A DNA stretch of 58,012 nt. Source: Deltaproteobacteria bacterium GWA2_38_16. Lineage in GTDB: Bacteria; Bdellovibrionota; JACOXK01; 2-02-FULL-40-11. The stretch lies in the NCBI GenBank assembly GCA_001797335.1, contig MGPE01000006.1, positions 129,314-187,325 on the forward strand, read 5' to 3'. Numbering within the stretch: position 1 is the stretch's first letter; every line of letters starts with the position of its first letter. Position numbers and translations under genes: made by a program. The notes under the pieces were generated by a model that was given only the letters and a program-made list of their open reading frames with translations, searched no databases and was not told where the DNA came from. Below, piece after piece: positions 1 through 58,012 of the stretch.

Positions 1-207
1 TTTGTCCATCGTGGCTTCTACCGTACTTCCCTCATGGATTTTGAATGCCATCATTTTAAATTCAGGAAATAGTTTATGCAGCTTCAAATCCTTAGAAAAG
101 ATAGGAGCTGTTTTATATTTTACAATCACTTCATGCGGCGTGTGCGCCGCAAATGCTTCTAAAGAAGTCGTGATTAAAATGGTGGTAAAGATAATAATGC
201 CCTTCAT
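1..207 (-). CDS. Secreted subtilisin-like protease, N-terminal fragment (truncated by window edge)
   Basis: The 69 visible residues begin with a signal peptide (MKGIIIFTTILITTSLEAFA) followed by a segment containing EVIVKYK and FKIHEGSTVEA. This pattern resembles the inhibitor-type prodomain that precedes the catalytic domain of secreted S8 proteases; the subtilase at 16788-18122 has the equivalent GEILVRYL. The ATG at 205-207 follows a good Shine-Dalgarno (GAGGTGA). The gene lies 17 bp downstream of the small 225-473 gene and is probably co-transcribed with it. No catalytic residues are visible, so the family call is inference from the prodomain-like segment only. Confidence 0.5.
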   Translation of the reverse strand, partial: MKGIIIFTTILITTSLEAFAAHTPHEVIVKYKTAPIFSKDLKLHKLFPEFKMMAFKIHEGSTVEATMDK

Positions 208-224
208 GACTCACCTCGGGTTTT

Positions 225-473
225 CTAATGAACAGAAAAAAGTTGAACTTTTGAGTTATCAAAATCCTCTTCTTCATCCGCTGCTTCCTGAATCAACCCA
301 TTTTGAGCGAAAACCTCATGAAGGTATTGTGCGAGCGCCCCACGGAGTTCTTCTAAGGAAACGCGATCTTTGCTAATTCCTTGATTTTCAAGGATTTTTT
401 CAAGTTCATTCGTGATTTGATCTGACGGTAATTGTGTAAGATCGATGATCTTTTTTAGAAGTTCGTTTCCCAT
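225..473 (-). CDS. Small acidic helical protein of unknown function
   Basis: An 82-residue protein that I do not recognise. It is predicted helical and acidic, with EELRGALAQYLHEVF in the middle and an EEEDFD cluster near the C-terminus. There is no signal peptide or membrane segment. The ATG at 471-473 is preceded by a run AAAAGGGGGG that serves as ribosome binding site and is also one arm of a hairpin (477-506). It is followed closely by the secreted protease-like gene, so it could be a regulator or chaperone-like partner of that gene; this is context only. Confidence 0.6.
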   Translation of the reverse strand: MGNELLKKIIDLTQLPSDQITNELEKILENQGISKDRVSLEELRGALAQYLHEVFAQNGLIQEAADEEEDFDNSKVQLFSVH

Positions 474-476
474 AAG

Positions 477-506
477 CCCCCCTTTTGTCTATATAGACGA
501 GGGGGG
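477..506 (-). promoter_or_regulatory. Hairpin that can mask the ribosome binding site of the 225-473 gene
   Basis: Read on the minus strand, six C residues (506-501) and six G residues (482-477) flank a perfect 12-bp palindrome, GTCTATATAGAC (487-498). Pairing C6 with G6 would bury the only purine-rich Shine-Dalgarno of the downstream gene. It could be an RNA switch, or the palindrome could be a protein operator. Confidence 0.4.
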
Positions 507-589
507 TAAGAAATAAGTTTATTTTAGGTGATCCAAATCATAAAATATGGGGTATAGGTAAGGTATATATGCACCGTGTCAAATTTCTA

Positions 590-617
590 TTGAATTGAAA
601 TATTAACCTGTTAATAT
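590..617 (+). promoter_or_regulatory. gltA promoter with overlapping palindromic operator
   Basis: TTGAAT at 590-595 and TAATAT at 612-617 are spaced by 16 bp, a reasonable sigma-70 promoter. An inverted repeat with 8-bp arms, ATATTAAC-CT-GTTAATAT (600-617), covers the -10 element just before the citrate synthase ribosome binding site. A repressor bound there would block transcription. The binding protein is unknown. Confidence 0.45.
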
Positions 618-630
618 ATGAAGGAACTCT

Positions 631-1770
631 ATGGCTGCCTACAATAAAGGATTAGAAGACGTCATTGCTGGAGAAAGTAAGCTTGGATTTATTGACGGCT
701 CAAAAGGACTTTTAGCATATTGTGGTTATCCGGTTGAAGTTTTGGCCAAGGATTCTTCATTCTTAGAAACTTCTTATCTACTCCTCAATAGTATTTTGCC
801 CAATAAAAATCAGCTTCAAGAATTTGATAAGGCCTTAAGGGAAAAAAGAGAACTGCCTAAAAATATTTTGGACATCATTTCTAAATTTCCACCTAATACT
901 CATCCCATGGTAAGTCTTCAAGCCATTGTCGCTCTACTGGGTGCATTTACCGATGACCCAGCCGCAGAAAAAAAGACTCCTCTTTTATATGAAAGATCAC
1001 TGGAACTGATTGCTCGATTTCCGACGATTGTAGCCGCTTGCCAGAGAGTAAAAAATAAAAAAGACATTATTGCTCCCAACCCAAAATTAGATCACAGCAG
1101 TAATTTTCTCTATATGACCACAGGAAAAGTTCCAGATCCTGAAGAAGCACACATGTTTGATGTTTGTCTTATTCTTCATGCTGAACACAGTTTTAATGCT
1201 TCAACGTTTGCTGCACGGGTTGTTGCCTCTACGCTGACTTCTCTTCATTCGTCTATCGCTGCAGCGATCGGTTCTCTCTATGGTCCTCTTCACGGGGGAG
1301 CCAATGAAAAAGTGTTAGAAATGATTTCTCAAATTAAAAGTCCCGATACCGTTGAAAAATGGGTGCTTGATAAATTTGCTAAGAAAGAAAAAATTATGGG
1401 AATGGGTCATCGTATTTATTCTGTAAAAGATCCTCGTTCTTATATTTTAGAAGACATGCTGGGAAGACTCTCTAAAAAGAAAAATAATACAAAATCTTAT
1501 GAAGTTTTAAAGAAAATTGAAGAGGTCACCTGCCGAGAAATGCAAAAATTAGGGAAAAATATTTGGCCCAATGTGGATTTCTTTTCTGGCGCTCTCTACA
1601 CCCTCATGGAAATTCCTTCAGAAATTTTTACTCCGGTATTTGCTATTGCCAGAATTTCTGGCTGGTGTGCCCATGTCATTGAACAGCTTAAAGACAATAA
1701 ACTCTTTAGACCTGAGTGTGAATACACGGGAGCCCGAAATTTAACCTATGCCAGCATTGAAACCCGCTAG
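631..1770 (+). CDS. gltA: Citrate synthase (type II-like)
   Basis: Condenses acetyl-CoA with oxaloacetate to make citrate, the entry step of the TCA cycle, in the cytoplasm. The 379-residue length fits the short bacterial citrate synthase/2-methylcitrate synthase group. The catalytic triad is visible: His221 in GPLHGGANE, His260 in GMGHRIYSVKDPRS and Asp316 in NVDFFSGALY. LHAEHSFNASTFAARV is the conserved substrate-binding helix region. The start is set by AAGGA ten bases before ATG. Upstream is a promoter overlapped by a palindrome. Sequence alone does not exclude 2-methylcitrate synthase, but no prp genes are adjacent. The following 161 bp contain no recognisable gene. Confidence 0.93.
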   Translation: MAAYNKGLEDVIAGESKLGFIDGSKGLLAYCGYPVEVLAKDSSFLETSYLLLNSILPNKNQLQEFDKALREKRELPKNILDIISKFPPNTHPMVSLQAIVALLGAFTDDPAAEKKTPLLYERSLELIARFPTIVAACQRVKNKKDIIAPNPKLDHSSNFLYMTTGKVPDPEEAHMFDVCLILHAEHSFNASTFAARVVASTLTSLHSSIAAAIGSLYGPLHGGANEKVLEMISQIKSPDTVEKWVLDKFAKKEKIMGMGHRIYSVKDPRSYILEDMLGRLSKKKNNTKSYEVLKKIEEVTCREMQKLGKNIWPNVDFFSGALYTLMEIPSEIFTPVFAIARISGWCAHVIEQLKDNKLFRPECEYTGARNLTYASIETR

Positions 1771-1931
1771 GCTCTAAACCAATTCCTTTCATCCATCGTC
1801 TTTATCATCAAGAGAATGAGAAAAAGATCGAGAGATCGTGGGGCTTCCTTAAAAAAGGGAGGGACTTCTTCTGCGGGTTCGAATATGGGGTAAGAACAAC
1901 GCGAAAGAAGGAATAAACAAAAACTTTTTAA

Positions 1932-2783
1932 TTAGGGAGCTCTCGGTCTCTCTAAGCGTCTGCGAGCCGCAGCCTTCTCTGGTTTTCCCTCGCGAGTTTC
2001 TTCTACTTTTTTACTTTCTCTAATTTCGCCTTCTCTGGCTTCTACTAAATCTATGGTTTCTACTGGCTTCGCCTCGGCCATTCTCTCTCGCATCAAACGT
2101 CTTGATTCCACCATCTCTACTAAATCCACTCCCAGCTTTTCAGTAAACTCTGCCCGAAGGGTTTCATTCCTCTCTAAAAGAGGTTTAATAATATTATTCA
2201 ATAAAAAAGAACTCACTGCTTGTTTAGACATAGCATGAACTTGAAATGTCATATTTAAAAGGGTGCGCTGCGTATCTATAGAAAGTTCTCCACTTTCTAC
2301 CATTCTTTGGAGAAGCCCTGCTGAATAAAAAACTTCTTCTCCCTTTACATAAGACATCATTAAAGAACCAGAAAAAATTCCTAGAAGCCGTTGTTTTACA
2401 GGCTCCAATTTTTCTTCTGATTGAGAACGACTGCGCTCATTTTCTAGTATCGCCCCAAAACCCAGTCCTCCAGCATTTTTAATATTCTCGAGTGCTGTTA
2501 AATAGGCATTCGTGGCTGTCAGCAGTGTTTCCATATCAATGACATCATAATGACTAAAAAGATCTAATATTCTTTCTGTAATCAAAGATAATTCAGAAAA
2601 ATTTTGAGCTTTTAAAATATCTACGGCAATATTTAAATTACGATATCCTCTGGATTCTCTTTGTGGCTCTGTTTGTTGAACCTCTTTGACTTCTTTTTCT
2701 CCCGGCCAAGATGCTTCTACCAGAGAAAAACTCAGAAACATTCCTAGAACACCTATTGCACCAACAACACCTTTTCTCATCAT
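1932..2783 (-). CDS. Secreted helical protein of unknown function, sigma-54 promoter
   Basis: A 283-residue protein with a clear signal peptide (cleavage near VEASW, residue 25). The body is helical without membrane segments, and the C-terminal ~60 residues are rich in Glu, Lys and Arg, ending RRRLERPRAP. I recognise no domain. The start is supported by GGGAGG a few bases before ATG; the adjacent second Met is also possible. A -24/-12 element lies at 2841-2858, predicting a leader of about 48 nt. It is one of several unrelated secreted proteins in this window that share this promoter type. Likely periplasmic or exported. Confidence 0.7.
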   Translation of the reverse strand: MMRKGVVGAIGVLGMFLSFSLVEASWPGEKEVKEVQQTEPQRESRGYRNLNIAVDILKAQNFSELSLITERILDLFSHYDVIDMETLLTATNAYLTALENIKNAGGLGFGAILENERSRSQSEEKLEPVKQRLLGIFSGSLMMSYVKGEEVFYSAGLLQRMVESGELSIDTQRTLLNMTFQVHAMSKQAVSSFLLNNIIKPLLERNETLRAEFTEKLGVDLVEMVESRRLMRERMAEAKPVETIDLVEAREGEIRESKKVEETREGKPEKAAARRRLERPRAP

Positions 2784-2840
2784 ACCTCCCTTTGAACACC
2801 TACTCTCAAATATTACTCAACAACGATTGTCTGAATACTT

Positions 2841-2858
2841 AAGCAAAGTCCATACCAA
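2841..2858 (-). promoter_or_regulatory. Sigma-54 (-24/-12) promoter for the 1932-2783 gene
   Basis: The minus strand reads TTGGTATGGACTTTGCTT. GG (2856-2855) and GC (2844-2843) are separated by exactly 10 bases, as RpoN requires. The predicted start site near 2831 lies 48 nt before the ATG. Confidence 0.7.
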
Positions 2859-2983
2859 CTTTAAGAAATTTTAAAAAAATAAGTAATCCCCTTAATATTA
2901 TTAGGTTATTTTAATTTCTCTTCTGTAAAAATAAAGGAGGGACTTCGTTTAGGATGTAATCAGGAATGAAAAAATTACACTAT

Positions 2984-5035
2984 CTAGTCCGAGAAATGAA
3001 AAGCCTTTTGTAATCTTTCGGGGTTAGATAAAAGAATAAGATTCTCTTTACGTTGTTTTAAAAAATTCTTGAAATACAAAATATCATCAAAGGATTCCAA
3101 TGCTTCTAATTCCTTATAAAATTGAATTTGTTTTGAAAAAAGAGAAGACCATTGAGGGGCAACATCTTTTATCTTCTTTTTAAAAGATTCTTCTTCTGAG
3201 GAAAAAATAGAACGCTCAAGCTCTTTCACTTGAAGACTGGCATCCATGGATAGTTGAAAAACCAGGTCCAATTTTCCTTCCTGTTGAGCTTTTTCTATCC
3301 TTTTTAAAGTTTCACCCAAAAGTTCTTGTTTTTGTTTTTCAAATACTTTTTGAAGATTTATCATGGTTTTATAAATATCTCGAAATAAAAATTCTCTGTA
3401 TCCACTATACACCTGATCTAAAAGCTCAAAAGAAACAAAAAGATGAAATAGTTTATGAAGCAAAAGAGTTGTTTTAGGATATTGCTCCTTTAAAGTTTGA
3501 AGCCTGATTTCTTCTTTTTCTTTTTCCTGAAAAGCCCTAGCCAAGCTTAAAAGTTCTACTCGGTACACTCCTTCGACCAAGGGTTGAATCTGCGGATCAC
3601 TTAAAATATCCTCTATGTTTAAAGAAGAATTTAATTCTTTTAGATTTTCTTTAAAAATCATTAATCTTTCTTGAACCAGCGCGTGAGCCATTTTAAGACG
3701 ATCTTGCCAATCCCACTCTTGAAATGTGGGATTAATTTTTTCTAGAAGCAAATCATGTGCAATGAGGGCAGAAGTAAAAACGATAAAAGAAGAGGTGGGC
3801 GAAAAAGAGGCTTTTTTCCCACCGTAGCGAAGAAGCGAATGAAGCGTTAAGTTATATCCTGAAAAAACAGCCGTTGAAAAAAGAGCTTTTGCTAAAAATG
3901 TCCGCCGAAACCACACTTCATTGGCTAAATCAAAAAAAAGATTTCCCGCTTCTTTTATTTCTCCTTCTTTCATGAGCCACCAAATTTCTAAAAATCGGGG
4001 ATGTTCTACCATCTGAAAAATAACATCACTCACAAAGATGCCAATAAAAAGAGGGCTCGCATCTAAAATGGATTGTGCCAACAGAGGATGCTTCATCCCA
4101 AATTTATAAAAAGCAGAACTCCGGTTAAAAAGATGCCGAGTGCGATCGGCAGCAATGGAAAACGTTATAAAATTTAAATGCATCATGGGATCAGAAAGAA
4201 GATGTTTAAAATAGATTTTTAATCGTCCTTCCTCTCCATGATACAAACTTAAATAGGCCTCGGCAAAAGCCCTCATGAAATAAAACTGAACCATCGATCG
4301 TGTCATTAAAGCAGGCTCTGATTCTGTTAAAAAATATTTCAGGGCTTCTTTTTTTCCAAATTCACCTCGACGAATAAGTTCTTTAAGCCCCTTCGAATAT
4401 TCACCATTAACGGTATCGGTTGCCCGAATGAGCTCTAACCAAAGTTCTCGATGCGTTGCATAGTCTTGATACTGCTCTCTTGCTTTTTTATAAAAATCAT
4501 TTTCAAAAGATTGAACTTTGGGATTATAAAGATCTGCCATCTTTTGAAGAAGATTAAAATAGCTACCATAGTTAATATCCCCATCTCGCAGTATTGGATT
4601 TACATCTACTTTCAAACGACTAAATAAGCGTTGATTCTCCTGAAGAGTTTTTAGTGTATAAGTCATCATCCCTCGAACCGTTAAAAGCTTAGAAGCCGCT
4701 AAAGCCAATTTTTGAGCCAATTCTTTTTGCCCATGTTTTTCACAATACTCATAAAAAGACATCACTCCTTCATATAAAGAAGGCGTTCGAACACGTTTCA
4801 AAACGATACCCTCTTCTTGGGCCAACGCTTTTAAGAAAGGTTCTTTTAAACGAACTATATTTTTAAGAAGTATAAGTTCTGAATCGGTCAAAGAATGAAT
4901 ATCTTCCAAATTCATCTGATCTAAATGCATTTCAATGGTATTGAGTAATTCCAAAGGTGAAATTTCAGTTTTAGAAAAGGCAAAAAGAGGCACAATCACA
5001 ACAAACAGTAAAACTGGCCAAAAACACTTTTTCAT
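2984..5035 (-). CDS. Large secreted or envelope helical protein of unknown function
   Basis: A 683-residue protein with a cleavable signal peptide (MKKCFWPVLLFVVIVPLFAF, cut near FSKTE). The rest is mostly alpha-helical with many charged residues. Hydrophobic stretches in the middle (about residues 325-345 and 385-430, for example SPLFIGIFVSDVIF and FIVFTSALIAHDLLL) could insert in a membrane. The C-terminal third is strongly helical and possibly coiled coil. I recognise no family. A sigma-54 element lies at 5127-5144 and an inverted-repeat element sits in the leader. Architecture and promoter type parallel the 675-residue protein at 26146-28173, though I see no clear sequence similarity between them. 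Confidence 0.7.
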   Translation of the reverse strand: MKKCFWPVLLFVVIVPLFAFSKTEISPLELLNTIEMHLDQMNLEDIHSLTDSELILLKNIVRLKEPFLKALAQEEGIVLKRVRTPSLYEGVMSFYEYCEKHGQKELAQKLALAASKLLTVRGMMTYTLKTLQENQRLFSRLKVDVNPILRDGDINYGSYFNLLQKMADLYNPKVQSFENDFYKKAREQYQDYATHRELWLELIRATDTVNGEYSKGLKELIRRGEFGKKEALKYFLTESEPALMTRSMVQFYFMRAFAEAYLSLYHGEEGRLKIYFKHLLSDPMMHLNFITFSIAADRTRHLFNRSSAFYKFGMKHPLLAQSILDASPLFIGIFVSDVIFQMVEHPRFLEIWWLMKEGEIKEAGNLFFDLANEVWFRRTFLAKALFSTAVFSGYNLTLHSLLRYGGKKASFSPTSSFIVFTSALIAHDLLLEKINPTFQEWDWQDRLKMAHALVQERLMIFKENLKELNSSLNIEDILSDPQIQPLVEGVYRVELLSLARAFQEKEKEEIRLQTLKEQYPKTTLLLHKLFHLFVSFELLDQVYSGYREFLFRDIYKTMINLQKVFEKQKQELLGETLKRIEKAQQEGKLDLVFQLSMDASLQVKELERSIFSSEEESFKKKIKDVAPQWSSLFSKQIQFYKELEALESFDDILYFKNFLKQRKENLILLSNPERLQKAFHFSD

Positions 5036-5048
5036 TTTTTCCTCTTAT

Positions 5049-5122
5049 GTCATTCTGAGCAAAGCGAAGAATCTCGTTTTCATTAAGGCGAGATCCTTCG
5101 TCACTTCGCTCCTCTGGATGAC
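5049..5122. repeat. GTCATTCTGAGC-type inverted-repeat element (74 bp)
   Basis: The element begins GTCATTCTGAGC and ends CTCTGGATGAC. The arms are imperfect inverted repeats (GTCATTCTGAGC...GCGAAGAATCTC against the complement of GAGATCCTTCG...GATGAC) around a short centre, so the whole can form a long hairpin. A related half element lies at 14234-14260. It lies between the sigma-54 promoter and the start codon of the 2984-5035 gene, so it would be transcribed in that leader. Similar REP/MITE-like sequences are common in diverse bacteria. Confidence 0.7.
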
Positions 5123-5126
5123 GCTT

Positions 5127-5144
5127 AAGCAAAAACAATGCCAA
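5127..5144 (-). promoter_or_regulatory. Sigma-54 promoter for the 2984-5035 gene
   Basis: The minus strand reads TTGGCATTGTTTTTGCTT. GG (5142-5141) and GC (5130-5129) are 10 bases apart. The predicted start site, about 5117, falls just inside the inverted-repeat element, giving a leader of about 80 nt. Confidence 0.7.
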
Positions 5145-5251
5145 AAAAACTGAGATAAAACTGAAAGAATATTGATGTATATACCCTCATCAGCCATGTA
5201 ATTATTACACATTTGACTAGATAAGGGATTGTACGATAGTTTTTAATAGGT

Positions 5252-6025
5252 ATGAGCAAAAATAACATTCCTCTTATTTTTGGAAATCCTAAAGATGCGG
5301 CCTTTTTTAATCCTACCGACTGGATTTCTTATGCCAAAGAACAAGGAAAATTTAAAAATTGGCAGCCGGTGACTTCCTGTATCCTCACATTTAATTATGA
5401 TTGGTTTAATTTGCTTAAAAAATCTCTCAAACTTTACACCAAATATGATCGCCAAATTCATGTATTTAAGGTGGGATCTAAAAAAATTGCTGCCCAACAT
5501 GTTTCTGTCGGTGCTGCAAAAGCTGGAATTGAATTAGAAGTTCTCGTAGCTTTGGGAATTAAAAAATTTATTGCCATCGGGTCTGCCGGTTCTCTCCAAG
5601 AACATGTTACTACCGGAGATATTTGTCTTCCCACCAAAGCCATTCGAGATGAAGGAACTTCTTACCACTACATGTCCCCTTCTAAATATAGCTATCCCAC
5701 TCTCCCTTTATTTAAAGCGCTCAAAAAAATACTCCAAAAAAAGAATTTTACTTATTTTGCGGGACCTACGTGGACAACCGATGCTCCTTATCGAGAAACC
5801 ATTCGAAAAATTCTAACCTATCGAAAAGAAGGCTGCCTTACCGTAGAAATGGAAGCGGCTAGTCTTTTTGCCATTGCCAAACACAGAAAAGTTTCTCTTG
5901 TTTCGATTTTAAATATCTCTGATGAACTCACGGGTACTCATTGGAAGCCCAATTTCCATCACAAAAAACACCAGCAATCTAAAGAAAAACTGATTGAAGC
6001 CGCCATCGAAACCCTATCGATCTAA
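5252..6025 (+). CDS. Nucleoside phosphorylase (PNP/uridine phosphorylase family)
   Basis: Cytoplasmic purine/uridine phosphorylase-type enzyme cleaving a nucleoside with phosphate to base plus ribose-1-phosphate. Visible family features are FIAIGSAGSLQEHVTTGDI (phosphate-loop region), TTDAPYRE and the active-site motif VEMEAASLFAIA. At 257 residues it has the usual size. The N-terminal ~60 residues are less conserved and the exact substrate cannot be read from sequence. The final 45 bp of the gene (from 5981) are part of a perfect 48-bp sequence found again at 7838-7885, on the far side of an inserted two-gene unit. Confidence 0.82.
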   Translation: MSKNNIPLIFGNPKDAAFFNPTDWISYAKEQGKFKNWQPVTSCILTFNYDWFNLLKKSLKLYTKYDRQIHVFKVGSKKIAAQHVSVGAAKAGIELEVLVALGIKKFIAIGSAGSLQEHVTTGDICLPTKAIRDEGTSYHYMSPSKYSYPTLPLFKALKKILQKKNFTYFAGPTWTTDAPYRETIRKILTYRKEGCLTVEMEAASLFAIAKHRKVSLVSILNISDELTGTHWKPNFHHKKHQQSKEKLIEAAIETLSI

Positions 6026-6028
6026 AAA
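5981..6028 (+). repeat. 48-bp direct repeat, copy 1 (3' end of nucleoside phosphorylase)
   Basis: Positions 5981-6028 are identical to 7838-7885 at all 48 positions (offset 1857). This copy holds the last codons and stop of the intact phosphorylase gene. Confidence 0.95.
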
Positions 6029-6030
6029 GA

Positions 6031-6462
6031 CTACTTCTTAATAATATACTCTTTCCATCGGATTAATAAATATGCCCCTTGAACATAGGAAGAATCTTTA
6101 AATACACACCGATTAGATGCTATCCATTCCCCTTTCCATTGATAAGACATAATGTGAGGAGTACCCAAGAGAGCTTTGCATAGTTTAAAAACAGGCGTTC
6201 CATATTCAGAGTAATAGTCTTTCACAAAAATTGGTTTTTTAATCTCTTGTTTCGCTAAACAAGGTTCCTGGTAACATGATTTTGAAATAAAGAAAGATTG
6301 GTCCTGATACGAAAAAAGGCAATAAGAACTTTTTTCATATTTTTCTTTTCCCATTTTAAACCATTTTATTTTTCCATTTACACATGACGCCTCATAAGCA
6401 AGGGTATTTTGAATCAAAAATAAAAATAAAAACATGATCATTAAAAATATTTTATTGAACAT
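6031..6462 (-). CDS. Small secreted cysteine-rich protein in the protease cassette
   Basis: The 143-residue protein starts at MFNKIFLMIMFLFLFLIQNT (ATG 6462-6460), a signal peptide cut near TLAYEA. The mature part has six cysteines (in ASCVN, SYCLF, KSCYQEPC, KLCK, NRCVF), suggesting three disulfides. A longer in-frame ORF to 6627 exists but runs through the protease coding region, so I reject it. It overlaps the end of the protease gene by 11 bp, implying translational coupling. A role as inhibitor, partner or immunity protein of the protease is plausible but unproven. I recognise no family. Confidence 0.65.
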   Translation of the reverse strand: MFNKIFLMIMFLFLFLIQNTLAYEASCVNGKIKWFKMGKEKYEKSSYCLFSYQDQSFFISKSCYQEPCLAKQEIKKPIFVKDYYSEYGTPVFKLCKALLGTPHIMSYQWKGEWIASNRCVFKDSSYVQGAYLLIRWKEYIIKK

Positions 6463-7816
6463 ACGTAATCCCCTCAAGAGTCCTAGATAAAAAATCTTCA
6501 GGTACCCAAACATATCCTCTGTCACAAGAAAAATCATAGGTACAATTTGCTCCCCATGAATTCCGAACAAGATATTCGCAAGACTGCCTATTCTCAACCC
6601 ATCGCCTCCCCACCACACTAGAAGCATGTGGTCCTTCTAACTCAAGAGCGAAGCGATTATCTAAAATATTGGCATAATAGCTAATGCCTACAATATTATT
6701 GTGATTAAGTTGATCATCCATCTCTTTAATTAAACTGCCTGTATCTGAAAATAAGCCTTTATATTTTGCAGTGATGCTTAAATTTTCAATAGGCTCCAAT
6801 CTTTTCCCTTTACAATTTTCTTCTATTAATGTGTCCATCAACACAAAATAAGGCGTTCTATTCAAAATATCGGTAATATCCGATATACTTAAATTAGGAA
6901 GCATTCTGGCAAACAAGGGTCCTTCACAGGCTTGAAATTCTTCTTCCTGATGTTGTTTCTTGGCTTCTTCTAGTTTTGTTTGATCCTCTTCAAGTCTTTT
7001 CAATGCTTGCTTTAATGATAAATATTCCGTAAAAGCCACATCTGAAGAAGGAAGATCTTGTTCTAAACAAAGGCCTCTTTTATTAGCTGCCTCCAAAGCA
7101 TCTTCTATCCATCCGCCTTCGATATCGGCTTCCTTGTATCCAAATAAAGATTTAAAGGCCCCTCTCATGCTTTCATCATTATATGCATTGGCCACATCCA
7201 CCGCAGAGATGAGTTGTCCTGTTTTATAACTTAAAAGATCTGCTGCCGTAAAAGCATAACACCACCCAATACCATCTTGATCCCGAACCCCCATCAAAGG
7301 AAACCTTCGATTATCTTGGTTAGAACAAGAATGTTTTCTTTGATGCGCGGCATTTCTCCCCTGTTCTTCCAGCTGAACCTGAACAGGAACAGACAGGTGA
7401 TTTACTAATGGGATAGAAGTGCTCCAAGCATCTAAAACATCTCTTAATTTTTGTATGGCCGCATAAGGTGGACGATACCTTGAACTTCTTTCGATTTCAC
7501 TGGTCAGAAATGCAATTTGTTTTTTATAGAGCTCTTTAAAGTGGGCATTAACAAATAAGATTATCTTTTGCCTATCCTCAACATAGCCACCACAATGCTT
7601 ATCAATATCATCCAAAAAATTTATTATGCGTGGTTTAAGTGCCACCACATCTTCAATTTCTTGTAATCTCTCCCATTGATTTTGATATTCTCTCTTTTGA
7701 TTGGAATTCATGAAAGGACACCCTCTTAAATCTAGCGGGCGACTTAAGCTTTCGTAGGGCATCCAAAATAAAGTTAAAAATATAACACCAATAAAAAATT
7801 TAAAATAATATTCCAC
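6452..7816 (-). CDS. Secreted papain-like (C1 family) cysteine protease
   Basis: A 454-residue protein with a signal peptide/anchor (residues 1-25). A helical ~150-residue propeptide-like segment precedes the catalytic domain. The catalytic residues are visible: Gln and Cys in VRDQDGIGWCYAF (Cys186), His397 in EGPHASSVVGRRW and Asn419 in CEYLVRNSWGANC, followed by GYVWVPEDFL. An unusual Lys/Glu-rich coiled insertion, near residues 270-300, sits inside the domain. The start codon is GTG at 7816-7814 with a weak ribosome site, 22 bp from the distal repeat copy. It is followed by an overlapping Cys-rich secreted gene. Predicted to act outside the cytoplasm. Confidence 0.85.
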   Translation of the reverse strand: MEYYFKFFIGVIFLTLFWMPYESLSRPLDLRGCPFMNSNQKREYQNQWERLQEIEDVVALKPRIINFLDDIDKHCGGYVEDRQKIILFVNAHFKELYKKQIAFLTSEIERSSRYRPPYAAIQKLRDVLDAWSTSIPLVNHLSVPVQVQLEEQGRNAAHQRKHSCSNQDNRRFPLMGVRDQDGIGWCYAFTAADLLSYKTGQLISAVDVANAYNDESMRGAFKSLFGYKEADIEGGWIEDALEAANKRGLCLEQDLPSSDVAFTEYLSLKQALKRLEEDQTKLEEAKKQHQEEEFQACEGPLFARMLPNLSISDITDILNRTPYFVLMDTLIEENCKGKRLEPIENLSITAKYKGLFSDTGSLIKEMDDQLNHNNIVGISYYANILDNRFALELEGPHASSVVGRRWVENRQSCEYLVRNSWGANCTYDFSCDRGYVWVPEDFLSRTLEGITYVQ

Positions 7817-7837
7817 AGATGTCTTATCGGCATTTTA

Positions 7838-7885
7838 AAAGAAAAACTGATTGAAGCCGCCATCGAAACCCTATCGATCTAAAAA
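7838..7885 (+). repeat. 48-bp direct repeat, copy 2 (orphan phosphorylase 3' end)
   Basis: Identical to 5981-6028 including the stop codon, but with no phosphorylase coding sequence upstream. It marks the distal boundary of the inserted protease unit. Confidence 0.95.
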
Positions 7886-7890
7886 ACACA

Positions 7891-8187
7891 TCAGGCTACT
7901 TTTTCAAGTTCAATCTTTATTTTTAAACGAAATGGATAAAGATAAAGGTCCAGAGTTTCTGGTTTTGGACGCCTTCGATCTTTTAAGAAATCAACAATGT
8001 TTGGAGATGGGATACCGGATACTTCTGAGAATTCCTTTACTCCCATTCGTTGAATGGCATGCTTAAGAGCTTCTTCCACACTTAGCCCTTCTTCTCCTTC
8101 CATAAGGGTGATAAAAAAATTCTGAGCAAATTTTGGATTTCTCATTTTTTCACTTAATCTGTGATCATAGGATTTACTTCGATTCAT
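7891..8187 (-). CDS. HigA-like antitoxin (addiction module antidote)
   Basis: A 98-residue protein with a helix-turn-helix in the second half (MGVKEFSEVSGIPSPNIVDF), typical of the Xre-like antidotes partnered with the addiction-module killer family. Starting at ATG 8187-8185, it overlaps the end of the toxin gene by 14 bp. The order is toxin first, antitoxin second, as in HigBA-type loci. It would neutralise the toxin and autoregulate the operon. The stop codon lies 6 bp from the distal 48-bp repeat of the neighbouring inserted unit. Confidence 0.75.
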   Translation of the reverse strand: MNRSKSYDHRLSEKMRNPKFAQNFFITLMEGEEGLSVEEALKHAIQRMGVKEFSEVSGIPSPNIVDFLKDRRRPKPETLDLYLYPFRLKIKIELEKVA

Positions 8188-8488
8188 ATATTCTCCAAAA
8201 TTCTTTTGCCTTTTGTATATTCTTATCCTGAGAACTCTTATCTCCTCCCAAAAGAAGGATCATTTGATTTTTACTCCTTCCAAAATAAACTCGATATCCA
8301 GGACCATAATCAATTTTAATTTCAAAAACACCATCTCCCACAGGTTTTAAATTTTTCCTACCACCCCCTAATGCAATACGATCTACATAGGCATAAATCT
8401 TTGCTTGAGTTACAATATCCAGTGTCTCTATCCATACTGAATAAGGCTCCCTATTTTTAATATTACCAAAAATGATAATTTTAATCAA
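8174..8488 (-). CDS. RelE/HigB-like toxin (addiction module killer protein)
   Basis: A 104-residue protein of the RelE/ParE superfamily. The hallmark segment is visible: LKPVGDGVFEIKIDYGPGYRVYFGR followed by ILLLGGDKSSQDKNIQKA (given here in two parts; the join is at residues about 75-77). Family members are ribosome-dependent mRNA interferases or gyrase poisons; which applies cannot be told. The start is TTG at 8488-8486 with AGGA upstream. Its start lies 9 bp after the comM stop on the same strand, so read-through from the sigma-54-driven comM gene is possible. Confidence 0.78.
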   Translation of the reverse strand: MIKIIIFGNIKNREPYSVWIETLDIVTQAKIYAYVDRIALGGGRKNLKPVGDGVFEIKIDYGPGYRVYFGRSKNQMILLLGGDKSSQDKNIQKAKEFWRIYESK

Positions 8489-8497
8489 GTTTTTTCC

Positions 8498-10009
8498 TCA
8501 TCTATCTAAAAAGCGAAGCTGGATGGCTTGGGCAATGTGGGGAGTTCTTATATTTTCTTCTCCTTCCATATCGGCCAACGTTCTCGATACTTTTAAAATT
8601 CGATGATAGGTCCGATAGCTCAATCCAAATTTTTCCATCGCTTCATTTAAAATTTTTTCTGCCGAAGATTCTAAGGTACAAAACTCTGCAATAGCCCTAG
8701 GAGACATGTGACTATTGGTAAAAAAATGACACTCCTTAAATCGAGATCCTTGGATGTTTCTGGCTTTCAACACTCGTTCTAAAATATCTTTCGATGATTC
8801 TTCTAGTGATGAAGACCCCTCTTCTACAGTAACTGCCGGCACCAACACTTGAACATCAATTCTATCCATTAAAGGCCCTGACAGCTTTCCTCGATAGTGC
8901 TGGATCCGGGCATCACTACAGATACAATCTTTTTTAGGATGATTTAAATACCCACACGGGCAAGGGTTCATCGCTGCTACCAGCATAAATCTAGCCGGAT
9001 ATAAAAATCGTCCATTGACCCGACATACAGAAATTTTTCCTTCTTCCATGGGTTCCCTTAAGACTTCCAGTACATCTCTTTTAAATTCGGGAATCTCATC
9101 TAAAAAAAGTATCCCATGATGCGCAAGACTGACTTCCCCAGGCATAATAGAATTTTTTCCACCTCCTACGAGCGCCGCATAAGAAGCCGTGTGATGGGGA
9201 CTTCGAAAAGGACGCTCATAAATAAGTGATTCCTTAGGTTTTAATAACCCAGATACCGAATAGACCTGGGTTGTTTCCAAAGATTCTTTAAAAGTTAAAG
9301 GAGGTAAAATCGATGGTAAGCGTCTAGCCAACATAGACTTTCCACATCCCGGAGGACCCATCATGAGTACATTGTGTCCTCCCGCCGCAGCAATTTCTAA
9401 CGCCCGCTTAGCCCACTTTTGCCCTTTCACCTCAGAAAAATCTATTTCTGACTTCTGTGAGGAAGAAGGCTCAGAAAATTTAACGGGAGTTAAAGATATT
9501 TCTTCTTTTAAAAATTGAATAGCTTCCATCAAACTTTCAATACCATACACATTCATCTGAGAAACAACCGAAGCTTCCAGTGCGTTTTCTTTTGGTAAGA
9601 GAACGGTTTTAATCCCTTGTTTATAGGCCGAAAGCACTAGCGGCAATACCCCTCGAATAGGCTGGAGCCTCCCTTCCAACGATAGTTCACCTAAAAAAAG
9701 ATATTCTTTATATTTTTGACAATTCCATTGTTGGTCGGCCATAAGAAGTCCTAACGCAATGGCCAATTCAAAAGAAGATCCCTCTTTTTTAAGGTGGGCA
9801 GGGGATAAATTCACCGTAATTCGTTTCATGGGAAAAGAAACATCACTATTTTTAAATGCCGATCGAACACGCTCTTTACTTTCTTTTACCGACGTATCCG
9901 GCAACCCTACTACACAAAAAGAGGGGAGCCCAGATTGTAAATCCACCTCTACCCTCACTAAACACGCCTTAAGCCCCACCACACACCCACTCATCACATA
10001 TGAAAGCAT
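8498..10009 (-). CDS. comM: ComM/YifB-family Mg-chelatase-like AAA+ ATPase
   Basis: The family includes ComM, a hexameric helicase that promotes branch migration during integration of transformed DNA. In order: an N-terminal Lon-type domain (GLPSFCVVGLPDTSVKES), Walker A GPPGCGKSMLA (~215-225), HHTASYAALVGGG, Walker B ILFLDEIPEF, a Cys cluster CPCGYLNHPKKDCICS, and a C-terminal helical domain with SYRTYHRILKVSRTLAD. I set the start at ATG 10009-10007 because AGGAGG stands directly upstream and family members begin at this point. The longer ORF to 10054 runs through the promoter. A sigma-54 element at 10033-10050 implies unusual RpoN control of this gene. 503 residues, normal size. Confidence 0.92.
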   Translation of the reverse strand: MLSYVMSGCVVGLKACLVRVEVDLQSGLPSFCVVGLPDTSVKESKERVRSAFKNSDVSFPMKRITVNLSPAHLKKEGSSFELAIALGLLMADQQWNCQKYKEYLFLGELSLEGRLQPIRGVLPLVLSAYKQGIKTVLLPKENALEASVVSQMNVYGIESLMEAIQFLKEEISLTPVKFSEPSSSQKSEIDFSEVKGQKWAKRALEIAAAGGHNVLMMGPPGCGKSMLARRLPSILPPLTFKESLETTQVYSVSGLLKPKESLIYERPFRSPHHTASYAALVGGGKNSIMPGEVSLAHHGILFLDEIPEFKRDVLEVLREPMEEGKISVCRVNGRFLYPARFMLVAAMNPCPCGYLNHPKKDCICSDARIQHYRGKLSGPLMDRIDVQVLVPAVTVEEGSSSLEESSKDILERVLKARNIQGSRFKECHFFTNSHMSPRAIAEFCTLESSAEKILNEAMEKFGLSYRTYHRILKVSRTLADMEGEENIRTPHIAQAIQLRFLDR

Positions 10010-10032
10010 AATAAACCTCCTGAAATCAGGAT

Positions 10033-10050
10033 ATGCAAAGCGTGTGCCAG
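10033..10050 (-). promoter_or_regulatory. Sigma-54 promoter for comM
   Basis: The minus strand reads CTGGCACACGCTTTGCAT. GG (10048-10047) and GC (10036-10035) are 10 bases apart. The predicted start near 10023 leaves a leader of only about 15 nt carrying AGGAGG. The site lies inside a module shared with 43973-44040. Confidence 0.75.
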
Positions 10051-10071
10051 GCATTTTGAGCTTGAAATGAG

Positions 10072-10095
10072 AAAAAAGCGGACGGAAAACCGTCC
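10072..10095 (-). terminator. Rho-independent terminator of lgt
   Basis: The stem GGACGG/CCGTCC (10095-10090 with 10085-10080) has a 4-nt loop and is followed on the minus strand by six T residues (10077-10072). It lies directly after the lgt stop codon. Confidence 0.85.
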
Positions 10096-10096
10096 A

Positions 10097-10891
10097 CTAC
10101 GACGGAAGCTTACGAGCGCGCCACCAAAGAAGAATTCCTCCCAGGATCATAAAAAGTCCTAAAAACTGAGAGGTAGAAAGAATATTGGAAATAACAAAAC
10201 CACGGACTTCATCCCCTCTAAAAATTTCAATAACACCACGTCCGATAGGATAAAAAATAAGGTACCCCGCTAAAAGTTGGCCATCAAACTTTTTTCGTTT
10301 TCTCATCCAAATTAAAATTAAAAATACCAAAAAATTAGCGCTAGCTTGCCACAGCTGAGTTGCATAAAGAGGAATACCCAGCGGTCTAGAAAAACTATCG
10401 GGATTAGTAGCCACATAACTAATGGGAAATTGTACAAAATCACAAATTTTCCCATGACAACATCCCGCTAAAAAACATCCCAATCTTCCAAACATGGTTC
10501 CCAATGCCAAATAGGGCGCGAAAATATCCATAGATTTTAAGATGGGTATTTTGTGCTTTTTTGTATACCACCAAAGCACAATAGCAGCGGGAATAAACCC
10601 TCCTAAAAAGGTATATCCCCCCTTCCATACTTTTGGAATTTCAAGAGGATTAGAAAAATAATAAGAAGGCTTTTCAAAAAATACATGAAAAAGACGAGAT
10701 CCAATAAGGGCCGCTAAAATAATATAGGTCGCTACATTTAAAAAATGTTCAGGATCTAACCCCTCTGTTTTAGCTCGTCTGACGACTAAATATAACGCTA
10801 GGCTAAAACCAATAGCTAACATCGTCCCATATCCGGGAATAGGGATATAAGAATCTGCTCCGAACGGAATCTTTAGTAAAATCGGATACAT
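10097..10891 (-). CDS. lgt: Prolipoprotein diacylglyceryl transferase
   Basis: An inner-membrane enzyme that transfers diacylglyceryl from phosphatidylglycerol to the lipobox Cys of prolipoproteins, first step of lipoprotein maturation. The 264-residue protein has about seven membrane segments. The signature region GRLGCFLAGCCHGK and the arginine-bearing GSRLFHVFFE and YPIGRGVIEIFRGDE motifs are present. Its presence agrees with lipobox proteins elsewhere in the window (13555-14274, 36373-37260). It ends at a strong terminator that separates it from comM. Confidence 0.95.
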   Translation of the reverse strand: MYPILLKIPFGADSYIPIPGYGTMLAIGFSLALYLVVRRAKTEGLDPEHFLNVATYIILAALIGSRLFHVFFEKPSYYFSNPLEIPKVWKGGYTFLGGFIPAAIVLWWYTKKHKIPILKSMDIFAPYLALGTMFGRLGCFLAGCCHGKICDFVQFPISYVATNPDSFSRPLGIPLYATQLWQASANFLVFLILIWMRKRKKFDGQLLAGYLIFYPIGRGVIEIFRGDEVRGFVISNILSTSQFLGLFMILGGILLWWRARKLPS

Positions 10892-10947
10892 AAATAGAAG
10901 TATGACCTATTTTTAAAGATTCTGTCAATAAAACCTCTTAGATTTAG

Positions 10948-10976
10948 TTGCTTGAAAGACAATTTTACCGTATACT
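10948..10976 (+). promoter_or_regulatory. Sigma-70 promoter of the response regulator gene
   Basis: TTGCTT (10948-10953) and TATACT (10971-10976) are spaced by 17 bp. A transcription start near 10983 would give a ~50-nt leader to the ATG at 11034. Confidence 0.55.
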
Positions 10977-11033
10977 AAGAGTGTTTCAAAGGTATCGTTT
11001 TCTCATTCATCTTAACCAAAAAAGGGGTAATGT

Positions 11034-11546
11034 ATGGGAAGTTTTGATTCTAAAGGCCTGTCTACTAAAAAGTTAGCAGAAGAAATCGAACGGATTAAAA
11101 AAAATAAACTTCTTAAAAATAAAGTTGTCTCTTTGGCAGACTATAGAAGTGTTCATCATAAAAAATCAGCAGCCCATCTTTTAGTGGTAGATGATGATGA
11201 AACCACCCGAAATGTTTTAAAGCGTTTATTTGAAAAAGAAGGCTTTGATGTCATGCTTGCCTCTGATGCTACAGAACTGGTTAAAGTTTTAGAAGATCAC
11301 CCTCCAGAACTCATTCTTCTAGATATTAATCTTCCGTGGGTCGATGGATTTGAACTGTGTAAGCTTTTAAAAAATCACGAAGACTTAAAAGACGTTCCCA
11401 TTGTGTTTATTTCAGGAAGAAAAAGCGAAATCGATAAAAAACACGCCTTTAAACTCGGCGCACATGACTACTTAACAAAACCTTTTAATATTAAAGAAAT
11501 TACCCAAACCGTAAGAACCCTTATCAATCTTCACTTAGCTAAGTGA
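11034..11546 (+). CDS. Single-domain response regulator with basic N-terminal extension
   Basis: A CheY-like receiver domain occupies residues ~47-168: acidic pocket VVDDDE, phospho-acceptor Asp97 in LILLDINLPWVDG, Ser127 and Lys149 in YLTKPF. The first ~46 residues are Lys-rich and predicted helical, with no known domain. There is no output domain, so it probably signals through a protein partner. No histidine kinase is adjacent. Its 3' end overlaps the convergent ABC ATPase gene by 16 bp. A sigma-70 promoter is visible upstream. Confidence 0.85.
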   Translation: MGSFDSKGLSTKKLAEEIERIKKNKLLKNKVVSLADYRSVHHKKSAAHLLVVDDDETTRNVLKRLFEKEGFDVMLASDATELVKVLEDHPPELILLDINLPWVDGFELCKLLKNHEDLKDVPIVFISGRKSEIDKKHAFKLGAHDYLTKPFNIKEITQTVRTLINLHLAK

Positions 11547-12511
11547 CACGAAACCCAATGACTAGGCGCTAACTCTCGCAGAGGAGGATGCTCTGTTTTA
11601 CATCTCTCAATAATCTCATAATGACATCGGGTATGAAAAGGACATCCCGACGGAGGAGAAATGGGACTAGGCACATCTCCTTTTAAAATAATTCGCTTTT
11701 TATTGGTTTTAGGATCTGCTACCGGGATGGCCGATAAAAGAGCTTGGGTATAGGGATGTTTTGGACTTCGATATAAATCTTCACTTTTTGCAAGCTCCAC
11801 AATTTCTCCTAAATACATGACCGCCACTCTGTTGCTCAGATACTCAACCACTTTTAAATCATGAGAAATAAAAAGATACGTTAGCCCCAATTTTTTTTGT
11901 AGATCAGACAGTAAATTAATGACTTGAGCCTGGATCGACACATCCAGGGCTGATACCGGCTCATCACACACAATAAATTCAGGTCTTAAAGCAATGGCTC
12001 TGGCAATTCCAATCCGTTGACGTTGCCCCCCACTAAATTCATGGGGATATCGGTTAATCACTTCCCCCCTCATCCCGACCTCTTCTAAAAGTTCTACTAT
12101 CTTATCTAGTTTTTCTTTTCTGGTTTTTACTAAATTGTGAATAACCAGTGGCTCTCCAATAATATTTCCGACGGTCATTCGAGGATTTAATGAGGCATAA
12201 GGATCTTGAAAAATAATTTGCATATGTCGTCTGGCACGCCTTAACTCTCGAGAATTAAATTTTAAAATATTACTGCCTTTTAAAATTATTTCACCCCGAG
12301 TAGGCTCAATGAGTCGCAAGATAGCTCGTCCCAATGTAGATTTCCCACAGCCGCTTTCTCCTACCAAGCCTACCGTTTCTCCTTTAAAAATATCCAGCGT
12401 AATTCCATTGACGGCTTTTACGGTGGCCATTTCTCTTGAAAAAAGCCCTTTTTTAATGGGGAAATGTTTTACAAGATCTTTAATTTCTAAAAGTTTTTCA
12501 TTTCCGTTCAT
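11531..12511 (-). CDS. dppF: Oligopeptide/dipeptide ABC transporter ATP-binding protein (DppF/OppF type)
   Basis: A cytoplasmic ATPase of peptide importers. Walker A is [11 protein letters not shown], the ABC signature [14 protein letters not shown] and Walker [13 protein letters not shown]. The C-terminal oligopeptide-ABC extension carries [16 protein letters not shown], a cysteine pattern that can hold an iron-sulfur cluster in this family. I chose ATG 12511-12509 because it forms an ATGA overlap with the stop of the partner gene; an upstream in-frame Met at 12529 is less likely. No permease or binding-protein gene accompanies the pair here. Confidence 0.88.
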
Positions 12512-13497
12512 ACTTTTGCCTCGAAGCAACTTACCCAGTGTCCTGGTAAAATTTCTCGTAATTGGGGTTCTTCTTTCTTACAGTGAGGAACCTTTAAATA
12601 ACAGCGCTCCTCAAAGGGACATCCCCCTTGAAGTTCCAAAATATTGGGTACCATACCAGGAATGGTTTGAAGTTTTTCTAGTTTTTCAGCCCCATGTCCT
12701 GCCATTTGTAATGAGGGAATCGATTTTAAAAGTCCAACGGTATAGGGGTGAAGTGGCCGTTCAAAAATTTCTGCAACCAATGCCTGCTCTACAATTTTTC
12801 CCGCATACATGACAATAACTTCATCGGCAACTTCTGCCACCACTCCTAAGTCATGGGTAATGAGCATAATAGACATGCCAAATTCATCTTGGAGTTTATA
12901 CAATAAATCCAAAATTTGAGCTTGAATCGTCACATCCAAAGCTGTCGTAGGTTCATCGGCAATTAAAAGTTCTGGCTCACAGGATAACGCCATAGCAATC
13001 ATCACCCGTTGCCGCATTCCCCCGCTCATTTGATGAGGATATTCATCTACGCGCCTTTCAGCAGAAGGAATTCCAACCAATCTTAGCATTTCAATGGTTT
13101 TATTTTTAACTTCTTTTGGAGACAGATCCTGGTGAAGAGCAATAGCTTCTTCAATTTGATTTCCGATGGTAAAAACAGGATTTAAGGAGGTCATGGGTTC
13201 TTGAAAGATCATGGAAATTTTATTTCCCCGAATGTCTCTCATTTCATGAAGGGGAATTTTGGTTAAATCTCGACCTTGATATAAAATTTGTCCCCCTGTA
13301 ATTTTTCCCGGAGGTTCAGCAATCAACCGCATAATGGAAAGTGCAGTGACACTTTTTCCACAACCACTTTCTCCAACAATTCCTAAGGTTTTTCCTTTAT
13401 AGATTTTAAAACTCACATCATCAACGGCTTTGAGCTCCCCCTCTTCAATAAAAAAAGAGGTCTTTAAATTTCGAATATCTAATAGAAGATCACTCAT
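12508..13497 (-). CDS. dppD: Oligopeptide/dipeptide ABC transporter ATP-binding protein (DppD/OppD type)
   Basis: Partner ATPase of the preceding gene, 329 residues. Walker A is [13 protein letters not shown], the signature [15 protein letters not shown] and Walker [15 protein letters not shown]. The C-terminal extension [16 protein letters not shown] has the same Cys arrangement. The two ATPases form a heterodimer in Dpp/Opp systems. It is separated by 57 bp from the upstream lipoprotein gene on the same strand. The membrane subunits and substrate-binding protein must be encoded elsewhere, or the pair serves several permeases. Confidence 0.88.
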
Positions 13498-13554
13498 ATA
13501 GCTTACCTCATGAAATACGAAATTCCCCCCCCTTTCGCAAGGACTATTTCAATT

Positions 13555-14274
13555 TTATTCAGACTCTTCTTCCCCCTTAAAAATGGGAGATGTTTTATGA
13601 GCACCCCTTAAATCAATCCACCGGGCTTGAGCAGGTTTTTCAATTTTAAAATGCATGGAAGAAAACTTGGGAGGATTTAAATCATATGCATCCCATCTCC
13701 ACTCGACCGTGTCTTTTGTTTTCTTATCCGTCAACTTAAATCCTCGGGGATAAAACAATTTTAGTTCTTCCTTCTCCTTCACTTCATAAAAATCTAATTG
13801 AAAACGTTTATGGTGTTTAAAAAAATCATACGTCTTTTGAGAAAAATAAATAAGGCCAAATATGTTTTCTTCCGTCAATTCAAAAGGCAAAAATTGCTGC
13901 GTTACCTGTTCTTTGGCTTCTCCCACATAGTATTTCTCTTCCGGAATCACATAATAGGTCACTTTTCCCTGATAAATGGTTAACACACTTAAGGGAACAC
14001 CAAAAAAATTTCCCGTTTCCATTCTTAAATGATCTGGTTTTTCACTCACCACTAAAACTTCTACAGAACCTTTTTTCTTGCCAAACGAAAAAAATACACG
14101 CGCAACTCCGCGAAAAGAATGGATTTTTTCTTGATTATGCTTAAATGCTGGAGACAACTCGGTTTCTTTAACTACCTCCTGAAGCGATGGCCCACATGCT
14201 ATGAAAAGTAAGCAACTTACCCAAATAATGAATGTCATCCTGAACGAAGTGAAGGATCTCATCTTAAAGAACAT
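13555..14274 (-). CDS. Outer-membrane lipoprotein, LolB/DUF4292-like fold
   Basis: A 239-residue lipoprotein with lipobox LLFIACG. The mature part (IHSFRGVARVFFSFGKKKG, then alternating beta strands, YQGKVTYYVIPEEKYYVG) resembles LolA/LolB-type beta-sheet lipoproteins. Function in lipoprotein or lipid handling is inferred. The N-terminus MRSFTSFRMT is the translation of a half copy of the inverted-repeat element (14234-14260), so a repeat has become part of the signal peptide. Three Met codons (14274, 14262, 14238) could start it and none has a strong ribosome site. It follows the TPR gene by 14 bp, indicating an operon. Confidence 0.65.
   Translation of the reverse strand: MFFKMRSFTSFRMTFIIWVSCLLFIACGPSLQEVVKETELSPAFKHNQEKIHSFRGVARVFFSFGKKKGSVEVLVVSEKPDHLRMETGNFFGVPLSVLTIYQGKVTYYVIPEEKYYVGEAKEQVTQQFLPFELTEENIFGLIYFSQKTYDFFKHHKRFQLDFYEVKEKEELKLFYPRGFKLTDKKTKDTVEWRWDAYDLNPPKFSSMHFKIEKPAQARWIDLRGAHKTSPIFKGEEESE
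14234..14260. repeat. Half copy of the GTCATTCTGAGC-type element inside a coding region
   Basis: Twenty-seven bases beginning GTCATCCTGAACGAAG match the left arm of the 5049-5122 element at about 21 positions. Read on the minus strand they encode part of the lipoprotein signal peptide. Confidence 0.7.
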
Positions 14275-14288
14275 CTAAAAAAGATAAC

Positions 14289-16112
14289 TTATTTGTTTGT
14301 GGCAGGGAAGCGTTTTTTAATAATTTCTTCTTGGGAAAGATTTTCTATCTTTTGTTTAATAGAATCTACTATTTTTTTATCCACATTGGCTGGATTGGCT
14401 TGAGCCGCCTTTTGATAAAACTCATAGGCTTTGGCCAAATCTCCTAATTTCATATATACATCTCCCAAGTGATCTAAAATAACCGGTTCATCTGGTTTCA
14501 TGGAGACTGCTTTTTCTAAAATGGATCTGGCTTTTTTATAATTCCCTCTTAAATAATACATCCATCCCAAACTATCTTCGATATATCCTTCTCCAGGCTT
14601 TAATTTCAAGGCAGCTTGAATCAGCTTTTCAGCTTCATCTAGCTTCATGTTATGGCTAACATAAGTATACCCCATAAAATTTAAAGCATCCGCATTGTTT
14701 GGATTTATTTTTAAAATATCCTGCATCACACTAATAGCCCTCTCAAAATCTCCCTGTTTGTCATAGATGGCTCCTAAATAGTATAAAATCCTTTCTTCTT
14801 TAGGAAACTTTTGGACCCCTTCTCGTAAAATTTTTGCCGCCTCATCATATTTTTCTTCCCGCTCGTAGACAGACGCCATTAAATCATAAAATTGATTTTG
14901 AAGTGGATATTTTTGAAGTGCATGTTTAATGATTTCCAGGGCTTCTTTATATCGTTTTTCTTCTCTTAATAAATATGCTTGGCGACTGACCGCATCTACA
15001 TAGAAAGAAGAACTATCCGGAACTTGTTTTAATTCTTCCATAGCCTTGGAGAAAAGATTTAATTTCTCATAGGTCGCAGACAAATAATAATGAATTCTAT
15101 CGGAATCTGGATATTGTTTTAAAAGCTCTTCAAATTCTAATTTTGATTTTTCGTATTGGCCAATTTCATAATAAATGAGGCCAATCCGCACCCGGTTATT
15201 CACATCTTGAGGATCTTGATATTTAAGATCCTCTAAAAGCCTCAAAGCCCTAGCATAATCTTTTTTTGCCAGCAAAAGCTGTACCGCTCGTCTTAACAGA
15301 CGAACATTGGACGATCCTTTTTCCAAAACACCCATATAAATATCAATGGCCTTATCTACATTATCTTTGGTTTCATAATAAAGTCCCAAAGCGATTGCCG
15401 CTGATTGAAACGATGGGTTAATCTCTAAAGATTTTTTATAGTTACTGATCGCTTTAGACATTTGGCCTTTTTCTGAATATACCTGTCCCAAATAATAATA
15501 GGCTAAAAAAGACTGAGGCTCTATTTTAAGTAGCTTTTGGAGAGTTTGAATCGCATTATCGTATTTTTTTTCTTCTGAATACAGTGTGGCTAAGAAAATA
15601 TAGGTTTTTTCATTTTCAGGATTTAATTTAATAGCTTTTGTATAATGATCTTCGGCTTTTTTATATTCTTTGGTAGCAGTATAAATCCCTCCCAACAAGA
15701 GATGTGCATTGAGTTCCTGGGGATTAAGCTCAATAGCTTTTTTAAGATAGGTTGTTGCAATTTCAAATTCAGATCTTTTTAAATATTCTTCTCCCAGCCG
15801 TGTATTTAAATAAGAAGAATCTGGATCTAATTTTAAAGCTTTCTTAAAATACTCAGTTGCTTCTTTTAAATCTCCCTTCTCACTGGCCAATTCTCCTAGT
15901 GAAAAATAAAATCCAGCTTTTTGAACATTGATATCTTCTTTTAAAGAACGAGATTTTCTAATCACCCCACCCACATCTTCATCATTGGAAGAAATCTGAA
16001 GAGGTTTATTTTTTTCCTTTAACCGAGTTTCTACATGATAAAAGATAAAACTGGCACACAGCGTAAAAACGCTCATCCACAGTGTTGCTCTCCATAGGAT
16101 TTTTTTATTCAC
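14289..16112 (-). CDS. Membrane-anchored TPR protein
   Basis: 607 residues with one N-terminal membrane anchor (residues 8-26) and then about 14-16 tandem tetratricopeptide repeats, seen as recurrent A-x-x-Y-x-x-A-I-x-L-x-P/N-P patterns (for example YKKAEDHYTKAIKLNPENEK). TPR arrays are scaffolds for protein-protein interaction. With the periplasm-facing anchor and the downstream LolB-like lipoprotein it probably acts in envelope assembly; this is inference from context. Its start is followed upstream by the tRNA-Sec promoter on the other strand. No enzymatic domain is visible. Confidence 0.85.
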   Translation of the reverse strand: MNKKILWRATLWMSVFTLCASFIFYHVETRLKEKNKPLQISSNDEDVGGVIRKSRSLKEDINVQKAGFYFSLGELASEKGDLKEATEYFKKALKLDPDSSYLNTRLGEEYLKRSEFEIATTYLKKAIELNPQELNAHLLLGGIYTATKEYKKAEDHYTKAIKLNPENEKTYIFLATLYSEEKKYDNAIQTLQKLLKIEPQSFLAYYYLGQVYSEKGQMSKAISNYKKSLEINPSFQSAAIALGLYYETKDNVDKAIDIYMGVLEKGSSNVRLLRRAVQLLLAKKDYARALRLLEDLKYQDPQDVNNRVRIGLIYYEIGQYEKSKLEFEELLKQYPDSDRIHYYLSATYEKLNLFSKAMEELKQVPDSSSFYVDAVSRQAYLLREEKRYKEALEIIKHALQKYPLQNQFYDLMASVYEREEKYDEAAKILREGVQKFPKEERILYYLGAIYDKQGDFERAISVMQDILKINPNNADALNFMGYTYVSHNMKLDEAEKLIQAALKLKPGEGYIEDSLGWMYYLRGNYKKARSILEKAVSMKPDEPVILDHLGDVYMKLGDLAKAYEFYQKAAQANPANVDKKIVDSIKQKIENLSQEEIIKKRFPATNK

Positions 16113-16125
16113 TCTGTAACCTCAC

Positions 16126-16155
16126 TTGACAAAAAACGTTCCTTTGTCCTAGCTA
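16126..16155 (+). promoter_or_regulatory. Promoter of tRNA-Sec
   Basis: TTGACA (16126-16131) and TAGCTA (16150-16155) are 18 bp apart. The expected start is about 16162, just before the mature tRNA 5' end at 16168. Confidence 0.55.
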
Positions 16156-16167
16156 TGAATAGGGTGT

Positions 16168-16267
16168 GGAAGTGTAAAAGTCTCTGGTGTGCTTCCTGGA
16201 CTTCAAATCCAGTGGCGGGGATAGTCACTATGTCCGCGGTGGGTTCGATTCCCATACACTTCCGCCA
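16168..16267 (+). tRNA. selC: Selenocysteine tRNA (anticodon TCA)
   Basis: The 100-nt RNA has an 8-bp acceptor stem (GGAAGTGT with ACACTTCC), a long variable arm (about 16213-16240), T-arm GGGTTCGATTCCC and an encoded CCA. The anticodon stem CTGGA/TCCAG presents TCA at 16203-16205, which reads UGA. These are the diagnostic traits of bacterial tRNA-Sec, so the genome should encode SelA, SelB, SelD and at least one selenoprotein. None of these lies in this window. Confidence 0.95.
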
Positions 16268-16341
16268 ATCCTTTCTATTGTCTTTATCGGTATTTTTTAC
16301 ACTTTACTTAAGGAGCCGATTGGCATAAGTATGGGCAAAAG

Positions 16342-16791
16342 ATGAGTACCCAACCCACGATTATTAAACGGTATCAAAATAGAAAACTCTATAATACAGA
16401 AAAAAGTTGCTATGTAACGCTCGATGATCTAGCAGAAATGATCCGTCGAGGAGAAGAAATTGTAGTGCTTGATAATCGCACCAAAAAAGATATTACCTCT
16501 AACACCCTGACCCAAATTATTTTTGAAACAGAGAAAAAATCAAAGAGTCTTCTTCCCATTCATATCTTAATCGATATTATTAAAGGCAATGGAGGATCGA
16601 TTTCAACTTTTTTCCAAAAAACTATTAAGACAGGGGTTAAAGAATTTACTCAAGTCAAAGACGAAATCCAAAGACGTATTGAAGATGTCACAGGAAAAGT
16701 CCATCTCCACAAAGAAATCGCCCAGCTTCGTAAGAAGGTCAGCGACCTTCAAAAAAAGCTGAGCGAATACGAAGAAAATTCAAAGAACTAG
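16342..16791 (+). CDS. PhaR-like protein (PHA accumulation regulator DNA-binding domain)
   Basis: Residues ~7-70 match the PHB/PHA accumulation regulator DNA-binding domain, with IIKRYQNRKLYNTEKSCYVT, LDDLAEMIRRGEEI and NTLTQIIFE. The C-terminal half (~100-149) is a basic coiled coil ending KKLSEYEEN. In PHA producers this family represses phasin and granule genes. It also occurs in organisms without PHA, and no PHA gene is visible here, so the regulated process is open. Its stop codon overlaps that of the convergent subtilase by 4 nt (CTAG). Confidence 0.88.
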   Translation: MSTQPTIIKRYQNRKLYNTEKSCYVTLDDLAEMIRRGEEIVVLDNRTKKDITSNTLTQIIFETEKKSKSLLPIHILIDIIKGNGGSISTFFQKTIKTGVKEFTQVKDEIQRRIEDVTGKVHLHKEIAQLRKKVSDLQKKLSEYEENSKN

Positions 16792-18122
16792 AACTGCAAT
16801 AAACTAAACGCCATGGCATTAAACACGTTTAGCCGTCCACCCGTCACGGTAATATCTTTCATCGAATCTACTGGATCTACCGTCTTAAAGATAAGATCTT
16901 TCAGATCGTACATACTTAAGGCTGGTTTATACGCCCAAATCAACGCCGCAGCTCCTGCCACATGAGGAGTTGCCATGGATGTTCCACTTAAATTTCCATA
17001 GAGATTATTAGGCACCGTACTAAATACAGCCACTCCCGGCGCAGCTAAATCAACAGTTGTTTTTCCATAGCTTGAAAAAGAGGCTCTTTGATCTAAATAA
17101 TCCGTCGCTGCCACAGAAACAATATTTGCTGCATCGTAGCTTGCAGGATACATCGGGTTTTTATCGTTATCCGCATTGCTATTTCCAGCCGCGGCCACAA
17201 ATAATACCCCTGCACGTTCAGCCGTTTTAATAGCATCTAAGAGCGCTTGAGAATAACCTCCCCCACCCCAACTGTTATTGAGGACTTTGGCTCCATTCAT
17301 CACCGCATAGCTAATGGATCGAATAGCTGCATCGATAGATCCCCATCCATCTTTACTTAAAAATTTACAGGCCATAAGACTCACTTTGGGACTCACACCA
17401 ATGGTTCCCAAGCCATTTCCGGCCAATGCTCCAATCGTTCCCGAAACATGGGTTCCATGACGATTATCATCAAAGGGATTATTGTTATTGCCCACAAAAT
17501 TCCACCCATAAATGTCATCTACAAAACCATTGTTGTCATCATCAATACCATTGCCCTCAATTTCTTTCGGATTTTTCCATATATTGGCAGCTAAATCTTC
17601 ATGCGTATAATCAATACCAGTATCGATTACACCCACCACAATTTCTCGACTTCCCGTTGTAAATTGCTCCCATGCTTTAGGTGACCCAATAAGACTAATC
17701 CCATAGCTTCGATCAAAAAAAGGATCGCCAAAGGGATTGGGAGTGGGGTCTGGATTATCTGGCAAAGGACGAGGAGGGAAAATGCCTCCATTAATATATA
17801 CCAAATGATTAGGCACCGCATATAAAACGCCCGGAGTGTTTTGATAATACGCCAAAGCTTCTTCTACACTTTGCCCTTGAGGTAATTTTACCAATTCCAA
17901 ATTTGGAACAATAAAATGATTATCCGCTATTTCACCTCCCATTTGAGAGCGAATCAAATCGCGTTCTTCGGGAGCCGTTGCACTCAAATAGCGTACTAAA
18001 ATTTCTCCTTCTTTATAAGGATGATCCACAATATCACTTGGGAAATCCTCCATTTGAGAAAAACTATTTTGAGAGGAGATCAAACATGAGAATACGATTA
18101 GAAACAAATACCCTTTTTTCAT
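16788..18122 (-). CDS. Secreted subtilisin-like serine protease (S8 family)
   Basis: 444 residues: signal peptide (1-22), an inhibitor-type prodomain (~35-110, GEILVRYL, VKLPQGQSVEEAL, YAVPNHLVY), then the catalytic domain. The triad is visible: Asp167 in GVIDTGIDYTHED, His222 in RHGTHVSGT and Ser382 in SGTSMATPHVAGAAAL, plus oxyanion Asn314 in AAGNSNAD. The Asp/Asn-rich EGNGIDDDNNGFVDDIYGWN loop is typical of calcium-binding subtilases of this type. Predicted extracellular or periplasmic, probably for nutrition or processing of exported proteins. A related truncated gene starts the window. Confidence 0.93.
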   Translation of the reverse strand: MKKGYLFLIVFSCLISSQNSFSQMEDFPSDIVDHPYKEGEILVRYLSATAPEERDLIRSQMGGEIADNHFIVPNLELVKLPQGQSVEEALAYYQNTPGVLYAVPNHLVYINGGIFPPRPLPDNPDPTPNPFGDPFFDRSYGISLIGSPKAWEQFTTGSREIVVGVIDTGIDYTHEDLAANIWKNPKEIEGNGIDDDNNGFVDDIYGWNFVGNNNNPFDDNRHGTHVSGTIGALAGNGLGTIGVSPKVSLMACKFLSKDGWGSIDAAIRSISYAVMNGAKVLNNSWGGGGYSQALLDAIKTAERAGVLFVAAAGNSNADNDKNPMYPASYDAANIVSVAATDYLDQRASFSSYGKTTVDLAAPGVAVFSTVPNNLYGNLSGTSMATPHVAGAAALIWAYKPALSMYDLKDLIFKTVDPVDSMKDITVTGGRLNVFNAMAFSLLQF

Positions 18123-18204
18123 ATATCATTCACCTTTCCGTGCCACTTTCAAAGACCTTGTCGGTTATGGATGTAAAAAGTTTAAGATTTTTTTTAAAAA
18201 AGTG

Positions 18205-19146
18205 TTAACTAAAGAGCTCACTGACGGAAGCACCTTCATGAACACGGCGAATGGCCTGGGCTAAAATAGAGGCAATGGATAAAATTTTTATTTTTTTACT
18301 TCTAGCTTTAAGAGGAACTGTGTTGGTCACAATTAATTCTTTTAAAGGAGATTGAGTTAGTTTTTTTTCTGTGCTTTGAGCAAAAACAGCATGCATGCAA
18401 ACCGCCAAAATATCTTTGGCTTTTGCTTTTTTTAATGCTGAAACCGTTTCAAAAAGAGTAGATCCCGTTGTAATTTCATCATCAATCACAATGGCATTTT
18501 TACCCAATACATCTCCAATAATAACTCCCATTTTTACTTTTTGATTTTTTTTATCTCGCCTTTTATCCATAATGGCTAAGGGAAGATCTAATTTCTTAGC
18601 ATAAAAACGGGCCCTATGAAGTCCACCCACATCTGGAGAAACAATAACGGTATTACTTAAATCCTTTTTTCTTAAGTACTCTTCAACGACTGAAATAGAC
18701 AGTAATTGATCTGCAGGAATTCTCGAAAAACTTAAAATCTGAAGGGCATGTAAATCCATGGTTAAAAGCCGTTCTGCTCCCGCCGTTTGTAAAAGATCTG
18801 CCACCAGGCGTGCGGTGACAGGGATTCTAGGCTGATCTTTTTTATCGGATCTTACATAGGGATAGTAAGGAAGAATGGCTGTAATTCGAGCAGCAGAGGC
18901 GTATTTAGCCGCATCAATCATAAGCAGGAGTTCCATGAGCATATCGTTTACTGGCCTAGAAGAGGTTTGAAGAATAAAAACATCATCTCCGCGGATGGAT
19001 TCTTCAATACGGCAAAAAAGATTGTCATTGGGAAATCGAGTCAAGGTAACAGGCGTAAGTTTTATCTTTAAGAGTTTAGCAATTTCTTGAGCCAGTTCTG
19101 GATGACTACTCCCAGCAATAAGTTTTATATCCTTTACTCCATTCAT
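18205..19146 (-). CDS. prs: Ribose-phosphate pyrophosphokinase (PRPP synthetase)
   Basis: Makes PRPP from ribose-5-phosphate and ATP for nucleotide, His and Trp synthesis. Key regions are KLIAGSSHPELAQEIA, the ATP-site region ILPYYPYVRSDKKDQPR, MDLHALQILSF, DVGGLHRARFYAKKL and the PRPP-binding VIDDEITTGSTL (usually VDDMIDTGGT-like). I use ATG 19146 because TTGGAG lies upstream and the resulting 313 residues match the family. The ORF extends 17 codons further to 19197 without a ribosome site. The somewhat divergent catalytic loop suggests a distant class I enzyme. Confidence 0.88.
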   Translation of the reverse strand: MNGVKDIKLIAGSSHPELAQEIAKLLKIKLTPVTLTRFPNDNLFCRIEESIRGDDVFILQTSSRPVNDMLMELLLMIDAAKYASAARITAILPYYPYVRSDKKDQPRIPVTARLVADLLQTAGAERLLTMDLHALQILSFSRIPADQLLSISVVEEYLRKKDLSNTVIVSPDVGGLHRARFYAKKLDLPLAIMDKRRDKKNQKVKMGVIIGDVLGKNAIVIDDEITTGSTLFETVSALKKAKAKDILAVCMHAVFAQSTEKKLTQSPLKELIVTNTVPLKARSKKIKILSIASILAQAIRRVHEGASVSELFS

Positions 19147-19226
19147 ACGAACTCCAATACGCTTATCGGAAAAATAAAATTTTACTTGATTATTCATCCG
19201 AAGACATAGAGGATCCTGCAGGGAAG

Positions 19227-20069
19227 ATGAAAGATATTTTTTTAGAAAAGCGCCTTCATTTCATTACAGGCAAAGGAGGAGTGGGGAAAACCACCGTTGC
19301 AAGGCTACTTGCCTTAAAAGCAGCACAAGCGGGGAAAAAAGTTCTCCTCGTAGATTTAGATCCTGAAAGTGATATTTCAAACCAAAAATTAGGTCCCCAT
19401 ATTGATAGCCTGTGTGTAACTCCCCGAGCTTCCCTTCGCGAATATATTATTCGCCAAATTAAGATTGCCCCCCTCTATCGCCTCGTTTTTGAAAATAAAA
19501 TCATGAATTTCTTTTTAGATGCTGCTCCGGGGATAGATGAAATTGCTGTCATTGGAAAAATATTTTATTTAGAAGAAGAAAAATTAAAAAATAATATTAG
19601 ATGGGATACGATTATTGTCGATACCCCTGCTACAGGACATGGTCTTTATCTTTTTAAAAGTCCAAAAGTATTTTTAGAAATCGCCCAAATTGGCCCCATT
19701 GCTAAAAAAGCACAAGAACTTTTAACCATGCTTTCTGACCCCAAGCGTTCTTCTTTTCATATTGTAACCCTTCCAGAAGAACTTCCTATTCAAGAAACCA
19801 TCGAGCTTTATCAAGAAATAAAAAATCTTGGACTCCCTTTTGGAAAAATTTTCTTAAATAAAATACTCCCTTCTTTTAAAACCATTAAAACAACCGCAAT
19901 TAGCCAAAAATTAAGTCCTCCTACCTTTCAAAAATTAGAAAAAACTCTTTTAAAATATAAGACCAGAATAGAAATCCAAACTTCCTATCAAGAAATGCTC
20001 AAAAAAGAATTGTCCCAGGAAGATCCCATGCTTATCCCATGGTTTTTAAATGGGAAATTTGACCTATGA
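19227..20069 (+). CDS. ArsA-family ATPase (first of tandem pair)
   Basis: 280 residues with the deviant Walker A GKGGVGKTTVARLL, switch-type LLVDLDPESD and IIVDTPATGHGLYLF, as in ArsA/Get3-type ATPases. In eukaryotes and archaea this family inserts tail-anchored proteins or energises arsenite export; bacterial tandem pairs are uncharacterised or act in envelope functions. No ars genes are nearby. The gene is translationally coupled (ATGA) to a second ArsA homologue and then to a membrane protein, so a heteromeric ATPase working with that membrane protein is likely (inference). Confidence 0.82.
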   Translation: MKDIFLEKRLHFITGKGGVGKTTVARLLALKAAQAGKKVLLVDLDPESDISNQKLGPHIDSLCVTPRASLREYIIRQIKIAPLYRLVFENKIMNFFLDAAPGIDEIAVIGKIFYLEEEKLKNNIRWDTIIVDTPATGHGLYLFKSPKVFLEIAQIGPIAKKAQELLTMLSDPKRSSFHIVTLPEELPIQETIELYQEIKNLGLPFGKIFLNKILPSFKTIKTTAISQKLSPPTFQKLEKTLLKYKTRIEIQTSYQEMLKKELSQEDPMLIPWFLNGKFDL

Positions 20070-21085
20070 TTGAACTTAAAAAAATGACAGTAGTGGTTGG
20101 AACAGGAGGAGTAGGAAAGACCACCCTGTCTTCTGCCTTGGCCGTTAAAGAAGCTTCTCTTGGGAAAAAAACATTGGCCTTAACCATTGATCCCGCCAAA
20201 CGCTTAAAACAAGCACTATCTAAATCTTCTCTAAAAAATCTAACCGTCATGACACTGGATACCCGCCAAACGTTTGATGCTCTCGTTCAAAAATATTCTC
20301 CCTCAGAAGAAGCAGCGCATCGAATTTTAAATAATCGACTCTATCAATATGTTTCAACCATGATGGCTGGCACTCAAGAATATATGGCTTTAGAAAAACT
20401 TTATGAACTTCATGAATCAAACGCCTATGACACCATCATTTTAGATACCCCTCCTTCTAAACACATTTTAAGTTTCTTGCAGGCACCAGACCGCTTGGCT
20501 CATTTTTTAGATGAAAATATTTTAAAATGGTTCTTAAAACCCACTCTTTCTGGATCTTCTCTTATCTTTAAATTCATTGATCGTTTAACAGGATCAAAAT
20601 TACTTCATGAACTGTCTGAATTTCTCTTAAGTCTTGAATCTCTTTACAAAGGCTTTAAGGACCGCTCTTTGAAAGCCAAAGAAATTTTACATAGTCCGAA
20701 TACACTTTTTTTATTAGTCACAAATCCCGAACGATCTGTCTTTGATCAAGGCGTTGTTTTTTATAAAAATTTACACGCCCTTCATGTTTCTCTAGGAGGA
20801 ATCATTATTAATCGAGTTGCTCACTCTTTTCAGCTCTCTCCCCAAGAACAAAAAGAATTCAACAAATTAAAATTAGAAAATCTGTCTCAAGATGAAAAAA
20901 CAGTTTTAGATATCTTCGAGCAGTACCAAATGCTTTCTCAACGAGAAAAAGAAGAAATTCAGTATTTTAAAGAAAAAATAAATTTTAAATCTGCGCGATT
21001 TCCCTTAATTGAAATCCCCTTTTTTGAAGAAGACATTTATGATATAAAAGGATTAAATCTTTTAAATCTTCACTTATTTAAATGA
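20066..21085 (+). CDS. ArsA-family ATPase (second of tandem pair)
   Basis: 339 residues. P-loop GTGGVGKTTLSSALAV, ALTIDPAKRLKQAL (the ArsA DPA motif), and IILDTPPSKHILSFLQAPDR. The region MMAGTQEYMALEKLYEL corresponds to the ArsA/Get3 client-binding helical domain. It overlaps its neighbours on both sides by 4 bp, so the three genes are one transcript. Substrate unknown; nothing arsenic-related is adjacent. Confidence 0.85.
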   Translation: MIELKKMTVVVGTGGVGKTTLSSALAVKEASLGKKTLALTIDPAKRLKQALSKSSLKNLTVMTLDTRQTFDALVQKYSPSEEAAHRILNNRLYQYVSTMMAGTQEYMALEKLYELHESNAYDTIILDTPPSKHILSFLQAPDRLAHFLDENILKWFLKPTLSGSSLIFKFIDRLTGSKLLHELSEFLLSLESLYKGFKDRSLKAKEILHSPNTLFLLVTNPERSVFDQGVVFYKNLHALHVSLGGIIINRVAHSFQLSPQEQKEFNKLKLENLSQDEKTVLDIFEQYQMLSQREKEEIQYFKEKINFKSARFPLIEIPFFEEDIYDIKGLNLLNLHLFK

Positions 21086-21807
21086 AACTTTTTCAGGATT
21101 TTAAATCTGGTTTTATGGCTCCTTTTCAAGGCATCCGCTTTCTGTTTAAATTTCCTTCTCTTTTAAGACTAGCCCTTATCCCTTTTCTCATTAATATTCT
21201 TTTATTTATAGGTTTGATCTTTACTCTTTATAAAAATTTTGAACCTCTTATTGCTCTTCTGATTACAAAACCAGAAACCTGGTATTGGGTTGTTCTCTAC
21301 TATATTTTTTACGCCGTAGCGCTTGTTCTACTTTTAATTTTAGGAACTCTGATTTTATGTCTTATTGGAAATATTCTAGCTTCTCCTTTTCATGAATGGA
21401 TAGCCCAAAAAGTAAAAACCATTGTAAAAGGCGATGTCATTGATGCACCCTTTTCTTTTGCATTCGCCTTAAAAGAATTTAGGCGAATTTTTGTAACTCA
21501 GTGTAAAAAACTTTCTCTCATCGTAATTTTAGTACTTTTTTCCTTATTTTTAGTCTTAATTCCAGGGGTGGGGATTTTTTTAAGTGGGTTTATTTCTCTT
21601 CTTCTACTCACGCTTCAATTTATGGATTTCCCATTTGAAATCGAACGATTAAGCTTTTCACAGCAGCTTCATTTTTTTTTCCATTCTTTTTTTGCATGGA
21701 TAGGGTTTGGTCTGGCTATTTCTTGCCTTCTCACCATCCCTCTTTTAAATCTCTTGGTCCTTCCGGTCGGAGTTATTGGTGCCAGTTTACTATACTATAA
21801 AGATTAA
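21082..21807 (+). CDS. EI24/CysZ-like membrane protein
   Basis: 241 residues with about five to six membrane segments. The start, FKSGFMAPFQGIRFLFKFP, and the ASPFHEWIAQKV segment between helices fit the EI24/CysZ family (PF07264). Family members include the sulfate transporter CysZ, but no sulfur-assimilation genes are adjacent. Cotranscription with two ArsA-type ATPases suggests a joint membrane function. The stop codon TAA shares TTAA with the convergent ctpA stop. Confidence 0.75.
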   Translation: MKLFQDFKSGFMAPFQGIRFLFKFPSLLRLALIPFLINILLFIGLIFTLYKNFEPLIALLITKPETWYWVVLYYIFYAVALVLLLILGTLILCLIGNILASPFHEWIAQKVKTIVKGDVIDAPFSFAFALKEFRRIFVTQCKKLSLIVILVLFSLFLVLIPGVGIFLSGFISLLLLTLQFMDFPFEIERLSFSQQLHFFFHSFFAWIGFGLAISCLLTIPLLNLLVLPVGVIGASLLYYKD

Positions 21808-23228
21808 TTCGTGGCGGCTTGGGGCTTGGGAGGAAGAGCGTACATTTGGTTAAAGATAGCGTAGGATTTTAAATAGGAAATACCTTGCTGTAATTGATAG
21901 TCGTATTTAATGATTTCTTCTTGGGTCAACTGAGGCTCTGGTTTGGTTTCTTCGTCTTTATTATTATTTTCCTCTTCTTTTTGGCCTTCTTTTTGTTCTC
22001 CTTTAAAATGTCTGGGAAGATCAGCCTCTCTCCATCCTTGTTTTTTACCCACTCTTTTTTGCTCTTCTTCTTTTAAAATTTTGGGATCTAATTGCTCAAC
22101 CACAATGTCTGGATCTAAGCCTTTTTCCTGAATAGAACGCCCCGAAGGCGTATAGTATTTGGCAACGGTGAGTTTTAATCCAGATTTGTCATCGAGCTCA
22201 ATCACCTGTTGCACAGATCCTTTTCCAAAGGTTTTGGTTCCCACCACCACGGCTCGTTTGTGATCTTGAAGAGCTCCCCCCACAATCTCAGAAGCAGAAG
22301 CAGAAGATCCATTCACCAAAACCACCATGGGCACATTCTTCCACGTTCCTGATTTATGGGCATATTCAATATCTTTATTTTCTTTATGCCTCCCGATCGT
22401 AGAAACAATAATTCCTTTTTCTAAGAAAAGATCAGAAACCCCCACGGCTTGATCCAAAAGTCCACCTGGATTATTTCTCACATCTAAAATAAGTCCCTTT
22501 AATCCCACTTTCATTTGATTGGACTTAGATTGATATTTTTGGGCATCGTTATCTAATTTTTCAAGCGCCTTTTTTAAATCACTAGCCGTTTGTTCTTGAA
22601 AGTTTGCAAGCCTTATATATCCATATTCATTTTCTAACATCGAAGATTTTACAGATTGAATTTTAATAATATCTCGAACAATTGTAAATTTTTTGGGCTC
22701 TTTAAGTCCCTCTCTCATAATATAAATCGTCACCGGTGTCCCTTTTTTCCCGCGCATTTTAGAAACCGCTTCAATTAAATTCATTTTATCGGTAAACTCA
22801 TTTTCAATTTTAACAATCTTATCATTGGATTTAAGTCCAGCTTTAAATGCAGGCGTTCCTTCAATAGGAGAAATAACGGTTAAAATTCCATCTTTAATGG
22901 TAATTTCAATCCCCAACCCCCCAAATTGGCCCGAGGTATCCACCTTCATTTCTTTAAAAAGTTCAGGAGTTAAAAAATTGGTGTGAGGATCTAACGAAGA
23001 AAGCATGCCATTAATGGCTCCATAAATAAGATCTTGAACCTTTACTTCCTCAACATAATTATTTTCAATATAGTTTAAAACTTTAAGTAAAATTCCAATT
23101 TTTTCATATTGACTGGTGGGAGATTTTGTCGCTGAAACTTGAGAAACTAAAAAACTTCCTAAAAAAATTCCTGCGAGAAGAGAACTAAAAATAATAAAAG
23201 TCAGGAATAATTTTCGAGATTTTCTCAT
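21804..23228 (-). CDS. ctpA: Carboxy-terminal processing protease (S41)
   Basis: 474 residues: an N-terminal signal anchor (8-30), a CTP N-terminal helical domain, a PDZ domain (~100-175, GGLGIEI...GTPAFKAGLKSNDKIVKI) and the S41 catalytic domain with the Ser in NGSSASASEIVGG (308-313) and general-base Lys336 in KTFGKGSVQQ. A periplasmic protease trimming C-termini of envelope proteins. The ~90-residue Lys/Glu-rich tail is unusually charged. Start ATG 23228 gives a standard anchor. Overlaps the EI24 gene stop by 4 nt. Confidence 0.94.
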   Translation of the reverse strand: MRKSRKLFLTFIIFSSLLAGIFLGSFLVSQVSATKSPTSQYEKIGILLKVLNYIENNYVEEVKVQDLIYGAINGMLSSLDPHTNFLTPELFKEMKVDTSGQFGGLGIEITIKDGILTVISPIEGTPAFKAGLKSNDKIVKIENEFTDKMNLIEAVSKMRGKKGTPVTIYIMREGLKEPKKFTIVRDIIKIQSVKSSMLENEYGYIRLANFQEQTASDLKKALEKLDNDAQKYQSKSNQMKVGLKGLILDVRNNPGGLLDQAVGVSDLFLEKGIIVSTIGRHKENKDIEYAHKSGTWKNVPMVVLVNGSSASASEIVGGALQDHKRAVVVGTKTFGKGSVQQVIELDDKSGLKLTVAKYYTPSGRSIQEKGLDPDIVVEQLDPKILKEEEQKRVGKKQGWREADLPRHFKGEQKEGQKEEENNNKDEETKPEPQLTQEEIIKYDYQLQQGISYLKSYAIFNQMYALPPKPQAATN

Positions 23229-23267
23229 GATATGTCTCTACAAGATACGAAAAATGGTGCTTAAATG

Positions 23268-24275
23268 TCAATTCGAATATGATTTTCTTAAGCTTTTAAC
23301 CACCGTTGCGATGACTTCTAACTTTTTCTTGGCTTCTTCTACGGTTCTTGTCTTTAATCCGCAGTCTGGATCTACCCAAAGCTGCCTGGCCGGTATGACA
23401 TCTAAGATTTGTTCAAGACGCGCTTTCAATGTAGATTCTGCTTCAATTTCATGGGTATGGACATCAACAATCCCAGCAGTTAAGTCTTTAGGAAAGCTTC
23501 TTTTCTTAAAACAATTTAAAAGATCATTTTCGCTATTAGACATTTCTAAATCAAAATTTTCTACTGGGATTTCTGTCATCTCTGGATAGATTTTCTCAAA
23601 ATCTCCATAGCAAATATGTGTAAAAAAGTAGGCTGGAAGTCCTTCGGTCACCACATTCATCGATTGAATGACAAGCGGCAATTCAGAAGGCCTCACCGAA
23701 CAGGCAGGTTCATCAATTTGAATTAATTTTGCTCCTGCTGAAATTAAAGCTTCTACTTCTTTCCGAATGACCTGAGCTAGCGCCATGCAGGTAGCTTCTC
23801 TATCCTTATAATACTCATTAAAGGACCAATCCATAATGGTATAAGGACCTGTCAGCATTCCTTTCATGGGTTTTTGAGTCATCGCTTGAGCTTTTTTCCA
23901 CCAATCTACCGTCATCGGTTTTTCCCACACCACAGGAGCTGTAATGACCGGTTTTCGATAATATCGATTGCCATAGGAACGCACAAAACTGCTTTGGGAA
24001 AATCCTTTAAGCTCCTCTGCAAAATAAGCCACCATATCTCCTCGATACATTTCTCCATCCACCAAAACATCAATGCCGATATTTTCTTGAAACTCTATCC
24101 ACTCTCGGGTGGCTTTTTCTTCTAAGGTTTCAAGTTCTTTTCGTGTTAGCTCTCCTTTTACAAATCTGGCCCTGGCTTTTTTAATATACTCTGGCTTTGG
24201 AAAGCTACCAACAGAGGTTAAAGGGAAAAGAGGAAGTTCTACTCCCAAATTTTTTAGTTTATCTTGAGTATGCAT
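23268..24275 (-). CDS. Core methionine synthase (cobalamin-independent MetE C-terminal domain)
   Basis: 335 residues equal to the MetE catalytic half only. The zinc ligands are His220, Cys222, Glu244 and Cys305 (FFTHICYGDF, FDLEM, DPDCGLKTR). Their spacing of 2, 22 and 61 residues is identical to E. coli MetE (H641, C643, E665, C726). GPYTIMDW, IQIDEPA and SVGSFPKP are further MetE motifs. Stand-alone core-MetE enzymes are known to use methylcobalamin rather than methyltetrahydropteroyl-glutamate, so that may be the methyl donor here. It overlaps the upstream MetE-N-like gene by 17 bp. Confidence 0.88.
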   Translation of the reverse strand: MHTQDKLKNLGVELPLFPLTSVGSFPKPEYIKKARARFVKGELTRKELETLEEKATREWIEFQENIGIDVLVDGEMYRGDMVAYFAEELKGFSQSSFVRSYGNRYYRKPVITAPVVWEKPMTVDWWKKAQAMTQKPMKGMLTGPYTIMDWSFNEYYKDREATCMALAQVIRKEVEALISAGAKLIQIDEPACSVRPSELPLVIQSMNVVTEGLPAYFFTHICYGDFEKIYPEMTEIPVENFDLEMSNSENDLLNCFKKRSFPKDLTAGIVDVHTHEIEAESTLKARLEQILDVIPARQLWVDPDCGLKTRTVEEAKKKLEVIATVVKSLRKSYSN

Positions 24276-25245
24276 GATTAATCTCCTCCAAAAGTTTTAA
24301 TTTTTTAATGGCTTTATCTTGAGGTAAATATTCCAACCCACAAGAAGTCGTTACATAAACGGTTTTATCTTGAGCCACCTTTTTTTCTAACGATTTTAGT
24401 TCGTGAACCACTTCTTTTAGATTTTCTAACTTCGTATTACGCCCATCCAAAAATCCTAATGCTAAATCTTTTTGACTTCCTTCTTTACGAATAAGATCTA
24501 AGAGAGTGGGAGAATAAGTAACATCCACTCCTAAAACATCCACGGGCAATTCTTGTAACCGGGCATAGAGAGGAGCCACATCTCCAAAATAAGTGGTAAG
24601 CCATATTTTAGCCTTGCCCTTTTGGCTACATAATTTTTCAAAAAGTCCGCTAAGCCATTTCCAATCTGGACGTTGCAGAAAAAATCCAGGCTCATCAATT
24701 TGAATATGATTGATGCCACTGTCGGCCAAGTCTTTAATTTCTTCGGCCAATACCTGAGCCAAAGCTTGGGCCACTTCCCGAGAAGTTTTATAAGCAGGGG
24801 TAGAGATTTTTGAAAGCACCGCCAAGGTATAAGGTCCTGTTAAAACCACTTTAGTTTCACCCTTTGCAGTATGGCGTTTTAAAAATGCTGCCTCTTCTTT
24901 TAATAAAGATGATTTTCTTAAAATAGGCCCCGTAATTTCAGGTTGTCTAAAATAAAAGTTCGTATCAAAAAAACGAAGAAGGCCTCCAATTTTAACTCCT
25001 TCTAAATTTTTCATGATGTGAGAAATAGGATCGTTCCATAAAATAAGACCATCAGTAACAACATCTAAATGGGCCTTCTCTTGTTCTTCAATAGCCTCCC
25101 GAGTAACATCTTGTTGAACTTTTACCACTTGGAAAGTACTAATTTTTTTACGATCAAATAAATGATACGCCTGCCTTAATTTATGCTGTTCATCTGTTTC
25201 GCCAATTTTAGGGTAATGACTATGATTAGCTGACTTTAATTTCAC
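24259..25245 (-). CDS. MetE N-terminal-domain-like protein (stand-alone)
   Basis: 328 residues that resemble the N-terminal, non-catalytic barrel of MetE: WLTTYFGDVAPLYARLQELP, LGFLDGRNTKLENL and VYVTTSCGLEYLP correspond to TTYF, GLxxGRN and SSCSLLHxP of MetE-N. LTGPYTLAVLSKIS and HIQIDEPGFF are shared with the family. The His-x-Cys zinc pair is absent (TTYFGD instead). With the next gene this is a split MetE: two halves as separate, overlapping, coupled genes. It may bind folate-type donor or form a heterodimer; untested. Confidence 0.8.
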   Translation of the reverse strand: MKLKSANHSHYPKIGETDEQHKLRQAYHLFDRKKISTFQVVKVQQDVTREAIEEQEKAHLDVVTDGLILWNDPISHIMKNLEGVKIGGLLRFFDTNFYFRQPEITGPILRKSSLLKEEAAFLKRHTAKGETKVVLTGPYTLAVLSKISTPAYKTSREVAQALAQVLAEEIKDLADSGINHIQIDEPGFFLQRPDWKWLSGLFEKLCSQKGKAKIWLTTYFGDVAPLYARLQELPVDVLGVDVTYSPTLLDLIRKEGSQKDLALGFLDGRNTKLENLKEVVHELKSLEKKVAQDKTVYVTTSCGLEYLPQDKAIKKLKLLEEINHAYSR

Positions 25246-26149
25246 GCTTTAACTCCTTTGTTATTTTTTTTAAACTTTCTACGCCTTGCTTTTCCATTTC
25301 CAACGATAATTTCCCTGTCCCACAGGCAAGACTAAACAACGAACGGTTCAATATAGTAAAAACCTCTTTTCTTTTCAAATCTTTATTTTTAAGCCTTTCT
25401 ATAAAATCATCTCCTACCCCACCCCACATAATCCACCCTCTTTTTAAAAATTGAAATAAAGAAGGCAAATCTTCAAAAATGGCCTCTCCCACTTCTTTCA
25501 TATCAAAATTAACCATGTCAAACTCACTTTGAAAAATATCTTGAAATAATTTTTGAGACCACTGATTACAGGAATGCACTCCAAAAAATCGTGTAGGGTT
25601 TTTTAGTTTTCTTACAAGAGGATTTAAAACGGTTAAAACCTCCTGGCTATTTCGATGGGTTAACATGGGCTCATCGAAAAACACTAATAATGTCTGATGG
25701 CGAAATTTTTCTAAGAGCACACTCACTTTATAATATAAAAACTCATTTAGATACGCACAAAGGGGTGGATGATCGCTTAAAAGTTGTTTATCGGAACATA
25801 GTAACGTATTGGCAATCGTATAAGGACTGGTAATTTGAAGCTTTATAAGAGGAACTGAATCCGCTTTTTTTATAAAAAGTGGCAGTGCTTTATAAAATGA
25901 AAAAGAAAATTTTTTATTTAAAAGATTTTCTGGATTAAATTTTTCTACATCAATAAAAGCCTGACTTGGGGTTAAGACAAATCCCGGAAAATCCTCCAAA
26001 AATTGATACACCATGTGTTCTTGAAGGGATCGCTGAGGAAGTTGTGGTAAAAAAGGAATTTCATACGCTTGAAACACGTACTCAACGGCTTCTTTAGCCG
26101 ATGTAAATGGCAAAGACCCTACACCTGTAAAGACCCCAGGAGTAATCAC
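25226..26149 (-). CDS. MetE/UROD-superfamily protein (third methyltransferase-like barrel)
   Basis: 307 residues beginning with FTGVGSLPFTSAKEAVEYVF, typical of the MetE/uroporphyrinogen decarboxylase-like methyltransferase group. FFGVHSCNQW retains a His-x-Cys pair, and LLVFFDEPML corresponds to the barrel strand with the conserved Asp-Glu-Pro. No second Cys ligand is evident near the C-terminus, so zinc binding may be partial. It overlaps both neighbours, so it is translated with the two MetE-like halves. Likely a methyl-transfer partner; substrate not readable. Confidence 0.72.
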   Translation of the reverse strand: MITPGVFTGVGSLPFTSAKEAVEYVFQAYEIPFLPQLPQRSLQEHMVYQFLEDFPGFVLTPSQAFIDVEKFNPENLLNKKFSFSFYKALPLFIKKADSVPLIKLQITSPYTIANTLLCSDKQLLSDHPPLCAYLNEFLYYKVSVLLEKFRHQTLLVFFDEPMLTHRNSQEVLTVLNPLVRKLKNPTRFFGVHSCNQWSQKLFQDIFQSEFDMVNFDMKEVGEAIFEDLPSLFQFLKRGWIMWGGVGDDFIERLKNKDLKRKEVFTILNRSLFSLACGTGKLSLEMEKQGVESLKKITKELKREIKVS

Positions 26150-28173
26150 TCTTTAAATTCTTCGTTTTTCTTTCGAAAATCCTCTCTTAAGAGAGTTACA
26201 AGATTTTGATATTGTTGATAGTCTTCCCAATAGCGCCTTTCCATTAAACCCATTTCACTGACTTCATTATTATTCCACCTCTGCAATAAATAATAAATCA
26301 TGAAAAGACGTTTATTGGCATAATCTTTCATCGTGAGAGTAAAGGCCTCGTGAGATACTGCCAATTCTTCTTTATTAGAACTGGCCCGAAGAGCGCGTTC
26401 AAACGTATAAAGAGCCTGCCTTGATTCATCATCTGAAATCCCTAGCTGTCCTTCGTAGTCTCTCACCATATGTCCTTTTAAGGTATCTCCAGTAAAGATA
26501 TAAAGCGCAGGATCTGTAATATAATCTGACAACACCGTATAAATCACATCATGCGCTTCGGGGATATCAGAATAAACTCGATGTCCCACATCCAATGCAA
26601 AAGCTCCCCAGGCTAAATATCGAAATACCGCCCGTTGACTGACCATGGGCAAATAGTAAAGGGAGGTGGCCGTTACTTCAGAAACTGTTTTTTGAACGGC
26701 ATCAATACGTTCATATTTATCCACCGCTGAATAAATTTGAATAAACCCTTCGGTTAAATCTGCTGCCATCGTTAAAATAAGTGCAATTTTAAAATAACGA
26801 TCATTGGTGGTAAGCCATTTCCCAGTTTTACTATTGAGCGATTTTGCAATCAATGCAGCTAATCGCTTATTTTCAAGTACTTTGGTAACAACGGAACCCG
26901 CACCCAACACTAAGTTTCCTGCAATTCTTACAGGATAGGCTGTAAACTTCATATACCAGGCACTGGCCGCACCCAATCCTTTTAAAAAGGTTGCAAATTC
27001 AATAACCGCTGGACCAAACTGACTGGCCGTTGGATAAAGTTCAATAAATTTTTTCAAATAAATAATATAACGAATATTCATCATGGCAGGGCCATGAGTT
27101 AAATTCGATGTCACATAGAGTGCTGCTTTCCCAAGAGTGGAATTTACTTCTTCTTCAACGGACAATCCCAAATCTGCCTGATCTTGAAGAACCTCTTTTA
27201 AAAAATGAGACTCTTCTGGTTTATAATCATATTCTCCCACTTTAAGCCGCAGTTTTACTCCTTGTAAAAAATCATTAAGCTGGGGGTCACTATAAATGGA
27301 ATCCGGATTGGCAATAATTTGCATGAGCATGGCCCATGGCTCAAATTGATTTTGAAGTCTTACAACTTTAAATACATCTTCAATTTCTGTCTTTGTGGCT
27401 CCCAGCAAATTTCCTAGAGATTGCAATGTACTTCTTAAAAAATCTAACTGCTGCTTGGCTTCTTCTGGCGTCAGCATCACTGGCCTTACAATTTGCCCCT
27501 GAGATCCCGGTTCTCCCGGTTGCCCTTTGATCCCTGGAACTTGCGGAGGAACTTTTTTAGGATCTGGCTTAGGGACAGGTGGAAAACGAGGATCGTCAAT
27601 AACCCCACTGGGAGCTGTCTCTGTTTTTAATACATTTTCTTTAACATACCCATAAATATCAAAACTATAGGAGCTCTTATCGGGAAAAATAATTTCTCCC
27701 TCATCTTCAGCGCCTGGGAAAAAATAAGTTTGTAATAGCCCTTTAATTAGCGGCACTTCACGGTCATAAGACACATTAAGCCGGGCATGATTGGCCATCA
27801 ATGCTTCGATAATACGAAGTTTAGCCACCACAAACGGCCAATCTAAAATTCGTGTTCTTACAGAACTAACAGGAAATTCGGCATCAATTTCTCGTTTGGC
27901 CAATTTCAAATGATCTCTAACATATCGCCCTTCCAAATCAGAGGCCAAAACCTCTCTTAAAAGCTCACTTACTTGAAGCCAATTGGAGTGATCATCAATG
28001 AGTTTCAACGCTTCATAGAGTTTTGCATTATTACTTTTTAAATAAACCTGTTGGTGGATAGGCTTTTGAGGAATATCTCCCTCTTGTTCAGGAGCCGCTT
28101 CTACTAAAGCAATAACCGGATTCATGAGTAAAGAGAGACTTAAAACCCAGATTAAAAAAAACTTTTTCATCAT
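26146..28173 (-). CDS. Large secreted helical protein of unknown function, first gene of MetE operon
   Basis: 675 residues: signal peptide (cut near VEAAPEQ), helical N-terminal region, a Pro/Gly-rich linker near residues 195-230 containing a short collagen-like GxxGxPGEPG run, then a helical domain with hydrophobic segments (~400-520, YPVRIAGNLVLGAGSVVTKV, KIALILTMAADL, AVFRYLAWGAFALDVG). I recognise no family. A sigma-54 element lies 40-55 bp upstream and GGAGGTG precedes the ATG. Its stop overlaps the first MetE-family gene (ATGA), placing methyltransferase genes under the same promoter, an odd combination. Confidence 0.7.
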   Translation of the reverse strand: MMKKFFLIWVLSLSLLMNPVIALVEAAPEQEGDIPQKPIHQQVYLKSNNAKLYEALKLIDDHSNWLQVSELLREVLASDLEGRYVRDHLKLAKREIDAEFPVSSVRTRILDWPFVVAKLRIIEALMANHARLNVSYDREVPLIKGLLQTYFFPGAEDEGEIIFPDKSSYSFDIYGYVKENVLKTETAPSGVIDDPRFPPVPKPDPKKVPPQVPGIKGQPGEPGSQGQIVRPVMLTPEEAKQQLDFLRSTLQSLGNLLGATKTEIEDVFKVVRLQNQFEPWAMLMQIIANPDSIYSDPQLNDFLQGVKLRLKVGEYDYKPEESHFLKEVLQDQADLGLSVEEEVNSTLGKAALYVTSNLTHGPAMMNIRYIIYLKKFIELYPTASQFGPAVIEFATFLKGLGAASAWYMKFTAYPVRIAGNLVLGAGSVVTKVLENKRLAALIAKSLNSKTGKWLTTNDRYFKIALILTMAADLTEGFIQIYSAVDKYERIDAVQKTVSEVTATSLYYLPMVSQRAVFRYLAWGAFALDVGHRVYSDIPEAHDVIYTVLSDYITDPALYIFTGDTLKGHMVRDYEGQLGISDDESRQALYTFERALRASSNKEELAVSHEAFTLTMKDYANKRLFMIYYLLQRWNNNEVSEMGLMERRYWEDYQQYQNLVTLLREDFRKKNEEFKE

Positions 28174-28211
28174 ACGAACACCTCCAAAGCTGATTTTTGG
28201 TAAGTGTTACA

Positions 28212-28229
28212 AAGCAAAGCTCATGCCAA
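28212..28229 (-). promoter_or_regulatory. Sigma-54 promoter of the secreted-protein/MetE operon
   Basis: The minus strand reads TTGGCATGAGCTTTGCTT. GG (28227-28226) and GC (28215-28214) are 10 bases apart. The start near 28202 gives a ~29-nt leader with a strong ribosome site. Confidence 0.75.
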
Positions 28230-28328
28230 ATAAAAACATGAACTAAATCAATAGGTTTAAAAAATAAAAGCAGAGAAATTGAAAAAATTACAAAGAAAGA
28301 TTTACGATTTGTTTAATCCATGGACAAT

Positions 28329-29612
28329 TTAAGGTCTCATCTCGCGAAGTAAACTTCTTAAAGGCCCCTTTAGGATCTCTGAAGCTTTTTCTTTATCAAA
28401 AATAAATTCTAATGCGCTTTCTTCTACCCAACGACCTTCTTGCATACGTTGGAGTACGAGCTTAAAAGAACCATCTTCTAAAATCGTAAGCTCTCTTTCT
28501 AAAAAGGGAGCTCTTTCATCCCACAAAATATGGTTTAATTCAGGCCTTGCTTCCAACATACATTTAGCCAAAGGAGATTCACGATTTAAAAGCTGTCGAC
28601 GGATAATTTGATGTGCCAAATAAACATTTCCATTTTGATTACCTTCAAAGGTAATGAGCTTTCCTTCTTGTAAATCAATAGAAACACTTAAACGATCAAT
28701 GAGATCATTTTGCCGATTTAAAAAACGAATGGTAATATACCGACTCCGTGCACCCACACTTGCATTAAAATGAGCAATATAAGGTCCCATCATTCTGTCT
28801 CGATAACTTCGAAGTTGTGTCCTCGTATTCGCCTCCACAATTTCAGCATACTCAGGCTCTTGATAGGCAATCATGCTGCGAATCACAGGGGTATAAATAA
28901 CACTTAAGCTTCCATCTGGATGTCGGACTAAAGAAAAAGCCCGTCCAAATCCCATTCTGTGACTCACATGTTCTTCAGGAGATTTTGGCAGTGCTTCTCC
29001 CCATTCCAAGACTTCCATCTCTCCTTTTAATGCCTCAATATCTAACTGAGATGAATAAGATTTCTTAATCCAGGTTGTCTCTCGACTTACCCAGAGTAAA
29101 TTCACTTTCCAAATGTCTAAAGGCACTTTGACAGATCGACTAAATTCTTTGTCTGAAGAAAGTAAAGATTTGCTAAACAATTCTATTCGTTTTACTTCTT
29201 CATCGGACAAAATCATTCCCAATTGTTTTTGAAAATAAGTTTTCCGTTCATTAAAATCAACGGGCCATGCCGTTTTATCTTCCCCCAATAGTGAAAATAA
29301 ACGATCCACTAAAAATCGTTCTGTTAAGTGCGACGCCTCTTCTACCCATCTGCCATTCACCACCGCTGATATTTGAACTCCCCTTGGATCTTCTGTAAAA
29401 ATTCTATTCCGCCACAAAGAGGAATTGGCCACTTTTTCTATTTTTTGATTCAGTGTCAAAGGTGGTTCTTTACCCTGCTCAAATTGATCCGACAATAAAA
29501 GTCGAATAAACAATTCTTTGAGTTGTTCAGGCTGTCTTTGTTCTTGAGAATACAATAGCGGAGAGAAAAAGAAAAAAAACATTACCGGCAGGAAAAAACG
29601 CTTCACAACCAT
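28329..29612 (-). CDS. Secreted protein of unknown function
   Basis: 427 residues with a strongly hydrophobic signal peptide (VVKRFFLPVMFFFFFSPLLY, cut near YSQEQ). The mature part mixes helices and beta strands, with two internally similar segments: VVNGRWVEEASHL near residue 85 and MQEGRWVEESALEF near residue 395. No family recognised. A strong AGGAGG precedes the ATG. It lies 18 bp downstream of the barrel-like gene and is therefore probably in its sigma-54-controlled operon. Predicted periplasmic. Confidence 0.65.
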   Translation of the reverse strand: MVVKRFFLPVMFFFFFSPLLYSQEQRQPEQLKELFIRLLLSDQFEQGKEPPLTLNQKIEKVANSSLWRNRIFTEDPRGVQISAVVNGRWVEEASHLTERFLVDRLFSLLGEDKTAWPVDFNERKTYFQKQLGMILSDEEVKRIELFSKSLLSSDKEFSRSVKVPLDIWKVNLLWVSRETTWIKKSYSSQLDIEALKGEMEVLEWGEALPKSPEEHVSHRMGFGRAFSLVRHPDGSLSVIYTPVIRSMIAYQEPEYAEIVEANTRTQLRSYRDRMMGPYIAHFNASVGARSRYITIRFLNRQNDLIDRLSVSIDLQEGKLITFEGNQNGNVYLAHQIIRRQLLNRESPLAKCMLEARPELNHILWDERAPFLERELTILEDGSFKLVLQRMQEGRWVEESALEFIFDKEKASEILKGPLRSLLREMRP

Positions 29613-29630
29613 GGAACCTCCTTTTTTTTC

Positions 29631-30338
29631 TTAAATGCGAATGCCCAAATCAAAGTAAGGAAGCATTGACATTCCAGAAATCGCTGTCGTCTTAAATGTA
29701 AGTCCAAGTTTCAAAAATAATGACGACCACGTCCACAGGTGGCTGGCTCCAAGACTAAATTTATGCACTTTTAAATCATACCCTGTCCCTACCAACACTG
29801 TTCGTTTGTCATCAAACCGATACTCTACATCATTTTCAACATTGGTCAGCTTTCCTTTCATGGTCGGTCCTCGATTGCTGCTTAAAAAATCCCCCTGCAA
29901 AGAAGTGTTGTTGAGATTTAAATGATACAATACAACCTCACTTAACCTTACAGAGGCAGTTGCTCCAATGAAGTAACGATACAGAGCTGAGTTTTGAACT
30001 TCAGGCAATTGCTCAAGCGTAATGTAAAACATCCCCGCTCGAGCAGAAACGGCGATGGGATCTGCTCTAAATATCCTAACCTTTCCAAATAAATTCCACG
30101 ACCCTAAAAGATCGTATAAAGGAACGGTTTCAACGGATAAGTTATCCCACAGACCATAGCTCACTTGCCGTAAGCTCAACAAGAGCTCACTCCGATTCAC
30201 TGTATAAGCGGTATCGCCTAGGTGAGCCTGAGTAAGATCTCGTCGATGAACAAGGGTAGAGGAGGAAGCGGCTAGAATAGGTCCCGTCAAAAGCCCCCCC
30301 AATATCAGAATCAAGACAAAGTGCTTTATTTCCCCCAT
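29631..30338 (-). CDS. Probable outer-membrane beta-barrel protein
   Basis: 235 residues with a signal peptide (MGEIKHFVLILILGG, cut near ILAASS). The mature part shows alternating hydrophobic/polar strands throughout and ends with an aromatic-hydrophobic strand, MLPYFDLGIRI, as barrels inserted by BamA usually do. No specific family. The ATG has no ribosome site and the predicted sigma-54 start lies only about 10 nt upstream, so the leader would be very short. First gene of a two-gene operon with the 427-residue secreted protein. Confidence 0.6.
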   Translation of the reverse strand: MGEIKHFVLILILGGLLTGPILAASSSTLVHRRDLTQAHLGDTAYTVNRSELLLSLRQVSYGLWDNLSVETVPLYDLLGSWNLFGKVRIFRADPIAVSARAGMFYITLEQLPEVQNSALYRYFIGATASVRLSEVVLYHLNLNNTSLQGDFLSSNRGPTMKGKLTNVENDVEYRFDDKRTVLVGTGYDLKVHKFSLGASHLWTWSSLFLKLGLTFKTTAISGMSMLPYFDLGIRI

Positions 30339-30357
30339 AGTTTCAAGCCGATTGGCT

Positions 30358-30375
30358 ATGCAAAAGTATGGCCAA
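30358..30375 (-). promoter_or_regulatory. Sigma-54 promoter of the barrel/secreted-protein operon
   Basis: The minus strand reads TTGGCCATACTTTTGCAT. GG (30373-30372) and GC (30361-30360) are exactly 10 bases apart. The start near 30348 is very close to the ATG at 30338. Confidence 0.65.
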
Positions 30376-30481
30376 GATGTACAGTGTAAAAAATATTGTC
30401 ATTTCAATAAGTTAGACATAAAGGAAGGGCCTAAAAATGCCCAAAGGCTTGACAACGTCTAGAAACTAAACAGAAAATGTC

Positions 30482-30502
30482 ATTCCTGGCTTGACTAGGA
30501 AT
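30482..30502 (-). terminator. Hairpin after the NagZ-like gene, possible terminator or repeat remnant
   Basis: ATTCCT and AGGAAT (arms 30482-30487 and 30497-30502) pair around a 9-nt loop immediately after the stop codon at 30503. It is preceded by GTC, so it resembles the widespread GTCATTCC-type intergenic repeat. The downstream T-run is poor. Confidence 0.35.
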
Positions 30503-32209
30503 CTATTTTCGAGAAATAGTAGAGGTTTCTTTTTTCTCAACCAAAACCACATCCTTATTTAACGACACAGGAAGTGTCCCATAAGGCCTCAAAATCCCCG
30601 ATAGTACTTGAGCAGTAGCATGAATAAGTTCTTTTTCCATCCCATAGCTACACACATAGGCAGAAACATGTTTTAGTTTTCTTAAAAAATACGGCGAACC
30701 AAAAGAAATCACCGCAATAGGTTTTTCAATTGTTTGAGACAGCTGATTAATAATATCTAACTGAGAGGGATGTGTTACTCCAAAAATAAATAAATCATAC
30801 CGTTCTTTGCGCTGAGTAATTTCTGAAACCGTCGATTCAATTTGGGAAAGTGTGGGACGGGCGGGCATTAATTGTAATCCCGTACGTTCATAGAAAAATT
30901 TAAAATCACGATAAAAATTATCGAGCGGAGTAATTAATAATACACGTCTGGTATCTTCTTCTTGAAGAGGGAAAATCCCTCCTTCATTTGTCACAACGGT
31001 CACCGCATGATCTGCAATTTTTTGAGCCAAGTTTTTATGAAGTGTATTTCCCAACGTTTCTGCAAGTGCAGGTCCTCGGTGAGGTTCAAAAATTCCTCGT
31101 TTTAGTTTCAACTTTAAAATTCTTTTAACGGATTGATTAAGCCTTTGCTCACTTAATTTTCCTGTTTTTACAGCTTCCAACAATGTTTTAAAAACTTCAT
31201 ATTTTTTATTCTTCGTCCAACTGACCATCACCATATCCGCCCCTGCCAAAATAGCTTTTAAGGCTGCCTCTCCTATTCCATAGTCATTTTGAATCGACTT
31301 CATTTCCAAATCATCTGTAATAATCACTCCTTCAAAATTCATTCGGTTACGAATAATATTGGTTAATAAATTATATGAAAAAGTGGCAGGAATTCCTGAG
31401 GGATCTAGCCCTGGAACAGAAATATGGGCTGTCATAATGGCATCTAAGCCATTTTCAATGGCTCTTCTAAAAGGGATTAAATGAAATTTTTCAAGATCCT
31501 CTAAATTTTTTTGAAGGACAGGAACCGTATAATGAGAATCTTGGATCGTATCTCCATGCCCTGGAAAATGCTTAGCCGTGGCTACGACGCCTTGCGATTG
31601 AAGCCCTTCGATGTACCACATTCCCAATTGCGAGACGAGTTCTGGGCTCTCACCAAAAGACCGAATCCCAATAACACTATTTTCTTCATTCGTATTAATA
31701 TCCAAGACCGGAGCTAAATTCATGTTAATCCCCATCGCTGACAAATCTAGTGCTGTCATTTTTCCCGCCATAAACGCAAATTGAGGTGAACGTGTGGCAC
31801 CAATGGCCATCGCCGAAGGCAAAATTTGTGTATTTTTGCGAATTCTGGCCACCGATCCGCCTTCTTGATCCACGGCTATAAAAAGAGGAGTTTGATGTTC
31901 TAAACGGGAAATCTGCTGAAGATCCAATACAAATTCTTTGACTTGAAGAGGATGGGTTACATTATGAGAATAAAAAATAACCCCTCCTAATTTTAAATCT
32001 TTCACCAATTTTTGAGTTTCAGGAGTTAGATGCTTATCTTTTACTCCCACCATCAAGAGTTGCCCCACCTTTTGAGCTAAGGTCATATTAAATAGCATCT
32101 CTTGAACAGAAGGCGATTCTTCAGACTGAAATACTAAAGAAGTATTGGATGCATACCCATTATTGAAGATAAAACAGCCTAGGCTAATGAGAATATAAAG
32201 CTTCTTCAT
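30503..32209 (-). CDS. Beta-N-acetylhexosaminidase-like glycoside hydrolase (GH3, NagZ type), exported
   Basis: 568 residues: signal peptide (cut near GYASN), a GH3 catalytic barrel (~35-390) and a C-terminal GH3 alpha/beta domain (~400-560). Visible are LGGVIFYSHNV, AVDQEGGSVARIRK, the NagZ general-acid loop KHFPGHGDTIQDSHYTVP and nucleophile region VIITDDLEM. NagZ removes GlcNAc from muropeptides. Classical NagZ is cytoplasmic and ~340 residues; a signal peptide and an additional domain suggest periplasmic peptidoglycan recycling or attack on external glycans. Confidence 0.88.
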   Translation of the reverse strand: MKKLYILISLGCFIFNNGYASNTSLVFQSEESPSVQEMLFNMTLAQKVGQLLMVGVKDKHLTPETQKLVKDLKLGGVIFYSHNVTHPLQVKEFVLDLQQISRLEHQTPLFIAVDQEGGSVARIRKNTQILPSAMAIGATRSPQFAFMAGKMTALDLSAMGINMNLAPVLDINTNEENSVIGIRSFGESPELVSQLGMWYIEGLQSQGVVATAKHFPGHGDTIQDSHYTVPVLQKNLEDLEKFHLIPFRRAIENGLDAIMTAHISVPGLDPSGIPATFSYNLLTNIIRNRMNFEGVIITDDLEMKSIQNDYGIGEAALKAILAGADMVMVSWTKNKKYEVFKTLLEAVKTGKLSEQRLNQSVKRILKLKLKRGIFEPHRGPALAETLGNTLHKNLAQKIADHAVTVVTNEGGIFPLQEEDTRRVLLITPLDNFYRDFKFFYERTGLQLMPARPTLSQIESTVSEITQRKERYDLFIFGVTHPSQLDIINQLSQTIEKPIAVISFGSPYFLRKLKHVSAYVCSYGMEKELIHATAQVLSGILRPYGTLPVSLNKDVVLVEKKETSTISRK

Positions 32210-32239
32210 GTTTTGACTCCTTCTTTACTGTACGTATCG

Positions 32240-32872
32240 TCAAAACAAAAAGAATTCTTGAGCCTGATTTTTAAGGGTTTGAAGAGAGCGCTGGAGATCT
32301 CCATCAAATTCTATAGGCTCACCACAAATAATTACCGCTTTTGAAAAAGGGATAGGAAACCACATATGATCCCAGCTTTTATGAAACACAAATTTATGTT
32401 TGGCGTTACAGGCAACTGGAATAATGGAATAATGCCCTTTATGAGCAATATAGGTCACTCCTGGTTTTACTTCATGACGCGGTCCTTTGGGACCATCCAC
32501 AGCAAAGGCCAAATCTCTCCCTCGCATTGCATTTAAAATTTGCTCTAACGTTTCTGGCCCAAAATGACGCGTAGAACCTCTCACCATTTTAATCCCAAGG
32601 AGAGTTAAAAGACGTGCAATGAGTTCCCCATCTTTACTTCGGCTGGCCATGCTCACAAAACCTCTGAATGCATACCGCAGGGCAAGAATGGGAATGTCTT
32701 CATGCCAATGAGCATAAATATAGGATTTTTTGCGATCTCTTTTAAAGTGCTTTAATCCTTCAGGTGTTTGCTGAAGAAGTTGAATGCGAATGGTCAGCAT
32801 GTATGGATATAAAACCAGGGCAAGAACAAGAGGAAAAATCCATCTCCAAAAAAAATTTTTAAGAAACTGCAT
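32240..32872 (-). CDS. DUF374 lysophospholipid acyltransferase-like protein
   Basis: About 210 residues with an N-terminal membrane segment (FFWRWIFPLVLALVLYPYML). AHWHEDIPILALRY, SRSKDGELIARLL, GSTRHFGPETL and AFAVDGPKGPRHEVKPG are the DUF374 conserved blocks (family related to LPLAT acyltransferases). Members are found beside lipid A genes and are thought to acylate lipid precursors at the inner membrane. I take ATG 32872 as start; the ORF extends to 32929, but there the GGAGG touches the ATG and runs into the divergent promoter region. Confidence 0.78.
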   Translation of the reverse strand: MQFLKNFFWRWIFPLVLALVLYPYMLTIRIQLLQQTPEGLKHFKRDRKKSYIYAHWHEDIPILALRYAFRGFVSMASRSKDGELIARLLTLLGIKMVRGSTRHFGPETLEQILNAMRGRDLAFAVDGPKGPRHEVKPGVTYIAHKGHYSIIPVACNAKHKFVFHKSWDHMWFPIPFSKAVIICGEPIEFDGDLQRSLQTLKNQAQEFFLF

Positions 32873-32970
32873 GATATTTAAAGTTATTTTCTTATATCTT
32901 AATAAAATACATCTTGCAATTTGAGACATCCTCCATTAAGTTTACGCCACTCTTTAAGGAGGTTTCTGGA

Positions 32971-34545
32971 TTGAGTAACAAAGATTTAATCACCTCTCAT
33001 CTCACGATGGTGAACGAGGTCGGGCGAAAAATCCTCACCACCCCAAACATTGAAACTCTTTACACCGAAATCACCAACATCCTTCAACAAACCTTTAATT
33101 TTCATCACCTCTCTCTTTGGATTTATGATGTTAAAACGCAAGAAGCTATTTTAAAAGCCAAATCTGGTGTTGCCCCCTATCAAGATGAAATTGGCCAAAG
33201 ACGATCTATGGATATTGGCATTATTGGATGGTGTTTAAAAAGTGGAAAAACCATTTTGGCCAATGATGTTACTCAAGATCCTCACTACTATCACTACCCT
33301 GGTCTTCAAACAAAGTCAGAACTCTGTGCACGCATTAAAATTTATGACCAAGTCATTGGAGCGCTAAATGTGGAAAGTGATAAATTGAATGCTTTTGAGG
33401 AAAGCGATGTCACCGTTTTAGAAACAACGGCTGATCTTTGTGCCTTAGCAATTTATCTTACCAATTTTAATAAAGAACTTGAGCATCAGGTTGAAGAAAA
33501 AACGGCTGAGCTTAGAGCTGCAAATGAAAAAATTATGCAGCAACAACAACTTTTAAAACATGAAAATAAATCTTTAAAATCTTTTATTGATCAAAAAATT
33601 CCTTCTTTAAAAATCATTGGCTCTTCTAAGCCTTTAATGCAGCTTTTAAGTATGGTCGATAAAATTGCACCCACACAAGCCACCGTTTTAATCCAGGGAG
33701 AAAGTGGAACGGGGAAAGAACTCATTGCCCACCGCCTTCATGATATGAGCGATCGAAAAAATGCTCCCTATGTCACTATTAATTGCGGTGCCCTTCATGA
33801 AAATCTTTTAAAAAGTGAACTTTTTGGACACGAAAAAGGCTCTTTTACCGGCGCTCACGCATTAAAAATTGGCCTTGTAGAAACCGCCCATGGAGGTACG
33901 CTCTTTTTAGATGAAATTGGAGAAATGGGAAAAGAAATGCAGGCTAAACTGCTTCGGTTTTTACAAGAGGGGGAATTTTATCGCATTGGTGGAAAAAAAC
34001 CTTTAAAGGTCAATGTCCGCGTCTTGTCTGCGACCAACAAGGATTTAGAAACAGAGGTTAAGGAAGGTCGTTTTAGAGAAGACCTTTATTATCGCTTGAA
34101 TACCATTACCCTTCGAGTTCCTCCGCTTCGAAAACGCTTGGATGACATTGATCATCTTGTTGACCATTTCTTAAAATCAGATTTATGGGGAGAATCTAAA
34201 GTTAAAAAAATATCATCAGAAGCACAAGAACTTTTAAAACAATATGACTGGCCAGGCAATATTCGAGAACTTCAAAATGTGCTTGAACGACTTAAAATTT
34301 TATCAGATGGCGACACAATTACGGTAGAAGATATGGCAACCCACATTAAATTTTCGAATAAAGCCGCTGTTGAAACTTCTGATTATCTTTCTGTTACCGC
34401 TTTATACGAGCTTGAAAAATCTCATATTTTAAAGACTCTTGAATATTTCCAGGGAAATAAAACCAAGGCCGCCAACGCCCTAGGAATTACCATTAAAACG
34501 CTTTACAATAAACTCAGCCGTTACGATAACGTTGTTACTCATTAA
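32971..34545 (+). CDS. Sigma-54-dependent activator (GAF-AAA+-Fis)
   Basis: 524 residues: GAF sensor domain (~10-165), a coiled-coil linker (~165-205), the AAA+ domain with Walker A GESGTGKE (~243), HEKGSFTGA (~287), Walker B GTLFLDEIGE and sensor VRVLSATNKD, and a C-terminal Fis-type helix-turn-helix (NKTKAANALGITIKTLYNKL). The sigma-54 contact loop reads GSFTGA rather than the usual GAFTGA. The start is TTG 32971, chosen because AAGGAGG stands 8 bp upstream; an earlier in-frame TTG at 32914 has none. It is the only RpoN activator in a window with six RpoN promoters, so it is the natural candidate regulator (inference). Confidence 0.92.
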   Translation: MSNKDLITSHLTMVNEVGRKILTTPNIETLYTEITNILQQTFNFHHLSLWIYDVKTQEAILKAKSGVAPYQDEIGQRRSMDIGIIGWCLKSGKTILANDVTQDPHYYHYPGLQTKSELCARIKIYDQVIGALNVESDKLNAFEESDVTVLETTADLCALAIYLTNFNKELEHQVEEKTAELRAANEKIMQQQQLLKHENKSLKSFIDQKIPSLKIIGSSKPLMQLLSMVDKIAPTQATVLIQGESGTGKELIAHRLHDMSDRKNAPYVTINCGALHENLLKSELFGHEKGSFTGAHALKIGLVETAHGGTLFLDEIGEMGKEMQAKLLRFLQEGEFYRIGGKKPLKVNVRVLSATNKDLETEVKEGRFREDLYYRLNTITLRVPPLRKRLDDIDHLVDHFLKSDLWGESKVKKISSEAQELLKQYDWPGNIRELQNVLERLKILSDGDTITVEDMATHIKFSNKAAVETSDYLSVTALYELEKSHILKTLEYFQGNKTKAANALGITIKTLYNKLSRYDNVVTH

Positions 34546-34987
34546 CGGCATAGCCTGTGTTTTGATCCAACTTGGATTATTTCTAATCCTTTCTAAACTT
34601 CCTACTCCTGCCGATGCTCTCTTGCTTCAACTTACTTTTTCGAAAGAAACATTTACTCACATTGCTCAAACATGGGGGATAGAAGGAACCCATATTTATC
34701 TGAACCATTATTATTTGGATATGATGTACCCTATTTTTTATTCGCTTTTTCTCTCAGGCATTCTTAAAAAATTTTCTTCCACTTCTATTATTTATCTTCC
34801 TTTTATAGCCTGTGCTTTTGACCTCATTGAAAACACCTGCCACATTCTTCTTCTTACTTCTGGAAATTTTTCTTTCTCACTTATTATTCTAGCGGCTCTT
34901 TGTGCCTGGATAAAGTGGATCATTCTTCTCATTACTCTAATTCTAGTATTTTTATTCTGGAAGAAAAGCCCATCCCCTCCATATTGA
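34532..34987 (+). CDS. Small polytopic membrane protein of unknown function
   Basis: 151 residues with four predicted membrane segments (starts NGIACVLIQLGLFLIL and MMYPIFYSLFLSGIL, ends WIILLITLILVFLFWKK). NHYYLDMMYPIFY and AFDLIENTCHILL are notable charged-in-membrane segments seen in uncharacterised families. It begins at TTG 34532 inside the activator gene (14-bp overlap), so the two are coupled. Its C-terminal codons lie in the repeat that also makes up the yggU 3' end on the other strand, so the natural end of this protein may have been altered. Confidence 0.6.
   Translation: MLLINGIACVLIQLGLFLILSKLPTPADALLLQLTFSKETFTHIAQTWGIEGTHIYLNHYYLDMMYPIFYSLFLSGILKKFSSTSIIYLPFIACAFDLIENTCHILLLTSGNFSFSLIILAALCAWIKWIILLITLILVFLFWKKSPSPPY
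34935..34970. repeat. yggU-3'-end repeat, copy A
   Basis: A 36-bp core (extending to 38 bp at 34933-34970 against copy B with one mismatch) is shared with 37293-37328 and 38445-38480. It lies within the last codons of the membrane protein gene. Confidence 0.9.
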
Positions 34988-35020
34988 CTTTCTATTCTTT
35001 TTCCAATATATATCCCCCGC

Positions 35021-36376
35021 ATGTTCATTCGTTTTTTAATAATTTTTGCACTCCTCTTATCTTCTCATTTTTTAAATGCCGATCGCGCCAATCACAATGA
35101 TAAGATCATTTCTCTAGATCCTTCTTTGAATTCCTTTAGCAGAGATGAAGCACTTTTAGCTTCTTGGCAGGAGATGAGAGATGTTTCTGTCACACGCCCT
35201 GAAAAAATAGGTTCTGAAGAAATCCATTTATTAAGATATGCCATCAAGATTGGAAAGCATAAAAATACCCACCTTCCTCTTTATTTCTGGAAAGAAAGTT
35301 CTAAGACATTTGAGAATGGGAAGGAAAGCTCCAAAGCAGATTTTGAGCAAACACTTTCTTTAGAACAATCGCTCTCTCAAATTCCGCCTCAAGCCATCAT
35401 TTATACTATATATGATGGAGAAGAAGAGCATAAGGTCGTTTTCTTAATTCAACCAACCAAGGGACTCAACACCGTTGTTTATGGAGATAATGAAGAACCA
35501 TCCAAAAATACTTTTGAATTTAAAACATCTTTGGATGCTCCTAAGATATTCTATCAAGAAAAAGTCGTACAACATATCCTTCAAGCTATTTTAAAAATGA
35601 AACCTCCAAAGGAAGACATACATTTTTCAGATCTTAAAAATGTTCAAACGGCAGAAATAGTTAGCACCTTTGAAGTAAAGCTAGGAAATAAACATAACGT
35701 CACTCCGAAAGCCCATTATGGATTTAATACCTATCAAAGAGAATCCCTTTCTATCCAAGGAAATCCAGCCATTCCTACCTTCCTAACCCATCTTAGATTG
35801 GAAGATAAAAAAGTAGAACTTGATCGCATTGTTGTTGGAGATATGGAAGCCTTAAAATCATATCTTAAAGAAAACATGAAGAAGGATAAAGCAATTGTCA
35901 GAAATGAAAAAGATTTATTGGAGACCATAAAGGAAGATTTGAGTGCTAAAAAGATCAATAAAAAACACCAATTTTTAAAAGAAGATATAGATCGAGCAAT
36001 CATTGAAGCCTCTCCAGAAGCCATTTCACAAGCAGTAGACAGTATTATTAACTACTTTGATGGAAATATGGCCTGGGACTTCATGCCTGAAAACGTAAGA
36101 TCAAAAGAAGATCTTTATGAAAACTTAAAAGATGTTATTACCACAGCTAAAAAATTACATATCCCAGATATTGTTTTATTAAATGCAGCAGAGCGAATGA
36201 TCGATACTGTTTTTAATCCTCATAACTATCAATCAGTTAAAACACCAGACCATTATCTTCTGATGAAAAAAGATATTTCGCTTGGAAAATATATTGAAGG
36301 ATTACCTTCTGATATAAACGTGGAACTTTATTATGGCTATATTAATCAACAACTAATTTATTGGTTTAAAATATGA
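35021..36376 (+). CDS. Secreted protein of unknown function in accessory unit
   Basis: 451 residues with a signal peptide (MFIRFLIIFALLLSSHF, cut near LNADR). The remainder is soluble, mixed helix and strand, Lys/Glu-rich, with no recognised family. No clear ribosome site precedes the ATG. It overlaps the following lipoprotein gene by 4 bp (ATGA), so they are expressed together and may form a complex. The gene lies entirely between repeat copies A and B and is probably acquired. Confidence 0.65.
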   Translation: MFIRFLIIFALLLSSHFLNADRANHNDKIISLDPSLNSFSRDEALLASWQEMRDVSVTRPEKIGSEEIHLLRYAIKIGKHKNTHLPLYFWKESSKTFENGKESSKADFEQTLSLEQSLSQIPPQAIIYTIYDGEEEHKVVFLIQPTKGLNTVVYGDNEEPSKNTFEFKTSLDAPKIFYQEKVVQHILQAILKMKPPKEDIHFSDLKNVQTAEIVSTFEVKLGNKHNVTPKAHYGFNTYQRESLSIQGNPAIPTFLTHLRLEDKKVELDRIVVGDMEALKSYLKENMKKDKAIVRNEKDLLETIKEDLSAKKINKKHQFLKEDIDRAIIEASPEAISQAVDSIINYFDGNMAWDFMPENVRSKEDLYENLKDVITTAKKLHIPDIVLLNAAERMIDTVFNPHNYQSVKTPDHYLLMKKDISLGKYIEGLPSDINVELYYGYINQQLIYWFKI

Positions 36377-37260
36377 AAAAAATTCTTTATTCTTTAATGA
36401 TTGTTTCTTTTATTTTCCCATTAGGATGTTCTAAAAAACATAAGAGTGAACATCTTTATCCTTCTACAGGATTTTATGCTTTAAAACTTTACGCCGCTCT
36501 TAATACCATTGATCAAAATTTTTCCCCCAATACAGCTGTGGTTTATTCCGATATTAAGCTCACTCAACTTGAAGTTCAGCATTGGTATGATCATGACAAA
36601 GGTACCCGTGACCCTGCTTATCCTAAAAGAGATACCTGGGGACATTCTTATGTGGTTGAAGTCACCGGACAAAGTATTAAGGAAAAATTATCTGTGGCTG
36701 CATTGCCAATAGAATTTGATTATGGCCATGATTATCCTCTTCGCGATGGCGCACAAAAAATAAGTTTAAAAAGATTATCTTTACTGAACTCTGCAAATGT
36801 TTATTCATTGGTCTCGCCCCACTTAAATCCCATGCCCGCCCCTATTCAAGATCATGCTTTTTTCACGATCGCTACAGGAAGTCTTCCTCAACTTAACTCT
36901 ACACTTACCAATGGAGTGGCTTATCCCTTTAGTATCGGAATAACATCTCCACAAACAGCTCCACTTGTTTTAGCCTATTATCCCTTAGGTGCATTTGAAG
37001 GATATATACCCTCTTATGCTGTAAATAATCAGAGTAATGCTGATAGCCGTATTTCCAAACACGTTAACAATGTTCCTGTTTTATTTACAGATACCAGCGC
37101 TCGAATTAAAATATATGGAAGCTACACACCTTCTATTGATAAAGTAACAGGATTTATTGAACACGATTATTATCAATACGGAACATTTTCAATTCAAGAT
37201 GTACAAAAACCTGAAAGCATTTTGCAATTTGAGATTTTTGGTACACCCATTCACAAATAA
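36373..37260 (+). CDS. Lipoprotein of unknown function in accessory unit
   Basis: 295 residues starting MKKILYSLMIVSFIFPLGCS, a lipobox with Cys19. The residues after it (KKHKSE) do not include Asp at +2, so outer-membrane sorting is expected. The body is strand-rich with several aromatic/Pro loops and no recognised domain. Translationally coupled to the preceding secreted protein. Repeat copy B begins about 30 bp after its stop codon. Confidence 0.65.
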   Translation: MKKILYSLMIVSFIFPLGCSKKHKSEHLYPSTGFYALKLYAALNTIDQNFSPNTAVVYSDIKLTQLEVQHWYDHDKGTRDPAYPKRDTWGHSYVVEVTGQSIKEKLSVAALPIEFDYGHDYPLRDGAQKISLKRLSLLNSANVYSLVSPHLNPMPAPIQDHAFFTIATGSLPQLNSTLTNGVAYPFSIGITSPQTAPLVLAYYPLGAFEGYIPSYAVNNQSNADSRISKHVNNVPVLFTDTSARIKIYGSYTPSIDKVTGFIEHDYYQYGTFSIQDVQKPESILQFEIFGTPIHK

Positions 37261-37292
37261 ACCACTTTTATTAATTCTTCTTACCTCTCTTA

Positions 37293-37371
37293 CTCTAATT
37301 CTACTATTTTTATTCTGGAAGAAAAGCCTGAGATAATTTGAATATGGGATAAAATCGATATTTATTTCTTT
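37293..37371 (-). pseudogene. yggU remnant (repeat copy B with internal deletion)
   Basis: Positions 37293-37350 match 38445-38502 (yggU 3' end) at 57 of 58 positions, and 37351-37371 match 38707-38727 (upstream of yggU) at all 21. The 204 bp between those two blocks in the intact locus (38503-38706, most of yggU and its leader) are missing. This is therefore a duplicated yggU locus that lost its interior. Confidence 0.85.
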
Positions 37372-37624
37372 TCTACTTTTTCTCTTTGCTTTCATTCCTG
37401 TATCTTTATATAATAAATCTTTTCTGCGTTATTGATAAAGAAATCGGCAAAATAGCTGAAAAATCCCCAAAAGAAACTTAAAATATTCCCCCTATACTTT
37501 CACCATGGAAGAAAAGTCCGAAAAATTACCCTTGCAAAAGAAAAGTTGTCAGGTAAAACATCTCTAAAATTAAAGGAAATAAATCCTTTGATGATTTTGA
37601 TGATTAAGATAGGGAGGTGTTAGC
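37372..37624. other. Intergenic part of the 364-bp gap before the small secreted pair
   Basis: The gap 37261-37624 holds the yggU remnant, then AT-rich sequence with no convincing gene. A small inverted repeat AAAGGA-AATAAA-TCCTTT lies around 37575-37592, and GGGAGGTG just before 37625 is the ribosome site of the next gene. I see no clear promoter. Confidence 0.5.
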
Positions 37625-37978
37625 ATGTTTAAGCAAGTTATATTGTCAATAGTTGGTTTATTGATGTTTGGATCAAATGCCTTTGCATTACAGTGGATGA
37701 ACTGTTCTAATGCAGATGGCTCTCTTAAAAGAGTAGAAACGGAAGTATGGGGCGCAAATCCTGTGGAATGGCTTTCTAATGGCGAAACGGTTGTAAATGC
37801 TGAAGAGGAATTTAATGATGCCAAAAAAGTTGTTCTTGAAAAAATAGACCGAACAAAAGTTTCTGTAGATGAAGTATTTGCAACACAAGTAACTGTTAGT
37901 ACTACCGTTGGAAATGCAGAATTCAGAGTCACAGATTTTGTAATTTGCAAATCACATCGAGACAACAGGAAAGATTAA
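37625..37978 (+). CDS. Small secreted protein of unknown function (pair, first gene)
   Basis: 117 residues with a signal peptide (MFKQVILSIVGLLMFGSNAF, cut after AFA) and a strong ribosome site. The mature ~95 residues contain two Cys (in MNCSNADGS and FVICKS), likely a disulfide. No family recognised. Its stop codon overlaps the start of the next gene by one base (TAATG), so the two are coupled. Located in unit B-C, downstream of the yggU remnant. Confidence 0.65.
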   Translation: MFKQVILSIVGLLMFGSNAFALQWMNCSNADGSLKRVETEVWGANPVEWLSNGETVVNAEEEFNDAKKVVLEKIDRTKVSVDEVFATQVTVSTTVGNAEFRVTDFVICKSHRDNRKD

Positions 37979-38424
37979 TGAAAAAAATTAACTTAATCCT
38001 AATAATTTTTGGTGTATTTATTACCTTCACGGCTTTAGCCCAGGAAGATATTTTCCAAGAAATCGCTGACAACGCCCCTGTGGGCAATGGATGGGCATCG
38101 GTCGAGAACTATGACCTAAATACTAAAAAATCAGACTTAGTTGTACAAGCTCTAGCCGAACTTAAAGAGGAATATTGGGAGAATTGCGGTCCTTGGAAAA
38201 CTTTTAGAGGCCCTCGTACTTCTATTAGAAAAATTAAAAAACTTGAAGCAGATCAAGGCATAGAAGTTTCTGCTAGAAGACTTCAGAGTCTTTATGATCA
38301 GAAAAAAATCGTTGCACTAGTAGGCACAGAATCCAATAACAGAGTAGAATGCAGTCTACATTGGTTTAACATCTATGGAACAGATGGAAGTGTCTTAAGG
38401 CTACGATATAATTTGGGCGATTAA
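37978..38424 (+). CDS. Small secreted protein of unknown function (pair, second gene)
   Basis: 148 residues; the start is ATG 37978, which gives a clean signal peptide (MKKINLILIIFGVFITFTAL, cut near LAQED). An in-frame extension to 37945 adds a non-signal sequence and is rejected. The mature part holds two Cys (ENCGPW, VECSLH) and a basic central helix (RTSIRKIKKLEADQG). It may act with the preceding protein as a secreted complex or an effector/partner pair; unproven. Ends 14 bp before the yggU stop on the opposite strand. Confidence 0.62.
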   Translation: MKKINLILIIFGVFITFTALAQEDIFQEIADNAPVGNGWASVENYDLNTKKSDLVVQALAELKEEYWENCGPWKTFRGPRTSIRKIKKLEADQGIEVSARRLQSLYDQKKIVALVGTESNNRVECSLHWFNIYGTDGSVLRLRYNLGD

Positions 38425-38438
38425 ACTTTCTTCTCACT

Positions 38439-38660
38439 CTAATTCTCTAATTCTAATATTTTTATTCTGGAAGAAAAGCCTGAGATAATTTGAATATGGG
38501 ATTTGGCAATTTTAAAATGCTTTGAAAGAAGCAAAATCAACGCTTCATTGGCCTTTCCTTCTTGTGCAGGCGCATGCACCCACACTTCATATTCCCCTGA
38601 AGAAATCTGAACCACTTTTTCCTGCTTTGAATTAGGTTTTATTTTAACTCGAATTTTCAT
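38439..38660 (-). CDS. yggU: YggU family protein (DUF167)
   Basis: 73 residues matching DUF167: KIRVKIKPNSKQEKV, the conserved VHAPAQEGKANEALILLLSK and C-terminal ISGFSSRIKIL. Function unknown in general; often encoded near yggS/yggT, and yggS is indeed 1 kb away. The last ~19 codons lie in the sequence repeated at 34935 and 37293. A palindrome with 8-bp arms (38669-38688) lies just upstream. Confidence 0.88.
   Translation of the reverse strand: MKIRVKIKPNSKQEKVVQISSGEYEVWVHAPAQEGKANEALILLLSKHFKIAKSHIQIISGFSSRIKILELEN
38445..38502. repeat. yggU-3'-end repeat, copy C (intact gene)
   Basis: Matches 37293-37350 at 57 of 58 positions; the first 36 bp are also shared with 34935-34970. Confidence 0.95.
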
Positions 38661-38668
38661 AAGAATAC

Positions 38669-38688
38669 TAATAATCCTAAGATTATTA
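38669..38688. promoter_or_regulatory. Palindrome upstream of yggU
   Basis: TAATAATC-CTAA-GATTATTA is a perfect inverted repeat with 8-bp arms, ending 9 bp before the yggU start codon. It could be an operator or an RNA hairpin controlling translation. Confidence 0.35.
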
Positions 38689-38733
38689 TTATGATAAGTT
38701 ATCTCGAAAATCGATATTTATTTCTTTAACTTC

Positions 38734-39411
38734 TTAATGTTTTGAGGCAAGATAGCCATTGATGGTTCGGATGATGATGGGGAGGAAGGAAATAAAAATA
38801 ATCCCCACAATAACAAATTCAAAATTTTCTTTTACAATCGGGATGGCTCCAAAGTAAAACCCCAGGGCTAAAAATAGGGAAACCCACGCAATTGCCCCCA
38901 CAATATTAAACACACAAAAGCTTTTGTATTCCATTTTTCCAATGCCAGCCACAAAAGGAGCAAAGGTTCTAAAAATAGGCAAAAAACGAGCTAAAATAAT
39001 CGTTTTTTTGCCGTGGCGTTCATAGAAGGCGCGTGTTGATAAAAGATGTTTTTCATTAAACCATCGGCTGGTTTTGCTTTTAAAAATTTTGGGGCCCACA
39101 TGATAACCAATCATATAATTTACAAAATCCCCTAATACGGCTGCCACAATCAACGTAGTAGCGATCCAAAAAAAATGAAGATTTCCTGTCTTTAACTGTA
39201 AGAAGGTTCCCAATGCAAAGAGTAAAGAATCACCGGGTAAAAATGGAGTGACCACCAATCCTGTTTCACAAAAAACAATAACAAACAGCAATGCATAGAT
39301 CCCAGGCCCTAAAATGAGGATCCATTTATGTAAGTAGAGGTCCAAATGTAAGAACATTTCGGTAAGCACATGAAAGTTTGTAATAAAAAAATCTAAAAAA
39401 GTATCAAGCAT
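38734..39411 (-). CDS. DedA family membrane protein
   Basis: 225 residues of the DedA/SNARE-associated family. VFCETGLVVTPFLPGDSLLF, GDFVNYMIGYHVG, FYERHGKKTIILARFLPIFRTFAPFVAG (two blocks around residues 128-155) and the Gly-rich re-entrant loops are visible. Bacterial DedA proteins act as flippases/scramblases for undecaprenyl phosphate or phospholipids at the inner membrane. AAGGAA precedes the ATG. It lies 36 bp downstream of tRNA-Phe and probably shares its promoter. Confidence 0.92.
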   Translation of the reverse strand: MLDTFLDFFITNFHVLTEMFLHLDLYLHKWILILGPGIYALLFVIVFCETGLVVTPFLPGDSLLFALGTFLQLKTGNLHFFWIATTLIVAAVLGDFVNYMIGYHVGPKIFKSKTSRWFNEKHLLSTRAFYERHGKKTIILARFLPIFRTFAPFVAGIGKMEYKSFCVFNIVGAIAWVSLFLALGFYFGAIPIVKENFEFVIVGIIFISFLPIIIRTINGYLASKH

Positions 39412-39447
39412 TTAATATTCCTTAATGTCCCTATAGAAAAATAAAAA

Positions 39448-39520
39448 TGCCTCAGGGGAGAATCGAACTCCCGACACGCGCCTTTTCAGGGCGCTGCTCT
39501 ACCGACTGAGCTACCGAGGC
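39448..39520 (-). tRNA. Phenylalanine tRNA (anticodon GAA)
   Basis: Acceptor GCCTCGG/CTGAGGC, D-arm GCTC...GAGC, anticodon stem GCGCC/GGCGC with loop CTGAAAA, and T-arm GGGAGTTCGATTCTCCC. The discriminator is A. CCA is not encoded, in contrast to tRNA-Sec in the same window. Confidence 0.95.
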
Positions 39521-39532
39521 ACTATTCATCTG

Positions 39533-39561
39533 GGTATAGGCAAACGAGCATTTATTGTCAA
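39533..39561 (-). promoter_or_regulatory. Promoter of tRNA-Phe (and DedA)
   Basis: On the minus strand TTGACA (39561-39556) and TATACC (39538-39533) are spaced by exactly 17 bp; the start falls just before the tRNA 5' end. Confidence 0.75.
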
Positions 39562-39592
39562 ACAAATTGTGCCTGTGATACATAAGACGTTA

Positions 39593-40234
39593 ATGTCCGA
39601 CATTAAAAAAAATATTGAAACCATCCAAAATATTATTTCTGAGTACAAACGCCCCATTACTTTAATCGGAGTTACTAAAAATCAACCTCTAGAAAAAATA
39701 AAAGAAGCCATGGATGCAGGGCTTACCCATTTTGGGGAAAATTATGCCCAAGAGTTTTTAGAAAAATGGAAACCAGGAGATGATATTCAATGGCATTTTA
39801 TTGGGCATCTTCAAACCAACAAAGTAAAATATATTATTGATAAAGTAGCCTCCATTCAAAGCGTCGATAGTCTAAAACTTTTCCAAACCATTCACAAAGA
39901 AGTTCAAAAAATAAATCGAGTTATTTCTGTTTTTATCGAAGTCAATATTGGTGAAGAACCTTCCAAATCGGGAGTACTCCCACAAAATCTTTCTTCTTTT
40001 TTAACAACACTTCCCAAGAGTCCTTATATAGAAGTAGTGGGTTTAATGACGATTCCTCCCCATCAGGAAGACCCAGAAAAAATGAGACCTTATTTTAAAA
40101 AAATAGCTGCACTTCAAAAAGAAACCCAATTAAAAGAACTCTCCATGGGGATGTCTCATGATTTTAAAATCGCGCTAGAAGAAGGCGCTACCTATATACG
40201 AATTGGAGAGGCTATTTTTGGGAAAAGACTTTAA
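39593..40234 (+). CDS. yggS: YggS/PROSC-family PLP homeostasis protein
   Basis: 213 residues from ATG 39593 (the ORF extends to GTG 39569 through the tRNA promoter region). A PLP-binding alanine-racemase-like barrel: the PLP lysine lies in ITLIGVTKNQPLEKIKEA; GLTHFGENYAQEFLEKW, WHFIGHLQTNKVKYI, SMGMSHDFKIALEEGATYIR and RIGEAIFGKR are family signatures. It buffers free pyridoxal phosphate in the cytoplasm. Its stop codon shares TTAA with the convergent M23 peptidase. Confidence 0.93.
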   Translation: MSDIKKNIETIQNIISEYKRPITLIGVTKNQPLEKIKEAMDAGLTHFGENYAQEFLEKWKPGDDIQWHFIGHLQTNKVKYIIDKVASIQSVDSLKLFQTIHKEVQKINRVISVFIEVNIGEEPSKSGVLPQNLSSFLTTLPKSPYIEVVGLMTIPPHQEDPEKMRPYFKKIAALQKETQLKELSMGMSHDFKIALEEGATYIRIGEAIFGKRL

Positions 40235-41088
40235 TTAAACATGAAATCGCTGGGATCGAGTGGCACATTATCGAGCCTCACTTCATAATGAAGATGAACG
40301 CCCCGAGTATGGCCCGTTCGGCCGACTAAGGCAATTTTAGAACCTCGTTTCACAAATTGTCCTGCCTTCACTAAAAGAGAAGAAGCATGTGCAAAAATGG
40401 TTTTTACCCCAAACCCGTGATCGAGCACAATGTGACGACCATAGCCATTGGAATACCCCACATATTCTACTAATCCATCGGCAGGAGCCACCACACGTGA
40501 TCCAAAATTAGCTCCTAAGTCCACCCCTTCATGCATTTTCCACTGACCAAAAGGGGTTTTTCTAAACCCAAATTTGGAAGTAATACGCCCCCACACTGGA
40601 CTTATAGAAGGAACAGAAGCCAGCAACGTTTCATTTTGACCAAAAAAATCATCCAACTCTGCTAAATATCGTTCCTGAGTTTGCGCTTCCGATTGCAGAT
40701 CTTTTACTTTTCTCTTTATTTTTTCTAAGCCCATAGAAGTAGGAGGTTCATGAGGAATAAGTTCAGGGATAGACGCTTTTTTATTCTTTGATTTTTGAAC
40801 TAATTTTTCTCCTGTCATTGAATTTTTAATCCGCGCAATGACTTTTAACTTTGAAGAAAATTTATTGAGTTGATTTAAAGTACGATCAATCGTAGCGAGC
40901 GAACTTTTAATATCGAGCATTTGTGTTGTTAACGTAACGCTTTGTTCATGAAGCGCCTTAAATGCTGAAAACTCATCATGAAGTCTATAGTATTTAAATC
41001 CTAAAATAGAAATTCCAATAAGGAGAAAAGCCAACACAATATATATTTTTTTTATTTTTACCATCGTATAAAAGAATTTGGCTATCAT
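40231..41088 (-). CDS. M23 family peptidase with N-terminal anchor and coiled coil
   Basis: 285 residues: one membrane segment (~12-32), a coiled coil (~40-140), then a LytM/M23 domain. The zinc ligands are visible in MHEGVDLGANFG (His, Asp) and VHLHYEVR (His-x-His), with VEYVGYSNGYGRHIVLDHG between. It cleaves or regulates cleavage of peptidoglycan cross-bridges in the periplasm. The ATG overlaps the PP2C stop (ATGA) and GGAGG is upstream. The pairing of a murein hydrolase with a PP2C phosphatase suggests phospho-control of cell wall work (inference). Confidence 0.9.
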   Translation of the reverse strand: MIAKFFYTMVKIKKIYIVLAFLLIGISILGFKYYRLHDEFSAFKALHEQSVTLTTQMLDIKSSLATIDRTLNQLNKFSSKLKVIARIKNSMTGEKLVQKSKNKKASIPELIPHEPPTSMGLEKIKRKVKDLQSEAQTQERYLAELDDFFGQNETLLASVPSISPVWGRITSKFGFRKTPFGQWKMHEGVDLGANFGSRVVAPADGLVEYVGYSNGYGRHIVLDHGFGVKTIFAHASSLLVKAGQFVKRGSKIALVGRTGHTRGVHLHYEVRLDNVPLDPSDFMFN

Positions 41089-41786
41089 ATTTCCTCCACC
41101 TTTACAATGAGAACCGTTATATTGTCGTCTCCTCCCCTCTGATTAGCAATTTCAATTAATTTCTTAGATGCTGCTTCTAAAGGTAAAGAAGAGACCACTT
41201 TGGCAACTTCATGATTTTTAACACACCCGTAAAGCCCGTCTGAACACAAAACATAATAATCTCCTCTAGTAATTTTTTTAGTATATAGATCTACCTCGAC
41301 TTCTCGCTCATAGCCTACTGAACGCGTAATTACATTTTTTAATGGCATGGCCATTCCTGAAACCAGTTGTTCAGAAATAAGCGTGTGATCTTGAGACAAC
41401 TGCCAAATCATTCCCTCTCGAATAAAATAAGCCCGACTATCTCCCACATGGGCCACATAAACCGTGTCATAAGAAAAATAAAGAGAGGTCACGGTGGTCC
41501 CCATTCCTTTTAAGGAGGGGTTTTGAACGGCCTTCTCATAAATATTTTTATTAGCCTGCTCAATAGACTTCATAAGATAGGTAGAAGGATCCATCGAACG
41601 CCCTACTGCTAAAAAGAGGTGATTAATGGTTTCTGTAGCCACTCGGGAAGCAACTTCTCCTGCCACATGCCCGCCCATGCCATCGGCTACCACATAGAGC
41701 TTAGCCCTTTCATTACAAACAAAGCTATCTTGATTGTTTTTTCTTTTCCGGCCAATATCTGTCAAACCAAAAGAATGTAGTTTCAT
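41085..41786 (-). CDS. PP2C-family serine/threonine phosphatase
   Basis: 233 residues with all metal-binding motifs of the PP2C/Stp family: NQDSFVC, VADGMGGHVAGEVAS, VYVAHVGDSRAYF, LCSDGLYG and GGDDNITVLIV. A cytoplasmic Mn/Mg-dependent phosphatase acting on phospho-Ser/Thr proteins. No cognate Ser/Thr kinase is in the window. First gene of a two-gene operon with the M23 peptidase. Confidence 0.93.
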   Translation of the reverse strand: MKLHSFGLTDIGRKRKNNQDSFVCNERAKLYVVADGMGGHVAGEVASRVATETINHLFLAVGRSMDPSTYLMKSIEQANKNIYEKAVQNPSLKGMGTTVTSLYFSYDTVYVAHVGDSRAYFIREGMIWQLSQDHTLISEQLVSGMAMPLKNVITRSVGYEREVEVDLYTKKITRGDYYVLCSDGLYGCVKNHEVAKVVSSLPLEAASKKLIEIANQRGGDDNITVLIVKVEEI

Positions 41787-41861
41787 AATGTATTGTAATG
41801 TAATGCCACGTACAACTAAATTGATTATAGATTGACTTTAAAATCCATGTCAACAATTTGA

Positions 41862-42674
41862 TTAGCTTAAAAAGACCTTATTTCTGAGTAGTTCAAAGTA
41901 GTTATTGGGATTATGTTTGGCAAAATAGGCTTTTTGATCTGATTTTTGAACCTCAATCTTGTCCCCTTCTTCAAGCTTAAGCTGCTCTTGCCCATCTATG
42001 GTTAAGAGGACTTCGCAGTTCATACAGATAATTTCTATAGATATAGAAGAATTTTGGGAAATTACCATAGGCTTATGCGCTGTATTTTGGGGACAAATGG
42101 GGGTTACGACCATGACTGAATTTTTGGGATCAATAAGAGGCCCTCCCGCAGCCAAAGAATAAGCCGTTGAACCGGTAGGAGTAGAAATTACAATGCCATC
42201 TGCCTTTAAGGTCGTTAAAAGATGCCCATCAATAGAAACTTTATAATTTGAAATCCGAGATAGCCCTGTGGTGTGTAAAACGGCGTCATTTAAGCCGTGA
42301 AAAAAAGCAGCACTTTTTCTTCTTCTAATCACAGAGGCTCTAACTTTTAGGCGTTCTTCAATTTTAAAATCACCCTCAATATAGGGCTTAAGTTCTTTTT
42401 CAAAGTGATCAGGAGAAATTTCCGTTAAAAATCCATATTCACCCAGCCGCACTCCGACAACTGGAACACAGGCTCCATTTAAAAAGCGAACTCCTTTAAT
42501 AAAAGTTCCATCTCCTCCTAAGGTCATGAGAAGCTCACAGGAGGCAAAAGAAGATTCAGACGTTTGAACTTTTACCCCCTCTTTTTTAAGCCAAAGTAGA
42601 AGTTTTTCAAAAAAACTGACTGCTTTTGGATTTTCTTTTTTAACCAACACTCCAATATTTTTAACCTTTGCCAT
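41862..42674 (-). CDS. nadK: NAD kinase
   Basis: 270 residues. Phosphorylates NAD to NADP. The catalytic GGDGTF is at residues 53-58, followed by GVRLGEYGFLTEI (GxLGF-type loop), HTTGLSRISNYKVSIDG and the NAD-binding STPTGSTAYSLAAGGP. Divergent from rarA with a 35-bp intergenic space. Confidence 0.95.
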   Translation of the reverse strand: MAKVKNIGVLVKKENPKAVSFFEKLLLWLKKEGVKVQTSESSFASCELLMTLGGDGTFIKGVRFLNGACVPVVGVRLGEYGFLTEISPDHFEKELKPYIEGDFKIEERLKVRASVIRRRKSAAFFHGLNDAVLHTTGLSRISNYKVSIDGHLLTTLKADGIVISTPTGSTAYSLAAGGPLIDPKNSVMVVTPICPQNTAHKPMVISQNSSISIEIICMNCEVLLTIDGQEQLKLEEGDKIEVQKSDQKAYFAKHNPNNYFELLRNKVFLS

Positions 42675-42709
42675 AAAGTAAAAATTAACATATCTATTTA
42701 GCTAAATCC

Positions 42710-43954
42710 ATGGATCTTTTTTCTCAACATCTCTCTCATCATCATACTCCTTCGACTCCTTTGGCTGAACGATTACGCCCAAAAACTTTAGATGAATTTG
42801 TAGGACAAACTCATCTTTTGGGAGATAAAAAAATATTACGAAATCTTTTTCAAAGTAAGACCCTTTTTCCCATGATTTTATGGGGCCCTCCCGGCAGTGG
42901 GAAAACTACCCTAGCCAATCTTTTGGCCAGAGAAACTGCTTCTGAATTTATTGCCATCTCTGCTGTCACGGCCAATGTGAAAGACTTAAAAGAAATTATG
43001 CAAGCAGCCCAAGAACGGCTGAAACTTTATCGAAAAAAAACCATCCTTTTTATTGATGAAATTCATCGCTTCAATAAAGCTCAGCAAGATTATCTACTCC
43101 CTTTTGTAGAACAAGGGACCGTCATTCTTATTGGTGCCACGACTGAAAATCCTTCTTTTGAGATAAATGCACCTTTACTTTCACGTACAAAAGTCATTGT
43201 CTTAAAACGTCTTGAACCCCAAGATTTAACCGCCATCATTGAAAGAGCCCTTAAGGTATTAGGCACCACAATGGACCCCTTGGCTCTTCAATTTTTGGCC
43301 GATAGCGCCAATGGCGATGCCCGAAGTGCTTTGAATACAGTAGCCGTTTCTCATCACCTTTCCAAAGAAGCCCATGAATCTACCATTTCTCTTTCAATTG
43401 TAGAAGAAGCTCTTCAAAAGAAAAATCTCTACTACGATAAAAAAGCAGAAGAACATTACAATATTATTTCTGCTTTTCATAAAAGTATGCGTGGATCTGA
43501 TCCCGATGCCGCCATTTATTGGCTTTGTCGCATGATTGAAGCCGGGGAAGATCCTCTTTTTATTGCAAGACGCATGGTTGTTTTTGCTTCTGAAGATGTT
43601 GGAAATGCAGATCCTCATGCCCTCCCTTTAGCGGTTGCAACGATGCAAGCCGTTGACTTCATTGGAATGCCCGAAGCTAAAATTCCTCTCGCCCAAGCGG
43701 CCACGTATTTAGCCACCGCTCCTAAAAGTAATGCTTCTTATGCAGCCCTGCTCAAAGCTACAGAGGATATCAAAGCCACGGGAAATTTGGATGTTCCTCT
43801 CTATTTAAGAAATGCCCCTACAAAACTCATGAAAGAATTAGGCTACAGCAAAGGATATCAGTACGCCCATGACCAAAAAGATAAAAAAGTTACCCATCCC
43901 CACCTCCCCGAAAAACTTCAGGGAAAAAAATACTACCTCCCTCCTCAAAAATAG
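42710..43954 (+). CDS. rarA: Replication-associated recombination protein A (RarA/MgsA)
   Basis: 414 residues, AAA+ clamp-loader-like ATPase that acts at stalled replication forks. PLAERLRPKTLDEFVGQTHL, Walker A GPPGSGKTTLAN, Walker B ILFIDEIHRFNKAQQD, sensor 1 IGATTENPSFEIN and the RarA C-terminal SKNASYAALL-type helices (KSNASYAALLKATEDIKATG). Followed by a strong terminator at 43973. Confidence 0.95.
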   Translation: MDLFSQHLSHHHTPSTPLAERLRPKTLDEFVGQTHLLGDKKILRNLFQSKTLFPMILWGPPGSGKTTLANLLARETASEFIAISAVTANVKDLKEIMQAAQERLKLYRKKTILFIDEIHRFNKAQQDYLLPFVEQGTVILIGATTENPSFEINAPLLSRTKVIVLKRLEPQDLTAIIERALKVLGTTMDPLALQFLADSANGDARSALNTVAVSHHLSKEAHESTISLSIVEEALQKKNLYYDKKAEEHYNIISAFHKSMRGSDPDAAIYWLCRMIEAGEDPLFIARRMVVFASEDVGNADPHALPLAVATMQAVDFIGMPEAKIPLAQAATYLATAPKSNASYAALLKATEDIKATGNLDVPLYLRNAPTKLMKELGYSKGYQYAHDQKDKKVTHPHLPEKLQGKKYYLPPQK

Positions 43955-43972
43955 CTTAGATATTAATCATAT

Positions 43973-43998
43973 CGGACGGTTTTCCGTCCGCGTTTTTT
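43973..43998 (+). terminator. Rho-independent terminator of rarA
   Basis: CGGACGG (43973-43979), TTTT loop, CCGTCCG (43984-43990), then CG and six T residues (43993-43998). Confidence 0.9.
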
Positions 43999-44019
43999 GA
44001 CATTTGAGCTCAAAACCCC

Positions 44020-44036
44020 TGGCACATGCTTTGCAT
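44020..44036 (+). promoter_or_regulatory. Sigma-54 promoter of the coiled-coil gene
   Basis: TGGCACATGCTTTGCAT: GG (44021-44022) and GC (44033-44034) are 10 bases apart. The start near 44046 gives a ~47-nt leader ending in an AAGGAG ribosome site. Confidence 0.75.
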
Positions 44037-44092
44037 ATAAATAATCCCTAGACAGAAACACTTAAATTCTTATATTTTAACAAGGAGAAAAT

Positions 44093-44590
44093 ATGACACT
44101 GACAAAACAAGACTTAACAGAAGCACTTCAAGTAACAAAAAAAGACTTAACTGCTGCACTTCAAGAAACAAAAGAAGGCTTTACTGAGGCCCTGCAAGCA
44201 ACAAAAAAAGACTTAACTGAGGCGCTTCTAGAAACTAAAAAAGATTTGCTTCTAGAAACAAGAAAAGATCTAACAAAAGCACTTCAAAAAACTAAAAAAG
44301 AGATTTTGGAGGCGGTGGATCAAAAGCTCACTGCCCAAGAAAAGCATTTTGATGAAAAATTAGATCAACGATTCACTGATCAAAAACAATACTTAGATGA
44401 TAAACTGGACCAAAAAGTAGATTCCCTAAAAGTACTCATTGAAGATATTCGAGATGACATTCAACTTTTAGTCGAAGGCAGAGATCCCATTATCAAAAAA
44501 CAAGATCAGCACGAACAAAAAATCATTCATCACGAAACCAGACTCACAACTTTAGAAGATTATACCTATACTAAAGATCGATTAAAATAA
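44093..44590 (+). CDS. Hendecad-repeat coiled-coil protein
   Basis: 165 residues. Residues 2-70 consist of about six imperfect 11-residue repeats of the type QxTKKDLTEAL (QVTKKDLTAAL, QETKEGFTEAL, QATKKDLTEAL, KTKKEILEAV), the signature of a right-handed hendecad coiled coil. The rest remains helical and charged (DEKLDQRFTDQ, DDKLDQKVDSL). There is no signal peptide. Function unknown; the repeat suggests a filament or spacer. Start set by AAGGAG before ATG. Its own sigma-54 promoter lies 57-73 bp upstream. Confidence 0.75.
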   Translation: MTLTKQDLTEALQVTKKDLTAALQETKEGFTEALQATKKDLTEALLETKKDLLLETRKDLTKALQKTKKEILEAVDQKLTAQEKHFDEKLDQRFTDQKQYLDDKLDQKVDSLKVLIEDIRDDIQLLVEGRDPIIKKQDQHEQKIIHHETRLTTLEDYTYTKDRLK

Positions 44591-44620
44591 AGCCTGGAAT
44601 AACCCTCAAAAATCTGGTGC

Positions 44621-44649
44621 TTGAGTTTTTGGACTTTCTTTGTTATACA
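44621..44649 (+). promoter_or_regulatory. Sigma-70 promoter of gshA
   Basis: TTGAGT (44621-44626) and TATACA (44644-44649) are spaced by 17 bp; start near 44656, leader ~48 nt. Confidence 0.5.
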
Positions 44650-44703
44650 TTTGCACACATTTAAGTCATTGCTCCCTTTGAAAACTATAGTGAGGCTAAA
44701 TAC

Positions 44704-45942
44704 ATGCTTGAAAAAGTGATTTCTTCAATAAAAAAGAATAGTTACGAAATTTCTGGCTGGTTTGAAAAACATCAAAAAAGGATCCCTGTTCCCCTTCTTT
44801 CCACAGTCATTATTAAAGACAGTGGCTTTAAAACCTCTCTTTCCAATCTTTCTTTTTTTCCATCGGGTTTAAACTACTTAAGTAAAGCAGATCTTAGAAA
44901 TGCACCTATTTTAGTCAAAAAATATTTTAAAAAATATTATTCTGATATCCCTAAACTTAAAAAAATACTTCTCTTGGCTTCTACTACCCACACCAATCCT
45001 TTTTATTATGAACACTTACATGCCCTTGCTCAAGTTTTAAAGAAAAGCTCTTTTTCTGTAGAAGTAGCCACCCTAGAACCTTTGGAAAAACCCGTGTCGA
45101 TCAAAACCCCTTCCAAAAAAATACTTAAAATTACTTCTGCTGCATTAGAAGGACGAAGACTGGTGGCTCAAAAATTTAACCCTGATTTTATTTTATTGAC
45201 CGACTATTTTAGAGCCGATCTCATGACTCAACTATCCCATATTGAACAGTCCATGAATCCTTCTTACAGAGTCATCTCAAAGACATTAAAGAAAAGTGAC
45301 CATTTAAATATCTTAAATAGCCTTGCCAAAGATTTTTCTGACATGGTGGGGATGGATCCCTGGCTATTAACAACTCAGTATAACGTAGCTCCTCATGTAA
45401 ACTTTGATGAAAGAAGTGGTGTTGAAAAAATTGCTCAATGCGCCACTGAAATTTTAACTCAGCTTGAACAAAAATATACTCAATACCATATTAATAAAAC
45501 TCCCGCTGTTCAAATTACCAATAACAGTGGAACCTTTGGCATGGGAATGATAACCATCAAATCTATTAAAGAGCTCTCTGAGCTTTATCATAAGAAAAAA
45601 TCTAAAAAAATATCTTCAAAAGGCCAATCAGTCATGAATGATGTTCTGATTCAAGAAGATGTTCCGTTACAATCCCTCTTTAAAAATATGCCGGGTGAAG
45701 TTGTGGTTTACCTCATTGGTAATGAAATCGCTGGTGGGTATATAAAAACTTATACTAGTGATAAAATTTCTAAAAATATTTCTGCTGCTCGAGAACTCCT
45801 TTTTAAGCCTCTCACCTTAACCAAAGGCACCAGTGTTAAACTGGGGAAAGAAACCCATAAACACACAGGACTTTTGTATCAAAATCTCTCTCGTATTGGT
45901 GGGCTAGCCCTAGGCTACGAAATCGATAGACTTCGCTCCTAA
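44704..45942 (+). CDS. gshA: Glutamate-cysteine ligase, T. ferrooxidans type
   Basis: 412 residues resembling the ATP-grasp-like glutamate-cysteine ligase family first defined in Thiobacillus/Acidithiobacillus (PF08886). ITNNSGTFGMGMITIKS is the ATP-grasp glycine loop, with DVLIQEDVPLQSL, EVVVYLIGNEIAGGYIKTYT and YQNLSRIGGLALGYEIDRLR towards the C-terminus. Catalyses the first step of glutathione synthesis. gshB is not in the window. It is followed by a HAMP protein and a haem-binding porin, 21 bp away on the same strand. Confidence 0.8.
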   Translation: MLEKVISSIKKNSYEISGWFEKHQKRIPVPLLSTVIIKDSGFKTSLSNLSFFPSGLNYLSKADLRNAPILVKKYFKKYYSDIPKLKKILLLASTTHTNPFYYEHLHALAQVLKKSSFSVEVATLEPLEKPVSIKTPSKKILKITSAALEGRRLVAQKFNPDFILLTDYFRADLMTQLSHIEQSMNPSYRVISKTLKKSDHLNILNSLAKDFSDMVGMDPWLLTTQYNVAPHVNFDERSGVEKIAQCATEILTQLEQKYTQYHINKTPAVQITNNSGTFGMGMITIKSIKELSELYHKKKSKKISSKGQSVMNDVLIQEDVPLQSLFKNMPGEVVVYLIGNEIAGGYIKTYTSDKISKNISAARELLFKPLTLTKGTSVKLGKETHKHTGLLYQNLSRIGGLALGYEIDRLRS

Positions 45943-45963
45943 AAATATGCTACTTTTTTCCGA

Positions 45964-46533
45964 GTGGAAAAAAAAGTTTTCCGTATTCATTATCTGATTG
46001 ATAGAGATTTTCAACTTCGATACGCGCTTCTTTTAGCCTCCGTCGCCATTTTCATCGCTGTTTTGATTGGTGGGTTAGTCTTTTACTCTCTTCATGAAAG
46101 TCATGCGCTTCTTTTAAAAGCAGGGTTAACGGAGCATCCCGAAGTCAAAGCCCTTATTACTCATTGGAAAAATTTCTTAAATTATAACTTGATGATGATT
46201 TTGGCAGGACTTATTATTTTTCTAACTCTTTTAGGAATTTTAATTACCCATAAGATGGTGGGACCTATTTTGGTTTTAAAACGAAAATTGGATCAAATTG
46301 CCCAAGGCTTATATGACATGCCCATGAATTTAAGACGCGGGGATGAGTTTCAAGATGTTAAAGAAAAATTTAATGATATGCTCTCTCATCTTCAACATCG
46401 CACACAAGAAGAAATAAATACTTTAAATTCTATTCTTCAAAAAACCACTGATACTAAAACACAAGAACTTTTAAAAAATCTGATTCAACAAAAACAAAAA
46501 AGTTTAGGGGGTAACAACAATCATGAAAAGTAG
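45964..46533 (+). CDS. Two-TM HAMP-domain protein lacking an output domain
   Basis: 189 residues from GTG 45964: membrane segments at ~20-42 and ~75-96, a short periplasmic loop, then a HAMP domain (KMVGPILVLKRKLDQIAQG, RRGDEFQDVKEKFNDM) and a terminal helix. No kinase or chemotaxis signalling domain follows, so it is either a regulator of a partner or a membrane adaptor. It overlaps the start of the haem-porin gene by 11 bp, so it may sense something linked to that protein. Confidence 0.78.
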   Translation: MEKKVFRIHYLIDRDFQLRYALLLASVAIFIAVLIGGLVFYSLHESHALLLKAGLTEHPEVKALITHWKNFLNYNLMMILAGLIIFLTLLGILITHKMVGPILVLKRKLDQIAQGLYDMPMNLRRGDEFQDVKEKFNDMLSHLQHRTQEEINTLNSILQKTTDTKTQELLKNLIQQKQKSLGGNNNHEK

Positions 46534-47815
46534 CACTCTTATCATCCTCTTTCTCATCTTTTTAACCTCTCCTCTTTTGGCGAGAGAGCAATATGCTTTA
46601 AAAGAAGGGGTAAACTGCTCTGCCTGTCATTACAACCCCTCTGGTGGTGGAGCTTTAAATATTCAAGGTCGTTATTACGAACGGCATGATTTTTCTCTCC
46701 ATGGATATACCGAATATTTAACTTCTCTTAAAAAAATGATCTCCGGAAAAAAAGACAAAAAAGATGATTCCAGTGAATTTATTGCAGCGGCCCTTGAACG
46801 CCTAAGTCTTCAGGGAAATTTAAGATCGCAATTTAAATACACGATCGATCGTCCTAAAGATGTGGCCCGGGATAATTTTGATTTATTGGATGCAACCGCT
46901 ACATTTGGATTTCAAATTCATGATCAACTCACCATGATTTATAGTGCAGAGCTCAATACCCTTCACACCAGTGATGTCTATATTGTTGGGAATGGCCCGT
47001 GGGGAACTTTTTTACGTATTGGTCGCTTTACAGCTCCTTTTGGACTGACGTCTGACGATCCCACGATTATGGTAAGAAGTCTCTATGGCCTTCCCTATTA
47101 TTTAAAAGATACGGGTGTTACCCTGGGATATGAACAAAAAGGTGCATTTCTTAACATTTCTGTTCTGAATGCTTTTAGACAATTAGCTGCTGCCAGTGGT
47201 GGAACCAATAGCATTGGAGATCCTTTTAGAGGCTTGGGACTCACGGCTAATTTAGGTTTTCAAAGTAGCTGTTGCATTTTTGGCTTTTCAGGACTTTTTG
47301 AAGCTACAGGCGATAAAGGACAAGGAGCTCAAGATGATGAATCTTTAGCCGCACTCTATTCTTCCATTTCTCTAGGCCCAGTGCATCTCTCTGCAGAAGT
47401 AGACGGTGGATATAAAAAAGGCATTGGGACAGGAAATCAAACAGGATTAGAAGCAGATGCTTCTCCCTTCCCTGTTAAAAGAGCCACTGCAGAATATACA
47501 GAACCCTATTATGGGAAATTTACAACTAAAAATAGAGATTTTGGAGATATTTCAGTAGGTGCTTTTACAAAAGTAACGATAGATATTATCCCTAAGCGAT
47601 GGGATGTTTCTGCACAGTATGACATGCTTACAGGAAACTTTGAATTTTTAGGAGATGCGCCCATCCGAATTACAGGAGCTACTAAATTTTATCCTTGGAA
47701 AAATTTTTCTTTAGAACCTCAGCTTAAATTTAATCAATCTCCAAGTGGTGCCTCTGACAATGCCAAGAAAAGAAATAAGCATCAATTCTTGGTGTATGCA
47801 AAAGCCGTATTTTGA
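46523..47815 (+). CDS. Outer-membrane beta-barrel with N-terminal c-type haem motif
   Basis: 430 residues: signal peptide (1-20), a single haem-binding motif CSACH at residues 32-36 followed by YNPSGGGALNIQG, then a strand-rich barrel ending with FLVYAKAVF (C-terminal Phe, the usual barrel signal). The CxxCHxxPxGGG motif attached to a barrel recurs in uncharacterised porin-like proteins of deltaproteobacterial genomes. It could move electrons or act as a redox-sensing porin; this is inference. Coupled to the HAMP gene. TGT repeats or multi-haem runs are absent. Confidence 0.75.
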   Translation: MKSSTLIILFLIFLTSPLLAREQYALKEGVNCSACHYNPSGGGALNIQGRYYERHDFSLHGYTEYLTSLKKMISGKKDKKDDSSEFIAAALERLSLQGNLRSQFKYTIDRPKDVARDNFDLLDATATFGFQIHDQLTMIYSAELNTLHTSDVYIVGNGPWGTFLRIGRFTAPFGLTSDDPTIMVRSLYGLPYYLKDTGVTLGYEQKGAFLNISVLNAFRQLAAASGGTNSIGDPFRGLGLTANLGFQSSCCIFGFSGLFEATGDKGQGAQDDESLAALYSSISLGPVHLSAEVDGGYKKGIGTGNQTGLEADASPFPVKRATAEYTEPYYGKFTTKNRDFGDISVGAFTKVTIDIIPKRWDVSAQYDMLTGNFEFLGDAPIRITGATKFYPWKNFSLEPQLKFNQSPSGASDNAKKRNKHQFLVYAKAVF

Positions 47816-47866
47816 TTATTTTTTAATCACGTTGCTAGAATGGCTTAAAATCAATCTTTTTAGATT

Positions 47867-48019
47867 TTATCCACAAAGTTTTTTAAAGTTATCCACAGGA
47901 CTGTTGATAACTTATCCACTTAAAATAAAATATCTATAAAATTTAATTTTAAATAAATTCAAGAAGTTACGCTTTTACTCTTATTTTTGATTCACTGTGT
48001 CTAAAAGTGGTTATCCACA
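47867..48019 (+). other. Cluster of four DnaA boxes with AT-rich segment
   Basis: TTATCCACA at 47867-47875, 47889-47897 and 48011-48019, plus TTATCCACT at 47912-47920. The first three starts are 22 and 23 bp apart (about two helical turns), all on the same strand. Between boxes 3 and 4 is a ~50-bp nearly pure A/T stretch (47921-47960). The cluster lies in the 209-bp space between two convergent genes, where promoters are not expected. Candidate for a replication origin or a DnaA-titration/reactivation site. Confidence 0.6.
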
Positions 48020-48024
48020 AGCGG

Positions 48025-49356
48025 CTACTCAAGATAAGAAGACCACTCAGGAGAAGAGATATTTCCAAATTTTTGAAGAAGAGGACGTTCATTGCCTCCA
48101 TCGTCATCAATGACATAGAGCTCCCCTCGTCCATTTCGATTGGAGCTAAATACAATATGCCTTCCATTAGCAGACCAGCTGGGATGTTCATTATTTTCAC
48201 GTTTCATGGCTTTGGTGAGCCTTGCAAGATTTCCCCCTTCAGAGCCAACCATAAATAAATCAAAATGATTTTCAAGTTGCCCTGCAAAAACAATTTTATC
48301 TCCCTTAGGAGACCAACTGGGAGCCGCATTAAATTTTCCAGCAAAAGTAAGGCGCTTAATATCGCCCCCTTCTTTATTCATCACATAAAGATGGGCCAGA
48401 GGAGATCTTCCTGAAGAAAAAACAAGTCTTTCCCCATCGGGCGACCAAGTAGGCTCTACATCTAAACTCATATCTTGAGTTAAACGTCGAATATCTTCAC
48501 CCGAAGGTGACATCACATAAATTTCTGGATTACCTTCATAACTCATCGTCAGTGCAATCTCTTTGCCAGTAGAAGACCAGCTAGAACCAGAGTTTAAACC
48601 TGGTTTTTGAGAAATAACTTTTTCTTTTCCTAATGAAAGATCCAAAGAAAATAAATCAACATTTTTAATATGATTATCATGCGTCACAAAACCCGAATAA
48701 CTTACTTTTTTACCATCGGGCGCCCAGGCTGGAGAAAGAACAATTGATTTATGAAAAGTAAGTTGCTCAATATTCACTCCATCATAATCCATCACATAGA
48801 GCTCTTTGTACCCACTTTTATCTGAGATAAAAAGAATTTTGGTTTGAAAAATGCCTTTATCTCCAGTTAATTCTTCCATGAGCTGGTCAGAAAAACGGTG
48901 CGCCAAAGCTCTCATACTCTCCTTTTTAGAAATATATTTTTTCCCTAAAATCATTTTAGCCGATCTTACATCATACACCCGAGCATCAAAGGTAATGCCA
49001 TCTCCTTGCACTTTATAACCACCCGTAATTAAAAATTCTGTCCCTAAGACTCCCCACTCTTTAAAATTAATTTGAGTGACTTCATATCCATCCTTTTCAA
49101 AGGGGGTCATGTCTTTTGCATCTACAAAACTAAACACATTGGTAAATTCTAGATCATGTCGAATAATTTTTTGTATTTCTTCGCCTATTTCTTCGGCCAT
49201 CATATCTTTTTCTATGTTTTTAAGAGGGACCATTGAAATAAGCGATTTTCGAAGTTTAGCATTATCGACAATGACATAAATTCTTTTAGAAAAAAGAACC
49301 TCCCCACTGATTAAAAGAATAAAGCTCACAATGCTTAAAATGAAGAGTTTTCTCAT
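48025..49356 (-). CDS. tolB: TolB, periplasmic component of the Tol-Pal system
   Basis: 443 residues: signal peptide (cut near LFSKR), N-terminal domain with GTEFLITGGYKVQGDGITFDARVYDV, then six WD40-like propeller blades (recurrent SPAWAPDGKKVSY, EPTWSPDGERLVF, HPSWSANGRHIVF). Links inner-membrane TolQRA with outer-membrane Pal for envelope constriction and integrity. Its start overlaps the TolA-like gene by one base. pal would normally follow, but here the DnaA-box region and a convergent gene follow instead. Confidence 0.95.
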   Translation of the reverse strand: MRKLFILSIVSFILLISGEVLFSKRIYVIVDNAKLRKSLISMVPLKNIEKDMMAEEIGEEIQKIIRHDLEFTNVFSFVDAKDMTPFEKDGYEVTQINFKEWGVLGTEFLITGGYKVQGDGITFDARVYDVRSAKMILGKKYISKKESMRALAHRFSDQLMEELTGDKGIFQTKILFISDKSGYKELYVMDYDGVNIEQLTFHKSIVLSPAWAPDGKKVSYSGFVTHDNHIKNVDLFSLDLSLGKEKVISQKPGLNSGSSWSSTGKEIALTMSYEGNPEIYVMSPSGEDIRRLTQDMSLDVEPTWSPDGERLVFSSGRSPLAHLYVMNKEGGDIKRLTFAGKFNAAPSWSPKGDKIVFAGQLENHFDLFMVGSEGGNLARLTKAMKRENNEHPSWSANGRHIVFSSNRNGRGELYVIDDDGGNERPLLQKFGNISSPEWSSYLE

Positions 49357-50117
49357 TATTTTAACTCCCGCGCATAAAAAGTAATGGATATACCATCGTA
49401 TCGTACATCCTTTTGAACTTCTTGAGGAACCGACGGAAAAGGGAGCGCTTCTTCTAAAGATTTATTCATATAATCATCAAACTCGGGATTGCCACTAGAG
49501 ACAATTTGTTTTCGAACAATCATCCCATCACTGTCTAAAAAAATAATCAGTTCTCCCGATAAATTCTCTAATTTTCGCAAATAAGAGGGTAATGCCCAGC
49601 GCAATTTTACTTTTTCTGTCACCATGCTGCGATATGCATCTAAAGGAATACCTTCTTGATCCGAAGGGGGTACATCTGCTCCTTCGGTTACAACATTCCC
49701 TTTTCTGAGCACTTCTTTTTGCTCGGTCTCTTGTTTTTGTCCTAAATTTTGCAACGCTTTAAGCCGTGCAATGGCAGAGGTTGCCTCTTCTTTGAGTTTG
49801 GCTATCTGTTTTTTGGTTTTAAATTGAAGCGCATCTTTATCTTGATACCCACTTTGTGCTTCTTTTTTTAAACTTCGAATGGCATCTTGAGTAGATAAAA
49901 TATTTTTATTCACTTCTGACATCAGTTGGTCCGGAAGCTCCACAATATCGACTCTCACCGTTGAAGTATAAGTTAATCCTTTTTTCCCTTTTAAAATTGG
50001 GATCAAAGGAGCCACAGCCGCAAATGTAAATAATAACGTATGCAAAACAAGAGAAAGCAAAAAAGCATTTTTAAAATACGGGTATCTGGCAGTACTTAAA
50101 TAAGCATACTGTTTCAT
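49356..50117 (-). CDS. tolA: TolA-like energy-transducing protein (TonB C-terminal domain)
   Basis: 253 residues: inner-membrane anchor (~18-42), a short Lys/Glu-rich coiled coil (~70-135) and a TonB/TolA-type C-terminal domain (~160-250, LSGELIIFLDSDGMIVRKQI, SSGNPEFDDYMNKSLEEALP). It is much shorter than E. coli TolA (421 residues) since the central helix is reduced. Position between tolR and tolB supports the TolA role. Confidence 0.88.
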   Translation of the reverse strand: MKQYAYLSTARYPYFKNAFLLSLVLHTLLFTFAAVAPLIPILKGKKGLTYTSTVRVDIVELPDQLMSEVNKNILSTQDAIRSLKKEAQSGYQDKDALQFKTKKQIAKLKEEATSAIARLKALQNLGQKQETEQKEVLRKGNVVTEGADVPPSDQEGIPLDAYRSMVTEKVKLRWALPSYLRKLENLSGELIIFLDSDGMIVRKQIVSSGNPEFDDYMNKSLEEALPFPSVPQEVQKDVRYDGISITFYARELK

Positions 50118-50540
50118 TTATCGTCGTGTAGGTAAAGGTTCTGTCACAAGCCCAATACGAGTAATCCCTGCACTTTTAATCGATGCCATCACTTCTGCCA
50201 CAAAACCATATTCAACCATTTTATCAGCTCGAATAAAAACTTCTCTACGCTTTGTGGTTAAAAGTGCCTGGTGCAGTGTTTTTTCTAAGTTTTCATACTT
50301 TAATTTTTCTTTTCCTAAAAACACATCTTTATTTTTTGTAATAATAAGCACCATTTGTTTTTCTGTAGGATCAATAGACGTGGTTTTGGTTTGTGGTAAA
50401 TCAATGGGCACCCCTTGTTCTAAAAGAGGCGTTGTAATCATAAAAATAATAAGAAGTACCAGCATCACATCTACGAGGGGCGTTACATTAATATCGCCCA
50501 TCACACTTCTATGATCACCCCCATTGGAACTAAAAGCCAT
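50118..50540 (-). CDS. tolR: TolR/ExbD proton-channel subunit
   Basis: 140 residues with one membrane segment that carries the essential Asp in INVTPLVDVMLVLLIIFMIT. The periplasmic domain has the ExbD/TolR PxxG pattern and ADKMVEYGFVAEVMASIKSAG. Works with TolQ to use the proton gradient. Starts one base from the tolQ stop and ends one base before tolA. Confidence 0.95.
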   Translation of the reverse strand: MAFSSNGGDHRSVMGDINVTPLVDVMLVLLIIFMITTPLLEQGVPIDLPQTKTTSIDPTEKQMVLIITKNKDVFLGKEKLKYENLEKTLHQALLTTKRREVFIRADKMVEYGFVAEVMASIKSAGITRIGLVTEPLPTRR

Positions 50541-51232
50541 TACATACTCCTTTTAATGATATTGGTAAAATCCGAAGCAAAATTTTCCATTTCAGAAATA
50601 AATACCCGAAGTCTCGATTGAAAATAGTTATAGGCCACTACTGCAGGAATCGCCGCAGCCAATCCAATGGCCGTTGCAATCAAGGCTTCTGAAATTCCCG
50701 GAGCTACCACCGCTAAATTGGCTACGCCGGTCGCTCCAATGCCTTGAAAGGAATTCATAATCCCCCATACCGTCCCAAAAAGACCAATAAAGGGAGCGGT
50801 GGCTCCCGTAGTCGCCAAAAAGTAAATCATTCTTTCAAGACGGGTGGTTTCTGCAATAATGGCGCGTCTCAACGCTCGAATGATATTATCAAAATGAGAT
50901 TGATCTAGACTCCCTTTTTTATTGTTACTTTTTTCAAGTTCATTATAGCCTGCATGAAAAACATGGGCTAAAGGAGAACTTCGATAAATATTCATTTTTT
51001 TAAATAAATCATCCCATCCACTTCCCTCATAGAAATTATTCAAAAAAAGTTCTGTGTATTTATTGGCTTCTTTATACATTCGATATTTGGCCACAATAAT
51101 GGTCCAACAGACGACTGAAGATAAAACCAAAATCAACATAACAACCTTCACCATGGGACCTGCATGGAGCATTAAATCCCATGCATTATACCGAGCTCCC
51201 ACGACCGCTGTTGTTGCTAAAAAAATATTCAT
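50540..51232 (-). CDS. tolQ: TolQ/ExbB proton-channel subunit
   Basis: 230 residues with three membrane helices; the hallmark ATTGATAPFIGLFGTVWGIM is followed by ALIATAIGLAAAIPAVVAYN. First gene of the tolQRAB operon; GGAGGTG precedes the ATG. Together with TolR it forms the motor that energises TolA. Confidence 0.95.
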   Translation of the reverse strand: MNIFLATTAVVGARYNAWDLMLHAGPMVKVVMLILVLSSVVCWTIIVAKYRMYKEANKYTELFLNNFYEGSGWDDLFKKMNIYRSSPLAHVFHAGYNELEKSNNKKGSLDQSHFDNIIRALRRAIIAETTRLERMIYFLATTGATAPFIGLFGTVWGIMNSFQGIGATGVANLAVVAPGISEALIATAIGLAAAIPAVVAYNYFQSRLRVFISEMENFASDFTNIIKRSM

Positions 51233-51308
51233 AGATTCACCTCCAACAATAAATAAAAATAACCAATAAAATTAAGATGACATAAAGAAAAAATCTAGTC
51301 TAGTCAAA

Positions 51309-51337
51309 TTGACTTGAGGTTAAGGTCATGATATAGA
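51309..51337 (+). promoter_or_regulatory. Promoter of the psd-pssA-asd-OMP-truA operon
   Basis: TTGACT (51309-51314) and TATAGA (51332-51337) have a 17-bp spacer, with the ATG of psd at 51353 only a few bases after the expected start. Confidence 0.55.
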
Positions 51338-51352
51338 AGAGAGCGTTTTTTT

Positions 51353-52000
51353 ATGCAAAATCAAGGGTTTATTATAGCTTTAGAGGGTCTACCCTATCTT
51401 CTCATTGGAATTCTTATTTCTCTTCTATTGGCTTATTTTCACTTTACTTTTTTAACCGTCATGGTGGCCATATTGACTATTTTTGTGGCATTTTTCTTTC
51501 GAAATCCCAGCCGTACCATTCCACAGCAAGAAGGGCTTATTCTTTCTCCGGCAGATGGCAGAATCTGCATGATTATAGACACCTATGAAGGTAAATTCTT
51601 AAAAGAAAAAAGAAAAAGAGTCTCCATTTTTATGTCTCCTTTTAATTGCCATATTAATCGTGCCCCTGTGTCAGCAAAAGTGATTGATACTCATTACAAT
51701 CCTGGGAAATTTCATCTGGCCAGTGTTGACAAAGCCTCAGAGCTCAATGAACAAAATGCCCTTCTCTTAGAAGATTCTCATCGTCAAAATCGTTTTGTGG
51801 TGGTTCAAATTGCAGGATGGCTTTGTAGACGTATTGTGAGTGACGTAAAAGTAGGAAGCACCCTTCTTCGAGGACAACGATTTGGACTCATTCAATTTGG
51901 ATCTAGAGTTGATATTTATCTTCCCAACCACATTGCACTTAAAGTAAAGTTAGGAGATCAGGTAAAAGGCGGAGAAACTATTTTAGGAGAATTTTTGTGA
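51353..52000 (+). CDS. psd: Phosphatidylserine decarboxylase, short (archaeal-type) proenzyme
   Basis: 215 residues: two N-terminal membrane segments, then LSPADGRICMI, FMSPFNCHINRAPVS, NEQNALLLE and the self-cleavage/pyruvoyl site in GLIQFGSRVDIYLP (Gly-Ser). Converts phosphatidylserine to phosphatidylethanolamine after autocatalytic cleavage. Coupled by a GTGA overlap to pssA, whose product supplies its substrate. Confidence 0.93.
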   Translation: MQNQGFIIALEGLPYLLIGILISLLLAYFHFTFLTVMVAILTIFVAFFFRNPSRTIPQQEGLILSPADGRICMIIDTYEGKFLKEKRKRVSIFMSPFNCHINRAPVSAKVIDTHYNPGKFHLASVDKASELNEQNALLLEDSHRQNRFVVVQIAGWLCRRIVSDVKVGSTLLRGQRFGLIQFGSRVDIYLPNHIALKVKLGDQVKGGETILGEFL

Positions 52001-52767
52001 AACGAAAGCCATACTCCAAAGAAAATGTCATTCATTTTTTACCCAATTTATTTACGACAGGAAATCTTTTTTGTGGCTTTTATTCCATTATTGCAGCACT
52101 TGGAGATTTATATATTCCTTCGGCAACAGCTATTCTTATTGCTGGGATTTTTGATGTTTTAGATGGCCGCATTGCCCGCATGACCAAAGGATTTTCAAAA
52201 TTTGGCGAAGAATATGATTCACTGGCAGATTTGGTTTCTTTTGGAATTGCCCCTGCCATGCTTATTTACCTTTGGTCTATTGAATCTTTTGGTCGTATGG
52301 GCTGGCTTTCTTGTTTTGTTTTTATTGCCTGCGGGGCTTTAAGACTGGCTCGTTTTAACAGTAAAAATTCAAGTAGTGAAAAAAAATTTTTCGAGGGCCT
52401 TCCCATTCCCATGGCTGCGTTTGGTGTGGTTACTACCATTTTTTTATTTCATGAGTTAATGCTCGAAGAAAATAAAAATTATTTTAACCTACTACTTCCT
52501 GTCATCTTGGGATTTCTCATGGTCAGCAGTGTTAGATACCGAAGTTTTAAGGATTTAGATTTAAAAAATCGCCGTTCTTTTGGTTTTTTAGTCCTTGTTA
52601 TTTTCTTGCTCATTATTGTCGCCTATAATCCTGGAATTATGATGTTTGTCGTCATGACAGGATATATTGTTTCTGGACCCCTGCTTCACTTTACCCAAAA
52701 AACCACCCCCTCTATCGATAGAAAAAAAGGGAATGTTGTCTTATGTCTACCATCAAAAGAAATGTAG
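51997..52767 (+). CDS. pssA: CDP-diacylglycerol-serine O-phosphatidyltransferase
   Basis: 256 residues with about eight membrane helices. The CDP-alcohol phosphatidyltransferase signature DGRIAR...GEEYDSLAD (residues ~52-75) is complete. FLPNLFTTGNLFCGFYSI is the typical start. Makes phosphatidylserine from CDP-diacylglycerol and serine. GTG start overlapping the psd stop; its 3' end overlaps asd by 25 bp. Confidence 0.94.
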   Translation: MKRKPYSKENVIHFLPNLFTTGNLFCGFYSIIAALGDLYIPSATAILIAGIFDVLDGRIARMTKGFSKFGEEYDSLADLVSFGIAPAMLIYLWSIESFGRMGWLSCFVFIACGALRLARFNSKNSSSEKKFFEGLPIPMAAFGVVTTIFLFHELMLEENKNYFNLLLPVILGFLMVSSVRYRSFKDLDLKNRRSFGFLVLVIFLLIIVAYNPGIMMFVVMTGYIVSGPLLHFTQKTTPSIDRKKGNVVLCLPSKEM

Positions 52768-53774
52768 CCATTATTGGTGCCACTGGAGCTGTGGGCGAAG
52801 AGATGATTTCTATCTTAGAAGAAAGAAAATTTCCCGTGAATGATCTTTTTTTATTTGCTTCCCAAAATTCTGCCGGAACTTCGCTTTCGTTTAATCACAA
52901 AAAATATCGTGTGGAAGTTTTAAAAGAAGAAAAACTAGATATATTCGGAGCGATAGATTTAACCCTTTTAAGCGCTGGAACAGAAATCAGTCAAAAATTT
53001 ATTCCTCTAATTGCAGAAAAAGGAACCGTATGTATTGATAATTCTAATGCCTGGAGAATGGATTCTGATGTTCCACTGGTAGTCCCGGAAGTTAATTATT
53101 CAGATTTAAATTATTTTAATCGAAAAAATATCGTGGCTAACCCCAACTGCTCTACCATTCAGATGGTTCAGGTCCTAAAACCCATCCACGATATTTTTAA
53201 GATCACGCGCGTGGTAGTTTCAACCTATCAGGCCACCTCAGGAAAGGGAAAAAAGGCCATGGGAGAGCTCTCTTCTCAAACCATTGCCCTTTTAAATCAA
53301 CAAGAAGTACACGTCAAAGAATTTCCCCATCAAATTGCATTTAATTGTATTCCTCACATCGATAGCTTTTTAGAAAATGGTCATACTTTAGAAGAAACTA
53401 AAATGATCCTAGAAACTAAAAAAATAATGAATGCACCTTCTATTCGTGTTTCAGCCACCTGTGTTCGAGTCCCTGTATTTTGTAGTCATGCAGAGTCGGT
53501 CAATATTGAAACAGAAAAAAAGGCAACCCCTGAAGAAATTCGGGCGTTATTATCAGAAACCAAAGGAATAAAAGTCATGGATGATCCCGCTAAAAAACTC
53601 TACCCTTTAAATATTATGGCCACCGGTAAAGATGACACCTTGGTGGGACGCATTCGGGAAGATTTTTCTATTGCTAATGGAATTAATTTATGGATTGTAT
53701 CAGATAATATCCGAAAGGGAGCTGCTTTAAACGCTGTTCAAATTGCCGAAGCACTCCATACGGAATTTTTATGA
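52743..53774 (+). CDS. asd: Aspartate-semialdehyde dehydrogenase
   Basis: 343 residues. NADP-binding AIIGATGAVGEEMISIL, catalytic Cys136 in ANPNCSTIQMV, substrate site STYQATSGKGKKAMGEL and RVSATCVRVPVFCSHAESV. Makes aspartate semialdehyde for Lys, diaminopimelate, Met and Thr. ATG 52743 lies within the end of pssA, an unusually long overlap, but the start matches the family. Confidence 0.95.
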   Translation: MSTIKRNVAIIGATGAVGEEMISILEERKFPVNDLFLFASQNSAGTSLSFNHKKYRVEVLKEEKLDIFGAIDLTLLSAGTEISQKFIPLIAEKGTVCIDNSNAWRMDSDVPLVVPEVNYSDLNYFNRKNIVANPNCSTIQMVQVLKPIHDIFKITRVVVSTYQATSGKGKKAMGELSSQTIALLNQQEVHVKEFPHQIAFNCIPHIDSFLENGHTLEETKMILETKKIMNAPSIRVSATCVRVPVFCSHAESVNIETEKKATPEEIRALLSETKGIKVMDDPAKKLYPLNIMATGKDDTLVGRIREDFSIANGINLWIVSDNIRKGAALNAVQIAEALHTEFL

Positions 53775-54640
53775 AGAAAAAAATTATTATTTTTGTCACC
53801 CTTCTTTACTTTCTGACCTTCTTGTCTGCCTTTGTCATTGCAGAACAAATAGAACCCACAGAAGACTTAGGAAATCTTCAGGAAGAACTTGAAAAAGCAC
53901 GGCAAGGAAAACCAGAGCAAGCTCAAGAAACACCAGAAGAAGCAGCCATTACTCCAGAACCCCAAACCACTTCTTCTTCAGAAAGCAATAAAGTTATTTT
54001 AGAAGAACCTCCCGCTGCAGAAACTCCTCAAGAATGGGCGCTGACGTTTATGGGAGGCACTTATCGTCCCAATAAATATCAAGGTCATGGAGAAAAATTT
54101 TCTACTATTTATACTGGCAATGATCGTTTTTTAAAAGATCAAGGTCTTTGGGTAGATTTAAGTTTTGAATGGCAAGTTTTAAAATCTTTTGGACGACTGG
54201 GCCCAAAATTTTCTACAGGTTCTTGGTTTATTACCCGAGAGCATGATGCTACAGGTGACACCAGCACTACTAAAACGATGTATACCTTATGGGCTTTGCC
54301 TGTTTTTTTAGGAGGCATCTACCGAATGCATTATTGGCCCAAACAACCTCTAGTTCCTTTTGTAGAAGCTGCCTACGGAGGATTTAGATTTCAACAAGGG
54401 AATGCAGATACCAACGATCGATATCGAGATATTTTACGTACGGCCATCCTTTATGGTGGTGGACTTCAGCTAAATGCCAATATCTTGGATCCAAGATCTG
54501 CTCGCTCATTTGATATTAATTGGGGTGTTAATAATACATATCTTGTTGCAGAATATCGCTTTGTCAAAAGTACTCAAACCGACGCCTTTGACTTTTCTGG
54601 AGAAAGTCTTATTACCGGTGGCCTTCTTTTCGAATTTTAA
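53771..54640 (+). CDS. Probable outer-membrane beta-barrel protein
   Basis: 289 residues: signal peptide (cut near VIAEQ), an acidic Gln/Pro/Glu-rich linker (~25-85, EEAAITPEPQTTSSSES), then a strand-rich barrel domain starting WALTFMGGTYRPNKYQG and ending SLITGGLLFEF with terminal Phe. Family not recognised. ATGA overlap with asd indicates cotranscription with phospholipid and amino-acid genes. Confidence 0.68.
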   Translation: MKKKIIIFVTLLYFLTFLSAFVIAEQIEPTEDLGNLQEELEKARQGKPEQAQETPEEAAITPEPQTTSSSESNKVILEEPPAAETPQEWALTFMGGTYRPNKYQGHGEKFSTIYTGNDRFLKDQGLWVDLSFEWQVLKSFGRLGPKFSTGSWFITREHDATGDTSTTKTMYTLWALPVFLGGIYRMHYWPKQPLVPFVEAAYGGFRFQQGNADTNDRYRDILRTAILYGGGLQLNANILDPRSARSFDINWGVNNTYLVAEYRFVKSTQTDAFDFSGESLITGGLLFEF

Positions 54641-54650
54641 ATCACTTCTT

Positions 54651-55394
54651 ATGAGACGTTTAAAACTCACGATTGAATATGACGGAACACTTTATCACGG
54701 CTGGCAGCGACAACCCGCATTTGCTTCTATTCAAGGAACCATTGAAAAAACATTGGGAGAAATTACCCAATCTAAAATTACTCTGGTGGGATCTGGTAGA
54801 ACCGATAGTGGCGTTCATGCCATGGGGCAGGTAGCCCACTGCGAAGTGAAAACTCCTATTCCCAATGAAAAACTGTTAAAAGGATTAAATACTCTTCTTC
54901 CCAAAGACATTTCTATAAAAAAATTAGAGACCGTTCCTCCCACCTTTCATGCTCAAAAAAGTGCTAAATATAAAACCTATATCTATAAAATTTTAAATTC
55001 ACCGGTTCCTTCTCCTCTTTTGCGCAAATATAGTTGCTGGATTATACCCCCTTTAAATATTCAAAAAATGAATAAAGCGGCACGAATGCTGATTGGGAAA
55101 CATGATTTTAAAGCATTTCAAAATCAAGGCACCAAGCTTTTATCGACAGTAAGAGAAGTATATATTTCTAGAATAAAAAAAGAACCTCCGTGTATTGTCT
55201 ATGAAATTACAGGAAGTGGATTTTTAAAACAAATGGTGCGAAATATTGTGGGAGCACTCATAGAAGTGGGAAAAGAAAAAATGACGGTAGAAGATTTTAA
55301 AACTCTCTTAAAATCTAAAAATAGACGTTTGTGTCCAAAACCAGCTCCCGCCAGTGGACTTTTCTTAAAAGAAGTCTATCATAAAATTTCTTAG
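54651..55394 (+). CDS. truA: tRNA pseudouridine(38-40) synthase
   Basis: 247 residues from ATG 54651, which begins RRLKLTIEYDGTLYHGWQRQ like other TruA proteins; an in-frame ORF upstream to 54474 runs through the barrel gene and is rejected. Catalytic Asp52 in GSGRTDSGVHAMGQ; FLKQMVRNIVGALIEVG and FKAFQNQGT are family motifs. Modifies the anticodon stem-loop. It lies 10 bp after the barrel gene and its stop overlaps that of kimA by 4 nt. Confidence 0.95.
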   Translation: MRRLKLTIEYDGTLYHGWQRQPAFASIQGTIEKTLGEITQSKITLVGSGRTDSGVHAMGQVAHCEVKTPIPNEKLLKGLNTLLPKDISIKKLETVPPTFHAQKSAKYKTYIYKILNSPVPSPLLRKYSCWIIPPLNIQKMNKAARMLIGKHDFKAFQNQGTKLLSTVREVYISRIKKEPPCIVYEITGSGFLKQMVRNIVGALIEVGKEKMTVEDFKTLLKSKNRRLCPKPAPASGLFLKEVYHKIS

Positions 55395-57223
55395 GTCTTC
55401 CGAAGATGATAGTGAACAGTAGTCACTACTTTTCTGGGTTTAAAAAGCAGCGCTGTCCGAATAAAAAGAGCCGTTTGGTTATGAAGAAAATTATGATACC
55501 ATTTTTTGGTTACAAATTCGGGGATAATAACCGTTACCATTTCACTCCCCGTAGCATGCTCCACCCGATCAATATATCGCAATAAGGGACGAACGACCGC
55601 TCGATACGGAGATTTAATCACTTCTAAAGGAATATGGGGTGCCCAATCTTGCCATTGCACTTTTAACCGTTCTGTAGTTTCAGGATCAAATTCAATGTAA
55701 CATGCCTTAACATCAGTAGAAATGGTCAGCGCGTATCGTAGCGCCTCTAAAATTCCTCGGTGAATTCCTGAAACTGGAATAATCACAGTATGCTTTACTG
55801 GTTTTAATTCCTCCGGAGAGGGCAGCTGTCCAATCAACGTCAATTCTTTTCCAACTAAAAGGTAGTGTCTGTGAATGCGGGTAAAAACCAATACCATCGA
55901 GGGAATTAAAAAGGCAACAAGCCATGCCCCATGGATAAATTTTGTACTCACTACTACTCCCAACACCACACAGGTAGTAACCGCACCCAAAGCATTAAAA
56001 AAAGAAGAGGTCATCCATCCTGGCTTTTTATGCTTAAAATGGTAAAGCACCATGCCTGCTTGGGAGAGGGTAAAAGAAACAAAAACACCCACGGAATAAA
56101 GAGGAATCAAACGATGGGTTTTCCCTTTAAAAAGAATCAGGAGAACAATAGCCGATATACTTAATCCTATAATTCCATTTGAAAATACTAGCCTATCTCC
56201 TCGACTTCGAAGCTGCCGGGGTAAAAATCGATCTGCCGCAATTAAAGAATTAAGACTTGGAAAACCTGCATAACTGGTATTGGCCGCCAATAATAAAATG
56301 AGCGCTGTTGATATAGGAATGGCATAATACAAAAAACTATTGCCAAAAACCATCCGCGCTAAAAGAGAAATAACCGTTTCTCCTTCTTTGGGGGTAATTC
56401 CATACACATGACTTAAAAGCGTAATACAGAGGAAAAAAATTCCTAAAATCACGGCCATCCACGCCATGGTAATCTTGGCATTTCGCTGATGGGGAGGCTG
56501 AAAAATAGGAACCGCATTAGAAATCGCTTCAATCCCAGTTAAGGCAACACACCCCGATGAGAAAGCCCGAAGGAGTAAAAATATGGGAATAGACGGATAG
56601 ACTTCATGAACAATAGGAGCAGCAGAAGTAATAGTTCCCGTAAAAAGCTGCCACATCCCTGAAAGAATGAGCACGATAAATGAAAAAACGAAAAAATACG
56701 TAGGAAACGCAAAAATAGTGGCTGACTCTCTGACCCCTCTTAAATTAATAAGCATAATAATAATAATCATGCTACTTCCCAATAAAACTCTATGGGAATA
56801 AAGAACCGGAAAAGCAGAGGTAATGTTTTCAACTCCTGCAGCCACAGACACCGCCACCGTTAATACATAATCAATCAAAAGGGCAGCACCGGCCACAAGC
56901 CCCGCATGTTCTCCTAAATTATCTTTGGCCACAATATAGGCTCCGCCCCCATTGGGATAAGCTTGAATGGTTTGCCGATAAGAAAGGGTTAAAATAATTA
57001 AAAGTGCTGCTACCGCAAAAGCAATAGGTAAAGACCATACGATGGCAGCTGACGCAAATAAGACAAGAGGAATTAAAACCTCTTCCGTGGCATATGCAAC
57101 GGATGACAGAGCATCCGACGAAAGAACGGCCAATGCTTTCCATTTGGGGATATGCTCATGAGGAGCTTCATCGTTAGAAAGCGGACGTCCCAGAAACAGA
57201 CGTTTAAGATAAAGTAAATTCAC
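55391..57223 (-). CDS. kimA: KimA-type potassium:proton symporter (APC superfamily)
   Basis: 610 residues: ~12 membrane helices (to ~460) and a cytosolic C-terminal domain (~150 residues). KWKALAVLSSDALSSVAYAT, YPNGGGAYIVAKDNLGEHAG and LTVAVSVAAGVENITSAFP are shared with Bacillus KimA/YdaO. KimA imports K+ with H+ and in Firmicutes is controlled by c-di-AMP. I see no c-di-AMP riboswitch in the 104 bp upstream. Substrate could differ in this lineage. Confidence 0.85.
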   Translation of the reverse strand: MNLLYLKRLFLGRPLSNDEAPHEHIPKWKALAVLSSDALSSVAYATEEVLIPLVLFASAAIVWSLPIAFAVAALLIILTLSYRQTIQAYPNGGGAYIVAKDNLGEHAGLVAGAALLIDYVLTVAVSVAAGVENITSAFPVLYSHRVLLGSSMIIIIMLINLRGVRESATIFAFPTYFFVFSFIVLILSGMWQLFTGTITSAAPIVHEVYPSIPIFLLLRAFSSGCVALTGIEAISNAVPIFQPPHQRNAKITMAWMAVILGIFFLCITLLSHVYGITPKEGETVISLLARMVFGNSFLYYAIPISTALILLLAANTSYAGFPSLNSLIAADRFLPRQLRSRGDRLVFSNGIIGLSISAIVLLILFKGKTHRLIPLYSVGVFVSFTLSQAGMVLYHFKHKKPGWMTSSFFNALGAVTTCVVLGVVVSTKFIHGAWLVAFLIPSMVLVFTRIHRHYLLVGKELTLIGQLPSPEELKPVKHTVIIPVSGIHRGILEALRYALTISTDVKACYIEFDPETTERLKVQWQDWAPHIPLEVIKSPYRAVVRPLLRYIDRVEHATGSEMVTVIIPEFVTKKWYHNFLHNQTALFIRTALLFKPRKVVTTVHYHLRKT

Positions 57224-57285
57224 TCAAAGTAGATATTATAAAAAACTAGGAAAATTCACCAGTGAAATTTACCAGGGAAAATTAA

Positions 57286-57314
57286 TTGACATCTCACATG
57301 TCCTCTAGTATTTT
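57286..57314 (+). promoter_or_regulatory. Promoter of rplM-rpsI
   Basis: TTGACA (57286-57291) and TATTTT (57309-57314), 17-bp spacer. The transcript would start about seven bases before the rplM ATG, so it is nearly leaderless. Confidence 0.5.
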
Positions 57315-57327
57315 TGCTCCTTAACTG

Positions 57328-57774
57328 ATGCAAACCTTAAAGCAAAAATCATATTGTGCTAAGCCTCAAGATCAAAAGAGGCAATGGTATATTATAGATG
57401 CTTCCCATAAAGTATTGGGGCGCTTGTCTACTGAATTAGCCAATGTGATTAGAGGAAAAAATAAACCAACCTTTACTCCCCATGTAGATTGTGGAGATTT
57501 TGTGGTAGTGACGAATGCCCAAAATATTAAACTTACCGGTAAAAAATGGACAGATAAAATGTATTATGATCACAGTAAACACGTAGGGGGATTAAAAGCA
57601 CAGTCCGCTAAAGCCATTTTACAGCGAAATCCACGGCGACTCATTTATGATGCTGTTAAAGGTATGCTTCCTTATAATAAGCTAGCAGATCAAATGATTA
57701 AAAAATTAAAGATTTATAAAGGAACGGAACATCCTCATCAGGCCCAAAACCCTATTGAACTTAAACTACCGTAA
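57328..57774 (+). CDS. rplM: 50S ribosomal protein L13
   Basis: 148 residues. WYIIDASHKVLGRLSTELA, FTPHVDCGDFVVVTNA, YYDHSKHVGGLK and AVKGMLPYNKLADQMIKKL are the L13 conserved blocks. It is an early-assembly 23S rRNA-binding protein. Followed after 4 bp by rpsI, the standard rplM-rpsI operon. Confidence 0.97.
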   Translation: MQTLKQKSYCAKPQDQKRQWYIIDASHKVLGRLSTELANVIRGKNKPTFTPHVDCGDFVVVTNAQNIKLTGKKWTDKMYYDHSKHVGGLKAQSAKAILQRNPRRLIYDAVKGMLPYNKLADQMIKKLKIYKGTEHPHQAQNPIELKLP

Positions 57775-57778
57775 CCCA

Positions 57779-58012
57779 ATGGAAACACAAACTAAAAATT
57801 TAAAAGAACGATTTTACGCAACTGGGAAAAGAAAAAGAGCCGTTGCCAGAGTGTATATTTACCCACAAGGAAAAGGGCAATTTCACATTAATTCAGAATC
57901 ATTAGAAGCTTATTTCCCACGGCTTACTTCTCAAGCCATCGTTCAAGAACCTCTGCGTATTACAAAAACAGAAGGACAATTTGATATCTATATTAATGTC
58001 GCAGGCGGCGGA
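57779..58012 (+). CDS. rpsI: 30S ribosomal protein S9 (3' end beyond window)
   Basis: The first 78 residues are visible, beginning METQTKNLKERFYATGKRKR. FYATGKRKRAVARVYIYPQG and FDIYINVAGGG are diagnostic of S9. ATG 57779 lies 4 bp after the rplM stop. The C-terminal tail that contacts P-site tRNA lies outside the window. Confidence 0.96.
   Translation, partial: METQTKNLKERFYATGKRKRAVARVYIYPQGKGQFHINSESLEAYFPRLTSQAIVQEPLRITKTEGQFDIYINVAGGG

What the first reader, a model, noticed from the sequence alone, without database searches (positions are those of the whole stretch)
5981..7885. Two-gene protease cassette bounded by a perfect 48-bp copy of the host gene 3' end
The last 45 bases of the nucleoside phosphorylase gene plus three bases (5981-6028) recur without a mismatch at 7838-7885, where no phosphorylase is attached. 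The 1857-bp unit between carries a secreted papain-like protease and an overlapping Cys-rich secreted protein, both reading towards the host gene. Duplication of a gene 3' end around foreign DNA is what integrating islands leave behind, but there is no integrase, transposase or tRNA. The perfect identity argues for a recent event. A mobile, recombinase-free cassette of secreted effectors would be new to me.
Basis: partly seen in the sequence, partly recalled or inferred. Interest (0 to 1): 0.75.

Follow-up and report, generated by a model that had tools for sequence, protein, structure and literature searches.

The report
Protease cassette inserted with target duplication
A small pair of secreted-protein genes was inserted at the end of a housekeeping gene, leaving an exact 48-bp copy of that gene end; it is one of about eleven such scars in this genome, so the genome has repeatedly gained toxin-antitoxin and protease genes by duplicating the target, with no dedicated recombinase found.

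Summary
48 bp (last 45 of the phosphorylase gene plus AAA) recur perfectly at 7838-7885, only twice in the genome. Between them lie a papain-like protease with an intact catalytic set and an overlapping Cys-rich secreted protein. Three family relatives have the empty site: phosphorylase and ComM converge and abut or overlap. The window therefore holds two insertions: the protease pair (48-bp repeat) and, beyond it, an older HigBA-type toxin-antitoxin pair.

The repeat is one of a class: 1.43 Mb of this genome has about 11 loci with sharp-edged exact 20-48 bp direct repeats 0.8-6 kb apart (simulation 0). At least six repeats span a host-gene stop codon. Cargo is toxin-antitoxin pairs, AAA_14/DUF4143 ATPases and secreted proteases. 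Repeat sequences share no motif and vary in length; the only tyrosine recombinases found are XerC/XerD-like; Ku is absent. A second locus (P-type ATPase/MgtE) repeats the architecture: S8 protease plus HigBA, three target copies, two empty relatives.

Best reading: 'insertion with long target duplication', known for restriction-modification genes, here genome-wide with other cargo and visible at gene 3' ends because duplication keeps convergent genes intact. The molecular step is unproven.

The parts
5252..6025 (+). Host gene: nucleoside phosphorylase (PNP_UDP_1 superfamily); its last 45 bp are the left repeat
   Evidence: ORF; Pfam PF01048 E=1.2e-32; orthologues 74% identical next to ComM in three relatives
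5981..6028 (.). Target duplication, copy 1 (attached to the phosphorylase)
6031..6462 (-). Small secreted Cys-rich protein (143 aa), conserved partner of the protease; function unknown
   Evidence: no Pfam, NCBIfam or PDB relative
6452..7816 (-). Secreted papain-like cysteine protease (454 aa), Q180/C186/H397/N419 invariant
7838..7885 (.). Target duplication, copy 2 (detached)
7891..8187 (-). Antitoxin-like gene (98 aa), 3' partner of the toxin; assigned by position and its helix-turn-helix-like sequence, no family match
8174..8488 (-). HigB/RelE-ParE type toxin (Gp49-like)
   Evidence: PF05973 E=1.4e-8; TIGR02683 E=1.2e-26
8499..8513 (.). Partial third copy of the target (CATCTATCTAAAAAG), still coding the ComM C-terminus; edge of the older toxin-antitoxin insertion
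   Evidence: compare
8498..10054 (-). ComM/YifB, the other host gene; abuts or overlaps the phosphorylase 3' end in relatives
   Evidence: PF01078 E=4.6e-95

Best explanation
The 48-bp repeat is a target duplication. In an ancestor the phosphorylase and ComM genes met 3' end to 3' end. First a HigBA-type toxin-antitoxin pair, later the protease/Cys-rich pair, was inserted there. The later event copied 48 bp of target, so the phosphorylase kept its end and a second copy was left on the far side. It is one of about 11 such insertions recognisable in the examined 72% of this genome, with varied cargo, varied target sequence and varied duplication length (20-48 bp). The process is therefore a general, not sequence-specific, insertion of foreign DNA with long target duplication. 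The most likely molecular step (inferred, not shown) is capture of a DNA fragment, perhaps taken up through the ComEC machinery, at a break with staggered ends or during template-switching repair, so that the 20-50 bp between the two ends is copied on both sides. Gene 3' ends are over-represented because, in a compact genome with abutting or overlapping convergent genes, only insertions that duplicate the overlap leave both genes intact. Toxin-antitoxin and protease cargo would then be kept by addiction or benefit. The two proteins are probably a secreted papain-like protease and its co-expressed partner, whose role (inhibitor, chaperone or co-effector) is open.
For: Exact repeat, single-copy target, sharp edges. 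Empty site in three relatives at 74% identity, where phosphorylase and ComM 3' ends abut or overlap. Genome-wide class: about 11 loci in 1.43 Mb, 0 in simulation; six of 11 repeats contain the stop codon of a host gene of at least 100 aa, binomial P about 8e-6 (loci were curated by eye). Exact architectural parallel on contig C2: P-type ATPase and MgtE overlap by about 17-21 bp in two relatives, but here are separated by an S8 protease unit and a HigBA unit bounded by three copies of a 39-45 bp target. HEPN/nucleotidyltransferase-type pair with a 34-bp duplication on C5; AAA_14/DUF4143 gene with 20 bp on C13; sucD 3' end, 35 bp. The class relative G006 has a HEPN/nucleotidyltransferase pair with a 29-bp duplication at the pyruvate kinase 3' end. 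No shared motif, no terminal inverted repeats, XerC/XerD-like recombinases only, Ku absent, ComEC present.
Against: The empty sites come from another genus (74% protein identity), not from a strain of the same species. The paralogous cassette at the tRNA-Leu gene has its 19-bp tRNA-end copy in tandem beside the tRNA, not on the far side, and does not fit the model cleanly. Two loci (C6:80702 and C6:166618) are composite copies, suggesting duplication plus deletion rather than simple insertion. At sucD the relatives have ndk next door, so no clean empty site was seen. The control genome G014 had no sharp pair in 0.40 Mb, which is only weakly different from this genome's rate (P about 0.05). The molecular step is not observed. 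Reads were not available to rule out assembly error.
Confidence: 0.7

Rival explanations
1. Integrase-type genomic island or satellite: an element with an attP identical to the phosphorylase 3' end integrated by a tyrosine recombinase acting in trans, or whose integrase was later lost.
For: 48-bp identity at a gene 3' end is what such elements leave; tandem occupation of one site; the paralogous cassette lies directly after tRNA-Leu with a 19-bp copy of its 3' end, which the G005 tRNA-Leu locus lacks.
Against: Only XerC/XerD-like tyrosine recombinases found; no serine-recombinase motif in 1.43 Mb (weak regex test); the two copies of the cassette family sit at unrelated targets; other loci share no motif and carry different cargo.
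Confidence: 0.12
2. Tandem duplication followed by deletion: a larger segment including the phosphorylase 3' end was duplicated and the rest of the second copy was lost.
For: C6:83864-84209 and C6:166618-166684 look like duplicated segments with internal deletions.
Against: In the window only 48 bp of the phosphorylase remain, perfectly identical and without decay, and the protease pair has no place in the ancestral neighbourhood.
Confidence: 0.1
3. An unknown dedicated enzyme (transposase-like, acting in trans) inserts cargo with a 20-50 bp staggered cut, preferring gene 3' ends.
For: High number of events in one small genome, recurrent cargo classes, enrichment at 3' ends.
Against: Variable duplication length, no common ends or terminal inverted repeats; 3'-end enrichment is expected from selection alone.
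Confidence: 0.06
4. Assembly artefact: repeats created by scaffolding or by mixed strains.
For: The genome is in 19 contigs and the repeats are shorter than usual assembly k-mers.
Against: Units carry complete functional modules, the sites are empty in relatives, and a class relative shows the same kind of event.
Confidence: 0.02

Closest known systems
Insertion with long target duplication (Nobusato et al. 2000, restriction-modification genes of Helicobacter pylori; known here through PMC1643837, PMC3874152, PMC3031569)
   Same: Insert absent at the site in a related genome; exact direct repeat of single-copy target on both sides; variable repeat length; no mobility gene needed
   Different: Cargo here is toxin-antitoxin pairs, AAA_14 ATPases and secreted proteases instead of restriction-modification genes; repeats are 20-48 bp against the order of 100 bp; many events in one genome and strong presence at gene 3' ends
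Integrative genomic islands, IMEs and satellites at gene 3' ends
   Same: Duplicated 3' end of a host gene around foreign DNA
   Different: No integrase, no common att site, 1.8-kb size, unrelated targets
Gene cassettes of (super)integrons
   Same: Small cargo units rich in toxin-antitoxin pairs, found in tandem
   Different: Repeat comes from the host gene, no attC-type repeat shared by cassettes, no integron integrase passing its cut-off
Papain (C1A) cysteine peptidases
   Same: Gln-Cys-His-Asn set conserved; weak profile match to cathepsin K
   Different: Too distant for Pfam or NCBIfam models; long N-terminal region; fixed Cys-rich partner gene
Staphopain-staphostatin type protease/inhibitor operons (from own knowledge)
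   Same: Papain-like protease gene followed by a small co-transcribed gene
   Different: Partner here has a signal peptide and is Cys-rich; no sequence relation tested; inhibition is a guess

Membership tests
Insertion with long target duplication | Insert absent at the orthologous site of a relative | tested here: met
   Three relatives have phosphorylase and ComM 3' ends abutting or overlapping; relatives are of another genus
Insertion with long target duplication | Exact direct repeat of target sequence on both sides, single copy elsewhere | tested here: met
   48/48 identity, two copies in genome
Insertion with long target duplication | Long, variable duplication length over independent events | tested here: met
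   20-48 bp over about 11 loci; shorter than the order of 100 bp quoted in PMC3874152
Insertion with long target duplication | No transposase-type ends (terminal inverted repeats) | tested here: met
Insertion with long target duplication | Restriction-modification cargo | tested here: not met
   Cargo is protease pair and toxin-antitoxin; not a mechanistic requirement, so it makes this a variant
Integrase-type island or IME | Integrase in the element | tested here: not met
Integrase-type island or IME | Host gene 3' end duplicated as att site | tested here: met
Integrase-type island or IME | Excised circle | not testable with these tools
   needs reads or PCR
Integron gene cassette | Shared attC-type recombination site and integron integrase | tested here: not met
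   no shared motif among repeats; tyrosine recombinases are XerC/XerD-like and below the integron-integrase cut-off
Papain (C1A) peptidase | Oxyanion Gln and Cys-His-Asn catalytic residues | tested here: met
   Q180, C186, H397, N419 invariant in 8 homologues
Papain (C1A) peptidase | Papain fold | tested here: inconclusive
   Profile hit to cathepsin K E=4e-4; single-sequence model too poor, pLDDT 41
HigBA/RelE-ParE toxin-antitoxin | Toxin of Gp49/RelE-ParE family with adjacent antitoxin | tested here: met
   PF05973 and TIGR02683 for the toxin; the antitoxin has no family match and is inferred from position

The most novel reading that the evidence does not exclude
This lineage has an active, dedicated but unrecognised insertion activity that places accessory gene units (toxin-antitoxin pairs, AAA_14 ATPases, secreted proteases) at gene ends with a 20-50 bp target duplication and leaves no recombinase in the cargo.
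Probability: 0.12. Interest if true: 0.85.

Novelty: new variant of a known kind. Interest (0 to 1): 0.56.

Why it matters
How stand-alone toxin-antitoxin pairs and other accessory genes enter chromosomes without a transposase or integrase is an old open question. This genome offers about eleven events with the target copy still exact, two of them with clear empty sites in relatives, so the insertion process and the reason for gene-3'-end placement can be tested directly.

Tried and rejected
Site-specific att reading: rejected after finding other loci with different targets and no common motif. Classical bacterial end-joining: Ku not found. Transposon reading: no terminal inverted repeats. A core-site hairpin in the 48-mer (ATCGA-N7-TCGAT) is not exceptional (z -1.2). 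Single-sequence structure models of both cargo proteins were too poor to use. The original papers of Nobusato 2000 and Furuta 2010 are not held (for the latter); their content is taken from citing papers. Sigma-28-like CCGATAAG upstream of both own-genome protease genes recurs only in one clade of the phylum, so no promoter claim is made.

Full report
OBSERVATION. The 48-bp repeat is exact (5981-6028 and 7838-7885), consists of the last 45 bases of the phosphorylase gene plus AAA, and occurs only twice in the 2.0-Mb genome. The flanks outside the repeat are unrelated. The unit holds a 454-aa protease gene (6452-7816, -) and a 143-aa gene (6031-6462, -) that overlap by 11 bp. There is no mobility gene or tRNA in the unit and there are no terminal inverted repeats.

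CARGO. Eight homologues keep Gln180, Cys186, His397 and Asn419, the papain set; a profile weakly matches cathepsin K. Pfam and NCBIfam have no model for either protein. In 25 of 30 protease loci of the phylum the same small Cys-rich gene is the neighbour, so this is a conserved gene pair. This genome has a second copy of the pair at contig C6:202.6-204.5 kb, directly after a tRNA-Leu gene. None of five family members and two class members has the protease, which suggests gain by this lineage.

EMPTY SITE. In three relatives (phosphorylase 74% identical) the phosphorylase and ComM genes converge and abut or overlap, with nothing between. In the window both the protease pair and a HigBA-type pair (toxin: PF05973 and TIGR02683; antitoxin by position) lie between them. 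The ComM side keeps a partial copy of the target (8499-8513), which still codes the ComM end. Since copies 1 and 2 are identical over 48 bp and the third matches only about 15 bp with changes, the protease insertion is the younger of the two (inference).

A GENOME-WIDE CLASS. I scanned 1.43 Mb of the genome for exact direct repeats with unrelated flanks. After setting aside dispersed repeats and paralogues by eye, about 11 loci remain with repeats of 20-48 bp, 0.8-6 kb apart. A Markov simulation gave none in 7 Mb. A control of 0.40 Mb from a genome of the same phylum gave none with sharp edges, though with that sample size the difference is only marginal (P about 0.05). Six of the 11 repeats contain the stop codon of a host gene of at least 100 aa; a random 35-bp segment does so with probability 0.027, giving P about 8e-6. 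Cargo: HigBA, HEPN/nucleotidyltransferase-type pairs, a ParE-type pair, HicA-type toxin, AAA_14/DUF4143 ATPases, secreted proteases. A class relative has a HEPN/nucleotidyltransferase pair with a 29-bp duplication at the end of pyruvate kinase.

THE PARALLEL. On contig C2 a P-type ATPase gene and mgtE overlap at their 3' ends in two relatives (G001 and G002), and converge without overlap in a third, G003. Here they are separated by a secreted S8 protease unit and a HigBA unit, with three copies of a 39-45 bp target, so that each host gene keeps an intact end. This is the same architecture as the window with unrelated sequences, which makes a site-specific recombinase unlikely and selection for intact gene ends likely.

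MECHANISM. Shown: insertion, duplicated target, variable length, no common motif, only XerC/XerD-like tyrosine recombinases, no Ku, ComEC present. Inferred: DNA capture at a staggered break or by template switching. A dedicated enzyme in trans is not excluded; serine recombinases and DDE transposases were not searched genome-wide with profiles.

COMPARISON. [quoted passage not shown]). What differs is the cargo, the shorter repeats, the number of events in one genome and the gene-3'-end placement.

LIMITS. Relatives are of another genus; reads were not available; 28% of the genome was not scanned; the tRNA-Leu copy with its tandem 19-bp end and two composite repeats are not explained by a simple insertion.

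Noticed in passing
window 34927-34992, 37285-37350, 38437-38502: Second repeat family in the window: the 3' end of a DUF167-like gene (46 bp exact, 66 bp at 94%) is repeated, bounding a unit with a secreted 159-aa gene; a weaker third copy bounds a neighbouring unit with 451-aa and 295-aa secreted proteins. Same kind of event as the finding.
   Followed up: partly
L124 6576-6613 (own genome, contig C6): The last 19 bp of tRNA-Leu are repeated in tandem (18/19) right before the second protease cassette; the G005 tRNA-Leu locus has one copy and another gene there.
   Followed up: partly
L123 about 6681-6800 (G002): A detached C-terminal remnant of the phosphorylase lies beside ComM in inverted orientation, while the full gene is missing at the site; possibly duplication linked to inversion.
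   Followed up: no
window 7801-7830; L124 6640-6650: CCGATAAG lies 10-18 bases upstream of both own-genome protease genes, like a sigma-28 -10 element; related forms occur in one clade of the phylum (L104, L154, L298, L299).
   Followed up: partly
window 16168-16267: A selenocysteine tRNA gene predicted by ARAGORN.
   Followed up: no
window 44102-44323: Tandem 33-bp coding repeats (six copies, 61-82% alike).
   Followed up: no
window 10031-10102 and 43967-44038: Long inverted repeat, 72 nt, 81% complementary, 34 kb apart.
   Followed up: no
L242 10249-11476 (G006): HEPN/nucleotidyltransferase pair inserted at the 3' end of pyruvate kinase with an exact 29-bp duplication in a class-level relative.
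   Followed up: partly
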